DNA of 46,235 nt. It comes from Phormidesmis priestleyi Ana. Its GTDB lineage: Bacteria > Cyanobacteriota > Cyanobacteriia > Phormidesmidales > Phormidesmidaceae. Location: positions 1 through 46,235 of the forward strand of contig LJZR01000033.1 in assembly GCA_001314865.1 (NCBI GenBank), in the 5' to 3' direction. Below, piece by piece: positions 1 to 46,235 of this stretch. Under the pieces are notes generated by a model that ran no database searches, was not told the origin of the DNA, and saw only the letters and a program-made list of their open reading frames with translations. The position numbers were made by a program, and so were the translations under genes. Position 1 is the stretch's first letter. Every line of letters starts with the position of its first letter.

Positions 1-124
1 GAAGTTGGGCTTTCTTGGTTTCAACTATTAACCATGCGTTATGCCATCTAGCCCAGCTCTGAACCGTGATTCACGCTCCCATCTGACGGAACCAGTGCCG
101 TTGCCTCAATTAGAGTTGTTTTAG

Positions 125-541
125 CTAATCGAGTTCTACGTTTTTGCGGAGTGACTTTATTTGCGATCGCTTCCCCTTTCCCTCCAACCGCCGTCGATTC
201 GATCCTTTCGTTGGCTTTGTTGGTCGCCGTTTTTTGGGCAGTACGGTCACCGCTTTGATCATTTGCCGCAACCGATCTAATGCGTCTTCTCGGTTGCGCT
301 CCTGACTGCGATGCTGCTGGGACTTAATCACAATTACACCGTCTTTTGTCAGCCGTTTATCGCTGAGGGCTAGCAGTCGTCGCTTATAAAAGTCGGGCAG
401 CGACGATGCGCCAATATCAAAACGCAAATGCACTGCTGTTGCAACCTTATTGACGTTTTGCCCACCTGCGCCCTGTGACCGAATCGCGCTGAGTTCAATC
501 TCGCTCTCTGAGATAGAGACATTATTTGAGATTTGTAGCAT
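125..541 (-). CDS. arfB: Alternative ribosome-rescue factor / peptidyl-tRNA hydrolase ArfB
   Basis: Small codon-independent release-factor homologue that hydrolyses peptidyl-tRNA on stalled ribosomes. Starting at the ATG at 541 gives 138 aa, the normal ArfB length. The frame stays open to 625, but the extra 28 residues have no family counterpart. The GGQ catalytic motif lies at residues 26-28 in the context RSQGAGGQNVNK. The C-terminal tail is rich in Lys and Arg (KKRRPTKPTKGSNRRR), as expected of the part that enters the mRNA channel. There is no codon-recognition domain, so it is not RF1 or RF2. Its neighbour on the same strand is the sugar epimerase, 125 bp upstream, with no evident functional link. 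Confidence 0.9.
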   Translation of the reverse strand: MLQISNNVSISESEIELSAIRSQGAGGQNVNKVATAVHLRFDIGASSLPDFYKRRLLALSDKRLTKDGVIVIKSQQHRSQERNREDALDRLRQMIKAVTVLPKKRRPTKPTKGSNRRRLEGKGKRSQIKSLRKNVELD

Positions 542-666
542 CGTCTGAACTCGGTTACGTCTATTTTTAATCCTGCGATTACTAGGATCTATTACTAGAA
601 TAACTTCCGGTTGAAGGGTTCTCAAGAGTTCTGAGGGGTTCTCAATGGTTTTCAGAGTTTCTCAGT

Positions 667-1866
667 TCAAGGTGCCTGCATTTGCTCAAACTGCTGCCAG
701 CACAAATACATGGCGCGGGGGACATGAAAGCAGCCTTTCCACTTACCGCCCTTAAGCGGTAACAGCACCTCACCCTGACGGTTCAAATAGCCGTACCATT
801 CGGCCTGATCGCTGTCGGCAAAGCGGCTCCAGGTATATTCATGAACTCGCTGATACCACACCCAGCAGTCTTCACGACCGGTCAGACGGTAAGCCATGAC
901 GAGTGCTACTAATGTTTCTAAATGAACCCACCACAGTTTTTGATCCCATTCCAGCTGCTGAGGTGGATGGCCGAGTCTATCTAGGAAGTAATAGAGCCCG
1001 CCATATTCGCGATCCCAGGCAAAGTTGAGGATGCTGAGGATGACATCGGTTGCTCGGTTGCTCAGGGCGGTGTTGTTTTGGCGCTGTGCGATCGCCATCA
1101 TAAACCACATAGCCTCAATGCCATGCCCCGGATTAATCAGCCGCCCTTCGTAGGAATCTACCGGCTGCCCGTTGGGCGATACATGCTCATACATCAGCAT
1201 TTTACTGCCGTCTAAAAAGTCGTGCATCACCTCATGTTGGGTTTTATCGAGCACCTCATTGAGCTGATCGCCAGCTAAAAGCCAGTCCATCTCTAGCGAT
1301 AAGTTCGCCAAAATCATCGGTACTGCTAAAGATTTTAAAGGCCGAGTGCCAGGATATGCCTTGTTGTATTTTCCTTTAGGATTTTCTTGGCGGCGCAATA
1401 CGTTGTGATAGGCCTGGAGGGCAATTGCTTTCGCTTGGGTTTGGGCCTCACCGGCAGGTAAGGCCAGCGCATATTGGCTAAAGGCCATCGCGGCAAAGCA
1501 GTCTGAAAAAATGTTGTAGGGCTGGGTTAAGGACTGCCCGGCTCGGTTGAGTGAAAAGTACCAGTTGCCCTGAGGATCTCGCCCGTGTTGGGCGAGGAAG
1601 TCGGCACCGGTTTTGGCAATGGCGAGGTAGCGCTGACGCAGCCCATGCTGTTCGGGCAGCTGATTACAAAGCATTGAAAATGTCCATACCTGACGGTTTT
1701 GCAGCCAGATGAACTTATCGGTGTCGTATACCTCACCGTTGCGAGAGAGGCCCGTGAAGTAGCCACCATATTGGGTATCGATGGAATGCTGCTCCCAAAA
1801 CGGCATCACATTATCTAGCAAGGTGGTTTTGTACAGCGCAGCCAAAGAAGCGAAATCGAAAGGCAT
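667..1866 (-). CDS. N-acylglucosamine 2-epimerase (AGE) family protein
   Basis: A 399-residue protein of the AGE/renin-binding-protein family, which folds as an (alpha/alpha)6 barrel. Members interconvert GlcNAc and ManNAc or epimerise or isomerise other sugars. Family signatures visible are [19 protein letters not shown] near residue 35, QNRQVWTFS near 56, the [12 protein letters not shown] motif near 246 with the conserved His, and [12 protein letters not shown] near 310. Length and motif order match cyanobacterial AGE. The exact sugar substrate cannot be read from the sequence, since cellobiose epimerases and mannose isomerases share the fold. The ATG start at 1866 precedes the conserved N-terminus. 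It lies alone between arfB and a divergent gene. Confidence 0.88.
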
Positions 1867-2010
1867 TTGAGATCAAGGTATTGAGCAATAAAAAGAGCCT
1901 ATATCAAACAGGTTTGATTAATTCGACGATTTGGGCATAGTAATAGCGGCTCGAATGCGAACGACTTCCCGGAGCGCACTGCACCAGTCCTGTAGATAGG
2001 TAAAGTAACC

Positions 2011-4407
2011 GTGTTTTTTTTACTAGCCCCCCTGCTTGTTCTTATATTCGGACAGGTTCCCATGCAGCTTCAGCCAAGCGAGTCATCAGCTAACCGCCCA
2101 TCAGACAATCGCCCATCAGCTAACCGCCCATCAGACAATCGCTCATCAGCTAACCGCCCATCAGCTAACCGCCCATCAGCTAGCCGCCCTCCCTTTTATG
2201 CCGAAGCCGATAAAATTCTGCTACCGGATAATATCGCTACAAACGGGCGTTTAGAGGGCGTTTTAGCGCGATCGCTCAAGGTGACAACTGCCCTGCTGCC
2301 CTGGGCTAGTCAAGGCGTCCTACTGTCTCCAGCGGCGGCGGTTGCGACTGTGCCCTTGTCCACTACATCTGATCAGCAATTGGCCTATGTGCCCGCTCCG
2401 CTAGGCGATGCGATCGCTCAAAACCAAGCCTTATTGCCTCAGGTTGAACTGGTGCCGACTGATCAGATTGGCTTTAGCACCGTTACTTCTTCAGTGATTT
2501 CTTCAGCTTCTTCTTCAGCTTCTTCTTCAGCGGCATCGACCCCATCGACCTCGCTTCTGACCCAAGGGCCTGACGGCAGCTGGACACTGACATACGCAGC
2601 GCAAAATGCCCAACAAACTCAAGCAGCAGTGTCAGAAATAGCACAAGCTACTCGCCATGCTCGCCAAAACTGCACAGGCGGCAGCTGCAAAGGGCTCGAA
2701 TATATTGACACGCAACTACCTAAGGCGCGGCAAGAAGTCGAGATTTTGCAATCTAAAATTAAGGAATTTGAGAACACGCACGCCCAGCAGGACATCGCCG
2801 CCTACAAGCAGGTACTAGCGAGCCGTCAAGTTGAGATTGCCACGCAAAAGAGCGCGCTTGTGATTAGCGCTGAACAAACGCAGCAGGATATTCTGGCGCT
2901 CAAGATTCGCCTAGCCCAGATGGGAGCAATGGGCGGCGAAGTCCATTTGGCGGATCAAATACTGGCTCAAGACGCAGATTACCAGAGCGCTTGGAAGCGA
3001 TTGCAGCTCTCAGAACGTAGCCTACTGGAAGAGTTTAGCAGTGCCACCATTGACGCAACTAGCCTCAACGAAATTTATGGCGACTATCAGTTTCAGCAGC
3101 AGGCGCTCTATGGCATTGCCGATGAAGCTTTAGGCCATTACTTAAGCAATGCAGGGGACAATATTCCAGCCTTTGTTGAGCAAGCGCCCGCATCGCTGAG
3201 CCTGTTGCAGAGCCTAGTTGTAATGACCTACGAGTCTCAGGTAGAGCAGCTGCGGCTGGGCACCATCGCCCAGATAGAACAAAAGCTAGAGACCCGGCAG
3301 CGTGAGCTAGCAGGCAATATTGGTGAATACGAGCAGTTACAGCGTCAGCTGACAATGGCTCAGCAGCTTGTAAACCAGTACGAACAGCAGCGGAGTGAGT
3401 TACTCTCAGCGTCGGAGTCTAGCCAGGGGGCTCACCGCCAAAACAACGCTCAAAATGGGACTCAGACCAATCAACAGAATAACCCACAGAATAATCAACA
3501 GAATAATCAACAGAGCGCGGGTGATGCCTTAAATCGGGCTCGTTTGCTAGTGCCTTTACTTCCGGAAGGATCAGTGGCTCAAGAGGTTATTTATGCTATT
3601 TTGGCAGCGGGTGCGGTGGCCATGATTGCGGCGTATCGCAATCGTAATCAGCCAATGACTATTCCGCAGTTGGCACTCCACGAACCGGCTTGGTCGGTCG
3701 CTATTTGGCCGCCAAAAACGGTCACTCACCATGCAACGGTTGCCAGCATGGGTTCTATCTCAGGTCATCAATCTGACACAAATAGCCCTTTTATGGAGCT
3801 ATTTGGGCTAAGTATTTTAGATGGAGAATCCGTACCTGACGATACGGGGCTAGAAGATATTTTTACGACGCTGTTGCCTAAAGAAGATACCGAAGAAACC
3901 ACAGAGGCTTATGAAAAGCGCATACTCGCTGAGCTGTTAGAGATTACAGGACGGCCTCTTCGCATGGTTGAATCTCCTGTGAAAGAAGAAGACTTTGACG
4001 AGTCACTCCTAGCTAGCCTCAATGAATTGATCGGCAACAAGACTGGCTCAGACGATATAGAAAGTTTCAACCAGAATCTAAGTATTGAAATAATGACTCG
4101 CGATTTGCAAGACTTTATTCAGCAGTCTACGGCAGAGAATGATTTGGCTCGGCAAATCACAGCACGCAATATAGAGTCTGTCACGCTGTCGCTTGAAGAT
4201 ATTGATGCGTTTGCAGAACAGGCGATTAACTGGGCAATTAAGGATCTTAATCTTTCACCCTTGGCGGTTGAGTTGGATCTCGCCGAGATGGAATTGCGCA
4301 ATCAGGCAGAGATGTTAACCTCAGGCCAGAATCCGACGAGATCTAATGAGGCGATCGCAGTCGGAGTCAAACATCCTAGAACCCTGGCAGAAGCAGCGGC
4401 TATTTAG
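2011..4407 (+). CDS. Large low-complexity coiled-coil protein with signal/anchor segment, function unknown
   Basis: A 798-residue protein I do not recognise. The GTG start at 2011 opens on a hydrophobic stretch (FFLLAPLLVLIFGQ), probably a signal peptide or anchor. A tandem S-A/D-N-R-P repeat follows (residues about 24-62), encoded by 15-bp DNA repeats. A serine-rich stretch lies near residues 155-180. From about 190 to 470 there are long Gln/Glu/Lys-rich segments typical of coiled coil (EVEILQSKIKEFENTHAQQ, QLTMAQQLVNQYEQQRSEL). An Asn/Gln-rich linker near 480-505 leads to a second hydrophobic helix near 525-545 (VIYAILAAGAVAMIAAY), then an acidic C-terminal domain of about 250 residues. The overall plan suggests an envelope-spanning structural or secretion-related protein, but that is inference. 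Confidence 0.72.
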   Translation: MFFLLAPLLVLIFGQVPMQLQPSESSANRPSDNRPSANRPSDNRSSANRPSANRPSASRPPFYAEADKILLPDNIATNGRLEGVLARSLKVTTALLPWASQGVLLSPAAAVATVPLSTTSDQQLAYVPAPLGDAIAQNQALLPQVELVPTDQIGFSTVTSSVISSASSSASSSAASTPSTSLLTQGPDGSWTLTYAAQNAQQTQAAVSEIAQATRHARQNCTGGSCKGLEYIDTQLPKARQEVEILQSKIKEFENTHAQQDIAAYKQVLASRQVEIATQKSALVISAEQTQQDILALKIRLAQMGAMGGEVHLADQILAQDADYQSAWKRLQLSERSLLEEFSSATIDATSLNEIYGDYQFQQQALYGIADEALGHYLSNAGDNIPAFVEQAPASLSLLQSLVVMTYESQVEQLRLGTIAQIEQKLETRQRELAGNIGEYEQLQRQLTMAQQLVNQYEQQRSELLSASESSQGAHRQNNAQNGTQTNQQNNPQNNQQNNQQSAGDALNRARLLVPLLPEGSVAQEVIYAILAAGAVAMIAAYRNRNQPMTIPQLALHEPAWSVAIWPPKTVTHHATVASMGSISGHQSDTNSPFMELFGLSILDGESVPDDTGLEDIFTTLLPKEDTEETTEAYEKRILAELLEITGRPLRMVESPVKEEDFDESLLASLNELIGNKTGSDDIESFNQNLSIEIMTRDLQDFIQQSTAENDLARQITARNIESVTLSLEDIDAFAEQAINWAIKDLNLSPLAVELDLAEMELRNQAEMLTSGQNPTRSNEAIAVGVKHPRTLAEAAAI
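2085..2190 (+). repeat. 15-bp tandem repeat in coding sequence
   Basis: About seven copies of a 15-bp unit of the type CAGCTAACCGCCCAT, alternating with CAGACAATCGCCCAT. They encode the SANRP/SDNRP pentapeptide near the N-terminus of the 798-residue protein. Copies differ by only a few bases and every unit is a multiple of three, so copy-number changes keep the frame. Confidence 0.9.
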
Positions 4408-4612
4408 TTCAATTTCGTTTCATTCACCAGATCATTTCATTCACCCTGTACAGCCTTCGGCAGATTTCTAAACTGCTTTTGCTAGCTGACGAGTTGAACA
4501 ACTCCGGACTAGGGCACCACCAGCGCTGAATAAACGAATAAAAACCTTAGACGACAGAGATGCCTGCCAAAGCGCGCTAGGTTTAAAGGGCGCGATCGCA
4601 CAAAACCACCCG

Positions 4613-4632
4613 CAGTAAGAAGCTTCTTACTG
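4613..4632. promoter_or_regulatory. Perfect 20-bp palindrome and candidate promoter before the ABC exporter
   Basis: CAGTAAGAAG followed directly by CTTCTTACTG forms a gap-free palindrome 45 bp before the exporter ATG. A TATAGT hexamer at 4644-4649 could be a -10 box, which would place the palindrome over the -35 region, a classic repressor position. No T-run follows, so it does not look like a terminator. The regulator is unknown. Confidence 0.4.
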
Positions 4633-4677
4633 AAATAGTCTGCTATAGTCCTAACGCTCTGTCATCTTCGGCTTACC

Positions 4678-6474
4678 ATGGCTTCGCCTGCTATCCGCTC
4701 AAAATCTCGCCATCCTTTGCAGCGTTTGCTGGCCTATGGCCGCCGATACAGAAGCCGCGCTTGGCTAGCTGGCCTATGCTCAGTACTCAACACCCTTTTT
4801 GATCTAGCACCGCCTGCCCTCATCGGCATCGCTATCGATATTGTGGTCGATCAGCAAGATTCAGTACTGGCCCGATTGGGCGTTACCGAACTGCGATCGC
4901 AGTTTATTCTCCTGTCTGCGCTGACCTTTTTGGTTTGGATGCTAGAGTCTGCCTTTCAATATGCCTATGAATGGCTGTGGCGCAATTTGGCCCAGTCTAT
5001 GCAGCATGACCTGCGCATAGATGCCTACCAGCATGTACAGCAGCTCTCACTGGCCTACTTTGAAGAGCGCAGCACAGGCGATTTGATGTCTATGCTCAAT
5101 GACGATATCAACCAGCTAGAGCGCTTTTTAGACTCTGGCGCCAACAAAATATTGCAGATGATCGCCACGGTTATCATCATTGGGAGCACCTTTTATGTGC
5201 TCGCGCCTGAGCTGGCCTGGATGGCCATTGTGCCCATGCCCTTTATTGTGTGGGGTGCGATCGCTTTTCAAAAATACCTGGCTCCCCGCTATGCCAAGGT
5301 GCGATCCGGCGCGGGGTTGATCAACAGCCGCTTAGCAAACAATCTCACCGGCATTGCCACCATCAAAAGTTTTACTGCCGAACGCTATGAGCTAGCCCAG
5401 GTAAACCGAGAGAGTGAAGCTTACCGGCAGAGTAACAAACAGGCGATCGCCCTCAGTGCGGCTTTTATTCCCATCCTTCGCACCATTATTCTCGTTGGGT
5501 TTACCGGTATTCTCTTTTATGGTGGCATGGCTACCGCCGATGGCCGGTTAGAAGCAGGCACCTATACAGTGCTGGTATTTCTCACCCAGCGCCTCTTGTG
5601 GCCCCTCACTCGCCTGGGCGAAACCCTTGATCAGTACCAAAGAGCAATGGCCTCTACCCATCGCATCATGGGCCTGCTAGATACGCCCATTACAATTCCG
5701 ACTGGGAGCATTGCCCTACCGACCTTGCAGGTGAGCGGCGATGTGGTGTTTGAAAATGTCACCTTTAGCTACCAAAACCGTCAGCCCATCTTAAAGAATC
5801 TTTCGCTTAAAATTCCAGCGGGTAAAACAACGGCCATTGTCGGTGCAACCGGATCGGGCAAAAGCACCTTGGTAAAACTGTTGCTGCGATTTTACGAAGT
5901 GAACGGTGGCTACATCACCCTCGACGGGTTAGATTTGCAATCGATTGACTTAAGAGATTTGCGACGGGCCATTGGGCTGGTGAGCCAAGATGTGTTTTTG
6001 TTTCACGGCACAGTGGCTGAAAATATTGCCTATGGAAGCTTTAACGCAACGCTGCCAGAAATTACCGCCGCTGCCAAGGTCGCTGAGGCCCATGAGTTTA
6101 TTGTTGGCCTGCCTCAAGGCTATGACACCGTGGTGGGTGAGCGGGGGCAAAAGCTGTCGGGCGGGCAACGGCAACGGCTGGCGATCGCCCGCGCCCTGCT
6201 CAAAAATCCACCGATTTTGATTTTAGATGAAGCCACGTCAGCAGTGGACAATGAAACAGAAGCGGCGATTCAAAAGTCACTGGAGAAAATCACGCAAGAT
6301 CGAACAGTTATTGCGATCGCTCATCGCCTTTCGACCGTTCGCAATGCCCACTGCATTTATGTGATGGAGCAAGGGCAGTTGGTTGAAAGCGGCACTCACG
6401 ATCAGCTGGTGAGTCAAAAAGGGATTTATTCAGAGCTATGGAGAATTCAAACAGGTGAGCGAGTTCGCGCTTGA
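4678..6474 (+). CDS. ABC exporter, fused membrane and ATPase domains (MsbA/BmrA type)
   Basis: A 598-residue half-transporter. The N-terminal six-helix exporter domain spans about residues 25-340, and the C-terminal nucleotide-binding domain about 355-590. Walker A is GATGSGKST (389-397), the signature is LSGGQ (493-497), Walker B is ILILDE (513-518), and the switch His is in AIAHRLST. The domain order and the loop ending in EERSTGDLMSMLNDD are typical of homodimeric type IV exporters of lipids, peptides or drugs. The substrate cannot be told from the sequence. It is monocistronic as far as can be seen, with a 20-bp palindrome just upstream that may control it. Confidence 0.9.
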   Translation: MASPAIRSKSRHPLQRLLAYGRRYRSRAWLAGLCSVLNTLFDLAPPALIGIAIDIVVDQQDSVLARLGVTELRSQFILLSALTFLVWMLESAFQYAYEWLWRNLAQSMQHDLRIDAYQHVQQLSLAYFEERSTGDLMSMLNDDINQLERFLDSGANKILQMIATVIIIGSTFYVLAPELAWMAIVPMPFIVWGAIAFQKYLAPRYAKVRSGAGLINSRLANNLTGIATIKSFTAERYELAQVNRESEAYRQSNKQAIALSAAFIPILRTIILVGFTGILFYGGMATADGRLEAGTYTVLVFLTQRLLWPLTRLGETLDQYQRAMASTHRIMGLLDTPITIPTGSIALPTLQVSGDVVFENVTFSYQNRQPILKNLSLKIPAGKTTAIVGATGSGKSTLVKLLLRFYEVNGGYITLDGLDLQSIDLRDLRRAIGLVSQDVFLFHGTVAENIAYGSFNATLPEITAAAKVAEAHEFIVGLPQGYDTVVGERGQKLSGGQRQRLAIARALLKNPPILILDEATSAVDNETEAAIQKSLEKITQDRTVIAIAHRLSTVRNAHCIYVMEQGQLVESGTHDQLVSQKGIYSELWRIQTGERVRA

Positions 6475-6548
6475 TCCAATAATCTCCTAACAGCGGTTTT
6501 CACCGTACTTATATTATCTTCAACAGGAAAAATAAAAGAAACAGAACG

Positions 6549-7001
6549 ATGGTTGAACTTTTGCAAAACAACAAAAAAACGTTCCGAATAATGCTAGCTG
6601 TTTTTATTTTGATAGCGGGCATTGCGCACTTTGTGGTGGATGAGCCTTTTATCAGAATTGTTCCAGACTTTTTACCTCATCCGGCAGCTTTGGTATATAT
6701 CAGCGGCGTGATTGAGATTGGCTTGGCAATTGGGCTGTTAATGCCGTTTGCGGGGGTGCGATCACTCGCTGCCTGGGGCATGATTGCCCTATTTATTGCC
6801 GTGTACCCCGCTAACCTCAACATGGCCTTTAACCATATCAAAATTACCGGCATTCCAGACAGCTGGTGGTTTCATGGTATTCGCTTGCCCTTTCAGTTTG
6901 TGCTCATTGCATGGGCTTACTGGCTAACGAACCCCGATGAAACCCCATCTCGTTCTGGCTTACCGGTCAACAGAGCCCATAATGATGTCGATGCTGCCTA
7001 A
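6549..7001 (+). CDS. DoxX/DUF417-like small membrane protein
   Basis: A 150-residue integral membrane protein with about four hydrophobic helices: residues 12-28 ([17 protein letters not shown]), 48-68 ([19 protein letters not shown]), 72-90 ([15 protein letters not shown]) and 112-128. The motif [24 protein letters not shown] and the later YPANLNMA are typical of the DoxX-like family in bacteria. Its function is poorly defined. It lies 74 bp after the ABC exporter on the same strand and could be cotranscribed. Its last 42 bp overlap the 3' end of ndhH on the opposite strand. Confidence 0.8.
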
Positions 7002-8144
7002 AATTGGCATGATGTCAGCGAGTTTGACGCCTTTGAGCAGGTTCGGCAAAATTTGTAGGTTGTTGAAGTCGGCGGCGCGGATTTTCCAACGCCAAGGGAA
7101 GACATTGTCTTCACCGATGATGTATATGCCGACTTCGCCTTTGCCCGTTTCTACGCGCACATAGTGCTCGCCTTCTGGAATTTTGAAGGTGGGGGCAATT
7201 TTTTTGCCAGCGAACTGATAGTCAAAGCTGTTCCACTCCGACTTGGGGCCTTCGAGCATGCGGCGTGCTTCTAGGTTTTCAAACGGGCCACCGGGCAATT
7301 GCTTCATGGCCTGACGAATAATTTTGACTGACTCGCGCATTTCATTAATGCGAACCATGTAGCGAGCAAAGCAGTCGCCTTCGGTGGCCCACTGCACATC
7401 CCAATCTAGCTCGTCATAGCGTTCGTAGTGGTCTACCTTGCGGAGATCCCATTTTACGCCGGAGGCGCGAAGCATAGGGCCAGAGCAGCCCCAGGCGATC
7501 GCATCTGCACGAGACATGGTGCCGACGCCTTCTACCCGACGGCGGAAAATGGGGTTGTCGGTAATCAGCTTTTCGTATTCATCTACTTTGGGTAAAAAGT
7601 AGTCGCAAAAATCTTCGCATTTATCAATCCAGCCGTAGGGCAAATCAGCGGCGACGCCCCCAATCCGAAAGTAGTTGTTGTTAATGAGGCGAGCACCTGA
7701 AGCGGCCTCCCACAGGTCGTAAATGAACTCGCGCTCACGGAAAATGTAGAAGAAGGGTGTGGTTGCACCACAGTCGGCCATGAAGGGGCCAAGCCATAGT
7801 AAATGGTTGGCAATGCGGTTTAGCTCCAGCATGATCATGCGGATGTAGCTGGCTCGTTTAGGCACTTCGATATTGGCGAGCTTTTCGGGCGCGTTGACCG
7901 TGATGGCCTCGTTGAACATGCCAGCGGCGTAGTCCCAACGGCTAACATAGGGTACAAACATGACGTTTGTGCGGTTTTCGGCAATTTTTTCCATGCCGCG
8001 ATGCAGGTAGCCAATGACCGGCTCAACATCGATCACGTCTTCTCCGTCTAGCGTGACGATCAGACGGAGCACCCCGTGCATAGAAGGGTGGTGGGGGCCC
8101 ATGTTGATGACCATGGGTTCGGTCTTGGTTTGCAATGTAGCCAT
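6960..8144 (-). CDS. ndhH: NAD(P)H-quinone oxidoreductase subunit H (NDH-1)
   Basis: The 394-residue 49-kDa-type subunit of cyanobacterial NDH-1, which in the thylakoid membrane accepts electrons from ferredoxin for cyclic electron flow and respiration. Nearly full-length identity to the family is visible: [21 protein letters not shown] at the N-terminus, [19 protein letters not shown] near 42, and the C-terminal [18 protein letters not shown] that ends the protein in all homologues. Length is normal and no residue appears to be missing. It is not clustered with other ndh genes here, as usual for ndhH in cyanobacteria. Its 3' end overlaps the DoxX gene tail-to-tail. Confidence 0.97.
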
Positions 8145-8292
8145 TATCTATCCACTTCTAATAGTCTCTACCTTGGGCGGGTAGGTTTCCTCTACGGCTC
8201 TTATTGTCGTACGTTTACTCTAAAGATTCAACGTCAGATTCAACGTGCAACAGCACTTACTTGCCCTGATTATACGGTAGCGCTCGAAAAAT

Positions 8293-9174
8293 ATGTCTGA
8301 AGATATAGCGGCTCAGCCTTTTTTCCATATGCCTGTGCTGGCTGAGCAGGTGATAGAGGGCCTGCAAATAAAAGCGGGTGGGCGATATTTAGATGCTACA
8401 GTCGGCGGCGCTGGTCACAGTGAGCTGATTTTAAAGGCTGCGCCCGATGTGCAGCTGGTTGCGCTAGATCAAGACTTACAGGCGTTGGCGGCGGCTCAGG
8501 CGCGGCTGGCTGAGTTTGGCGATCGCGTGACCTTTTGCCACACCAATTTTGCTCGCTATGCGCCTGATGGCTTACGGTTCGACGGCATTTTGGCCGACAT
8601 TGGCGTCAGCTCAACGCAGCTGGATCAGTCGCATCGGGGGTTTAGCTTTCGGGCGGAAGCGCCGTTGGATATGCGGATGGATACGACCCAAGCGCTCACG
8701 GCTGAGGAAATTGTGAACCACTGGGATGAGAAAACGCTGGCCGATACGATTTATGAATATGGTGAGGAGCGGTTGTCGCGGCGAATTGCTCGGCGAATTG
8801 TAGAGAAGCGGCCTTTTCATACGACGACGGCGTTGGCTTGGGAGGTGGCGGGGGCGTTTCCGGCAAAGGCGCGGCATGGGCGCATTCATCCGGCAACGCG
8901 GACGTTTCAGGCGCTGCGAATTGCGGTGAATGGGGAGCTAAAGGTGCTGGAGGAATTTTTGGCGATCGCGCCGGACTGGCTCACGGTGGGCGGGCGGCTG
9001 GCGTTAATTAGCTTTCACAGTTTGGAGGATCGGATTGTGAAGTATGCCTATCGGGGCGATGAGCGGTTGCAGATTGTGACGAAAAAGCCGCTAGTGGCGA
9101 CGGCTGAAGAGGTGCAGGAAAATCCGCGATCGCGCTCTGCCAAACTCAGAGTAGCGGAACGGATTTTGGTTTGA
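8293..9174 (+). CDS. rsmH: 16S rRNA (cytosine-1402-N4)-methyltransferase RsmH
   Basis: A 293-residue SAM-dependent methyltransferase (formerly MraW) acting on C1402 in the decoding centre of the small ribosomal subunit. Motifs: [13 protein letters not shown] at the N-terminus, the SAM-binding loop [16 protein letters not shown] near residue 33, [23 protein letters not shown] near 97, [17 protein letters not shown] near 125, [19 protein letters not shown] near 194, and [13 protein letters not shown] near 239. The ATG at 8293 is 148 bp from the divergent ndhH start, so the two share an upstream region. It is not within a dcw cluster, which is common in cyanobacteria. Confidence 0.96.
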
Positions 9175-9212
9175 GCGGGTGTGGATTTAAGCGGGTTCGA
9201 AAAGATCGCTAT

Positions 9213-11876
9213 TCAGCCGAGCTGGTTCAGGTCTTTAATGAGCAAAAGCAGTTCTGTAGGGTAGCTGTGCTCACTGCTGAGGTTGCGATAATGCAGACGG
9301 TCTAGCTCGTCGGGAATATCACAGTCTTGAATGAGTACGGGCAGGATAGTTGTTTCAGCCATTCTGGCCATTTCTAGTTCCCATTCCACATATTTAGACG
9401 CTACGGCTTTGGGCGTTAGCAGCAATACAACCGCCTTAACCTGACGCAGCGCAGTTCGCAATTGTACTTTCCACTCTTGGCCGCCCTGCATGTTTTCAAT
9501 ATCTCGCCATACAGCAAATCCGGCTGATGTCATTTCTTGGCGGAGTCTTTCGGCGGCTGGGTTGCCATCTTCACGGGCATAAGAGATGAAGATATCTAGC
9601 GAGGACTGTAGCGAGGATGGGGCGGGCGTGAGGGGCGCGGGGGCATTGATTTGTGTCTCAATTTTGTCGCGTCCGATTTTGTCGCCTGCTATATTGTCGC
9701 CTTGGCCAAATTGGTTGATGGTGGTAGACATATCGGTTGTTTGTTCTTGGTATTGTTGGGCGGGAAAGTTGACGGCAATTTCAACTTTGTTGGAGAAGGG
9801 AGAATTTTGAGGTGCTGGTGCTTTGTAAGGTGATTGGTGAGTTGACGCAAAAGCGATAGAGGCGTCTGAGTGGTCGGACGAGCGGTCGGGCGAGCGGTTG
9901 GGTGAGCGGTCGGGTGAACGGTCAAAAGAGGGTTCTATGACATCATCAATGAGATGACGGACATTGACCATTTCAAAGCTTTTCTGGCACTGAACTTCAA
10001 GGTTTCGTTTGGAGAGGGATTTTTGGAGAACGGGGTAGGCGAACTGATATGGGGTTTGGCTGGGTTTGCATTCGGGGCAGTTGCAAGGGATGCGGGTTTC
10101 GTAGTTGAGGTTGTTGAAGGAGCTATGAATTCTTTCGAGTTCGTGGCCGATGATGGAGAGAAGGCGTTTTTTGTCGGTGCCGCAGATGCGGATGCGAATG
10201 TGGGCGGCTTCGTAGCGCACATCTTCGATGACTTCGGCACGGGCGCTGCCGATGGAGAGGACGACGCCATGCTTCCATACCAGAATTTGGTTTTCGATGT
10301 AGCGATGGAGGGCCACAATGAAGCGAGGAAAGATGTTTTTGGGTTTGAAGGGATAGTAGTAGGAGAGAATGAGATTGTCTTGCTCGTCCCAGCGGTATTG
10401 ATGTTCTTGCGGTAGGTTGGCTTCTAGCAGGTGGGGCGCAATGTAGTGTTGTTTGCGCCCGATGATCTCGTAGGCGACTTCAAATTCTTGCATGAGGGCG
10501 AGCAGTTCGCCTCGCACATCGGCATATTGGTGGTCGCTCCAAATTTCTTGTAGATCTGCCTGGTTAAAGCGTCCGCAGTTTTTTCGCACTTTGGGGGTGT
10601 CGAGTACTTTGTAAACGGCGTCGGTGCTCCAGGCGGGGGTCAGAAAGATGGTTTTGGCGAGCTGATCGATGTCTTGAAAGTGGAGAAATACGCCGAGCTG
10701 ATGTAAAAAGCGGCTGAGGCGATCTTGTTCGTTGCGGGTGGGGATGCCTTGGGCTGTGCAGATTTGGCGGTAGTCTTGAATGGAGATGTAGTGGTCGCTG
10801 CCGAGGGCTTGGTTTTCTAAGACGCTGCGGACTTGTGCCCAGGTTTTGGGGAGTGGGTCGCCCACGTGAGGGAGGTTGCTGATGTATTGTTCGAGTGTGG
10901 TTTTGACGGTTTCGAGGTTGCGCTTGCTGGCAAAGTTGGTTTCAAGGCTGTCTTTGAGGTTTTTGAACTGGCCGCGTAGCTGCATGTCGGGCACGGAGCA
11001 GGGGCGGTCTTGTTTTTCGTTTTTAATGAGTAGGACGGGGCTGTCGCCACCGTGGAGCTGAATGGCATTTAGCCAAAAGTAAAAGTCGGTGTTTTCCTTG
11101 CGAGAGTCGGCGACAAGGGCGTAGACGGCGCGTTCGCTGAGGAAGAATTGATGGGTCGCGTGGTAGATTTCTTGGCCGCCGAAGTCCCAGATGTTGACTT
11201 TGCAGCGGTGCCCGCTAGGATGGTCGAACTCGTAGGGGATGACTTCAATGCCTTCGGTGGATTTTTCGTCTTTGTTGAGTTCGTAGTTTGGATCAATCAG
11301 TTTTTTGGCGAGGGTGGTTTTGCCTGCGCCGCCTTCGCCGACGATGATGAGTTTGGCTTCGTAAAGCGGTGTGTCTGATTTTTCTTGAAAGTAGTAGTTA
11401 ATGACATCGGCGGCAGGTGCAGGTTTGTTGTATCGATGCTTGCCGCCGAGCACTTCGGGGGGAATGGGCAATCGATTTGCTCGTAGATCTAATGTTTTGA
11501 GCGTGAATAATTTTTGCACCCAGTCAGGGAGGGAGGAGATCTTGTTATTCCATAGGTCGAGCGATGCCAATCTGGAGAGCTGTCCGACGCTTTCGGGCAA
11601 GCTGCTCAGTTGGTTGTTACTGAGGGAGAGCGATGTCAAGCTGGAGAGCTGTCCGACGCTTTCGGGCAAGCTGCCCAGTTGGTTGTTACTGAGGGAGAGC
11701 GATGTCAAGCTGGAGAGCTGGCCGACGCTTTCGGGCAAGGTGCTCAGTTGGTTGTTACTGAGGTCGAGCGATGTCAAACTGGAGAGCTGTCCGACGCTTT
11801 CAGGCAAGCTGCTCAGTTGGTTGTTACTGAGGTAGAGCGATGTCAAGCTGGTGAGCTGGCCGACGCTTTCGGGCAA
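9213..11876 (-). CDS. ROCO-TIR protein, downstream piece: LRR-Roc-COR-linker-TIR (frameshifted from 11882-12757)
   Basis: An 887-codon open frame whose apparent TTG start lies in the middle of an LRR, so it is a continuation of the piece ending at 11882 and not an independent gene. Order of domains: six 23-residue LRRs (1-145); Roc GTPase (about 172-340) with P-loop GEGGAGKT (180-187), switch DFGGQE (231-236) and a degenerate G4 (IKNEKQD, 284-290); COR region (about 350-590); CNCPEC cysteine cluster (598-603), possibly metal-binding; RSPDRSPN-type linker (652-668); GQGDNIAGDKIGRDKI motif (725-739); C-terminal TIR domain (760-865) starting DIFISYARED, with a candidate NADase Glu in SKYVEWELEMA (E833). 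TIR-ROCO architecture suggests signalling or defence, by family inference only. Confidence 0.85.
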   Translation of the reverse strand: MPESVGQLTSLTSLYLSNNQLSSLPESVGQLSSLTSLDLSNNQLSTLPESVGQLSSLTSLSLSNNQLGSLPESVGQLSSLTSLSLSNNQLSSLPESVGQLSRLASLDLWNNKISSLPDWVQKLFTLKTLDLRANRLPIPPEVLGGKHRYNKPAPAADVINYYFQEKSDTPLYEAKLIIVGEGGAGKTTLAKKLIDPNYELNKDEKSTEGIEVIPYEFDHPSGHRCKVNIWDFGGQEIYHATHQFFLSERAVYALVADSRKENTDFYFWLNAIQLHGGDSPVLLIKNEKQDRPCSVPDMQLRGQFKNLKDSLETNFASKRNLETVKTTLEQYISNLPHVGDPLPKTWAQVRSVLENQALGSDHYISIQDYRQICTAQGIPTRNEQDRLSRFLHQLGVFLHFQDIDQLAKTIFLTPAWSTDAVYKVLDTPKVRKNCGRFNQADLQEIWSDHQYADVRGELLALMQEFEVAYEIIGRKQHYIAPHLLEANLPQEHQYRWDEQDNLILSYYYPFKPKNIFPRFIVALHRYIENQILVWKHGVVLSIGSARAEVIEDVRYEAAHIRIRICGTDKKRLLSIIGHELERIHSSFNNLNYETRIPCNCPECKPSQTPYQFAYPVLQKSLSKRNLEVQCQKSFEMVNVRHLIDDVIEPSFDRSPDRSPNRSPDRSSDHSDASIAFASTHQSPYKAPAPQNSPFSNKVEIAVNFPAQQYQEQTTDMSTTINQFGQGDNIAGDKIGRDKIETQINAPAPLTPAPSSLQSSLDIFISYAREDGNPAAERLRQEMTSAGFAVWRDIENMQGGQEWKVQLRTALRQVKAVVLLLTPKAVASKYVEWELEMARMAETTILPVLIQDCDIPDELDRLHYRNLSSEHSYPTELLLLIKDLNQLG

Positions 11877-12475
11877 GCTGCTCAGTTGGGGTTGTAACGG
11901 AGGTAGAGCGATGTCAAGCTGGTGAGCTGTCCGACGATATCGGGCAAGGTGCTCAGTTGGTTGTTACTGAGGTCGAGCGATGTCAAGCTGGTGAGCTGGC
12001 CGATGCTTTCGGGCAAGCTGCTCAGTTGGTTGTTCCATAGGTTGAGCGATGTCAAGTTGGAGAGCTGGCCGACGATGTCGGACAAGGTGCTCAGTTGGTT
12101 GTCACTGAGGTAGAGTGATCGCAAGTTGGAGAACTGTCCGACGCTTTCGGGCAAGCTGCTCAGTTGGTTGGAGCTGAGGTAGAGCGATCGTAAGTTGGAG
12201 AACTGTCCGACGCTTTCGGGCAAGGTGCTCAGTTGGTTGGAACTGAGGTTGAGCGATCGCAAGTTGGAGAGCTGTCCGACACTTTCGGGCAAGCTGCTCA
12301 GTTGGTTTTTACGGAGGTAAAGCGATCGCAAGTTGGAGAGCTGTCCGACGCTTTCGGGCAAGCTGCTCAGTTGGTTTTTACGGAGGTAGAGCGATCGCAA
12401 GTTGGAGAGCTGTCCGACGACATCGGGCAAGGTGCTCAGTTGGTTGTAACTGAGGTTGAGCGATCGCAACTTCCC
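11560..12475. repeat. 69-bp near-identical tandem repeat array encoding LRRs
   Basis: About thirteen consecutive 69-bp units (23 codons each), many differing by only a few bases. Neighbouring copies share the core CAGTTGGTTGTTACTGAGG almost exactly. LRRs normally diverge at DNA level, so this uniformity indicates recent expansion or gene conversion. The 2-nt frameshift lies inside this array, at about 11889. Confidence 0.9.
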
Positions 12476-12757
12476 TAAACTGCCAACGACTTCTGGCAGT
12501 TCGGTAAACTGATTGTAGGGAAGAAAAAGCGATCTCAATTCCGTCAACGCTGCTAGTTCATCCGGCAGCGTCTTCAAACGATTACCAAGCGGTTCGCTAT
12601 TTTCCTTATCCCAGCGCCCCAACACCAACGTCTTCAAATTCGTCAGCTTCTTAATCTCCGGCGGCAGTACCTCTAGCCCCTGCCCAGACAAATCCAGGGT
12701 TGGCCGCCCATCAGCCGCCGCCTCATCAATCAGCCTAAGCAATTCGTCTTGAGTCAC
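11882..12757 (-). CDS. ROCO-TIR protein, upstream LRR piece (frameshifted)
   Basis: A 291-codon frame with GTG start at 12757. It opens with a short helical cap (TQDELLRLIDEAAADGRPTLDLSGQGLEVLPPEI) typical of the N-terminus of cyanobacterial LRR-ROCO proteins, then about eleven LRRs of consensus LxxLxSLxLxxNQLSxLPExVGQ. It ends in the middle of an LRR: where the repeat should read NQLSSLPES the sequence reads NPN and stop. Comparing DNA repeats, two extra bases (GG at about 11889-11890 on the plus strand) cause this. Removing them joins both pieces into about 1180 residues with about 18 LRRs. Either a sequencing error, a recent mutation, or a switchable state would fit. Confidence 0.85.
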   Translation of the reverse strand: MTQDELLRLIDEAAADGRPTLDLSGQGLEVLPPEIKKLTNLKTLVLGRWDKENSEPLGNRLKTLPDELAALTELRSLFLPYNQFTELPEVVGSLGKLRSLNLSYNQLSTLPDVVGQLSNLRSLYLRKNQLSSLPESVGQLSNLRSLYLRKNQLSSLPESVGQLSNLRSLNLSSNQLSTLPESVGQFSNLRSLYLSSNQLSSLPESVGQFSNLRSLYLSDNQLSTLSDIVGQLSNLTSLNLWNNQLSSLPESIGQLTSLTSLDLSNNQLSTLPDIVGQLTSLTSLYLRYNPN

Positions 12758-12976
12758 CGCATTTTGCCATCATCATTGCCGATAGCATACCGCAGCCAAC
12801 CCCCGCTAAAGCTCAGCGGCATAGGGAAGCCCAAAACGCGCGAGGCAGTTTAGCCTCAGAGCCCCCCAGGGTAGGCCAAGGACACAGCATTATTGAGCCC
12901 ATCTGTCAGTCGTTTATTTAATTGTGATTCCGCAACATCTCGCCTACAGTCTAGTTTTAGGTTTTGGGTAATAAAT

Positions 12977-14212
12977 ATGACCTTGGATGCAGAAGAGAGT
13001 TTGCAGGCCCAGATATCGGCCCCTTACACCACACTATCGCCCGATCAGCGCAAGCATCGACTGCAAGAACTCGCAACTGTCTTTTTTAAGCTTGGGACAG
13101 TCGCCTTTGGCGGGCCTGCTGCCCATGTCGCCATGATGGACGATGAAGTCGTCAAACGGCGACAATGGATGAGCCGCGAGAACCTGCTGGACTTAATCGG
13201 CGTAACCAACCTGCTACCAGGGCCAAACTCTACCGAGCTGGCAATTCACATCGGCTACGAAAGAGCCGGATGGGCAGGGCTATTTGTAGCAGGCAGTAGC
13301 TTTATTTTTCCCGCGATGGTGCTGGTGTGGATATTGGCCGTACTATACGGACGCTACCAAAGCGTGCCGCAAGTGGAATGGCTGCTGTACGGAATTAAGC
13401 CAGTCGTGGCAGTGGTCGTGATTCAGGCGCTGTGGAAGCTGGGAAAAAAAGCGGCTAAAGATACTCCAACCATTGTGGCCGGAATTTTAGCGATCGCCGC
13501 CTACTTCGCGGGCCTCAACGAAATTTTGATGCTGCTACTCGCTGGCATCGGCGTCATGCTCATCAAAAACCGACAGCAGCTAGGCCCAGGCTCTGGCAAC
13601 TCACGCGCGAACATGATGCTGCTGCCATTTTCAGGGTTGTTGGCCCAAGCAGGCAGCACCACCACAGCAGCGATTTCGGTCGGCTGGGCGAGCGTGTTTT
13701 TGTTCTTCTTAAAAGTGGGCTGCGTATTGTACGGCAGTGGATATGTGCTGCTGGCTTTTTTGCAGCGAGACCTCGTAGAACAAAATCAATGGCTGACCTC
13801 GCAACAGCTGTTAGATGCCGTGGCCATTGGTCAGCTAACACCGGGGCCAGTGTTTACGACCGCGACTTTTGTGGGCTATTTGTTGGCAGGTCATGCCGGG
13901 GCGATCGCTGGCACAGTCGGCATCTTTTTACCGGCCTTTTTGCTCGTGGGCTTGGTGAATCCTTGGGTGCCCAAGCTGCGTCGCTCCCGCTGGGCCAGCG
14001 GCTTTTTAGATGGAGTGAATGCAGCCTCTTTGGGCCTGATGGCTGGGGTAAGCTACACCCTGGGTCGAGCGGCGATTATCGATGTGGCGACAGTGATAAT
14101 GGCGGTATTGAGTGCGATCGCGCTGTTTCACTTTAAGGTAAATTCTGCTTGGCTAGTATTAGCCGGTGGCCTAGTGGGTTTAGGGCTTTACTTGGCAGGC
14201 ATCATAAGCTGA
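12977..14212 (+). CDS. chrA: Chromate-transporter (CHR/ChrA) family membrane protein
   Basis: A two-domain CHR-family transporter. The ATG at 12977 gives 411 residues. The frame extends to a TTG at 12893, but those 28 residues lack family character. Each half contains the family signature: first copy GTVAFGGPAAHVAMM and LIGVTNLLPGPNSTELAIHIGYERAGWAG, second copy KVGCVLYGSGYVLLAFL and QLTPGPVFTTATFVGYLLAG. Ten or more hydrophobic helices are visible. Known members export chromate in antiport or take up sulfate-like anions. Chromate is presumed from the family, not shown here. It diverges from the ROCO gene across 219 bp in which I see no clear elements. Confidence 0.9.
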   Translation: MTLDAEESLQAQISAPYTTLSPDQRKHRLQELATVFFKLGTVAFGGPAAHVAMMDDEVVKRRQWMSRENLLDLIGVTNLLPGPNSTELAIHIGYERAGWAGLFVAGSSFIFPAMVLVWILAVLYGRYQSVPQVEWLLYGIKPVVAVVVIQALWKLGKKAAKDTPTIVAGILAIAAYFAGLNEILMLLLAGIGVMLIKNRQQLGPGSGNSRANMMLLPFSGLLAQAGSTTTAAISVGWASVFLFFLKVGCVLYGSGYVLLAFLQRDLVEQNQWLTSQQLLDAVAIGQLTPGPVFTTATFVGYLLAGHAGAIAGTVGIFLPAFLLVGLVNPWVPKLRRSRWASGFLDGVNAASLGLMAGVSYTLGRAAIIDVATVIMAVLSAIALFHFKVNSAWLVLAGGLVGLGLYLAGIIS

Positions 14213-14228
14213 TGATGATGATGATGAG

Positions 14229-14552
14229 TTAGGGCATCACAAAGCTGCCATCTGCTTGTGCGATCAAAGGCCAAGTTTGTTCAACGGCGTCTAAATTCAA
14301 CTCTCCGTAGAGATGTGGAAAGGTGCCGTGATTAGGCACCTCGTCATAGCGCAACTCAGCTTTCAGCCGGTTTTCATTAACACCTAGCAAAACTAAATCC
14401 GACTGCCCGCGATAAAATCGGTTCGCTGTTTCAACAACCTGCGCTGCGGTAGAGAGATGGATAAATCCTTCGCTACTTAAAGAATGCGCCCGATAAGCGC
14501 CCTGCTGTTGCGCAGCGCTCCAAGCGGCTTGTTCGGTAATGTGAAAGATCAT
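14229..14552 (-). CDS. DUF952 domain protein
   Basis: About 107 residues from the ATG at 14552 (an in-frame TTG at 14579 would add nine). Hallmarks of the family are MIFHITEQAAW at the N-terminus, GAYRAHSLSSEGFIHLSTAAQV near residue 21, LVLLGVNENRLKAELRYDEV near 52, and FPHLYGELNLDAV near 81. DUF952 proteins are small, widespread and of unknown biochemical role; a glutathione-transferase-related role has been suggested in annotations but nothing here proves it. A 14-bp tandem repeat array lies immediately upstream. Confidence 0.82.
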   Translation of the reverse strand: MIFHITEQAAWSAAQQQGAYRAHSLSSEGFIHLSTAAQVVETANRFYRGQSDLVLLGVNENRLKAELRYDEVPNHGTFPHLYGELNLDAVEQTWPLIAQADGSFVMP

Positions 14553-14586
14553 AAGTTGTATAGATGAGTCGGATGACAAGTAAGAA

Positions 14587-14670
14587 CATGCGATTTAGGA
14601 CATGCGATTTAGGACATGCGATTTAGGACATGCGATTTAGGACATGCGATTTAGGACATGCGATCGCCAC
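14587..14670. repeat. 14-bp tandem repeat grading into a HIP1 site
   Basis: Five exact copies of CATGCGATTTAGGA (14587-14656) are followed by CATGCGATCGCC, which carries GCGATCGC. The array lies between the DUF952 gene and the 3' side of the ArsR gene. The shared CATGCGAT core suggests the array grew from, or decayed into, a HIP1 palindrome. Confidence 0.92.
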
Positions 14671-14726
14671 TGCCCAAATTCTTCTCTGTCAGTGTTTCTA
14701 TTGTCAGAGAATTGCCAGATAATTGC

Positions 14727-15134
14727 CTACAGGTTTGGCGTTGCAGCCACAAGTTCTTTAATCTGCTTGCTTTGTTGATTAAGCTGAATAGAGAGCGTTT
14801 CGCAAACAATCTCACAAAGCTGAAAAAAAGAATGATTCGAGATTTCGTAGTAGGCCGCAACGCCGCGTGGTTGCCTTGCGACAATACCCGCTTGGGCTAG
14901 CATTTTTAAATGCTTTGAAACATTGGCCTGGCCAAGGCCTGTTGTCTCAATGATTTCAGTGACGTTGCAAGGGCCTGACTTAAGAGCACAGACAATTTGC
15001 AGGCGGTTAGGTTCGGACAAAACCTTAAAGAAATTAGCAACCATCGCTAACGATTCTGGAGAGAGTTGAGCGACTTTGCAGTCATCTAGGTTGCGAGTGG
15101 TTGGCTTATTTTTGGTGGCGGCTTTTCTTGGCAT
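14727..15134 (-). CDS. ArsR-family transcriptional regulator with cysteines in positions typical of sulfur sensors
   Basis: A 135-residue winged-helix repressor. The HTH core runs FFKVLSEPNRLQIVCALKSG (residues 35-54), then CNVTEIIETTGLGQANVSKHLKMLAQAGIVARQPRG (recognition helix around 66-80). Five cysteines are present: C19, C49, C55, C107 and C111. C49 in helix 2 and C107 or C111 in the last helix match the layout of the dithiol pair in SqrR/BigR-type persulfide sensors, as I recall the family. The next gene upstream on the same strand encodes an exported rhodanese, supporting a sulfur-species role. A metal or arsenite sensor remains possible. Confidence 0.85.
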   Translation of the reverse strand: MPRKAATKNKPTTRNLDDCKVAQLSPESLAMVANFFKVLSEPNRLQIVCALKSGPCNVTEIIETTGLGQANVSKHLKMLAQAGIVARQPRGVAAYYEISNHSFFQLCEIVCETLSIQLNQQSKQIKELVAATPNL

Positions 15135-15239
15135 GAGTCACCCTCGCTCAGGGAGGGAATTAGTTTTCTATATGCTGACTATATTATCATAAAGGAATCT
15201 AAATGTAGGGTAGTATCATTGCTACACCTACTGAGGCCA

Positions 15240-15353
15240 CTGACCTCACCGTCAGACCGTCAGACCTGACCGCCAGACCAGACCGTCAGACCTGACCGCT
15301 AGATCTGACTGACATCACTGTTCGATATCTGTTCGATATCTGTTCGATATCAT
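15240..15353. repeat. Two short degenerate tandem repeats between rhodanese and arsR genes
   Basis: From about 15245 to 15310, variants of ACCGTCAGACCTG repeat about five times. From about 15319 to 15352, TGTTCGATATC (11 bp) repeats three times, running into the rhodanese stop codon. An AT-rich stretch at 15167-15200 just before arsR could hold its promoter or operator, but I cannot define it. Confidence 0.75.
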
Positions 15354-15874
15354 TTTGAAACAACAAGTTTGCCGCCCGAGGCTTTCCACCCTTGAATGCT
15401 CGGCGGAAAACCTTGGACATTATCATAGCCCAGGATTTTCAACGCCATTACACCCATGCCTGTGCGATATCCGGATGAGCAGTAAAGGATGACAGGCTGC
15501 GTTTGAGGAATTTGGCCAAGGTGATGGGTGAGCGATCGCAGGGGAATATTGAGCGCGCCTTCAATATGACCGGCCTTAAATTCATTCGGTTCGCGAACAT
15601 CTATCAGTAGCGCAGCCTTGTTTTGAACAATTTCCTTGAGTCGGTCAACTTGTTTAAGAGTGTAGTAGTCGCTAGGAAGTGAGGTAAGGAATGTTTCTAC
15701 CGCACTAAATGATCTGCTGTTGTCGATGGTGGGGGTAGATGGCTGATTGAGTTGCTGAAGCGATTTTAGGCCCGTTTGGAGAGGCGATGCCACTGCTAAC
15801 GGCATCGGCAATATGCCCAACAGCACACAAGCATAAATCCATCCGATTACCCAAGCGATAAAATGTTTTGTCAT
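15350..15874 (-). CDS. Exported or membrane-anchored rhodanese-domain protein
   Basis: A 174-residue protein with an N-terminal hydrophobic segment (AWVIGWIYACVLLGILPMPLAVA, residues 7-29) that is a signal peptide or anchor. One rhodanese domain follows (about 72-172). The CH2A-like motif LIDVREPNEFKAGHIEGALNIPL is at 90-112. The active-site loop is CSSGYRTG with catalytic Cys132, and the C-terminal NVQGFPPSIQGWKASGGKL is usual for single-domain rhodaneses. It would carry persulfide sulfur in the periplasm or lumen. The downstream ArsR-type regulator may control it in response to sulfide or thiosulfate, which is inference. Confidence 0.87.
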   Translation of the reverse strand: MTKHFIAWVIGWIYACVLLGILPMPLAVASPLQTGLKSLQQLNQPSTPTIDNSRSFSAVETFLTSLPSDYYTLKQVDRLKEIVQNKAALLIDVREPNEFKAGHIEGALNIPLRSLTHHLGQIPQTQPVILYCSSGYRTGMGVMALKILGYDNVQGFPPSIQGWKASGGKLVVSK

Positions 15875-16328
15875 TGCGTTACCGGGGTTGATTCGGTCAT
15901 GAGTAATGTATCACTATCAGCCATGAAACTATCAGCCACTAGCAGAGACCACACAGGTAGAAAAGCGCCCAATTACAAAGAGCGGCGGGCACCCTCCTTA
16001 AACCGCATGTTGAAAGAAAAAGGTAACACAATTCCAGTTAGCTAGAATCAATAAGGACTCAAGGAGCCAAGCCATAAAGAGTGTTGCCTTTAACACTCTA
16101 TAAATACACATATAAATACACAAAATATTAACAATGATTTTCTATATTTATACAACTATTTGGTAATATAACTATATGAAAACATAAATTGTACAAGTTT
16201 CTCCATATTAAGTAGGTAAGTTTATTAAGCGAGCTTAGGTATGCCCTGGTTTGACAAAGTTGGGGGTGCGATCGCTGTTTGGGCTCAAAAGAGTAAATGA
16301 ATTGAGTAAACGTAAGGAAGTATTTACT
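15875..16328. other. AT-rich intergenic region with hairpin
   Basis: A 454-bp stretch between the rhodanese and DUF3122 genes. A 60-codon plus-strand frame (15863-16045) could encode a small basic peptide, most plausibly from the ATG at 15899 or 15923, but I see no family and no convincing ribosome site. An 8-bp perfect hairpin follows at 16078-16099 (AGAGTGTT / AACACTCT). From 16100 to 16240 the sequence is strongly A+T rich and likely contains the promoter of the DUF3122 gene. Confidence 0.5.
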
Positions 16329-16910
16329 ATGTGGCAGAACATACGCCAGCTGATACTTTGGTTTGTGATGGGTGGGCTGGTCTTATTACTATGTCTAATG
16401 GGCCTAGAAACACGCTTTGTCTCACCGGCAAATGCAGCGATTCGCCAGTTAGAAGAAGCCCCTGGCCAAGTGGTCTATCAGTCTCGTCAAACGCTGAAAG
16501 ATCAGCATGGTAGCAGCTGGCAGGCCGTTGCTTTTAAGCGCATTCGATCTGGAGATAGCTCTGGAGATACGGAAGATACGCCTACGTTTTATCTACGGCT
16601 GGTGGGGTTTCCAGGCGTAGCCAATATTGATCGCTCTCGGCCTTTGGTTTTAACCGACTCGCTAGGTACATCGTTTACGGCCAATGACGCATCTGCAAAG
16701 ATTTTCACAGATACCACCTCTCCTGAACCCAATGTCGGTCAATATGATATAGCGCCGATTGTCTCTAATCTCTCCTCTGTTTTGCCCTTAAAGCTCAGTT
16801 TGCCAACCGTTCAGCGCGAACTCACTCAGCTTGATTCCATAGAGCTATTGGTGTCGCCTGCTTTGGTAGAAGAGTGGAAAACGCTTTTTTCCCAAGCGCC
16901 AGCTGTTTAG
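16329..16910 (+). CDS. DUF3122 domain protein, exported
   Basis: About 193 residues from the ATG at 16329, preceded by AAGGAAG at 16314-16320 as ribosome site. The longer frame from 16251 lacks such a site. A hydrophobic segment (LILWFVMGGLVLLLCLMGL) and an A-N-A-A-type cleavage site (VSPANAAIRQ) indicate export. The mature part begins IRQLEEAPGQVVYQSRQTLKDQHGSSWQAVAFKR and contains FYLRLVGFPG, features of the cyanobacterial DUF3122 family. The function is unknown. It stands alone between an AT-rich upstream region and the radical SAM gene 85 bp downstream. Confidence 0.8.
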   Translation: MWQNIRQLILWFVMGGLVLLLCLMGLETRFVSPANAAIRQLEEAPGQVVYQSRQTLKDQHGSSWQAVAFKRIRSGDSSGDTEDTPTFYLRLVGFPGVANIDRSRPLVLTDSLGTSFTANDASAKIFTDTTSPEPNVGQYDIAPIVSNLSSVLPLKLSLPTVQRELTQLDSIELLVSPALVEEWKTLFSQAPAV

Positions 16911-16995
16911 AATCTGGCCCTTTAGAATTTGGGCGTCACAACAGAAGTTCCTTTAGAAATCCCTTTAGAAACCCCTAAAATAGACTTTCCTTGTT

Positions 16996-17808
16996 ATGAC
17001 TCAAAAGACGCTTCCTGTTCACGATTTTGATCCTGTTTATGGCCCGGTGACCTCATGGCGATTTGGGCGATCGCTCGGCATAGATGCCATTGGCCCCATC
17101 TCTACCTGTCCCTTTAACTGCGTGTATTGCCAGCTAGGAGACATTCAGCACAAAACTACCCAACGCCAAGTATTTGTCAGCACCGCTCACATTCAGCAGT
17201 CGCTAAAACGCATTGATCCGGCAACCGTTGATGTAGTGACCTTGAGCGGCAGTGGTGAACCGACCCTAGCGCTGAATTTAGCAGATATTATTACCTGTGC
17301 TAAGGCGCAGCTCGATCGGCCTGTGGTGGTGTTAACCAATGGGTCTTTATTGGGAAATCCGGCAGTCCGTTCTGCTTTGCAGGTGGCTGATCAGGTCGCC
17401 GTAAAGCTAGATGCGTTGTCCGATGAAATGTTACAGGGGGTCAATCGACCGACAACAGAGTTAAACTGGCGTTCTATTGTTGCCGGAATTAAAGAATTTT
17501 CAAGTACGTATCAGGGAGAATTGGCACTGCAAACGATGCTGCTATCTCCCTGGAATGCGGGAAAACAGGCTGAATACATTCAGCTGATAAAAGAGATTAT
17601 GCCCGATGAAATTCAGCTCAATACGCCTTCTCGTCCTAGAGCAAGGACGCGACAGCTAGAGGCAAGAGGAAATCGGGTCATGGCTATAGGCTCCCCTAAT
17701 TTGCAGCCACTCAAATGTGTAGATCTCCAAACGCTCCAAAACTTTGCCGTTGAAATTGAACGCTGTACAGGCATTTTGACTCGTTATCCTCAGCTTAAAC
17801 AGGCTTGA
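16996..17808 (+). CDS. Radical SAM protein related to wyosine synthetase (COG0731-like)
   Basis: A 270-residue radical SAM enzyme. The 4Fe-4S cluster motif is CPFNCVYC (C38, C42, C45), in the context GPISTCPFNCVYCQLG that is characteristic of the archaeal-like TYW1-related subgroup. VVTLSGSGEPTLALN near residue 79 is the GGE-like SAM-binding motif, and VVLTNGSLL is near 111. Archaeal relatives act in tRNA wybutosine synthesis, but bacteria lack that base, so the bacterial substrate is unknown. The ATG at 16996 begins directly at the conserved VHDFDPVYGPVTSWRFGRSLGID segment. Confidence 0.87.
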   Translation: MTQKTLPVHDFDPVYGPVTSWRFGRSLGIDAIGPISTCPFNCVYCQLGDIQHKTTQRQVFVSTAHIQQSLKRIDPATVDVVTLSGSGEPTLALNLADIITCAKAQLDRPVVVLTNGSLLGNPAVRSALQVADQVAVKLDALSDEMLQGVNRPTTELNWRSIVAGIKEFSSTYQGELALQTMLLSPWNAGKQAEYIQLIKEIMPDEIQLNTPSRPRARTRQLEARGNRVMAIGSPNLQPLKCVDLQTLQNFAVEIERCTGILTRYPQLKQA

Positions 17809-17857
17809 ATACTTCTTTATTGCTTGCACAGGTCGTTTTCTATGGTTATTTTTTATT

Positions 17858-18571
17858 ATGAACAGTACAACCCTTCAATTGAGATACGATGCGGGCGATC
17901 GCGATTTTTCATCGCTTCGGCTCGTTGAAATTGAACTGCTTAAGCTAAATTTTAGTGATGCTGATTTTAGCCAGTCTGATTTACGACAGTCACGCTTAGG
18001 CCGATCTCATTTTTCAAGATCTAACTTTGAGCGCAGCAATTTGAGTGAATCTCTCCTATGGGGCAGCGACCTGCGTGAGGCCAACTTCACCGCTGCCCAG
18101 CTCCGCGAGGCCGACCTCAGCGGCGCTATTTTAATAGGGGCTAACTTAACGGGGGCTAATCTTGTAAAAGCCAGTTTATGCGGCGCAAATTTAAGCCATG
18201 CCAATCTCTCGGGGGCTTGGCTATTAGAGGCTGATTTGTGTTCAACCAGCGATCAGCGAACTGATTTGGGACAAGCGAATTTGAGCCATGCTGATCTTAG
18301 CTACGCGCATTTAAACGGTGCCATTTTATGTAATGCCAACCTTTCCCATGCCAAGCTGTGCCGAGCTGACTTTAAAAAAGACTTTCATCCCGGTGGCTTT
18401 ACCACCCTACTCAGCGGTGCAAACTTGCAAGGCGCTGACTTAAGCTATGCCGACCTAACAGGCGTAGATTTGAGCGAGGTAGACCTAAGAGGCGCAGACC
18501 TGACCGGCACGCTTTTCGATCAGGCCAGTTTGCACCATGCGCTCATGCCTAAAGGGTATCGCCAAAGTTAA
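17858..18571 (+). CDS. Pentapeptide-repeat protein
   Basis: A 237-residue protein built almost wholly from pentapeptide repeats of the A(D/N)LxX type, from about residue 30 to 230 (SDADFSQSDLRQSRLGRSH, then ANLTGANLVKASLCGANLSHANL and others). Such repeats fold as a right-handed quadrilateral beta-helix. A short break near residues 126-135 (STSDQRTDLG) and another near 170 (KKDFHPGGFTT) could be loops. There is no signal peptide, so it is presumably cytoplasmic. The family is abundant in cyanobacteria and mostly of unknown function. Its last 23 bp overlap the 3' end of xdhC on the other strand. Confidence 0.88.
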   Translation: MNSTTLQLRYDAGDRDFSSLRLVEIELLKLNFSDADFSQSDLRQSRLGRSHFSRSNFERSNLSESLLWGSDLREANFTAAQLREADLSGAILIGANLTGANLVKASLCGANLSHANLSGAWLLEADLCSTSDQRTDLGQANLSHADLSYAHLNGAILCNANLSHAKLCRADFKKDFHPGGFTTLLSGANLQGADLSYADLTGVDLSEVDLRGADLTGTLFDQASLHHALMPKGYRQS

Positions 18572-19616
18572 TCCTTGTTTTCCCACGTCGCACCATCACC
18601 AGCTGGGCAGCAATGCTGACGGCAATTTCAGCGGGGGTAAGCGCGCCGATATTTAGGCCAATGGGCGCGTGAAGGGTGGGTATGGGTGGAGAATCCATCG
18701 CCGCTAAGACTTGGCGCACCCGTTTTTGGCTGCCAATCATGCCGATATAGGTGCAGGCTAGAGGGCGCTTAACGAGGGCAGTGAGTGCTTGCACATCATA
18801 TTGAAATCCTCGGGTTAGCAAGGCAACATAGAGCTGTGGGTGGTGAGTGAGCGTTGCGATCGCAGCGTCTACTGAATCGGTAAAAATTCGATCCGCCATC
18901 GGGTAATGCGTCGGGTTCGCCCAGTCAGTACGATCATCTTGAACCATGACCTGAAAATCAAGCAAGTGGGCGACTTTTGCGAGCTGAATACCACAATGCC
19001 CTGCGCCAATAATCAACAAAGTGGGCGCAGGCTGAAGCGTTTCTATAAAGCTGTTTTTTAAGTGATTCTCGAAATGATTCTCTAAACTGTTCTTTGAGTA
19101 GTTCCCCAAGCGCTTCTCAAAACTGTTGGATGGTCTAGGAGCCCCGCTCAGGCTAGAATTTTCAGGCACACTTTCCAGCACCTTTTCCAGCACATACGGA
19201 ATGGCTGCGGCATCGTAAGGGGTGACCAGGGTTAGTGATTTTCCCGCCTGGAGAGTTGTAAGGATTGTTTGAATGAGCGCGATCGCCTCCTCCCCCTGCC
19301 AACGCGCCAGCCAAACGCGCATTTTGCCTCCACACACGCCCTGCGTGTCTCGCAGCGGATTGCCCGACAAATCAATCTCCACCAACTCAGGTTGACCCGT
19401 TTGCATCACCTCACGCGCCTGACGAATGACCTTGGCCTCTCCCGCCCCACCGCCAATAGTCCCCCAACTTTCGCCTTGGGCATTTACCAACAGCTTTGCG
19501 CCCACTTCTCGCGGCACCGATCCAGCAATTTCTACAACCGTGGCTAAAACCACCGCATCTTGAAAAGACCCTTGATCCAAATTATCCGCAAACTGCTGGA
19601 AAAATGCGAGCGTCAT
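18549..19616 (-). CDS. xdhC: XdhC-family maturation factor for xanthine dehydrogenase
   Basis: About 355 residues from the ATG at 19616 (the frame extends to 19646 inside xdhB). XdhC binds sulfurated molybdenum cofactor and delivers it to XdhB. The N-terminal XdhC/CoxI domain starts TLAFFQQFADNLDQG and contains VVEIAGSVPREVGAKLLV and GTIGGGAGEAKVI. The C-terminal Rossmann domain contains LLIIGAGHCGIQLAKVAHLL and MIGSQKRVRQVL. Between them lies a low-complexity insertion (NSLENHFENHLKNSF) encoded by imperfect short repeats at about 19045-19130. It is the last gene of the xdhA-xdhB-xdhC operon, 11 bp after xdhB. Confidence 0.9.
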   Translation of the reverse strand: MTLAFFQQFADNLDQGSFQDAVVLATVVEIAGSVPREVGAKLLVNAQGESWGTIGGGAGEAKVIRQAREVMQTGQPELVEIDLSGNPLRDTQGVCGGKMRVWLARWQGEEAIALIQTILTTLQAGKSLTLVTPYDAAAIPYVLEKVLESVPENSSLSGAPRPSNSFEKRLGNYSKNSLENHFENHLKNSFIETLQPAPTLLIIGAGHCGIQLAKVAHLLDFQVMVQDDRTDWANPTHYPMADRIFTDSVDAAIATLTHHPQLYVALLTRGFQYDVQALTALVKRPLACTYIGMIGSQKRVRQVLAAMDSPPIPTLHAPIGLNIGALTPAEIAVSIAAQLVMVRRGKTRINFGDTL

Positions 19617-19627
19617 CCTTATACTTT

Positions 19628-21961
19628 TTAGACCGTCTCGTAGCATCGCGATTGGGCCTGGACGGCTTCAATCGCTGTCAGAATAGCCTCTGGTGTGGCA
19701 GGAGATTGTAAGGGAACGAGGGTGCCCGGCGGGCCAAAGGCTGCGATCGCCTCTCGAATCGCCTCCCGCACCGACATCGCCAGCATAAAGGGCGGCTCAC
19801 CCACCGCTTTGCTCCCATAAATGACGCCCTCTTGAGCGGCCCGTGTGAGGAGATGCACCTCAAAATTCTCAGGAATTTCGCTCACAGTCGGAATCTTGTA
19901 AGTACTGGGGGCAAAGGTTCGCAAGCGACCGGCTTCGTCCCACACCAGTTCTTCCATGGTGAGCCAGCCCATACCCTGCACAAAAGCGCCTTCAATCTGC
20001 CCGCGATCAACCAAAGGGTTAAGCGATTCGCCCACATCATGAACAATATCAACCTGGCGAAGCTGAAAGGTTCCGGTAAAGCCGTCTACGGCTACCTCGC
20101 TCACTGCCGCGCCATAGGCAAAGTAGTAAAACGGTTGGCCCTTGCCCGCGACCGGGTCCCAAGTGAGGTTGGGCGTGCGATAGTAGCCCGTGGCAGACAG
20201 GCTAATCCGGCTGGTGTAGGCCGCTGCGATGACTTGTTCAAACGAAATTTGAGCGTCGGGGTTGTTGCGGCAATAGGCCCAATCATCTGCAAATACAATC
20301 TCTTCAGGCAAAATTTCTGTCGGTGCGTTTAAACCCAAAAGTGTGGCAGCGACGGGCGCGAGCCTAGCTTGAAGGGTTTGGCAGGCGTCTTTTACCGCCT
20401 GTCCGTTGAGATCAGAACCGCTAGAGGCAGCGGTGGCAGAGGTGTTGGGCACTTTGTCGGTACTGGTGTGCATGATCCGAAAGCGATGAATCTTTACCCC
20501 CAGCGTGGTAGCGGCAACCTGGAGCATTTTGGTATGCAGGCCCTGGCCCATTTCGGTGCCGCCGTGGTTAAGCTGAATGCTGCCGTCGGCATAAATGAGA
20601 ATGAGTGCGCCTGCCTGGTTGTAACAGACTTTGTTAAAAGAAATGCCAAACTTAACCGGAGTAAGGGCTAAGCCACGTTTTTGATAGGGGTGTGTGCGGT
20701 TGAACTGGGCGATCGCGGCTTTGCGCGCGGCAAAATTTGCCTGGGTTTGTGCCTCTGCCCACACCCGCGCTAGCCGATTGTCAACTATCTCTTGACCATA
20801 GTGAGTGGTGTTGGTCTCTCCGGTGCCGTGGTAAAAGTTTTGCTCGCGCACTTGCTCAGGCGGTAAGTGCAGCGATCGCGCCATGTGATCCATTATCTCT
20901 TCAATCACCAGCATTCCTTGGGGGCCACCAAAGCCGCGAAAGGCCGTGTTAGAGACTTTGTGAGTACGCGCAATGTGACCTTGCACGGCTAAGTGAGGAA
21001 TGTAATAGGCATTGTCAATATGTAGCATCGCCCGCAACAACACAGGCGGTGAGAGATCTAGGCTCCAGCCACCATCGGCGTAGAGGTCGGCATCTAGGGC
21101 GGTGATTTTTCCCTCTGCGGTAAACCCCACTTCGTAGCGTCCTAAAAAGCCATGGCGCTTGCCGGTGAGGGTCATGTCCTGTTCGCGGTTGAGCTTGATC
21201 CGCACGGGGCAGCCGGTTTTGTGGGCTGCGATCGCGGCGATCGCGGCATAGGGATTGGCCTGAGACTCTTTACCACCAAAGGCACCACCCATGCGCAGGC
21301 AGGTCACCACCACCTGATTGCGAGAGAGGCCCAGCACTTGCGCCACAATGGTTTGAGTTTCGGTTGGATGCTGGGTAGAAGAATACACCTGATAGTGACC
21401 TTCGCCATCTGGAATGACCCAGCTGGTTTGAGTTTCTAGGTAAAAGTGATCTTGAGGATTAACGGCCAGTTCGCCGCTGAGCTGGTGGGCGGCTGATCGC
21501 AGTGCCAATTGAGGCTCGCCTCGGCAGATGGTTTGCGGGCAAGTGTGGAAAGACTGAGTTGCGATCGCAGCTTCAATCGTTAGCACAGGCTCTAAAGGCT
21601 CGTAGCTCACCACCACCTTTTCGGCAGCCTGACGCGCCGCAAGCTCGGTTGTCCCCACCGCCCAGACCACCGCTTGCCCCCAGTGACTGACTGTTTCGGT
21701 CGGAAACAACATTTCATCATTTACAATCACACCTGTGTTGTTACAGCCCGGCACATCGGCAGCGGTAAGTACCGTCACACAGCCCGGTAGGGCCAGCGCT
21801 GCTGAAATATCGATGCTTAAAATGCGGGCATGGGCGTAGGGAGCAGTCACCGGATACACCGACAGCATTTGAGCGGGCCGTCGCTGTTCATCGGTATATA
21901 CAGCGCTGCCAGTAACATGCCCAACTGCGCTTTCATGGGGTTTACGACTACCGATGCTCAT
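19628..21961 (-). CDS. xdhB: Xanthine dehydrogenase, molybdopterin-binding large subunit
   Basis: About 777 residues from the ATG at 21961 (MSIGSRKPHESAVGHVTGSAVYTDE). The frame continues to a TTG at 22030, but that extension is only KTKPL repeats from a 15-bp tandem array, so I prefer the ATG. Moco-domain motifs visible are GGAFGGKESQ, AFRGFGGPQGM, GGTEMGQGLHTKM and ATAASSGSDLNGQAVKDAC. The C-terminal KAVGEPPFML holds the expected catalytic Glu. With XdhA it oxidises hypoxanthine and xanthine to urate in the cytoplasm. Length is normal for a bacterial XdhB. It lies between xdhA and xdhC, all in one direction. Confidence 0.93.
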   Translation of the reverse strand: MSIGSRKPHESAVGHVTGSAVYTDEQRRPAQMLSVYPVTAPYAHARILSIDISAALALPGCVTVLTAADVPGCNNTGVIVNDEMLFPTETVSHWGQAVVWAVGTTELAARQAAEKVVVSYEPLEPVLTIEAAIATQSFHTCPQTICRGEPQLALRSAAHQLSGELAVNPQDHFYLETQTSWVIPDGEGHYQVYSSTQHPTETQTIVAQVLGLSRNQVVVTCLRMGGAFGGKESQANPYAAIAAIAAHKTGCPVRIKLNREQDMTLTGKRHGFLGRYEVGFTAEGKITALDADLYADGGWSLDLSPPVLLRAMLHIDNAYYIPHLAVQGHIARTHKVSNTAFRGFGGPQGMLVIEEIMDHMARSLHLPPEQVREQNFYHGTGETNTTHYGQEIVDNRLARVWAEAQTQANFAARKAAIAQFNRTHPYQKRGLALTPVKFGISFNKVCYNQAGALILIYADGSIQLNHGGTEMGQGLHTKMLQVAATTLGVKIHRFRIMHTSTDKVPNTSATAASSGSDLNGQAVKDACQTLQARLAPVAATLLGLNAPTEILPEEIVFADDWAYCRNNPDAQISFEQVIAAAYTSRISLSATGYYRTPNLTWDPVAGKGQPFYYFAYGAAVSEVAVDGFTGTFQLRQVDIVHDVGESLNPLVDRGQIEGAFVQGMGWLTMEELVWDEAGRLRTFAPSTYKIPTVSEIPENFEVHLLTRAAQEGVIYGSKAVGEPPFMLAMSVREAIREAIAAFGPPGTLVPLQSPATPEAILTAIEAVQAQSRCYETV

Positions 21962-22035
21962 GGTTTTCGAGGGCTTGGTTTTTAAGGGCTTGGTTTTCAA
22001 GGGCTTGGTTTTCAAGGGCTTAGTTTTCAAGGCCC
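21961..22035. repeat. 15-bp tandem repeat in the xdhA-xdhB spacer
   Basis: Five copies of a unit of the form AAGGGCTTGGTTTTC fill the gap between the xdhB ATG and the xdhA stop codon at 22020. In frame with xdhB they would read KTKPL. No obvious Shine-Dalgarno sequence lies within the array, so xdhB may rely on coupling to xdhA. Confidence 0.88.
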
Positions 22036-23558
22036 TCGATTGTTTCTACAAAAAATTTCTCAAACAAATTCACGACCAGCTTTTGGCGGTAGCGAGCACT
22101 CCCCCGCAAATCGCTCAGCGGCGTAAATGCCGCCAAAAGCAGCGGCTTAATCTGTTGCACGGTGGTGAAGTTCCAAAGTTGACCCATCAGGGCAGATTCT
22201 ATCGCGATCGCCCGAGCCGGAATGGCCGCAACACCGCCATAAGCAAGGCGAGCATGAACAATTCGCCCGCTTGCCTCTACATCTATCACAAAGGCAGCGG
22301 CCACAATGCTAATGTCATCCGTGCCGCGCTTGCCAATTTTGTACGACTGGCTATAGCGACGCACTGCGCCCGGCGTTATGCCCAGCGGAATACTCACCAA
22401 CTCAATCAGCTCTTGCGGCTGTAGGTCGGTTTGGCGATAGCCTTTGAAAAAGTCTGCTAGGGGAAGGGTGCGGCGATAGGGCGCTAGGCGATCTCCCATA
22501 CCGGTAATTTTTAGCGTTGCATCTAGCGACAGCAACACAGGTGGCAAATCTCCAATCGGAGAACCGGTCGCAATGTTGCCGCCCAGGGTGGCCCGATTTC
22601 GCACCTGAGTAGCGGCAAACCACACCAGCATTTCATCTAGGCTAGGAAAAACGCCCGGCAGTTCTGTTTGACTGTAGCTTTGAATTTGGCTTAAGGGCAC
22701 GGCTGCGCCAATTTCTACCGCTGTTTCAGTCTGATGAATCTGTCGTAGCTCGGCGACATCTTCTAGCGAAACAAGCACTGGAAACGGTCGTCGTTGGTGG
22801 CTGATATCTAGGCCCAAATCTGTTCCGCCCGCAATTAATGTCGCGTTGGGATGTTGTTGCAATAAGCTTAAAACTTGAGGGATTTGGGTAGGACGATAGA
22901 ACTGTTCCTGCGGCCCCAAATATTGCAACAGAGAGGGCGGTGGGTCAGGCGAAGCCGAAGGCAAAGAGAGTCTTTGAGTGAAGCGATCGCAAGGTTTGGC
23001 TTCAGCCATCTCCTGCATTAATGCCGTCGCTGCCCGCCGAATCGGCAAATAACCCGTACAGCGACACAAATTTCCTTCAATAGCAATATCATCTACGCTG
23101 CCGTCGTAATAGGCTGCAAACAAGCTCATAATGAACCCCGGCGTACAGTAGCCGCACTGGGAACCGCCTGTTTTCACCATGGCAGCCTGCACGGGATGGA
23201 GCGGGCCATCGGTTAATCCTGCGGTGAAGCTTTCGGTTAAGCCCTCAACGGTCACAATCTCGCGCTGCGCCACCGCCCCTACCGGAATCAGGCAGCTATT
23301 CATCGCCTGATAGCGCAGTGTGCCATCGGCACCCGTACATAATACGGCGACTGTGCAAGCACCACAGTCACCGTCCCCACAGCCTTCTTTAGTCCCCGTC
23401 CGCCCACTGTGATGCAAATAATGCAACAGTGTCATGGTTGGTGACACTGCCGTTAAATCAGCCGTTTGGCCATTAACTAAGAGCGTTAGGGGCTGCTGAG
23501 GCAAAGGCTTTTCCTTCAAAGGCTTTTCCTTTTTTGTGAACTCCATCAAAAAATCCAT
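22020..23558 (-). CDS. xdhA: Xanthine dehydrogenase, iron-sulfur/FAD small subunit
   Basis: About 512 residues from the ATG at 23558 (another ATG at 23546 is possible; the frame opens at a TTG at 23561). N-terminal 2Fe-2S ferredoxin domain: GCGDGDCGACTVAVLC, cysteine ligands near residues 60-80. A second 2Fe-2S domain follows with GSQCGYCTPGFIMS and GNLCRCTGY. An FAD-binding domain of CO-dehydrogenase type begins near residue 225 (LIAGGTDLGLDI; RNRATLGGNIATGSPIGDLPPVLLSL). This is the Rhodobacter-type split enzyme layout. A short K-E-K-P-L repeat precedes the first domain. A palindromic TGTATACA element lies about 95 bp upstream and may regulate the operon. Confidence 0.92.
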   Translation of the reverse strand: MDFLMEFTKKEKPLKEKPLPQQPLTLLVNGQTADLTAVSPTMTLLHYLHHSGRTGTKEGCGDGDCGACTVAVLCTGADGTLRYQAMNSCLIPVGAVAQREIVTVEGLTESFTAGLTDGPLHPVQAAMVKTGGSQCGYCTPGFIMSLFAAYYDGSVDDIAIEGNLCRCTGYLPIRRAATALMQEMAEAKPCDRFTQRLSLPSASPDPPPSLLQYLGPQEQFYRPTQIPQVLSLLQQHPNATLIAGGTDLGLDISHQRRPFPVLVSLEDVAELRQIHQTETAVEIGAAVPLSQIQSYSQTELPGVFPSLDEMLVWFAATQVRNRATLGGNIATGSPIGDLPPVLLSLDATLKITGMGDRLAPYRRTLPLADFFKGYRQTDLQPQELIELVSIPLGITPGAVRRYSQSYKIGKRGTDDISIVAAAFVIDVEASGRIVHARLAYGGVAAIPARAIAIESALMGQLWNFTTVQQIKPLLLAAFTPLSDLRGSARYRQKLVVNLFEKFFVETIEGLEN

Positions 23559-23654
23559 CAAAAAAATAGGTGCCTTAACAGCCCCTAAATCTTCTTAATA
23601 ATCATGAAGAACCCAGGAGCCAGACAATGTGCTAAAGGCTACAAAGCGTCAGAA

Positions 23655-23680
23655 TGTATACAAATCTAGATCTATACAAA
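23655..23680. promoter_or_regulatory. Candidate GntR-type operator upstream of xdhA
   Basis: TGTATACA (8-bp palindrome, 23655-23662) is followed by CTATACAAA at 23672-23680, so the outer parts also form an inverted pair TGTATA / TATACA around a 12-bp centre. The same TGTATACA core occurs twice upstream of the pot/hydantoinase genes at 41890-41908. GTATAC cores are typical of GntR-family operators. The regulator is not in this window. Confidence 0.4.
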
Positions 23681-23790
23681 CGAGAACTCGCTATCTGTGA
23701 GCAGCGCAGTCTAAATTTGGCCTAAGATGTGGTCTAAATCTGATCTTACGCTGTGCGATCGCGCTCTACAGTCTTGGCATAAGGCGGTGC

Positions 23791-24177
23791 CTAACCTCGC
23801 CCTTCAATCAACTCCACTTTGTAACCGTCCGGATCTTCTACAAAGGCAATCACCGTTGTACCGTGCTTCATAGGCCCCGGCTCACGGGTGACCTTGCCGC
23901 CCTGCTGCCGAATCGCCTCACAGGTGGCATAAATGTCATCAACTCCTAACGCAATATGGCCATATCCGTTCCCTAGCTCATAGCCATCTGTATCCCAATT
24001 ATGCGTTAGCTCCAGTACGGTATGATCCGCCTCAGCGCCATAGCCGACAAAGGCTAGGGTGAATTTGCCACCGGGGTAGTCCTTTTGCCGCAAAAGTTTC
24101 ATCCCTAGCACCTCACAGTAAAAGGCTAACGATTTTTCCAAATTGCCAACTCGGAGCATGGTGTGTAGTAAGCGCAT
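23791..24177 (-). CDS. gloA: Lactoylglutathione lyase (glyoxalase I)
   Basis: A 128-residue glyoxalase I that isomerises the hemithioacetal of methylglyoxal and glutathione to S-lactoylglutathione. It is a single vicinal-oxygen-chelate protein with the family pattern [60 protein letters not shown] and [13 protein letters not shown]. Expected metal ligands are His5, the Glu in VLELTHNW, the His in GYGHIAL and the Glu in KVELIE. Length fits the Ni-dependent bacterial class. It is divergent from eno, so detoxification sits beside glycolysis, though an 89-bp gap is the only link seen. Confidence 0.94.
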
Positions 24178-24257
24178 TATGCCGAACCTCTCGCTAGTGC
24201 CCTGTTTATTGATAAAGTCTATTTTGACAGTACGCGAACACTTATCAAAGATAATAG

Positions 24258-25559
<1,302 letters not shown>

Positions 25560-25600
25560 CGAAAAGCCTTAAAATCCTTTTTATCTATCGTTATGGTCTA

Positions 25601-25636
25601 CCGTTCTGGACTGCTGTTGTTCAGAACGGTTTTTTG
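25601..25636 (+). terminator. Rho-independent terminator of eno
   Basis: CCGTTCTGGA and TTCAGAACGG pair in a near-perfect stem around a short loop, followed by TTTTTT, about 40 bp after the enolase stop codon. Confidence 0.85.
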
Positions 25637-25763
25637 ATTAAAGTCGATAAAATTGCTTGACTGCATCTGTTGATGACTGTCACTATCACTGTCACTATCC
25701 GAACATGTTCGAAAGTGCCCGAAAGCGGCTATCTACCCCCAATACGAGTGTTAATACAACATC

Positions 25764-26714
25764 ATGTTTTCATCTAACAAAACGGTCAGGATTTCAGGTT
25801 TGTTTGCGCTAGGCATTACCGCTGTTATGGCCTCATCTTTGGCTTCATCTGCCAAGGCGCAAACGCTGAATACAGGAAGAATTGCTGGCATTAATACTGA
25901 AACCTCTACCTGCGAGCTCATTGTTTTTTCAGACGATGCCGAGTTCCCCACGACCCTACAAGCAAGTGCTGAAATTTGCGCCCAAGCGTTAGCCGGGCAG
26001 CAGATTCAATATACTTCTGAAATTACTCAGTTAACAGCGATCGCACCCCCCAGCGTAGGCACTGTGGTGGGTGCCAGCGCGGGCGATCGCGTCTGCTACG
26101 TAGATCTCGAATCCGAAAGTGGCCAAATCACCACTCACTATGCGAACTTTGACATTTGCTCGCAGCAGGGCATTGTTGGGGCGCAGGTGCGGCTCACCTA
26201 CGAAGCTGCCAATATTTTGGACTACAACTGCATGGGCAATCCGGACTGTGGTAGGAGCGATCGCGCCGAACTCATCGTCAATGCCGACATTATCTCCCCG
26301 GCACCTACTCGCGCACCTATCAGCAGCTTACCCGACGGCAACTACCGCTATTGGAGCGGCCCTGCCCAGAGTTTTGTCTCAGAGGATGAACTAGGCGGAT
26401 TTTTGTTTCTCTTTCGCAAGCAGGGCAACAACATTACCGGCGTCTATGGCTACTTTGATCAAGAAGCCCTCTGCGTCCAGGGCCAGGTCAATGAAAATAC
26501 AATCACCGGCATTTCTGTTCAAACCTTAAGAGGCGCGACCGTCCGCAGCCCTGGCGAAACCTTTGTCGATTTTTATCCCTTTAGTTCTTCTATTAAAGTG
26601 CGCCGGGGTCGCCAAATCAATCGTGAAACCGTTCGCTATAGCAGCACCTTGCTAGATGTTTCCGAACTCAATCGGATTAACGCAGGCGATCGCCTCCCCC
26701 CTAGTCGCTGCTAA
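25764..26714 (+). CDS. Exported cysteine-containing protein, cyanobacterial conserved type
   Basis: A 316-residue protein with a clear signal peptide: VRISGLFALGITAVMASSLASSAKA, cleavage after AKA near residue 32. The N-terminal half has pairs of cysteines spaced like two copies of a small domain (STCELIVFSDD...AEICAQ and RVCYVDLESES...FDICSQQG), so an internal duplication is likely. The C-terminal domain (about 185-316) contains LPDGNYRYWSG, FLFLFRKQGNNITGVYGYFDQEALCVQGQV and VDFYPF. This resembles a domain common in exported cyanobacterial proteins without assigned function. It stands alone after the eno terminator. Confidence 0.72.
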   Translation: MFSSNKTVRISGLFALGITAVMASSLASSAKAQTLNTGRIAGINTETSTCELIVFSDDAEFPTTLQASAEICAQALAGQQIQYTSEITQLTAIAPPSVGTVVGASAGDRVCYVDLESESGQITTHYANFDICSQQGIVGAQVRLTYEAANILDYNCMGNPDCGRSDRAELIVNADIISPAPTRAPISSLPDGNYRYWSGPAQSFVSEDELGGFLFLFRKQGNNITGVYGYFDQEALCVQGQVNENTITGISVQTLRGATVRSPGETFVDFYPFSSSIKVRRGRQINRETVRYSSTLLDVSELNRINAGDRLPPSRC

Positions 26715-26732
26715 AGGATTAAAGCCGGGGGA

Positions 26733-29453
26733 TTAAAGCCGGGGCAGTGTGATCTCACAGGCCGTCCCTATACCCAGCTCGCTTACAATCGCGATTTTCC
26801 CCCGGTGTAGGTCTACGCATTTTTTCACCACCGCCAATCCTAGCCCTGTGCCGGGGACATTGCGGACATTTTTGCCGCGTTGAAAGGGTTCAAATAGCTG
26901 CTTTTGATCGGTCTCTGAAATACCGATGCCCTGATCTTGCACGCGAATGACGACTGCCTTGGGTTGAAACCTGAGGGTAAGGGCGATCGCACCCCCTTGA
27001 GGAGAGTATTTAATCGCATTAGAAAGTAAGTTAGAGAGCATGGAGCGCAACAACTTTTCATCTAAGCTGATGGCATAGGTTTCTCCTTGACTGGTAAAGG
27101 TCAAGCTATGCTGGCTACCCGCATTTAGCTGCATTTCTTCGATGAAGTGAGCGCAATAAAGCGCTAGCGCAATCGGCTTAGGATTAAAGGCTAAATTGCC
27201 CGACTCAGCTCGGTTAATGGTTAAAATATCGTCTAATAGCTGCACCGTATTTTTCACTGAGTCTTGAATGCGGTGCAGATTTCGCAGTCGCTTGGCTGTA
27301 TTGTCCCATTCATCTAGCGAGTTTTCGAGTACCTGCGCGGCAGCTAGCGCTGTACTCAGCGGGGTGCGAAACTCATGCGACGCCATCGAAAAAAAGCGCG
27401 TTTTTAAAGCGCTGAGTTCTTTCTCTTTTTCAAGCGCAAGGCGGGTTTCATTGAGGCGCTTTCGTTCAGTAATGTCGCGAGCGTTAACCATCATCCGCAT
27501 CGTATTGCCATCGTCTACAAATGGCTGACTCACTGCTTCTAAAATTCGCCAAGTGCCGTCTTGATGGCGACAGCGAAACTCAATTGGGCTCAGACTCTCT
27601 AGCGGTTGGGCAGTATGAATGAAGCGATCGCGCCAACGCGCCTCCAGCGGATAGCAAGACCGCGCCCAGTCTTCCGGATGAATAAATTCCTTCACGTTTT
27701 GACCCACCAGTTCGGTCACAGGGTATCCCAGCACCTTTTCCACCGAAGGACTCAGGTAGCCAATCGTGCCATCTAAGTCCAAAATCATAATGATATCTAG
27801 GGCATTTTCAATGAGTGTCCGAAAGTTCTTCTCCCTTAGCAGCAAGGCTTGTGCCGTTTGTTTACGACGAGTCGTGTCTCGCTGTACCGCAATCCAATGG
27901 GTGTACCACCCTTCGGTATCAGCCACCGGCACTAAGCTAAACTCATTCCAAAATTCCGAACCATCTTTGCGGTAGTTAATCACTTCAACCGTCACGGGCT
28001 GCCATTGGGAGAGCGCCGTGCGAACCCGATCAAGCTCAGCGCGATCGGTTTTAGGCCCCTGCAAAATTCTCGGCGTTTTGCCCAATACTTCTGCCGCTTC
28101 ATAGCCCGTGATCTCAGTAAAAGCCGCGTTCACGTACAGAATTCGAGGCCCAGGAGGATCAAACGGTTCAGCTTCGGTGATAATCACCGCATCGTTGGTA
28201 TTGACCACCACCGATTGAAGCAACCGCAGTTCTTCAGCCTGTTTCCTTTGCGCCGTGATATCGACAATCACCGCAACAATGCCGTTAATGGTGCCATCGG
28301 TGTCATGCAGGGGCGCAGCAGAACACAGAATGTCCATGGGCGTTCCATCCTTTTGATGCCCCAGTAGCTCTAGCCCGATATAGGTATTGCCTGCCAAAAC
28401 GCTGCTTTGCAGCGTGAGCCCATCTGCTAAAGGCAAATCGAGGGGCACGGGGCTAGGACGGTCAACCACTTCTGTCTCCTGCCAACCGAACATGCGCTCG
28501 GCGGCAGGGTTCCAAATCTTGACACAGCCGTTAATATCCAGCATTGAAATCGCCCGAGGAGAGGCTGAAATCAGCGCGTTTAGGGTGTCGTTTTTATGTC
28601 GCAGGGCAGTTTCTGTACGCAGCCGTTCTTCAATTTCAGCTTGTAGCGCGGCGTTGGTGGTGGCGAGTTCTGCGGTACGCTGCTGCACCCGCTGTTCTAA
28701 TTGGGTGTTGAGCTGCTGAAGCTGATGATAGAGTTCAGACTGTTGGATGGCGATCGCAACCTGAGTCGCCAACTGCTGCATCAGCGCAACTTCCCAATCT
28801 TCCCAACGCCGAGGATGGCTACACTGATGAGCAATCAACAGACCCCACAAATAGGGTTCCTGAGCGGTAGCGTCTGCTTGATTCCCTTCTAAAGCATCGG
28901 CTGTGCCCGCATCAGATTGTTTTTTTGAGTCCCGATGTTCTTGAATAATCGGGACAACCAGCTTTGCTTGCACTTCAAACCGCTTTACAAAATCAGCCAG
29001 ACAAGGCTCTACATCGGCCTGTTCAATATTGGTAATGCGGCGGGTTTTTCCTAGCGCGTAGGCTTGGTGATACGCCTGCGGAAATACCTCTTCAGCAAAA
29101 ATCTTACCCAGCACCTGAGAATAGGGCGGCAGCACAGTTTCATAGGCAGCATAGCCCGTGCCATTCGCCCCAAAGCGATAAATTAAAACTCGATCGGCAA
29201 CCAAAAAACGTTGAACCTGTTCAACAGTCGTTGCTAACACGGTATCGAGATCTAACGATTGGCGAATCTGCTGAGAAATTTGGCCAATCAGCCGCTCCCG
29301 TTCAGTTTGCTGACGCAGCACAACCGCCATCTGTCGCTGTCTTTTCACCGCCTGAAGGCACCCCCAAACAACGCCACAAATCGCCAACAAACTCAGACTA
29401 TTCAAAACAACCGGTGAATAGTGAAGCAGAAACGAGGGCAGTAAAGAGGTCAC
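26733..29453 (-). CDS. ccaS: CcaS-like hybrid-light sensor histidine kinase (TM-GAF-PAS-PAS-PAS-HK)
   Basis: A 906-residue membrane kinase (GTG start at 29453). Domains: one transmembrane helix (about 12-35), GAF (about 68-240), three PAS domains (about 290-405, 412-540, 545-670), HisKA with phospho-His693 in SMASHEFRTPL, and HATPase with N-box LLSNAIKYS, G-boxes DQGIGIS (840-846) and GTGLGLA (868-874). Cys151 in DVEPCLADFVKRFEV sits where cyanobacteriochrome GAFs attach bilin. It neighbours cpcL and a strong CcaR homologue, exactly the Synechocystis arrangement, so CcaS (green/red sensor) is the best call. A third PAS is more than I recall for Synechocystis CcaS. A non-photosensory GAF kinase is the alternative. 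Confidence 0.8.
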   Translation of the reverse strand: MTSLLPSFLLHYSPVVLNSLSLLAICGVVWGCLQAVKRQRQMAVVLRQQTERERLIGQISQQIRQSLDLDTVLATTVEQVQRFLVADRVLIYRFGANGTGYAAYETVLPPYSQVLGKIFAEEVFPQAYHQAYALGKTRRITNIEQADVEPCLADFVKRFEVQAKLVVPIIQEHRDSKKQSDAGTADALEGNQADATAQEPYLWGLLIAHQCSHPRRWEDWEVALMQQLATQVAIAIQQSELYHQLQQLNTQLEQRVQQRTAELATTNAALQAEIEERLRTETALRHKNDTLNALISASPRAISMLDINGCVKIWNPAAERMFGWQETEVVDRPSPVPLDLPLADGLTLQSSVLAGNTYIGLELLGHQKDGTPMDILCSAAPLHDTDGTINGIVAVIVDITAQRKQAEELRLLQSVVVNTNDAVIITEAEPFDPPGPRILYVNAAFTEITGYEAAEVLGKTPRILQGPKTDRAELDRVRTALSQWQPVTVEVINYRKDGSEFWNEFSLVPVADTEGWYTHWIAVQRDTTRRKQTAQALLLREKNFRTLIENALDIIMILDLDGTIGYLSPSVEKVLGYPVTELVGQNVKEFIHPEDWARSCYPLEARWRDRFIHTAQPLESLSPIEFRCRHQDGTWRILEAVSQPFVDDGNTMRMMVNARDITERKRLNETRLALEKEKELSALKTRFFSMASHEFRTPLSTALAAAQVLENSLDEWDNTAKRLRNLHRIQDSVKNTVQLLDDILTINRAESGNLAFNPKPIALALYCAHFIEEMQLNAGSQHSLTFTSQGETYAISLDEKLLRSMLSNLLSNAIKYSPQGGAIALTLRFQPKAVVIRVQDQGIGISETDQKQLFEPFQRGKNVRNVPGTGLGLAVVKKCVDLHRGKIAIVSELGIGTACEITLPRL

Positions 29454-29534
29454 GTTGATGATCGCTACAGTGACGACAGCTATGCTATCTATATCTTTTA
29501 TTGATAATTTTATTTATAGTTTTATTTATAGGGG

Positions 29535-29592
29535 GCCTAGCCAGTAGAACCCAGCATACCCCCAGCAGACCCCCAGCAGAACCCCAGCAGAA
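29535..29592. repeat. Short CCCAGCAGAAC-type tandem repeat after cpcL
   Basis: Four to five imperfect copies of CCCCAGCAGA(A)CC lie between the cpcL stop codon and the kinase start. They leave no hairpin terminator that I can see. Confidence 0.7.
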
Positions 29593-29593
29593 C

Positions 29594-30340
29594 CTAGAGA
29601 CCTAGCAGCACTGAAAGGAATATAACAATCGTCATCGCAATCCCGCCGTAAAAGAGAGACAGCCATACTTTCTCCAAAGCTGCGGGTGGGTTCTTTTGCC
29701 AATCCCACCGGAGATAGTTAAGATTGCTGCTGCCCTTCGCAATGGGCATGACACCCGCCTTAGGCAGCCGGTCGCGATAATCCGTGCCATAGCGCGCCAT
29801 ATGCTCAAAGGTCACCTCTCCTTGCCTCCGCTGAGGCAGTATTCGCCTGCGCTGATAAGGCACAATGCTATCGCCAAAATTATTCAGGTATTCTTCGCTG
29901 TTCAGCAGCGCATCAACAAAGCCTTGGATTCCTTTGGTCGCCAGCAAAATAGACCAAGCCATCTTTTCGCGCTCATTGTACACCTGCCGTCCCAAAACGC
30001 GCTGAATGCAAATTTCAGCAAAACGATAGTTGTTGTTACTATCAAACGTCAGCCGTCGGAAAGAATCAGAGAGCAGGAGGCCGCGAATAAAGTCTCGAAC
30101 AGTAATTTGGTTCATTCGCAGCTGAGACTCTAACAGTCGCTCCCGATTATGCACAAGCATTTGCTGCTCATGATAAATTTGGCGATAAGCGGCCCTAATT
30201 AGCCCCTCTATCTCCAAGCCTGAGGAAGATACCAGGTTGTCGGCGCTAAAAATCCGAGGTTGTTCATCACCGGGAACTTCAAATCCATTGACTCGTTGAT
30301 TTTGCGTGCGTGTAGGATACGCTAGCAGCGGAAGTGACAT
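29594..30340 (-). CDS. cpcL: Phycobilisome rod-membrane linker CpcL (CpcG2 type)
   Basis: A 248-residue rod linker. The N-terminus SLPLLAYPTRTQNQRVNGFEVPGDEQPRIF is the CpcG-family start, followed by the PBS linker domain (about 30-180: LIRAAYRQIYHEQQM, FIRGLLLSDSFRRL, RFAEICIQRVLGR, FVDALLNSEEYLNNFGD). Instead of a core-binding tail it ends in a hydrophobic helix (VWLSLFYGGIAMTIVIFLSVLLGL, about 224-248). That tail defines CpcL, which anchors rod-only phycobilisomes in the thylakoid and feeds photosystem I/NDH-1 supercomplexes. It lies between the ccaS-like and ccaR genes. An 11-bp direct repeat about 150 bp upstream is the likely activator site. Confidence 0.93.
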   Translation of the reverse strand: MSLPLLAYPTRTQNQRVNGFEVPGDEQPRIFSADNLVSSSGLEIEGLIRAAYRQIYHEQQMLVHNRERLLESQLRMNQITVRDFIRGLLLSDSFRRLTFDSNNNYRFAEICIQRVLGRQVYNEREKMAWSILLATKGIQGFVDALLNSEEYLNNFGDSIVPYQRRRILPQRRQGEVTFEHMARYGTDYRDRLPKAGVMPIAKGSSNLNYLRWDWQKNPPAALEKVWLSLFYGGIAMTIVIFLSVLLGL

Positions 30341-30794
30341 CGATAGTTCTCCAAAGTAAACGTTATTAATAAACGGTTGCCTGTTCGCTTTATTAAAGGG
30401 TTGAGAGGTGGGTTGACATGATACGGCCTAAAGTAGCCTTTGCTATGCTGTATCATGGCATACCAAAAGTAAGGAAACGGGTAAGAAAAACGGAAAGAAA
30501 ATGGAAAGAATGAGTCCTAGCAATATTTCTTTAAACTTCGTTTCATTTGTTCTAATAACTTTGACAAATCGGCATGTTTCTGTAGCATTTCATTATGTTA
30601 AAAAGTCTCTGATCTATATCAGTTGAAGTGAGCAGAAGATGGCAAAATACACAAATAGGTTGCAAAAGTAGGTTGCAAAAGACAATTTATTGAAAGACAT
30701 TTTCGGATGACAGCCAAATCTACAGCTGCTCGCAAATACAGCTCACACCCATCACGTTAAGATTTGCGCTCTTTATTCGGTCAGCGTGTTAACT
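30341..30794. promoter_or_regulatory. Divergent cpcL/ccaR regulatory region with direct repeats
   Basis: A 454-bp gap without genes. At 30487-30508 two abutting 11-bp copies read AAAACGGAAAG and AAAATGGAAAG (minus strand CTTTCCATTTT, CTTTCCGTTTT), with a degenerate further copy at 30474-30485. This spacing suits an OmpR-class regulator and resembles the CTTT-C-ATTT type G-box reported for CcaR; the exact consensus is from memory. Closer to ccaR, TAGGTTGCAAAAG is perfectly duplicated at 30656-30681. Confidence 0.55.
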
Positions 30795-31496
30795 ATGAGA
30801 ATTCTGTTAGTTGAAGACGATACTCGCCTTGCCGAGACTTTAGCAGAGGCTCTTAGTGACCAGCGCTATGTAGTAGATATTGCCGCTGATGGCGAAACCG
30901 GATGGCAGCAGGCAAAAATGCTCGACTATGACCTGATGCTGCTAGATGTCATGCTGCCAGAATTGGATGGGATTAGTCTGTGTGATCGACTGCGATCGCA
31001 TGGCTACACCTTACCTATCCTCATGCTCACCGCCTGTGACACCATCGAAAATGAGGTAACCGGGCTAGATGTGGGGGCTGACGACTATGTAGTAAAACCC
31101 GTCGATTTACAAAAGCTCTTTGCCCGTATTCGCGCCCTATTGCGCCGGGGCAGTGGCTCACCTTCCCCCATTTTAGAATGGGGCGACCTACAGCTCGACC
31201 CTAGCACCTGCGAAGTCAGCTATGGCCCCGAGCCCATTCGGCTCACACCCAAAGAATACGCCCTGTTAGAGTTGCTGCTACGCAACGGTCGTCGTGTGCT
31301 CAGCCGCAGCGTAATGATTGAGCATGTGTGGTCGCTAGAGTCCCCTCCAGAAGAACATACCGTAAAGGTTCATATCCGAGGGCTCAGGCAAAAGCTCAAG
31401 GCTGCTGGGGCCTCGGCAAATTTAATTGAAACCGTGCATAGCATGGGCTACCGGCTCAATTCAAATGCGCTAACCCTGTCACAACCCTGCGCTTAA
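30795..31496 (+). CDS. ccaR: OmpR-class response regulator CcaR
   Basis: About 233 residues from the ATG at 30795 (RILLVEDDTRLAETLAEALSDQ), the universal start of this family; the frame opens three codons earlier. Receiver domain 1-115 with phospho-Asp in LMLLDVMLPELDGI (about residue 51) and the switch Lys in YVVKPVDL. The winged-helix DNA-binding domain (about 125-225) contains LTPKEYALLELLLRNGRRVLSRS and VKVHIRGLRQKLKAAG. The sequence, including LESPPEEHTVKVH and ADDYVVKPVDLQKLFARIRALLRRG, closely matches Synechocystis CcaR as I know it. It activates cpcL when phosphorylated by CcaS under green light. It is divergent from cpcL. Confidence 0.88.
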   Translation: MRILLVEDDTRLAETLAEALSDQRYVVDIAADGETGWQQAKMLDYDLMLLDVMLPELDGISLCDRLRSHGYTLPILMLTACDTIENEVTGLDVGADDYVVKPVDLQKLFARIRALLRRGSGSPSPILEWGDLQLDPSTCEVSYGPEPIRLTPKEYALLELLLRNGRRVLSRSVMIEHVWSLESPPEEHTVKVHIRGLRQKLKAAGASANLIETVHSMGYRLNSNALTLSQPCA

Positions 31497-31509
31497 GCAA
31501 ACCTCACGA

Positions 31510-31575
31510 TCACCGCTCCTTTATGCTAGTGCAGTCTTACTAGTGCAGCCTTACTAGCGCAGCCTTGCTGGCACA
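31510..31575. repeat. 14-bp imperfect tandem repeat downstream of ccaR
   Basis: Variants of TACTAGTGCAGCCT repeat three to four times between 31525 and 31572. No terminator hairpin is evident. Confidence 0.65.
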
Positions 31576-31640
31576 TGTTCCTAATGAACAGGAAAAAGAA
31601 TTTTGTTCTTCTCAGTTCTCTGATTCTCTAATGCGCCTCA

Positions 31641-32450
31641 TTAATGCGCCTCATTCCCTTCCTCAAGGGGGATTTCAGCTTCGTTATAAATATAGTCAAA
31701 GTCAAATTGAATCGCGTTAGGATGCCGTAAAAGAGAGAATCCTAAATCAATAATTTTATCAGCGCTAAATGATTCAATAATCAGTCCTATCATCCGCTGC
31801 GGATGTAAGTTAGGCTGCTTTACATAGTATTCACGACGTGCAAAAAAGTTTTTTTCATCTTTTGGAATCACAATGCCATGCCTTTTGTGTGCTTCCTGAA
31901 CCGGACGAATATACTCCTTAGTAAACTCATCCTGGTTAGGCTGCAAATGGTAAAGCCGCTCATGCTGCGCCCAGCTCATGCCAAACAGCAGCTTTAAAAT
32001 TTCAAAGCCTAAGATATAGCTGAGCACGCTGCTATGTTCTTGAGCGCTGCCCATCAGCATCAGCGCCGTTTCCAAATACAAGTCGGGGCGTTCTCTGGCA
32101 TCTCGCACAGAATGCACATAGACCTGTCGAATGTATCTTCTAACCGTCGCGTCATCAATTTCAGCCGAACTCCGAAACCGAATCAGGTGGTCATTGACTC
32201 GTTGGCGCGTATCGGCATCATCTACAATGCGAGAAAGCAGCCCTTCAGCGGTATAGGCATCCAAAAATTCTGCCTGCTGAGCAGAGGGCGTAGCACAGAC
32301 CAAATGACACAGCGAGAGCACGTAGCGGCGCTGCTTCCAAGGTAGTCCCGTGAGCCATTCTTGAGCCTCGGGCGGCAAGCTAGAAAGGACAGTAATAGTG
32401 CTGTTAAAATCGGATGTGTTCACGATTAAAAAAACGCAGGCAAAGGTCAT
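31641..32450 (-). CDS. Conserved cyanobacterial protein of unknown function
   Basis: A 269-residue protein I recognise only as of cyanobacterial type. Distinctive segments are LPPEAQEWLTGLPWKQRRYVLSLCHLVC near residue 25, QQAEFLDAYTAEGLLSRIVDD near 58, TVRRYIRQVYVHSVRDARERPDLYLETALMLMGSAQEHSSVLSYILGFEILKLLFGMSW near 101-158, and EYYVKQPNLHPQRMIGLIIESFSADKIIDLGF near 207. It is mostly helical with no signal peptide. The first nine residues are hydrophobic and may be spurious; a GTG nine codons in (VNTSDFNSTITVL) is an alternative start. Homologues in databases sometimes carry the name cobyrinic acid diamide synthase, but I see no catalytic motif supporting that. Confidence 0.7.
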   Translation of the reverse strand: MTFACVFLIVNTSDFNSTITVLSSLPPEAQEWLTGLPWKQRRYVLSLCHLVCATPSAQQAEFLDAYTAEGLLSRIVDDADTRQRVNDHLIRFRSSAEIDDATVRRYIRQVYVHSVRDARERPDLYLETALMLMGSAQEHSSVLSYILGFEILKLLFGMSWAQHERLYHLQPNQDEFTKEYIRPVQEAHKRHGIVIPKDEKNFFARREYYVKQPNLHPQRMIGLIIESFSADKIIDLGFSLLRHPNAIQFDFDYIYNEAEIPLEEGNEAH

Positions 32451-32521
32451 TGCTAGACTGCCCAGCCGATGAACGGCCTATGCATTGCGATCGCATTTTT
32501 CGCTAGCCGTTTATATCTAGG

Positions 32522-33112
32522 TTATATCTGGCTATAACGTTCCTCGGCAAAGGGCTCGCCTCGATGATGGTAGCCATTCCGCTCCCAAAAGCCCAGCTCC
32601 ATTTCGGACAAAAACACCAGGCCATTGATCCATTTGGCGCTTTTCCAAGCATACAAATGGGGCACCACCAGGCGCATAGGGCCACCATGCTCGGCAGGGA
32701 GCGGTTCGTCAAACAGGGTATGGGCAAAAAAGTTCTCTTCACGAGCAAAATCGGCCATGGACAGATTCGTGGTGTAGCCGCCGTAGCAATGCTCCATCAC
32801 ATGAATCGCGCTCGGATCTACATCAATTTCCTTGAGGAAGTCGGTGACTTTTACGCCGCGCCACTTTACATCTAGCTTGCTCCAGGTGGTTACGCAGTGA
32901 AAGTCAGCCGTGAACTCGCTTTGCGGCATGTCTATAAAGTCTTGCCAGGAAAAGGTTTTGTCTGGGGCTAGGCCAGAGACGGTAAACTGCCAATTCTCGG
33001 TGCTAACTGTTGGCGTATCGCCGTAGGTGAGGACAGGGAAGCCCTTGGCCAAATGCTGACCAGGGGGCACGCGGTCGGCTAGGTCGGCACCGGGCTTTTC
33101 AAAGAATTTCAT
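32522..33112 (-). CDS. Sulfite-oxidase-like molybdopterin oxidoreductase
   Basis: A 196-residue cytoplasmic member of the sulfite oxidase/YedY fold. VPPGQHLAKGFPVLTYG starts the domain, and FHCVTTWSKLDVKWRGV contains the molybdenum-ligand Cys73. HCYGGYTTNLSMADF, EHGGPMRLVVPHLYAWKSAKWINGLVFL and FWERNGYHHRGEPFAEERY complete the family pattern. It lacks the heme and dimerisation domains of true sulfite oxidase and has no Tat signal, so it differs from periplasmic MsrP. The electron donor and substrate are unknown. Together with XdhAB it makes two molybdenum enzymes in the window, with no shared operon. Confidence 0.88.
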   Translation of the reverse strand: MKFFEKPGADLADRVPPGQHLAKGFPVLTYGDTPTVSTENWQFTVSGLAPDKTFSWQDFIDMPQSEFTADFHCVTTWSKLDVKWRGVKVTDFLKEIDVDPSAIHVMEHCYGGYTTNLSMADFAREENFFAHTLFDEPLPAEHGGPMRLVVPHLYAWKSAKWINGLVFLSEMELGFWERNGYHHRGEPFAEERYSQI

Positions 33113-33242
33113 GGTTTGGGCAGGCTATGGGTTGTTTTTATATTTTGGGGCAAAGCGATCGCTTTGTTTCATCATAAAAGTACTCATGGAAAACTTATCT
33201 GTCTTTTGATACAGGCTACCGACAGAAGCTTTTGAGGCGATC

Positions 33243-35087
33243 TTAGCCTTGCCGATACTTTTCTAAGAGGGCAGGTAAGTTGTCATAGCCTTCCATACTC
33301 ATCACGGGCGTTAGCTGGCGACGATACTTTTCTAACGTTTGCGCAAAATTCTCTGGGCCTAGCTGCCTCTGTAAAATTGAGGCGAGTCCGGCGGCCTGTC
33401 GCCAGTCTTCTGAACCGATGCTTTCGAGCAAAAACATGGCCAAAGCGCTATAGAAAACGGCTTCGTCGGAATGCTTGAGGGCGTGATGTGCTTCGGCGGT
33501 ATACAGCGTGCAGAGTCCTTGCAGGTAAATATTGCCAGCGCTTTGGATGGCTTGTGTGCCTTGGGTAAGAATATCGAGCGCGGCTTGGGGGCGATCGCAC
33601 ATAACATACCCTACGCCTAAACTGTTGTAAGCCAGCGCCTGAGACTGAAAGTCTCCTTGTTTTACAGCGAGTTCTAGCCCCTGGTTGAGATAGGCGATCG
33701 CGCCATCATACACAGCCGTATCGGCAATATCGTTCGCCCTTGCCTGTAGCACCTGCGCATAGCCATAGTTCACCAGCGCATTGGCCTCCCCCACTCTGTC
33801 GCCACTTTGCCGAGCTAAAATCAACGCTCGCTGGCTGGTCGAAACGCCTTGCGCGTAGTCTTTTTGGAGGACTGCGTTGCGCGCTAAGTGGCAGAGGTTC
33901 GCCGTTTCACAGGGCAAATCGCCCGCTTGCTGCGCGATCGTCAACGCCCGCTCATGAAAAGACTTGGCTGCAGCCGCCTGTCCTAGCATCTGCCGGGAGT
34001 AGCCGAGCAATGTTAAAATCCGAGCTTTTTCCTGGGTGCCTTCTACCTGGGCGAGCGGTTCGCCAAAGTAGTCGAGGGTATCTTGCAAGTAGTCACCCGA
34101 AAAAGACGCAAACACGCCGCCATACAGCGGAAAATCGTCTCGTTGAGAAAATGTTCTCAAAATCTGGAGCATCAGCTGAAAGCTGCCGTCACCCAGCGCT
34201 TGGTAGTGGTTGATGCCACTGCTAGAAAAGCCTTGCGAAAGCTGACCCCAAATGGCCGCAAAAATCAAAAACGTACTGTAAGAAAGCTGCTTGCCCGCCT
34301 TGACGCTATAGGGCTGTTTGTCAAACCAGGCCACTAAATTGCGCTGCATAAAGGTCAAGGTAATCGCTAAGTTGACCCAACTGGCGGTATCTACTGCCGT
34401 CCGAGTGATGGCTTCTAGCGGCTGATCTTCTGCTAAGGCGGTAAATACCAGCCTCGGCAGCCCTGCCGATAGCTGTTGCCATACTGGCCACGGCCCCATT
34501 TCTTTTTTTGACCCAAACCCAATGTTGCTCCCAGCTGACTGATAAAGCCAGCTCACGAGTTGAGGCTCTAGCTGCTGATAGTTCGTGAGTCCAGCGACAA
34601 TTCCCTGTGACCAAGGCTGCATCTCTTCTCGCAGCTCTTCCGGCCTATTGTCTACCGCGGCCCCATTGGCATCTAGCTTTTTGGCGAGCTGCTTGAGCTG
34701 TTCGCGGTTGAGGCTATTGGGCTGGTTAGGATCTATTAGGCTCAAAAAAATCAGGGGCCTTTCAACAGCTTCTGCTTGGTTGAGTTGGCTAGCTGCGATC
34801 GCAATTTCACTGGCGACCTGCCGATCTTTCTGGCCTTTTTGCCATTCATCTTCAATCGTTTTTAGAGCGCGTAAAATTCGCGGCGCTTTTAATGATTCTT
34901 CTAGCTTGGCTTCAGTTTCGGCAATCCGACTGGCCACCGCGCGCTCAAATATTTCGCCCGTACCAGATTCAACGGCCTCTTCTAGCTGCGATCGCACCTG
35001 CTCTTTAGAGCGCACATTGCCCTTGAGCGTTTGCGTCACAATCTCATCAATGAGCGCCAGATACTGATCCGCCAAAGAATTACTCAC
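33243..35087 (-). CDS. Tetratricopeptide-repeat protein, cyanobacterial
   Basis: A 614-residue protein with GTG start at 35087 and an excellent ribosome site (AGGAGG eight bases upstream). The N-terminal third is helical and charged (residues 1-120, probable coiled coil). The middle (about 150-340) is a conserved but unnamed region with WPVWQQLSAGLPRLVFTALAEDQP. The C-terminal part (about 355-580) holds five to six TPR-like repeats, for example ARILTLLGYSRQMLGQAAAAKSFHERALTIAQQAGD, GEANALVNYGYAQVLQARAND and SQALAYNSLGVGYVM. It presumably scaffolds other proteins. There are no membrane helices. Nothing nearby fixes its role. Confidence 0.8.
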   Translation of the reverse strand: MSNSLADQYLALIDEIVTQTLKGNVRSKEQVRSQLEEAVESGTGEIFERAVASRIAETEAKLEESLKAPRILRALKTIEDEWQKGQKDRQVASEIAIAASQLNQAEAVERPLIFLSLIDPNQPNSLNREQLKQLAKKLDANGAAVDNRPEELREEMQPWSQGIVAGLTNYQQLEPQLVSWLYQSAGSNIGFGSKKEMGPWPVWQQLSAGLPRLVFTALAEDQPLEAITRTAVDTASWVNLAITLTFMQRNLVAWFDKQPYSVKAGKQLSYSTFLIFAAIWGQLSQGFSSSGINHYQALGDGSFQLMLQILRTFSQRDDFPLYGGVFASFSGDYLQDTLDYFGEPLAQVEGTQEKARILTLLGYSRQMLGQAAAAKSFHERALTIAQQAGDLPCETANLCHLARNAVLQKDYAQGVSTSQRALILARQSGDRVGEANALVNYGYAQVLQARANDIADTAVYDGAIAYLNQGLELAVKQGDFQSQALAYNSLGVGYVMCDRPQAALDILTQGTQAIQSAGNIYLQGLCTLYTAEAHHALKHSDEAVFYSALAMFLLESIGSEDWRQAAGLASILQRQLGPENFAQTLEKYRRQLTPVMSMEGYDNLPALLEKYRQG

Positions 35088-35262
35088 CCAAATGACCTCC
35101 TAAATGACCTCTAAGTTCACATGTACTACAATGATGGTGTCATTCGTAGATTACTGATTTGCGCCTTGAAGAATATATCTGCCTTTGTACTGTAGCCAGA
35201 ACCGTCAAAACCCAATAGGGTCAAAACCACCCTTTCGGCTTTCATTGTTTAGATTTTAAGCT

Positions 35263-35718
35263 ATGACTTTTACCGTAATTCGCTCAAAGCAGCCAAAGCA
35301 CCTTCCCAAATATTGGCGCAGATATTGGAAAATCTCGACGCCGGGCATTCAAGAATTTGGGGATCAAAATTATGCCGAGGCGCTGCCGCTGTTGACGGTA
35401 TCTGCGGAGGGCGGCAATCCTCAAGCCCAATGCCTACTCGGCAACTTGTATCAGCTAGGGCTAGGCGATACTCCCCCCAACGCGGCCGCTGCAATGCGGT
35501 GGTACTACCGCTCAGCCAATCAGGGCTACAGCATCGCCACTCAGAACTTAGCGGGGATGGTGTGGCCCATTTCTCAGGAAGCCGCAGCCGTGTTGTACCA
35601 GCTGGCCAGTCAGCAACGCCTGAAAGAGTCGCGATCGCCCCTCACCCAAAAGCCATCTACCGGCTTGATTGCCCCTGCAGAGCTACGAACGAGTAGCAAA
35701 ATTGAGCTGACGGCCTAG
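35263..35718 (+). CDS. Small Sel1-repeat protein
   Basis: A 151-residue protein with two to three Sel1-like repeats (residues about 30-115): GIQEFGDQNYAEALPLLTVSAEGGNPQAQCLLGNLYQLGLG, NAAAAMRWYYRSANQGYSIATQNLAGM. These form short helical hairpins for protein contacts. The N-terminal 25 residues are basic (RSKQPKHLPKYWRRYWK). It has no signal peptide. It is divergent from the TPR protein across 175 bp and convergent with the metallophosphoesterase, separated by 7 bp. The function is unknown. Confidence 0.75.
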   Translation: MTFTVIRSKQPKHLPKYWRRYWKISTPGIQEFGDQNYAEALPLLTVSAEGGNPQAQCLLGNLYQLGLGDTPPNAAAAMRWYYRSANQGYSIATQNLAGMVWPISQEAAAVLYQLASQQRLKESRSPLTQKPSTGLIAPAELRTSSKIELTA

Positions 35719-35725
35719 CAACGGG

Positions 35726-36922
35726 CTAATAATCAGTTTTTTGTGTCTGCTCTTTTGTCTCTACTAAATTCAACGTTGCGTTATTGTCAATTAGCCGGGG
35801 CCTCCCCTTTGGGCAAGTTGCATTGTACTGGGCAAAGTACTTCTGAACTTTAATCGGCAGCTGTGGATAGTCAAAAATGGCATCGCCAGCGGCTACATTA
35901 GCCCAAAAGTCTCGGATGCAAGGGGCATAGGTTTTCGCTTCGGCTAATGATAAAGAGAGCGGCGGCTCAGTCAGGAGCTTGAGGATGAAAGGAAAAGAGC
36001 GATCGCCCATCCAAGCCTTAGACGTTGCTTGCAAAGTTGGCCACTCTTGTAGGGCTTCTACCCGTTTAGAGGTGATATGTAGCTGATGTCCTGCTTCATT
36101 GGTCGTCAGTGACATTAGCCGATAAGGATGGGGGTAGCTCACCAAAGATCCGGTGGTAATGGCATAAAAGTCTCCGGCCTGAGCAATATCTTGCACATGC
36201 AAATGCCCAGTAAAAGCGACGGGCACTTTTGCCCTCTGCAATCGGGATACGAGTTCGGGCGCATTGCGAATCATATAGCGCTGACCTAGTTTGGTTTGGG
36301 CCTGCTGCGGCAAATGCTCCAACACATTGTGATGCACCATCACCATCACCAGCTTGCCAGCTAGGGCCGCGAGCTGCTCGTCTAACCAGGCCAACTGTTC
36401 ATCGTCAAGAACGCCCGTGCCAATCTGTTCGCCTGCCTCGTCAAAAGCGTTGGAGTTGAGCCCAATTAAATGAACACCGGGCAAAATTTCTTGCTGATAG
36501 TAAGGCTGTGTGCGATCGCCATAACCATGTGCCCGGTAAATTTGCGGAAAATCGGCCAGCGAAATGATATCTTTTCCAGGCTTCTCAGTGGGCAGATTAG
36601 TGGGCAGATTAGTGAGCAGATCAGTGGGCAAATTTCCCTCCAGTCTCACCACATCGTGATTCCCCGGCACCACGTAGCTCGGAAACGGCAGCTGCGATAG
36701 CCGTTCGGCTAGCCACTCGTGATTGTCACGTTCGCCATGCTGCACCAAGTCGCCCGGTAGCAGCAAAAAATCAGGTTCATCGTCAATCAGCTGTGTCAAA
36801 ATTTGCTCAAAAGCCGGAATGCTCACTTCTACCAAATGAAACCGATTGGGCGCATCCCACATCGTATGGGGCAACGTGATATGCAAATCGCTAACAACGG
36901 CAAATTTAAAGTTGAGCTTCAT
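35726..36922 (-). CDS. Calcineurin-like metallophosphoesterase
   Basis: A 398-residue enzyme with all dinuclear metal-site blocks: FAVVSDLHI (8-16), LLLPGDLVQHG near 52, VVPGNHDVVR near 83, MVMVHHNVLE near 195 and FTGHLHVQD near 238. It resembles cAMP-phosphodiesterase or 3',5'-cyclic nucleotide type phosphoesterases (CpdA-like), but the substrate is not fixed by these motifs. Between the GNHD block and the next domain sits a Leu-Pro-Thr rich insertion (NLPTDLLTNLPTNLPT), encoded by a 12-bp tandem repeat at about 36584-36635. A C-terminal extension of about 120 residues is of unknown role. Confidence 0.88.
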   Translation of the reverse strand: MKLNFKFAVVSDLHITLPHTMWDAPNRFHLVEVSIPAFEQILTQLIDDEPDFLLLPGDLVQHGERDNHEWLAERLSQLPFPSYVVPGNHDVVRLEGNLPTDLLTNLPTNLPTEKPGKDIISLADFPQIYRAHGYGDRTQPYYQQEILPGVHLIGLNSNAFDEAGEQIGTGVLDDEQLAWLDEQLAALAGKLVMVMVHHNVLEHLPQQAQTKLGQRYMIRNAPELVSRLQRAKVPVAFTGHLHVQDIAQAGDFYAITTGSLVSYPHPYRLMSLTTNEAGHQLHITSKRVEALQEWPTLQATSKAWMGDRSFPFILKLLTEPPLSLSLAEAKTYAPCIRDFWANVAAGDAIFDYPQLPIKVQKYFAQYNATCPKGRPRLIDNNATLNLVETKEQTQKTDY

Positions 36923-36935
36923 TGAGATTTATCCT

Positions 36936-36975
36936 TAACCTAGTATGGCCACACGCTTCCGGCCATACTAGGTTA
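36936..36975. other. Strong hairpin between potC and metallophosphoesterase
   Basis: A perfect 15-bp inverted repeat, TAACCTAGTATGGCC (36936-36950) and GGCCATACTAGGTTA (36961-36975), with a 10-bp loop. There is no T-run on either strand. It may be a transcript-end stem after potC, a processing site or a remnant of a small mobile repeat. Confidence 0.6.
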
Positions 36976-37152
36976 GCAAAACCGTCAGGATGACTGCTCT
37001 ATTGGAGCATTTAAGGATATTTGAGTATTTAAGGATTTAGATCGTTAACGCTTTGGTCATTAGGCCAGCTAGCGACTGCCATCAAACCACCAAGGCGTAA
37101 CAAAGAAAGATGTAGTCTCTATGATTTAATCTCCATTGCCCAGACAATTCTT

Positions 37153-37938
37153 TTACTGACGGGACAAAAACTTATAGGCCCCAAAGCCAGCACCGATCAT
37201 CGCCACTGAGAATAGGGTTGTGAGTGTTCCCAGGGCATACAGCGCAGGCGAAGTCACATTGGTCGTCATGCCAAAAATTTCTAGCGGCAAGGTGTTCTTT
37301 TGGCCAGAGACCAAAGACGTGCGAATAAACTCATCGTAAGAAAGCGTAAAGCTCAGCAGCGCAATGCCAATTAGGCTAGGGAAAATCAGCGGAAAAACAA
37401 CCTCCTTAAAGGTGTTAGCATCATCTGCGCCCAAGTCCTTAGCCGCTTCTTCGTAAAATGGATTAAAGCGGTTGAACACACCTAGCATAATTAAAAAGGC
37501 AAAGGGCACCGTCCAAGTGAGATGTGCGCCTAGCCCAGATGAAAACCAATTGGTTTGAATGCCGAGCACCTGAAAAGAGATGCCAATTCCGAGTGAAATT
37601 AAAACCCCAGGCACAACCAAGCTAGAGATAGTGAGATAAAAAAGCGCCTTAGATCCCTTAAACTGGCTGCGAAACGCCATGCTAGCCATTACGCTCACTA
37701 TTAGGGTAACGGCCACTACTACCACGCCCAGCCCAAAAGAGCGCTGAAAAGAGTCAACAAAACTGCCGACCCGCTGCTCTTGAAACACCTGCCCAAGCCA
37801 ATAAAAGCCAAAGCTGCGCAAAGGAAAAGTAAGCGCGCCATCTGGCCCTTGCAACGAAAGGGTAAAAATCGCTAACATCGGCCCATATAAAAAGAGCACA
37901 AAAAGACCGAAAAAAATAGCAAGAAGAATAGAAGTCAT
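37153..37938 (-). CDS. potC: ABC importer permease, PotC type
   Basis: A 261-residue inner-membrane permease with six predicted helices. The cytoplasmic EAA loop, which contacts the ATPase, reads EEAAKDLGADDANTFKEVVFPLIFPSLIGIALLSF (about 160-195). The N-terminus (LAIFFGLFVLFLYGPMLAIF) and the segment FTLSYDEFIRTSLVSG match the PotC subfamily of polyamine permeases. It is the last gene of potA-potD-potB-potC, but it is separated from potB by 312 bp that contain a repeat element. That could uncouple its expression. Confidence 0.88.
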   Translation of the reverse strand: MTSILLAIFFGLFVLFLYGPMLAIFTLSLQGPDGALTFPLRSFGFYWLGQVFQEQRVGSFVDSFQRSFGLGVVVVAVTLIVSVMASMAFRSQFKGSKALFYLTISSLVVPGVLISLGIGISFQVLGIQTNWFSSGLGAHLTWTVPFAFLIMLGVFNRFNPFYEEAAKDLGADDANTFKEVVFPLIFPSLIGIALLSFTLSYDEFIRTSLVSGQKNTLPLEIFGMTTNVTSPALYALGTLTTLFSVAMIGAGFGAYKFLSRQ

Positions 37939-38034
37939 AATTGCTTAGGGGCTGCTGTAGAGGCTGCTTTAGGGACCACTCTAAAAACTACTGCTATAGG
38001 AACTAAGCAGGCTGGCATAATTAAATCGTAGATA

Positions 38035-38153
38035 CTGCACCGCCCCCTATAGAAATATAAGATTTATTCCTTGAGCCAATAATGGGTTTCCCCCAGTTTG
38101 GGGGCTCTGAGTCCGGCTTCCCCCAGACTTGGGGGACTGAGGGGGCAATGCAG
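38035..38153. mobile_element. MITE-like repeat element between potB and potC
   Basis: A 119-bp stretch bounded by imperfect inverted termini CTGCACCGCCCCCT and, read on the other strand, CTGCATTGCCCCCT (12 of 14 match). Inside are two hairpins, CCCCCAGTTTGGGGG (38090-38104) and CCCCCAGACTTGGGGG (38120-38135). Motifs like CCCCCAG..TTGGGGG recur widely in cyanobacterial genomes. No transposase and no clear target duplication are seen. The rest of the 312-bp gap (37939-38250) holds only short repeats of the type AACTACTGCTNTAGGAACTA. Confidence 0.5.
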
Positions 38154-38250
38154 TGATTCTGTTTCATCTTTAATTTAATTACACTGGGTTACTTATTCTA
38201 GGAACTACTGCTCTAGGAACTACTTAGAAACAATTCAAATTAAAGGCAAT

Positions 38251-39108
38251 TCAAAGCTCGGCGCGAATATCCACCACTCGTAAAATGCCAATCACTAGGG
38301 CAAACGTAGCGAGCAGTAAAACAACAGCGTTAGCCGCCGCTAAAGGATATTGTACGCTGCCGATTTGCGTGCTAATGAGCTTGCCGACCGAGGCTGACTG
38401 GCCGCCGCCCATAAGCCGGACGGTGACAAATTCACCCATCGTCAGCGTGACCACAAAAATAGATCCAATAGCAATGCCAGGCGCGGTGAGCGGCAAAATA
38501 ATTTCTTTGAGTATGTCCCAGCCGGATGCGCCCATATCACGAGCTGCGGTAATGAGGGTTCGGTCAATCCGCATCATGCTGTTAAACACAGGTGCAATCA
38601 TAAAAAAGTTATACAAATGCACCATGCCCAGCACAATCGCAAAGTCGGAGTATAACAACCACTCTACAGGCTGACTGACTACGCCTAAATTTAGCAGCAG
38701 CTGGTTGACCAAACCCTCTCGGCCTAACAACGGAATCCAAGAGATCATCCGAATGATATTAGAGGTCCAAAAGGGAATGGTGCAGACCAAAAAGAGAAGC
38801 ACACGCAGGCTTTCGCGCTGAATACAAAAAGAGAGAAAGTAAGCGACCGGGAAGGCGATCGCTAAACACAAACTCCATACCAGCACCATATACTTGAGTG
38901 TATTGAGGTAGGTGGGTAGCGTGGCCCCGGAAGTGAAAACGCCGATGTAATTATCCAGCGTAAACGCAGGTGTCATAGAGTAAATGTTGAACTGCCAAAA
39001 GCTCACGATAAAAATCATGGCAATTGGAAACACCAAAAACATCAAAAACACGAGCGTTTGAGGTGCGGCTAAAAAATAGGGCTTAGCCGTTTTCCAGGGT
39101 TGGTACAT
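38251..39108 (-). CDS. potB: ABC importer permease, PotB type
   Basis: A 285-residue permease with six helices. The EAA loop is TAARDMGASGWDILKEIILPLTAPGIAIGSIFV (about 185-220). The segments VFPIAMIFIVSFWQF and PFWTSNIIRMISWIPLLGREGLVNQ are typical of the PotB/PotH subfamily. It partners PotC to form the channel. It follows potD after 35 bp made largely of a 12-bp tandem repeat (TTCTAACCTACT three times). Confidence 0.9.
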   Translation of the reverse strand: MYQPWKTAKPYFLAAPQTLVFLMFLVFPIAMIFIVSFWQFNIYSMTPAFTLDNYIGVFTSGATLPTYLNTLKYMVLVWSLCLAIAFPVAYFLSFCIQRESLRVLLFLVCTIPFWTSNIIRMISWIPLLGREGLVNQLLLNLGVVSQPVEWLLYSDFAIVLGMVHLYNFFMIAPVFNSMMRIDRTLITAARDMGASGWDILKEIILPLTAPGIAIGSIFVVTLTMGEFVTVRLMGGGQSASVGKLISTQIGSVQYPLAAANAVVLLLATFALVIGILRVVDIRAEL

Positions 39109-39144
39109 GTCTAACCTACTTTCTAACCTACTTTCTAACCTACT
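39109..39144. repeat. 12-bp tandem repeat in potD-potB spacer
   Basis: Three copies of TTCTAACCTACT (the first lacking one base) fill almost the whole space between the potD stop codon and the potB start. Confidence 0.85.
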
Positions 39145-40460
39145 TAAGCTGCAATAAACTCATTCCACTTTTGCACGAGATAAACCTGTTCATCCATGGT
39201 GGAATTCCAAACGACAACATTGCCCATTCTCTCTTCAAACGAACCACCATCTCGGACTGCACCGGCTTTCTCTAGCGTAGCCCCAAACGGATCGACCATA
39301 TCTACCGCAGCGGGCTTACCTTCGTACCAAAAATCCCACTCTTCGGCAGACATAAACTTTTTAGCATTTTCAGGCACGGCGCTGTAGTAGCCCTGCCGAC
39401 CCAAAAAGGCCCCCACCCAACCATCTGATACCCAGTCTAGGTAGGCGTAAGCCGCATCTAGCTGAGCGCCTTCTAGGCTACGCGATAGACCAATTCCACC
39501 GCCCCAAGCTCTGTAGCCTTCTTTTAGCGGCGCATAGATACACTCAATGCCTTTAGACCGCACCGCCGTCACGGCCGGAGACCACATCGACTGCAAAACA
39601 ACCTCGCCCGACGACATCAGGTTCACAGATTCGTCAAAGGTTTTCCAAAAGGCCCGGAAATGGCCTTCTTTCTTTTTGGCGATGAGGATGGCAGTAATCT
39701 CATCAATCTCGGCTTTTGTCATATTGCCTTTGTCGCCAAAGGTCATGAGTCCGGCAGATTCTACGACCATTGCCGCGTCCATAATGCCGATAGAAGGAAT
39801 ATCGAGAATAGAGGTTTTCCCTTTAAAGGCCGGATCGAACAGGTCTGCCCAAGAGGTGATTTCACGACCAACTAGGTCGGGTCGATAGCCAAGGGTATCA
39901 GCGTTGTACTGAAAGGGAACCATGGTCGCCCAGTTAGTAGGTGTCGCTGAGAATTCTTTAGAGTCTTTGTCTTTGAGATACATCACCTTAATTGGCGCGG
40001 TGCCTTGAGCTTTTTCAACCGGCATGCCGTTGAATTCACCCGTGGTGAAAAAGGGAACGATTTTGTCGAAGTTGGCAAGTCGGCTAACGTCAATGGGCTG
40101 AAGGTTGCCGGACGGAATGACTAACGGGAGGCTAAAGTACTCGCCGTCAAACATGTCGTACTGACCGGGCTGGGTAATCGCAATCTGGTTATTCTCTTCT
40201 GTACTGAGCGCTTTTAGCTCAATTTTAAAGCCCAAATCTTCTTGGGCTTTGTCACGAATGTCGTTAATTTGGGCGACGCCTGTGCCGATAAAGCGCAGTG
40301 TGACGTCTTTCATTTTGTTGGCGTTAACTTCGGGGCCTGGGGCAGGGTTGTTGGGTGTGCCGACAGGCGCATCTGTTTGGGCGCCACAGCGAGTAGTGGC
40401 GATCGCAGCGCCAGCCGCTAAACCAGTTTGAATCAGGCGACGACGAGTAAATTTAGGCAT
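39144..40460 (-). CDS. potD: ABC importer substrate-binding protein, PotD type
   Basis: A 438-residue periplasmic binding protein. The N-terminus (TRRRLIQTGLAAGAAIATTRCGAQ) has the twin-arginine pattern plus a Cys after the hydrophobic stretch. That suggests Tat export and possibly lipid attachment, although the lipobox is imperfect. The mature domain (MKDVTLRFIGTGVAQINDI, PTNWATMVPFQYNADTLGYRPD, TSWADLFDPAFKGKTSILDIPS, AYAYLDWVSDGWVGAFLGRQGYYSAVPENA) is of the polyamine-binding SBP class. The ligand may be a polyamine. The linked dihydropyrimidinase makes a ureide or pyrimidine-derived ligand a possibility. Confidence 0.87.
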   Translation of the reverse strand: MPKFTRRRLIQTGLAAGAAIATTRCGAQTDAPVGTPNNPAPGPEVNANKMKDVTLRFIGTGVAQINDIRDKAQEDLGFKIELKALSTEENNQIAITQPGQYDMFDGEYFSLPLVIPSGNLQPIDVSRLANFDKIVPFFTTGEFNGMPVEKAQGTAPIKVMYLKDKDSKEFSATPTNWATMVPFQYNADTLGYRPDLVGREITSWADLFDPAFKGKTSILDIPSIGIMDAAMVVESAGLMTFGDKGNMTKAEIDEITAILIAKKKEGHFRAFWKTFDESVNLMSSGEVVLQSMWSPAVTAVRSKGIECIYAPLKEGYRAWGGGIGLSRSLEGAQLDAAYAYLDWVSDGWVGAFLGRQGYYSAVPENAKKFMSAEEWDFWYEGKPAAVDMVDPFGATLEKAGAVRDGGSFEERMGNVVVWNSTMDEQVYLVQKWNEFIAA

Positions 40461-40571
40461 AATCTTAAGTTGCTAAGTGGGGCTATAAGAATGAGAAAAC
40501 GAATTGATCAAAACGGTTGTATCGAAACCATTAACCGAAACGACTTGAACAAAACGGCTTGATCAAAACGG

Positions 40572-41789
40572 CTAATAGGGCAAGAAAACACAATCATCGG
40601 CGGCCCACTGAATAGCGACCCGATCGCCTTCTTGCAGATTGGCCTGCATCCAGCCGGTCGTGGTGGTCTTATACAGCAACGGCTGACCGGTGGCTTCTAG
40701 CATGAGGGAAACGCGAGTGACATAACCGGTGAGTTCAACATCGGTGATGCGAGCAAAACTCCTGTTGAAGTTTTCAGCTCCGCCAAGCATACTGCCGGGA
40801 GCCAGTTCAGACGGTTCAAGATGCATTAAGTCCGGACGAACGGAGCAAGCGGCCTCTGAGCCATTTGGCGTTGCAACACCTCGGCACATAAGGGTTCCGA
40901 TGCCTGCTACATCCAGCTCAATCAAATCTTGTCCGTTTGGCTGCGCAATAGAATTTATCACCTTCCCGGCAAAAATATTGTTGTCGCCAATAAACTTAGC
41001 AACAAACTGGGAAGCAGGTTTGTTAAATAATTCTGTTGGTGTCGCGATTTGTTCAATATGGCCGTGATCCATCACTACGATTTGGTCGGAGAGTGAAAAG
41101 GCTTCTTCGACATGGTGGGTGACCTGAATAAATGTGAGGCCAAATTGCTGCTGAATTTTGCGAAGCTCGCTGCGCATTCGCACCCGTAGGTTTTCATCTA
41201 GCGCACTTAAGGGCTCATCTAGCATCAGCACCTGAGGACGGTTTACGAGCGCGCGGGCCAAGGCGATTCGCTGCTGCTGGCCGCCGCTAAGCTGGTTGGG
41301 CTTGCGCTGTGCGGTGTGGGCAAGGCCTACGAGGTCTAAAATTTCATCGACCCGGCGCGATCGCTCTGCCTTTTCCACATTCTTCATCTTCAAGCCAAAC
41401 TCTATGTTTTGCCAGATCGTTTTATGGGGAAACAGCGCGTAGTTTTGAAACATCATCGCGGTGTTGCGCTTAGCCGGTGGCAGATGGGTAACGGGGCGAT
41501 CGCCAATGACAATCTCTCCACCGCTCACCGTCTCGTGCCCGGCAATCATCCGCAGGGCGGTCGTTTTACCACAGCCACTAGGCCCTAGCAAACAGCAGTA
41601 GGCACCTGCTGGGATATCCAGCGAAACATTTTCAATCGCCACAAAATCACCATACCGCTTAGTCACCGACCGTAGCGAAACGCCCGCTGCAACCAAACCC
41701 GTAACAGGTGGCGTAGAGGCTTTCGCAGCAGGAGAGAGAACCGGATCAAGAGTAGTCTGAGTCGGCATAGACTGAGTTTTAGGCGGCAT
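40572..41789 (-). CDS. potA: ABC importer ATPase, PotA type
   Basis: A 405-residue ATPase that drives PotBC. An N-terminal leader of about 35 residues precedes the NBD (SVTKRYGDFVAIENVSLDI). Walker A is GPSGCGKTT (about 69-77), the signature is LSGGQQQRIALARAL (about 163), Walker B is QVLMLDEPLSALD (about 186) and the switch His is in VTHHVEEA. The C-terminal TOBE domain (about 270-405) ends DRVAIQWAADDCVFLPY. First gene of the operon, with two TGTATACA palindromes about 100 bp upstream in the divergent promoter region. Confidence 0.93.
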   Translation of the reverse strand: MPPKTQSMPTQTTLDPVLSPAAKASTPPVTGLVAAGVSLRSVTKRYGDFVAIENVSLDIPAGAYCCLLGPSGCGKTTALRMIAGHETVSGGEIVIGDRPVTHLPPAKRNTAMMFQNYALFPHKTIWQNIEFGLKMKNVEKAERSRRVDEILDLVGLAHTAQRKPNQLSGGQQQRIALARALVNRPQVLMLDEPLSALDENLRVRMRSELRKIQQQFGLTFIQVTHHVEEAFSLSDQIVVMDHGHIEQIATPTELFNKPASQFVAKFIGDNNIFAGKVINSIAQPNGQDLIELDVAGIGTLMCRGVATPNGSEAACSVRPDLMHLEPSELAPGSMLGGAENFNRSFARITDVELTGYVTRVSLMLEATGQPLLYKTTTTGWMQANLQEGDRVAIQWAADDCVFLPY

Positions 41790-41889
41790 AAGCGGTCACT
41801 GCATTAGGATATTTGGCAATATTCTCCCTGTTCAACATTACACAGGTTATGAATCGTGAAACTGTATCGGATTTATCTAAAAGACAGCG

Positions 41890-41909
41890 TTGTATACAAC
41901 TGTATACAA
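41890..41909. promoter_or_regulatory. Double GntR-type palindrome between potA and the hydantoinase genes
   Basis: TTGTATACAA (perfect 10-bp palindrome, 41890-41899) is followed after one base by TGTATACA (41901-41908). The pair sits roughly midway in the 199-bp divergent region and could control both directions. The same core occurs upstream of xdhA at 23655. Confidence 0.5.
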
Positions 41910-41988
41910 TCAAATGACACCTTGAGATTTTTAGTCGCCCTCTTGTGATTAGATCTTATCTGTTACCCTCATCGAGGTTTTTGATTTT

Positions 41989-42432
41989 ATGTCTCAGTCA
42001 GCTACGCCATCTAATACACTGTCAAATACATCTACCCTCAAGCAAGTTTTTATCTGCGGGTCGGCTTTGCGCGGCCAGCCCGATCATCAAAATTTACAGT
42101 CGGCGAAGTTTTTAGGTGAAGCCAAAACAGCGCCTAAGTACCGGCTACATGCGATCAAAGACGGCTGGCATCCAGGTATTTTTGAAGTTTCAGAAGATGA
42201 AACCGAAAAAGAGGGAATTTCTATTCCCGGTGAAATTTACGAGCTAACGGCAGAGCAATATGATTATTTGGTTTCGACTGAACCACCCGATATGTATCCA
42301 GCTGAGGTGACGCTGGCCGACGGGGGAATAGCGATCGCCATGCTGTATCCTAAGCCTTTGATTGACGCGGGCGGCTGGCCGGATATTTCGGAAATTGGCG
42401 GCTGGGCAGCTTATAAGGCCCAGCAAGACTAA
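41989..42432 (+). CDS. Allophanate-hydrolase C-terminal-like protein (gamma-glutamylcyclotransferase fold)
   Basis: A 147-residue stand-alone protein. After a Ser/Thr-rich leader, FICGSALRGQPDHQNLQSAKFLGEAKTAPKYRLHAIKDGWHPGIFE (about 21-66), IPGEIYELTAEQYDYLV (about 80) and YPAEVTLADGGIAIAMLYP (about 104) follow the pattern of the C-terminal domain of allophanate hydrolases (AtzF type). That domain hydrolyses N-carboxycarbamate-like products and shares the AIG2/GGCT fold. It lies 128 bp before the dihydropyrimidinase, divergent from potA, so a step in breakdown of an imported nitrogen compound is plausible. A true gamma-glutamylcyclotransferase is less likely because that family's glycine-rich start differs. 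Confidence 0.72.
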   Translation: MSQSATPSNTLSNTSTLKQVFICGSALRGQPDHQNLQSAKFLGEAKTAPKYRLHAIKDGWHPGIFEVSEDETEKEGISIPGEIYELTAEQYDYLVSTEPPDMYPAEVTLADGGIAIAMLYPKPLIDAGGWPDISEIGGWAAYKAQQD

Positions 42433-42475
42433 GGCACAGCAGGAAGGCACAGCAGAACTGAGCAGAACTGAGCAG

Positions 42476-42549
42476 AATTGTTGTGAAACGCTCATTAATT
42501 TTAAAAGATCATCAATTGTTGTGAAACGCTCATTAATTTTAAAGATCAT
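42476..42549. repeat. Tandem duplication of about 37 bp just before hydA
   Basis: AATTGTTGTGAAACGCTC and the following 19 bases occur at 42476-42512 and again at 42514-42549, with one A fewer in the second copy. Before it, CAGCAGAACTGAG-type short repeats occupy 42440-42475. The duplication ends six bases before the GGGAGAG ribosome site of the hydantoinase gene, so it may duplicate a promoter or operator. Confidence 0.92.
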
Positions 42550-42560
42550 GGGAGAGTTTT

Positions 42561-43976
42561 GTGAGTAAGGTCCTAATTAAGGGTGGGCGGGTCGTCACAG
42601 CAGTTGATGACTACATCGCTGATGTTTTGCTGGAAAATGGCAAAGTTGAGGCGATCGCGCGATCGCTCACCGTCGATGACGCCGAAGTGCATGACGCTAC
42701 AGGGCTACTGGTGCTCCCCGGTGGCATTGATGTGCATGTCCATATGGAAACACCCATGGGCAACGATGTGTACACCTGCGACAGCTTTGAGAGCGGCACC
42801 CGGTCGGCGGCTTTTGGCGGCACAACAACAATTGTTGACTTTGCCCAGCAGTTTCAAGGAGAGAGCCCCAAGGCCGCACTAGATAGAAGGCTGGCCGCCG
42901 CTGAGCCGCAATGCTGTGTGGACTATGGCTTTCATGTGATACTGACCGATGCAAATGCAGATGCGATCGCCGAGCTGCCGGATCTGGTAAACCACGAAGG
43001 GGTCTCTAGCTTTAAGCTATACATGGCCTATCCAGGCATCATGATGGTAGATGATGCGGCCATCTACAAAATTATGCGCAAAGTGGGCAATCATGGCGGC
43101 ATGGTAAATGTCCATGCCGAAAATGGCATTGTGATTCAGGCATTGATTGACGAGGCACTCGCCGCAGGCAACACTTCGCCTAAGTTTCATCAGCTAACGC
43201 GGCCCCAGCTCATGGAAGGAGAGGCCACACATCGGGCCATTCGGATTGCAGAGCTAGCAGAAGTGCCGGTATATATTGTTCATCTTTCAGCCAAGGAGGC
43301 GTTAGATGCGGTAGTAGAGGCACGCGATCGCGGGATTCATGCGTTTGCCGAAACCTGCCCGCACTATCTCTTTTTAGACCACTCAGAATACGACCGCGAG
43401 GGTTTTGAGAGTGCCAAATATGTGATGACACCGCCGCTCCGCGATCACAAATGTCAGCACGCGCTATGGCGCGGTCTACAGTTTGACGATTTGCAAATTG
43501 TTGCGACCGATCACTGCCCTTTTTGCATCAACGAAAACCCACTGGGAATTCTCAAATCCAAACGCTATGGAGAAGACAACTTCAACAAAATTCCCAACGG
43601 TGCGCCGGGTGTAGAACTGCGGTTAGAGCTGCTGTACGACGGCGGCGTTCGCGAAGGAAAAATAAACGTGAATCGCTTTGTGCAGCTCACCGCAACCGCG
43701 CCTGCCAAAATGTTTGGAATGTTTCCTCGAAAAGGCACCATTGCCGTCGGCAGCGATGCCGATATTGTGTTGTTTGATCCAAACAAGCGCCATACCCTAA
43801 GCGCCAGTACGCACCATTCCAACGTAGACTATTCGCTGTTTGAAGGGCGCAGCGTACAAGGCAAAGTAGAAAAAGTCTTTCTGCGAGGAGAACTCATTGT
43901 CGATGGGGAAAAATGGCTGGGCCGATCAGGAATGGGGCAGTATTTAAGCCGATCGGCCTCAGGAAGAGTGCTTTAA
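42561..43976 (+). CDS. hydA: Dihydropyrimidinase / D-hydantoinase
   Basis: A 471-residue cyclic amidase with GTG start at 42561, chosen because GGAGAG lies six bases upstream and the family N-terminus KVLIKGGRVVTAVDDYIADVL starts at once. Binuclear metal site: H59 and H61 (GGIDVHVHM), carboxylated K152 (SSFKLYMAYPG), H185 (VHAENG), H241 (IVHLSAKEA) and D317 (ATDHCPF). It opens dihydrouracil, dihydrothymine or hydantoins to N-carbamoyl acids. No beta-ureidopropionase is seen next to it; the AtzF-C-like protein upstream and the pot importer are its neighbours. The sequence looks intact and of normal length. Confidence 0.95.
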   Translation: MSKVLIKGGRVVTAVDDYIADVLLENGKVEAIARSLTVDDAEVHDATGLLVLPGGIDVHVHMETPMGNDVYTCDSFESGTRSAAFGGTTTIVDFAQQFQGESPKAALDRRLAAAEPQCCVDYGFHVILTDANADAIAELPDLVNHEGVSSFKLYMAYPGIMMVDDAAIYKIMRKVGNHGGMVNVHAENGIVIQALIDEALAAGNTSPKFHQLTRPQLMEGEATHRAIRIAELAEVPVYIVHLSAKEALDAVVEARDRGIHAFAETCPHYLFLDHSEYDREGFESAKYVMTPPLRDHKCQHALWRGLQFDDLQIVATDHCPFCINENPLGILKSKRYGEDNFNKIPNGAPGVELRLELLYDGGVREGKINVNRFVQLTATAPAKMFGMFPRKGTIAVGSDADIVLFDPNKRHTLSASTHHSNVDYSLFEGRSVQGKVEKVFLRGELIVDGEKWLGRSGMGQYLSRSASGRVL

Positions 43977-44007
43977 GTAAGTAGCCAAGCAAAATAAATG
44001 ACAAAAA

Positions 44008-44046
44008 GAGTAGCCCCCAAGAGTAGCCCCCAAGAGTAGCCCCCAA
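44008..44046. repeat. 13-bp tandem repeat before the quinone-reductase gene
   Basis: Three exact copies of GAGTAGCCCCCAA end 11 bp before the ATG at 44058, in the place where a ribosome-binding site would be. A fourth degenerate copy (GAGCACCCCA) follows. Confidence 0.92.
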
Positions 44047-44057
44047 GAGCACCCCAC

Positions 44058-45068
44058 ATGAAAGCCGTCGCCTACCAAACGCCCGGTTCTATTGACCGCG
44101 AAGATGCGCTCCAAGACATCACCCTAGAAAAACCCCAAGCCCAAGCCCGCGATTTGCTGGTTAAAATTGCGGCTGTGTCGGTCAATCCTGTAGACACAAA
44201 ATTGCGCAAAGGGGCAGCGCCCGACGGCGATTGGCGAGTGCTGGGCTTTGATGCGGCTGGCATCGTCGAAGCCATTGGCCCTAAAGTGCAAAACTTCAAA
44301 CCGGGCGATGCTGTGTTTTATGCCGGTGCCATCAACCGACCCGGCACCAATAGCGAATATCACCTCGTTGATGAACGCATCGTAGGCCACAAACCTACGA
44401 GTGTGAGCAACACAGAAGCCGCTGCCCTTCCGCTCACGGCTATTACCGCCTGGGAAATGCTGTTCGACAGGCTAGAGGTAAAACGACCACCCGCGCAAGG
44501 CGGTAATATTATCCTCATTATTGGCGGTGCAGGGGGCGTGGGCTCCATTGCCATTCAGCTCCTGCGGGCACTGACCGATCTCACCGTGATTGCAACAGCT
44601 TCGCGCCCTACCACACAAGATTGGATACGCGAGTGCGGCGCTCATCATGTCATTAACCATCACCAGCCGCTCGCCCCTCAAATGGAGGCACTGGGTATCG
44701 GTGCGCCTGGCTTTGTATTTTCAACCACTCACTCCGGCTCGCATTTTAATGACATTGTGGAACTCATTGCGCCGCAAGGCCGCTTTGGCCTCATTGACGA
44801 TCCAGATGGGCTAAACGTGATGCCGTTTAAGAGAAAAGCAGTCTCAACCCATTGGGAGCTGATGTTTACGCGATCGCTCTTCACCACTCCAGACATCGCC
44901 CAGCAAGGCCAACTATTAAACGAAGTCGCCGCCCTAGTGGATGCAGGCCGCATTCGGTCTACCCTGACCGAAGTTGCCGGTAAAATTGATGCCGCCACAC
45001 TGCGCAAAGTCCATGCCCAAATTGAAAGCAGCACTACCCAAGGCAAAATTGTGCTAGAAGGATTCTGA
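44058..45068 (+). CDS. Zinc-type alcohol dehydrogenase-like / quinone oxidoreductase (MDR family)
   Basis: A 336-residue medium-chain dehydrogenase/reductase. The N-terminal GroES-like part has MKAVAYQTPGSIDREDALQDI and VKIAAVSVNPVDTKLRKGAAP, then VLGFDAAGIVEAIGPKVQNFKPGDAVFYAG. The Rossmann motif is IIGGAGGVGSIAIQLLRAL (about 154-172), followed by CGAHHVINHHQPL. It lacks the catalytic zinc Cys/His set (PVD in place of CHTD) and the structural zinc cysteines, so it is zinc-independent and probably reduces quinones or enals with NADPH. It resembles the ZADH1/YogA subgroup. The gene follows hydA after 80 bp, mostly repeats. Confidence 0.88.
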   Translation: MKAVAYQTPGSIDREDALQDITLEKPQAQARDLLVKIAAVSVNPVDTKLRKGAAPDGDWRVLGFDAAGIVEAIGPKVQNFKPGDAVFYAGAINRPGTNSEYHLVDERIVGHKPTSVSNTEAAALPLTAITAWEMLFDRLEVKRPPAQGGNIILIIGGAGGVGSIAIQLLRALTDLTVIATASRPTTQDWIRECGAHHVINHHQPLAPQMEALGIGAPGFVFSTTHSGSHFNDIVELIAPQGRFGLIDDPDGLNVMPFKRKAVSTHWELMFTRSLFTTPDIAQQGQLLNEVAALVDAGRIRSTLTEVAGKIDAATLRKVHAQIESSTTQGKIVLEGF

Positions 45069-45112
45069 GCCAGACACTCACTAAAACAGTTCAGCCCATA
45101 CCCCGAGCTTCA

Positions 45113-45521
45113 TCGCAAGTACGCTGAGCTGTATAGGGCACGCCTTAGCCTTCATAGCGCGAGCGTTGAATGGTACAACTCGCGCCATAAGCTTTACAAA
45201 ACACGCCGTGAGTTGTGTAGAACGCGCCGTGAGCTTTGCAGAACGCGCCGTGAGTTGTGTAGAACGCGCCGTGAGCTTTGTAGAACACGCCATAAGCTTT
45301 ATAGAACACGCCATAAGCTTTATAGAACGCGCCATGAGCTTCATAGAACGCGCCATGAGCTTCATAGAACGCGCCATGAGCTTCATAGAACGCGCCATAA
45401 GCTTTGCAGAACGCGCCGTGAGCTTCATAGAACGCGCCATGAGCTTCATAGAACGCGCCATAAGCTTCATAAAACGCGCCGCGAGCTTTACAGAACGCGC
45501 CATAAGCTTTACCAAGCCTAA
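45113..45521. repeat. 21-bp minisatellite with heptad-coding potential
   Basis: Fifteen consecutive 21-bp units, from 45199 to 45513, of consensus GAACGCGCCATGAGCTTCAT plus A, with diverged copies back to about 45113. The units at 45325, 45346 and 45367 are identical. Four of six frames are open through most of the array: plus-strand frames giving ERAMSFI (45166-45567) and TRHELHR (45213-45521), minus-strand frames giving YEAHGAF (45145-45639) and MKLMARS (45081-45515). None has a recognised family or clear ribosome site. I therefore call a repeat and leave coding open. The remainder of the gap up to 45774 shows no gene. Confidence 0.85.
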
Positions 45522-45774
45522 GATTTTTTACATTGACCCCGACAAAACATGGGTTTTGCCGCAATGATATTGCTTTTGTGACGTATTTTTTTGACTCGGC
45601 TCCGTGATATTGGGGTTTTTGTTGGCATATTTGCGGCAAAAGCCAGTAGTTTCGCTCAATAGGGCATGTGCTTTTTGCTTTAGGTCAGGGGTATTGTGAC
45701 AGTAACAGAATGACTGAGGGTAACAGCAGGTGATTTCTGTTTCTGTAAACTTATTAAAAATAGATAGGTGCATC

Positions 45775-46143
45775 ATGGCACGACAAAAAAAAGCCTCTAC
45801 CGCTATTTTGGCAAAGGCACAACAGCGACTCATTGGCATGAAGGCCATCGATCCTAAGCTGGATTTGGGGAATGGCTTAACGACCGTTTCTTTTGAAAGA
45901 GAGATTGGGAACATGCGGCAAAAAATTGCGGCCTATCATATGTTGCTAGCCCAGGCGGATGCAGCTTCTAACGAGTTAGAAGAGCTTGACAAGCGGCTAG
46001 CAGAGATGACGGGAAGAGTACTCGCAGGAGTCGCCGCGCAGTATGGTCGGGCAAGTAGTGAGTATGAAAAAGCAGGCGGCGTGCGCTTAGGCGATAGACG
46101 ACGCAGGCGAGTTCCGACCACTGAGGCTGAGATGGCGACCTGA
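45775..46143 (+). CDS. Small coiled-coil protein, unknown function
   Basis: About 122 residues from the ATG at 45775 (ARQKKASTAILAKAQQRLIGMKAIDPKLDLGNGLT); the frame opens 15 codons earlier but those residues look non-coding. The middle (residues about 45-90) is Glu/Leu/Ala-rich and likely coiled coil (FEREIGNMRQKIAAYHMLLAQADAASNELEELDKRLAEM). The tail is very basic (GDRRRRRVP). The pattern is of a conserved small cyanobacterial protein; I know no function. It may begin an operon with a gene starting at 46210. Confidence 0.68.
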   Translation: MARQKKASTAILAKAQQRLIGMKAIDPKLDLGNGLTTVSFEREIGNMRQKIAAYHMLLAQADAASNELEELDKRLAEMTGRVLAGVAAQYGRASSEYEKAGGVRLGDRRRRRVPTTEAEMAT

Positions 46144-46209
46144 TTGACTGACAAAAGATGAAAATAATCGCGTCAAAAGCTTGTCAGTTGGTCTTTATAG
46201 GGAATAAAA

Positions 46210-46235
46210 ATGAGTGAAGGGGAGCTAGCGTTCTA
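46210..46235 (+). CDS. Possible start of a further gene, cut by the window end
   Basis: An ATG at 46210 preceded by AGGGA at about 46198-46202 opens a frame MSEGELAF that runs off the window. Only eight codons are seen, so the product cannot be named. The 66-bp spacing and same strand as the coiled-coil gene would fit an operon. Confidence 0.3.

What the first reader, a model, noticed from the sequence alone, without database searches (positions are those of the whole stretch)
9213..12757. Giant LRR-Roc-COR-TIR protein, a bacterial ROCO GTPase ending in a TIR domain
The reconstructed gene would encode about 1180 residues: about 18 LRRs, a Roc GTPase with GEGGAGKT and DFGGQE, COR, a CNCPEC cluster, a GDNIAGDKI-type linker and a C-terminal TIR domain with candidate NADase Glu. 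LRR sensor, GTPase switch and TIR output in one chain parallel plant TIR-NLR and animal LRRK2 logic. It may be an NAD-depleting defence or regulated-death protein. The flanks (rsmH, chrA) are not defence genes, so this is inference from architecture only.
Basis: partly seen in the sequence, partly recalled or inferred. Interest (0 to 1): 0.68.

Follow-up and report, generated by a model that had tools for sequence, protein, structure and literature searches.

The report
Cyanobacterial LRR-GTPase-TIR immune-type receptor
A cyanobacterial gene, split by a frame change, encodes a sensor-switch-weapon protein of a published kind, and its odd linker motif turns out in relatives to be shared between the end of the receptor and the start of a separate neighbouring effector gene, which suggests a way the two halves find each other.

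Summary
The domains are real: LRRs, Roc, COR-A, COR-B and a C-terminal TIR with the NADase glutamate aligned. Bacterial LRR-Roc-COR proteins with swappable C-terminal effectors, TIR included, are already described as predicted counter-invader systems (PMC8195603, section 15), and by sequence pattern 34 of 85 related Roc-COR proteins here bear a TIR. The architecture is ordinary for its class.

The linker GDNIAGDKI is the surprise. Of 88 Roco ORFs, 11 carry this motif at their very end; 10 of the 11 are followed by an ORF with the same motif (the 11th lies at a contig end). Six carry it internally, before a fused effector, and none of these has a partner ORF. The receptor-end motif is conserved where the residues before it are not. 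This resembles NLR/effector amyloid-motif pairs, but with a GTPase receptor and reversed ends. Among the motif-bearing Rocos only the window's has a TIR. Amyloid formation, NADase activity and defence are untested.

The parts
11882..12757 (-). First ORF (291 aa, GTG start): N-terminal leucine-rich repeats of the gene
   Evidence: ORF; LRR_8 2.4e-45; 69-bp tandem array 11554-12464
11876..11890 (-). Place where the reading frame changes, inside the LRR array (assembly error, mutation or decay not distinguished)
9213..11876 (-). Second ORF (887 aa from a TTG; frame open for 916 codons): last LRRs, Roc, COR, linker, TIR
11457..11876 (-). Last LRR units
11016..11354 (-). Roc GTPase domain (GEGGAGKT, DFGGQE; G4 reads NEKQD)
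   Evidence: 2.3e-25; 7.9e-26 in the genome
10425..10850 (-). COR-A domain
   Evidence: 8.3e-43
9942..10379 (-). COR-B domain; holds CxCxxC (10068-10085) and a fourth Cys (9987-9989), a pattern found in 42 of 50 Rocos tested
   Evidence: (6.7e-37)
9642..9731 (-). GD motif MSTTINQFGQGDNIAGDKIGRDKIETQIN between COR and TIR
   Evidence: in the model by construction
9267..9593 (-). C-terminal TIR domain
   Evidence: 2.9e-22; profile vs AbTir 7.8e-9, SARM1 1.2e-8
9378..9380 (-). Codon of the candidate catalytic Glu (residue 833 of the 887-aa ORF, YVEWEL)
   Evidence: (invariant in 6 of 6 rows)

Best explanation
It is an accessory, immune-type receptor of the bacterial Roco class, in single-chain form. 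LRRs sense a ligand (inferred), the Roc-COR GTPase acts as the switch (inferred from the family), and a C-terminal TIR cleaves NAD+ once several copies are brought together, stopping the cell (inferred). The GD motif between switch and effector is the assembly seam: in relatives the same motif sits at the C-terminal end of the Roco receptor and at the start of a separate, adjacent effector module, so it most likely makes receptor and effector stick to each other, and in the window's protein makes receptors stick to each other and cluster their TIRs. Shown here: domains, aligned Glu, motif sharing and its conservation, effector swapping. Inferred: ligand sensing, GTP switching, motif self-assembly, NADase activity, defence. 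This copy is split by a frame change, which may be a sequencing fault or the mark of a dead gene.
For: Domains. Glu; PMC11374754 passages name E208 of the C-helix WxxxE motif as the residue on which AbTir NADase depends. Published class: PMC8195603 section 15. Motif pairs: (10 of 11 terminal-motif Rocos have a motif ORF next door, against 1 of 77 others, Fisher 2.6e-11, loci not independent; internal motif 6, partner ORF 0 of 6). Conservation: receptor-end motif better kept than the 18 residues before it in 73 of 78 comparisons, 63% against 12% in the 73 with unlike flanks (the windows were picked by a core pattern, which favours the motif). Effector swapping: at least 32 changes of tail class on a tree of 85. 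Accessory: nuoD-like gene and rsmH together in 5 of 6 congeners (contig cut in the sixth), Roco not found beside rsmH in 6 of 6.
Against: The frame is broken. No defence gene was recognised nearby. AlphaFold gave no usable TIR model. The W of WxxxE is a tyrosine here, and AbTir R151, reported as needed, falls on a Glu. No cognate matching between the two motifs of a pair was found (permutation p 0.14 for 13 pairs, 0.53 for 9 thinned). The window's genome shows no separate motif partner: besides a second fused Roco there is only a weak 14-residue match (E 0.011), in whose region the core pattern was not found. The window's Roc-COR sits on a long branch (0.56), which would fit relaxed constraint. 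The free effectors met in pairs look helical, none a TIR.
Confidence: 0.55

Rival explanations
1. The gene is a decayed or non-functional copy: one frame change in a repetitive LRR array abolished the receptor, and only the domain remains are seen.
For: Two ORFs; long branch in the tree; not found beside rsmH in 6 of 6 congeners; several relatives are also in pieces (L047, L088, L124, L125, L160, L161).
Against: The rest of the frame is open for 916 codons with the key motifs kept. Near-identical 69-bp repeats in a 136-contig draft are a likely place for an assembly error.
Confidence: 0.25
2. The GD motif is only a flexible linker or a recombination seam at which effectors are swapped, with no binding function.
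For: It lies at the receptor/effector junction; effectors turn over rapidly; no cognate specificity; in the fused Rocos it follows a Met like the start Met of the free effector modules.
Against: It is kept at the very end of receptors whose effector is a separate ORF, 63% identical against 12% just before it (pattern-picked windows); a seam needs no such conservation. Within-pair DNA identity (0.66) is about that of the protein (0.63), so it is no fresh DNA duplication.
Confidence: 0.25
3. The TIR is a scaffold or signal-making domain (for example a cyclic ADP-ribose maker) in stress or developmental signalling rather than an NAD-depleting weapon.
For: Tyr in place of Trp in WxxxE; the flanking genes scanned are housekeeping or metabolic; weak match to Thoeris ThcB4 (NF058526, 53 bits against a cut-off of 220), and Thoeris TIRs make signals.
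Against: The best solved-structure matches are NAD-cleaving TIRs; patchy distribution and swapped effectors fit conflict genes better than development.
Confidence: 0.2

Closest known systems
Prokaryotic AP-GTPase (Roc-COR) counter-invader proteins, Kaur et al. 2021 (PMC8195603)
   Same: LRR, Roc, COR and a variable C-terminal effector, with TIR named among at least 24 (section 15); the window's genome has a paralog with another tail.
   Different: Section 15 says nothing of the GD motif, of split receptor/effector pairs sharing it, or of fusion and fission between them (its figures and data files were not seen); here the gene is also frame-broken.
Bacterial NLR/Bell amyloid-signalling pairs (BASS1-10; Dyrka 2020, known to me here only through passages of PMC7889193, PMC8086366, PMC12261475)
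   Same: Two adjacent genes for receptor and effector share a short motif; TIR and CHAT effectors are also noted (PMC7889193 passages).
   Different: The receptor is a Roc-COR GTPase, not an NLR; the motif is at the receptor's C-terminus and at the start of the effector module, the reverse of N-terminus of NLR and C-terminus of effector (PMC12261475 passage); amyloid fold untested; identity with one of BASS1-10 not checked (profiles not held).
Solved bacterial Roco (PDB 6hlu, 8r4b, 3dpu, listed as 'Rab family protein'; CtRoco is my recalled name) and LRRK2
   Same: LRR-Roc-COR core (6hlu 1.6e-72, LRRK2 2.3e-44, whole-sequence values that include LRRs).
   Different: No kinase found; C-terminal TIR; four-Cys pattern in COR-B; G4 reads NEKQD.
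Plant TIR-NLR (recalled)
   Same: LRR sensor, nucleotide switch and TIR output in one chain.
   Different: Reversed domain order and a Roc GTPase instead of NB-ARC; an analogy, not a relative.

Membership tests
Roco (Roc-COR) proteins | Roc domain followed by COR | tested here: met
   Pfam Roc 2.3e-25, COR-A 8.3e-43, COR-B 6.7e-37 in order
Roco (Roc-COR) proteins | GTP-binding motifs | tested here: inconclusive
   P-loop GEGGAGKT and DFGGQE present; G4 reads NEKQD, kept as NEKxD in L007 and L008, one residue longer than the recalled NKxD
Roco (Roc-COR) proteins | GTP hydrolysis and dimer switch | not testable with these tools
   needs biochemistry
AP-GTPase counter-invader class (PMC8195603) | N-terminal LRRs with Roc-COR and a variable C-terminal effector | tested here: met
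   the LRRs run across the frame change
AP-GTPase counter-invader class (PMC8195603) | Anti-invader activity | not testable with these tools
   predicted in section 15; no experiment here
NAD-cleaving TIR domains | Catalytic Glu in the C helix | tested here: met
   Glu 833 aligned with the Glu of AbTir and SARM1; invariant in 6 of 6 rows of A3
NAD-cleaving TIR domains | Full WxxxE motif | tested here: not met
   YVEWE: Tyr at the Trp place; the Trp mutant lost activity in AbTir but not in TcpC (table passage)
NAD-cleaving TIR domains | TIR fold with active-site geometry | tested here: inconclusive
   single-sequence AlphaFold pLDDT 46.9
Amyloid-signalling receptor/effector pairs (BASS type) | Motif shared by two adjacent genes | tested here: met
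   13 Roco-associated pairs in relatives, three of them imperfect; not in the window itself, which is fused
Amyloid-signalling receptor/effector pairs (BASS type) | NLR receptor with N-terminal motif and effector with C-terminal motif | tested here: not met
   Roc-COR receptor with C-terminal motif, motif at the start of the effector module
Amyloid-signalling receptor/effector pairs (BASS type) | Cross-beta polymerisation and seeding | not testable with these tools
   needs thioflavin, microscopy or prion assays
Thoeris type III ThcB4 | Score above the curated cut-off | tested here: not met
   53.2 bits against 220

The most novel reading that the evidence does not exclude
The GD motif is an undescribed signalling module, probably a short self-stacking beta repeat, by which Roco GTPase receptors recruit effectors: a receptor-to-effector templating pathway outside NLRs, with receptor C-terminus meeting effector start, encoded either as two adjacent genes or as one fused chain. 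The window protein is the single-chain version with a TIR, and it could co-assemble with the second fused Roco of the same genome, whose motif is 13 of 18 identical. PMC7889193 poses as open whether signalling amyloids exist in pathways not dependent on NLRs (passage); these pairs would make that testable.
Probability: 0.4. Interest if true: 0.85.

Novelty: new variant of a known kind. Interest (0 to 1): 0.6.

Why it matters
The LRR-Roc-COR-TIR architecture alone adds a member to a described class. The shared motif would matter more: it gives a concrete, short, testable element by which a bacterial relative of the LRRK2 GTPase core may pass its signal to a separate effector protein, and it would carry the receptor/effector motif-templating idea from NLRs to GTPase receptors.

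Tried and rejected
Internal translation start: the Met that opens the motif suggested a hidden start for a free TIR. In the window the stretch before it binds the anti-Shine-Dalgarno tail at only -0.5 kcal/mol, and linker ATGs as a whole hardly differ from other internal ATGs (mean -2.0, n 132, against -1.8, n 541), so it is rejected for the window. It may hold for relatives with helical effectors (see Noticed in passing).

Cognate matching of the two motifs of a pair: not found (p 0.14 and 0.53). A described domain for the motif: in three effectors of pairs (L038, L085, L086) Pfam has no model over it.

TIR model: AlphaFold from one sequence failed (pLDDT 46.9). The second AlphaFold job and the fold searches were not used.

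Other libraries: PADLOC matches of the window are to TIR domains of other systems (best SAVED_TIR, 5.4e-16) and weak P-loop or repeat matches; on relatives likewise. NCBIfam matches are all below their cut-offs. PHROGs gave families of unknown function for the window's end (best 4.2e-9). LRR matches to secreted effectors and internalins are repeat likeness, rejected. A first count with a faulty pattern (Fisher p 0.14) was replaced after I saw that the pattern missed known motifs; the pattern was thus chosen with the data in view. A script that stopped with an error was corrected.

The motif may be printed in figures or supplements that I could not see.
Full report
WHAT IS THERE. On the - strand of the window two ORFs lie head to tail: 12757-11882 (291 aa, only leucine-rich repeats) and 11876-9213 (887 aa). 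Their frames differ; the longest stop-free runs of the three - strand frames are 916, 291 and 125 codons. The change falls within an array of 69-bp repeats, 13.2 copies with 88% matches, in a draft of 136 contigs. I could not tell an assembly error from a mutation: no close ortholog was met (highest Roc-COR identity in the tree 58%). Pfam finds LRRs in both parts, and Roc, COR-A, COR-B and TIR_2 in order in the second. The LRR-Roc-COR part matches solved bacterial Roco proteins and LRRK2 by sequence.

WHERE IT SITS. GCGATCGC, recalled as the cyanobacterial HIP1 site, occurs 65 times where 1 is expected, and the only two relatives that bear names are cyanobacterial MAGs, so the host is a cyanobacterium (inference). 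Neighbours: a nuoD-like gene (named by me from its sequence, not scanned), rsmH (MraW family) and a chromate transporter; ten further ORFs scanned include enolase and a molybdenum hydroxylase set. Of 15 other window ORFs scanned with Pfam none is a recognised defence gene; PADLOC was not run on them. In six congeners rsmH is present in 6 of 6 and has the nuoD-like gene beside it in 5 of 6 (in the sixth the contig ends there); the Roco gene and chrA were not found in the 2.3 to 8 kb fetched past rsmH in 6 of 6. The gene is accessory.

HOW COMMON THE ARCHITECTURE IS. The Roc-to-TIR part has a match in 84 of 115 genomes, the window's own included (at most nine candidates scored per genome, list cut). 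Of the Roc-COR rows listed there down to E 3.1e-44 I fetched all but three (G022:C371:14109, G022:C422, G024:C761), plus one weaker (G045:C179); weaker rows were left out. With L007 and L008, 88 ORFs reach position 420 or more of the 485-residue Roc-COR query. The tree has 85 rows, one of them (L173) added. By letter patterns, not Pfam, their tails are TIR of two other kinds (23 and 10), GD motif terminal (11) or internal (6, the window's TIR among them), EAD1-like 5, helical type B 5 and type A 2, CHAT 3, DUF4062 3, other 17. So 34 of 85 bear a TIR, one of them cut short (L102); some of 'other' may too (L116). Tail class needs at least 32 changes on the tree (FastTree, long branches flagged, 'other' counted as one class). 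PMC8195603, section 15 (read in full), already says that prokaryotic LRR-AP-GTPase-COR proteins carry at least 24 different C-terminal domains, TIR among them, and calls them counter-invader systems. The finding as first stated is a member of a described class.

THE TIR. A profile of the window's TIR with five related TIR proteins (46-56% identical) matches AbTir (7.8e-9) and SARM1 (1.2e-8) among solved structures. Glu 833 of the 887-aa ORF aligns with the Glu of AbTir WTEYEL and with the Glu of SARM1 that I recall as E642. [quoted passage not shown] If that Glu is E208, the gap-free alignment also keeps AbTir S140 and D167, both reported as needed, but puts Tyr for W204 and Glu for R151. The AlphaFold model failed. 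NADase activity is likely but unshown.

THE LINKER IS THE NEWS. A 31-position model of the GDNIAGDKI region was built from seven rows: the window, the second Roco of its genome (C88), and five rows from G001 (two), G003, G018 and G096. Those match it by construction (9.5e-19 and 1.3e-17 for the two of the own genome, with a third weak place at 0.011). Over 115 genomes it matches 26 at 0.001: 19 of the 63 of the window's family and 7 of 52 others; 21 of the 26 gave no row to the model. A model of 28 rows matches 9 of 386 genomes drawn from the phylum at 0.0001, the own included. So it is mainly a feature of this family.

The hits fall in a pattern. Of 88 Roco ORFs, 11 have the motif core starting 16-20 residues before the stop. 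Of these, 10 have a motif-bearing ORF within 1.5 kb downstream on the same strand, and the 11th (L161) ends 194 bases from its contig's end. Six have it inside, followed by an effector domain, and 0 of 6 have a partner ORF. Of the 71 without it, 1 has one (L091, where an ORF in between carries the terminal motif). Terminal motif against the rest: 10 of 11 against 1 of 77, Fisher 2.6e-11; the core pattern occurs in 35 of 44,000 shuffled tails. Relatedness of the loci, and a pattern chosen with the data in view (a first one failed), make the p value too small. But the terminal state recurs in both large Roc-COR clades and in a genome of another family (L173). With L173, L088 and L091 there are 13 pairs. 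Three are imperfect: in L047 and L088 the Roco is in pieces, and in L091 the motif is on the ORF in between. A DUF4926-like pattern lies before the effector motif in 8 of 13 (Pfam confirms it in L038), in the same open frame, so there the motif opens the effector module rather than the whole ORF.

IS IT MORE THAN A SCAR? Among the 13 receptor ends the 18-residue motif is on average 64% identical, the 18 residues before it 17%; the motif is the better kept in 73 of 78 comparisons. In the 73 with unlike flanks (under 50%) the figures are 63% and 12%. The windows were picked by a core pattern that fixes two residues and narrows four more, which accounts for part of the 63% but not for all of it. 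Within a pair, protein identity is 0.63 and DNA identity 0.66, so it is not a fresh DNA copy. Against a specific lock and key, motifs of one pair are no more alike than motifs of different pairs (p 0.14 for 13, 0.53 for a thinned 9). The window's motif is a little nearer the effector side (11.7 of 18) than the receptor side (9.9) and opens with a Met, as the free effector modules do, so it probably came in with an effector that was fused on. No free effector with this motif and a TIR was met. The motif also links other modules: trypsin-GD-NACHT-HEAT (L096), pentapeptide repeats-GD-helical end (L097), LRR-pentapeptide-GD-helical end (L092).

MECHANISM. Most likely: ligand binding by the LRRs, GTP-dependent rearrangement of Roc-COR, exposure and stacking of GD motifs, clustering of TIRs, NAD+ cleavage. 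Only the last link has a residue-level basis here; the stacking is inferred from the receptor-end/effector-start sharing. [quoted passage not shown] The Roco pairs would be such a case, with the ends reversed. Whether the motif polymerises at all is unknown.

VERDICT. Observation confirmed; interpretation partly supported. The architecture is an ordinary member of a published class, in a copy whose frame is broken; the shared motif makes it a new variant worth a bench test.

Noticed in passing
L034, L037, L089, L117, L144, L148, L150, L152, L153 (fused helical-effector Rocos): 9 of 10 Rocos with a fused type A or B helical effector keep a Shine-Dalgarno-like stretch (-5.7 to -10.3 kcal/mol) before the start codon (ATG, in L152 GTG) that opens the effector module; 7.8% of 561 other internal ATGs reach -5.5. 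The codon was picked by eye, so this is a lead: the effector may also be made free from an internal start. L039 (-4.5) lacks it; so do other fused tails such as L035, L036, L048, L143, L158 and the window.
   Followed up: partly
window 10068-10085 and 9987-9989: CxCxxC plus a later Cys within 45 residues, present in 42 of 50 Rocos whose match reaches position 470 of the Roc-COR query: perhaps a zinc site peculiar to this branch.
   Followed up: partly
L029 2011-2574, L030 316-960, L031 3581-4213, L032 4358-5002: Nearest relatives of the window's TIR are stand-alone TIR proteins that end in another Gly/Asn-rich motif (for example SIGGN...TGDGN); Pfam gives a sub-threshold EAD10 match there in L030 (0.0059).
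   Followed up: no
L174 1-624 and 832-1479: A motif pair without a Roco in view: the first ORF (cut by the contig end) ends in the GD motif and the next carries it before a type B-like helical end.
   Followed up: no
L119, L120, L122, L154: Rocos whose tail matches a DUF4062-like letter pattern (name recalled, not Pfam-tested); a preprint abstract in a search listing (PMC13174449) calls DUF4062 a TIR-like NADase family.
   Followed up: no
window 9133-12253: Longest stretch of the window without GCGATCGC (3.1 kb; 65 sites in 46 kb), covering the Roc-COR-TIR part; could mean recent arrival.
   Followed up: no
L008 5794-8940: A Roco from a named cyanobacterial MAG with a long N-terminal part that does not look like LRRs (by eye) and with almost no tail after COR-B.
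   Followed up: no
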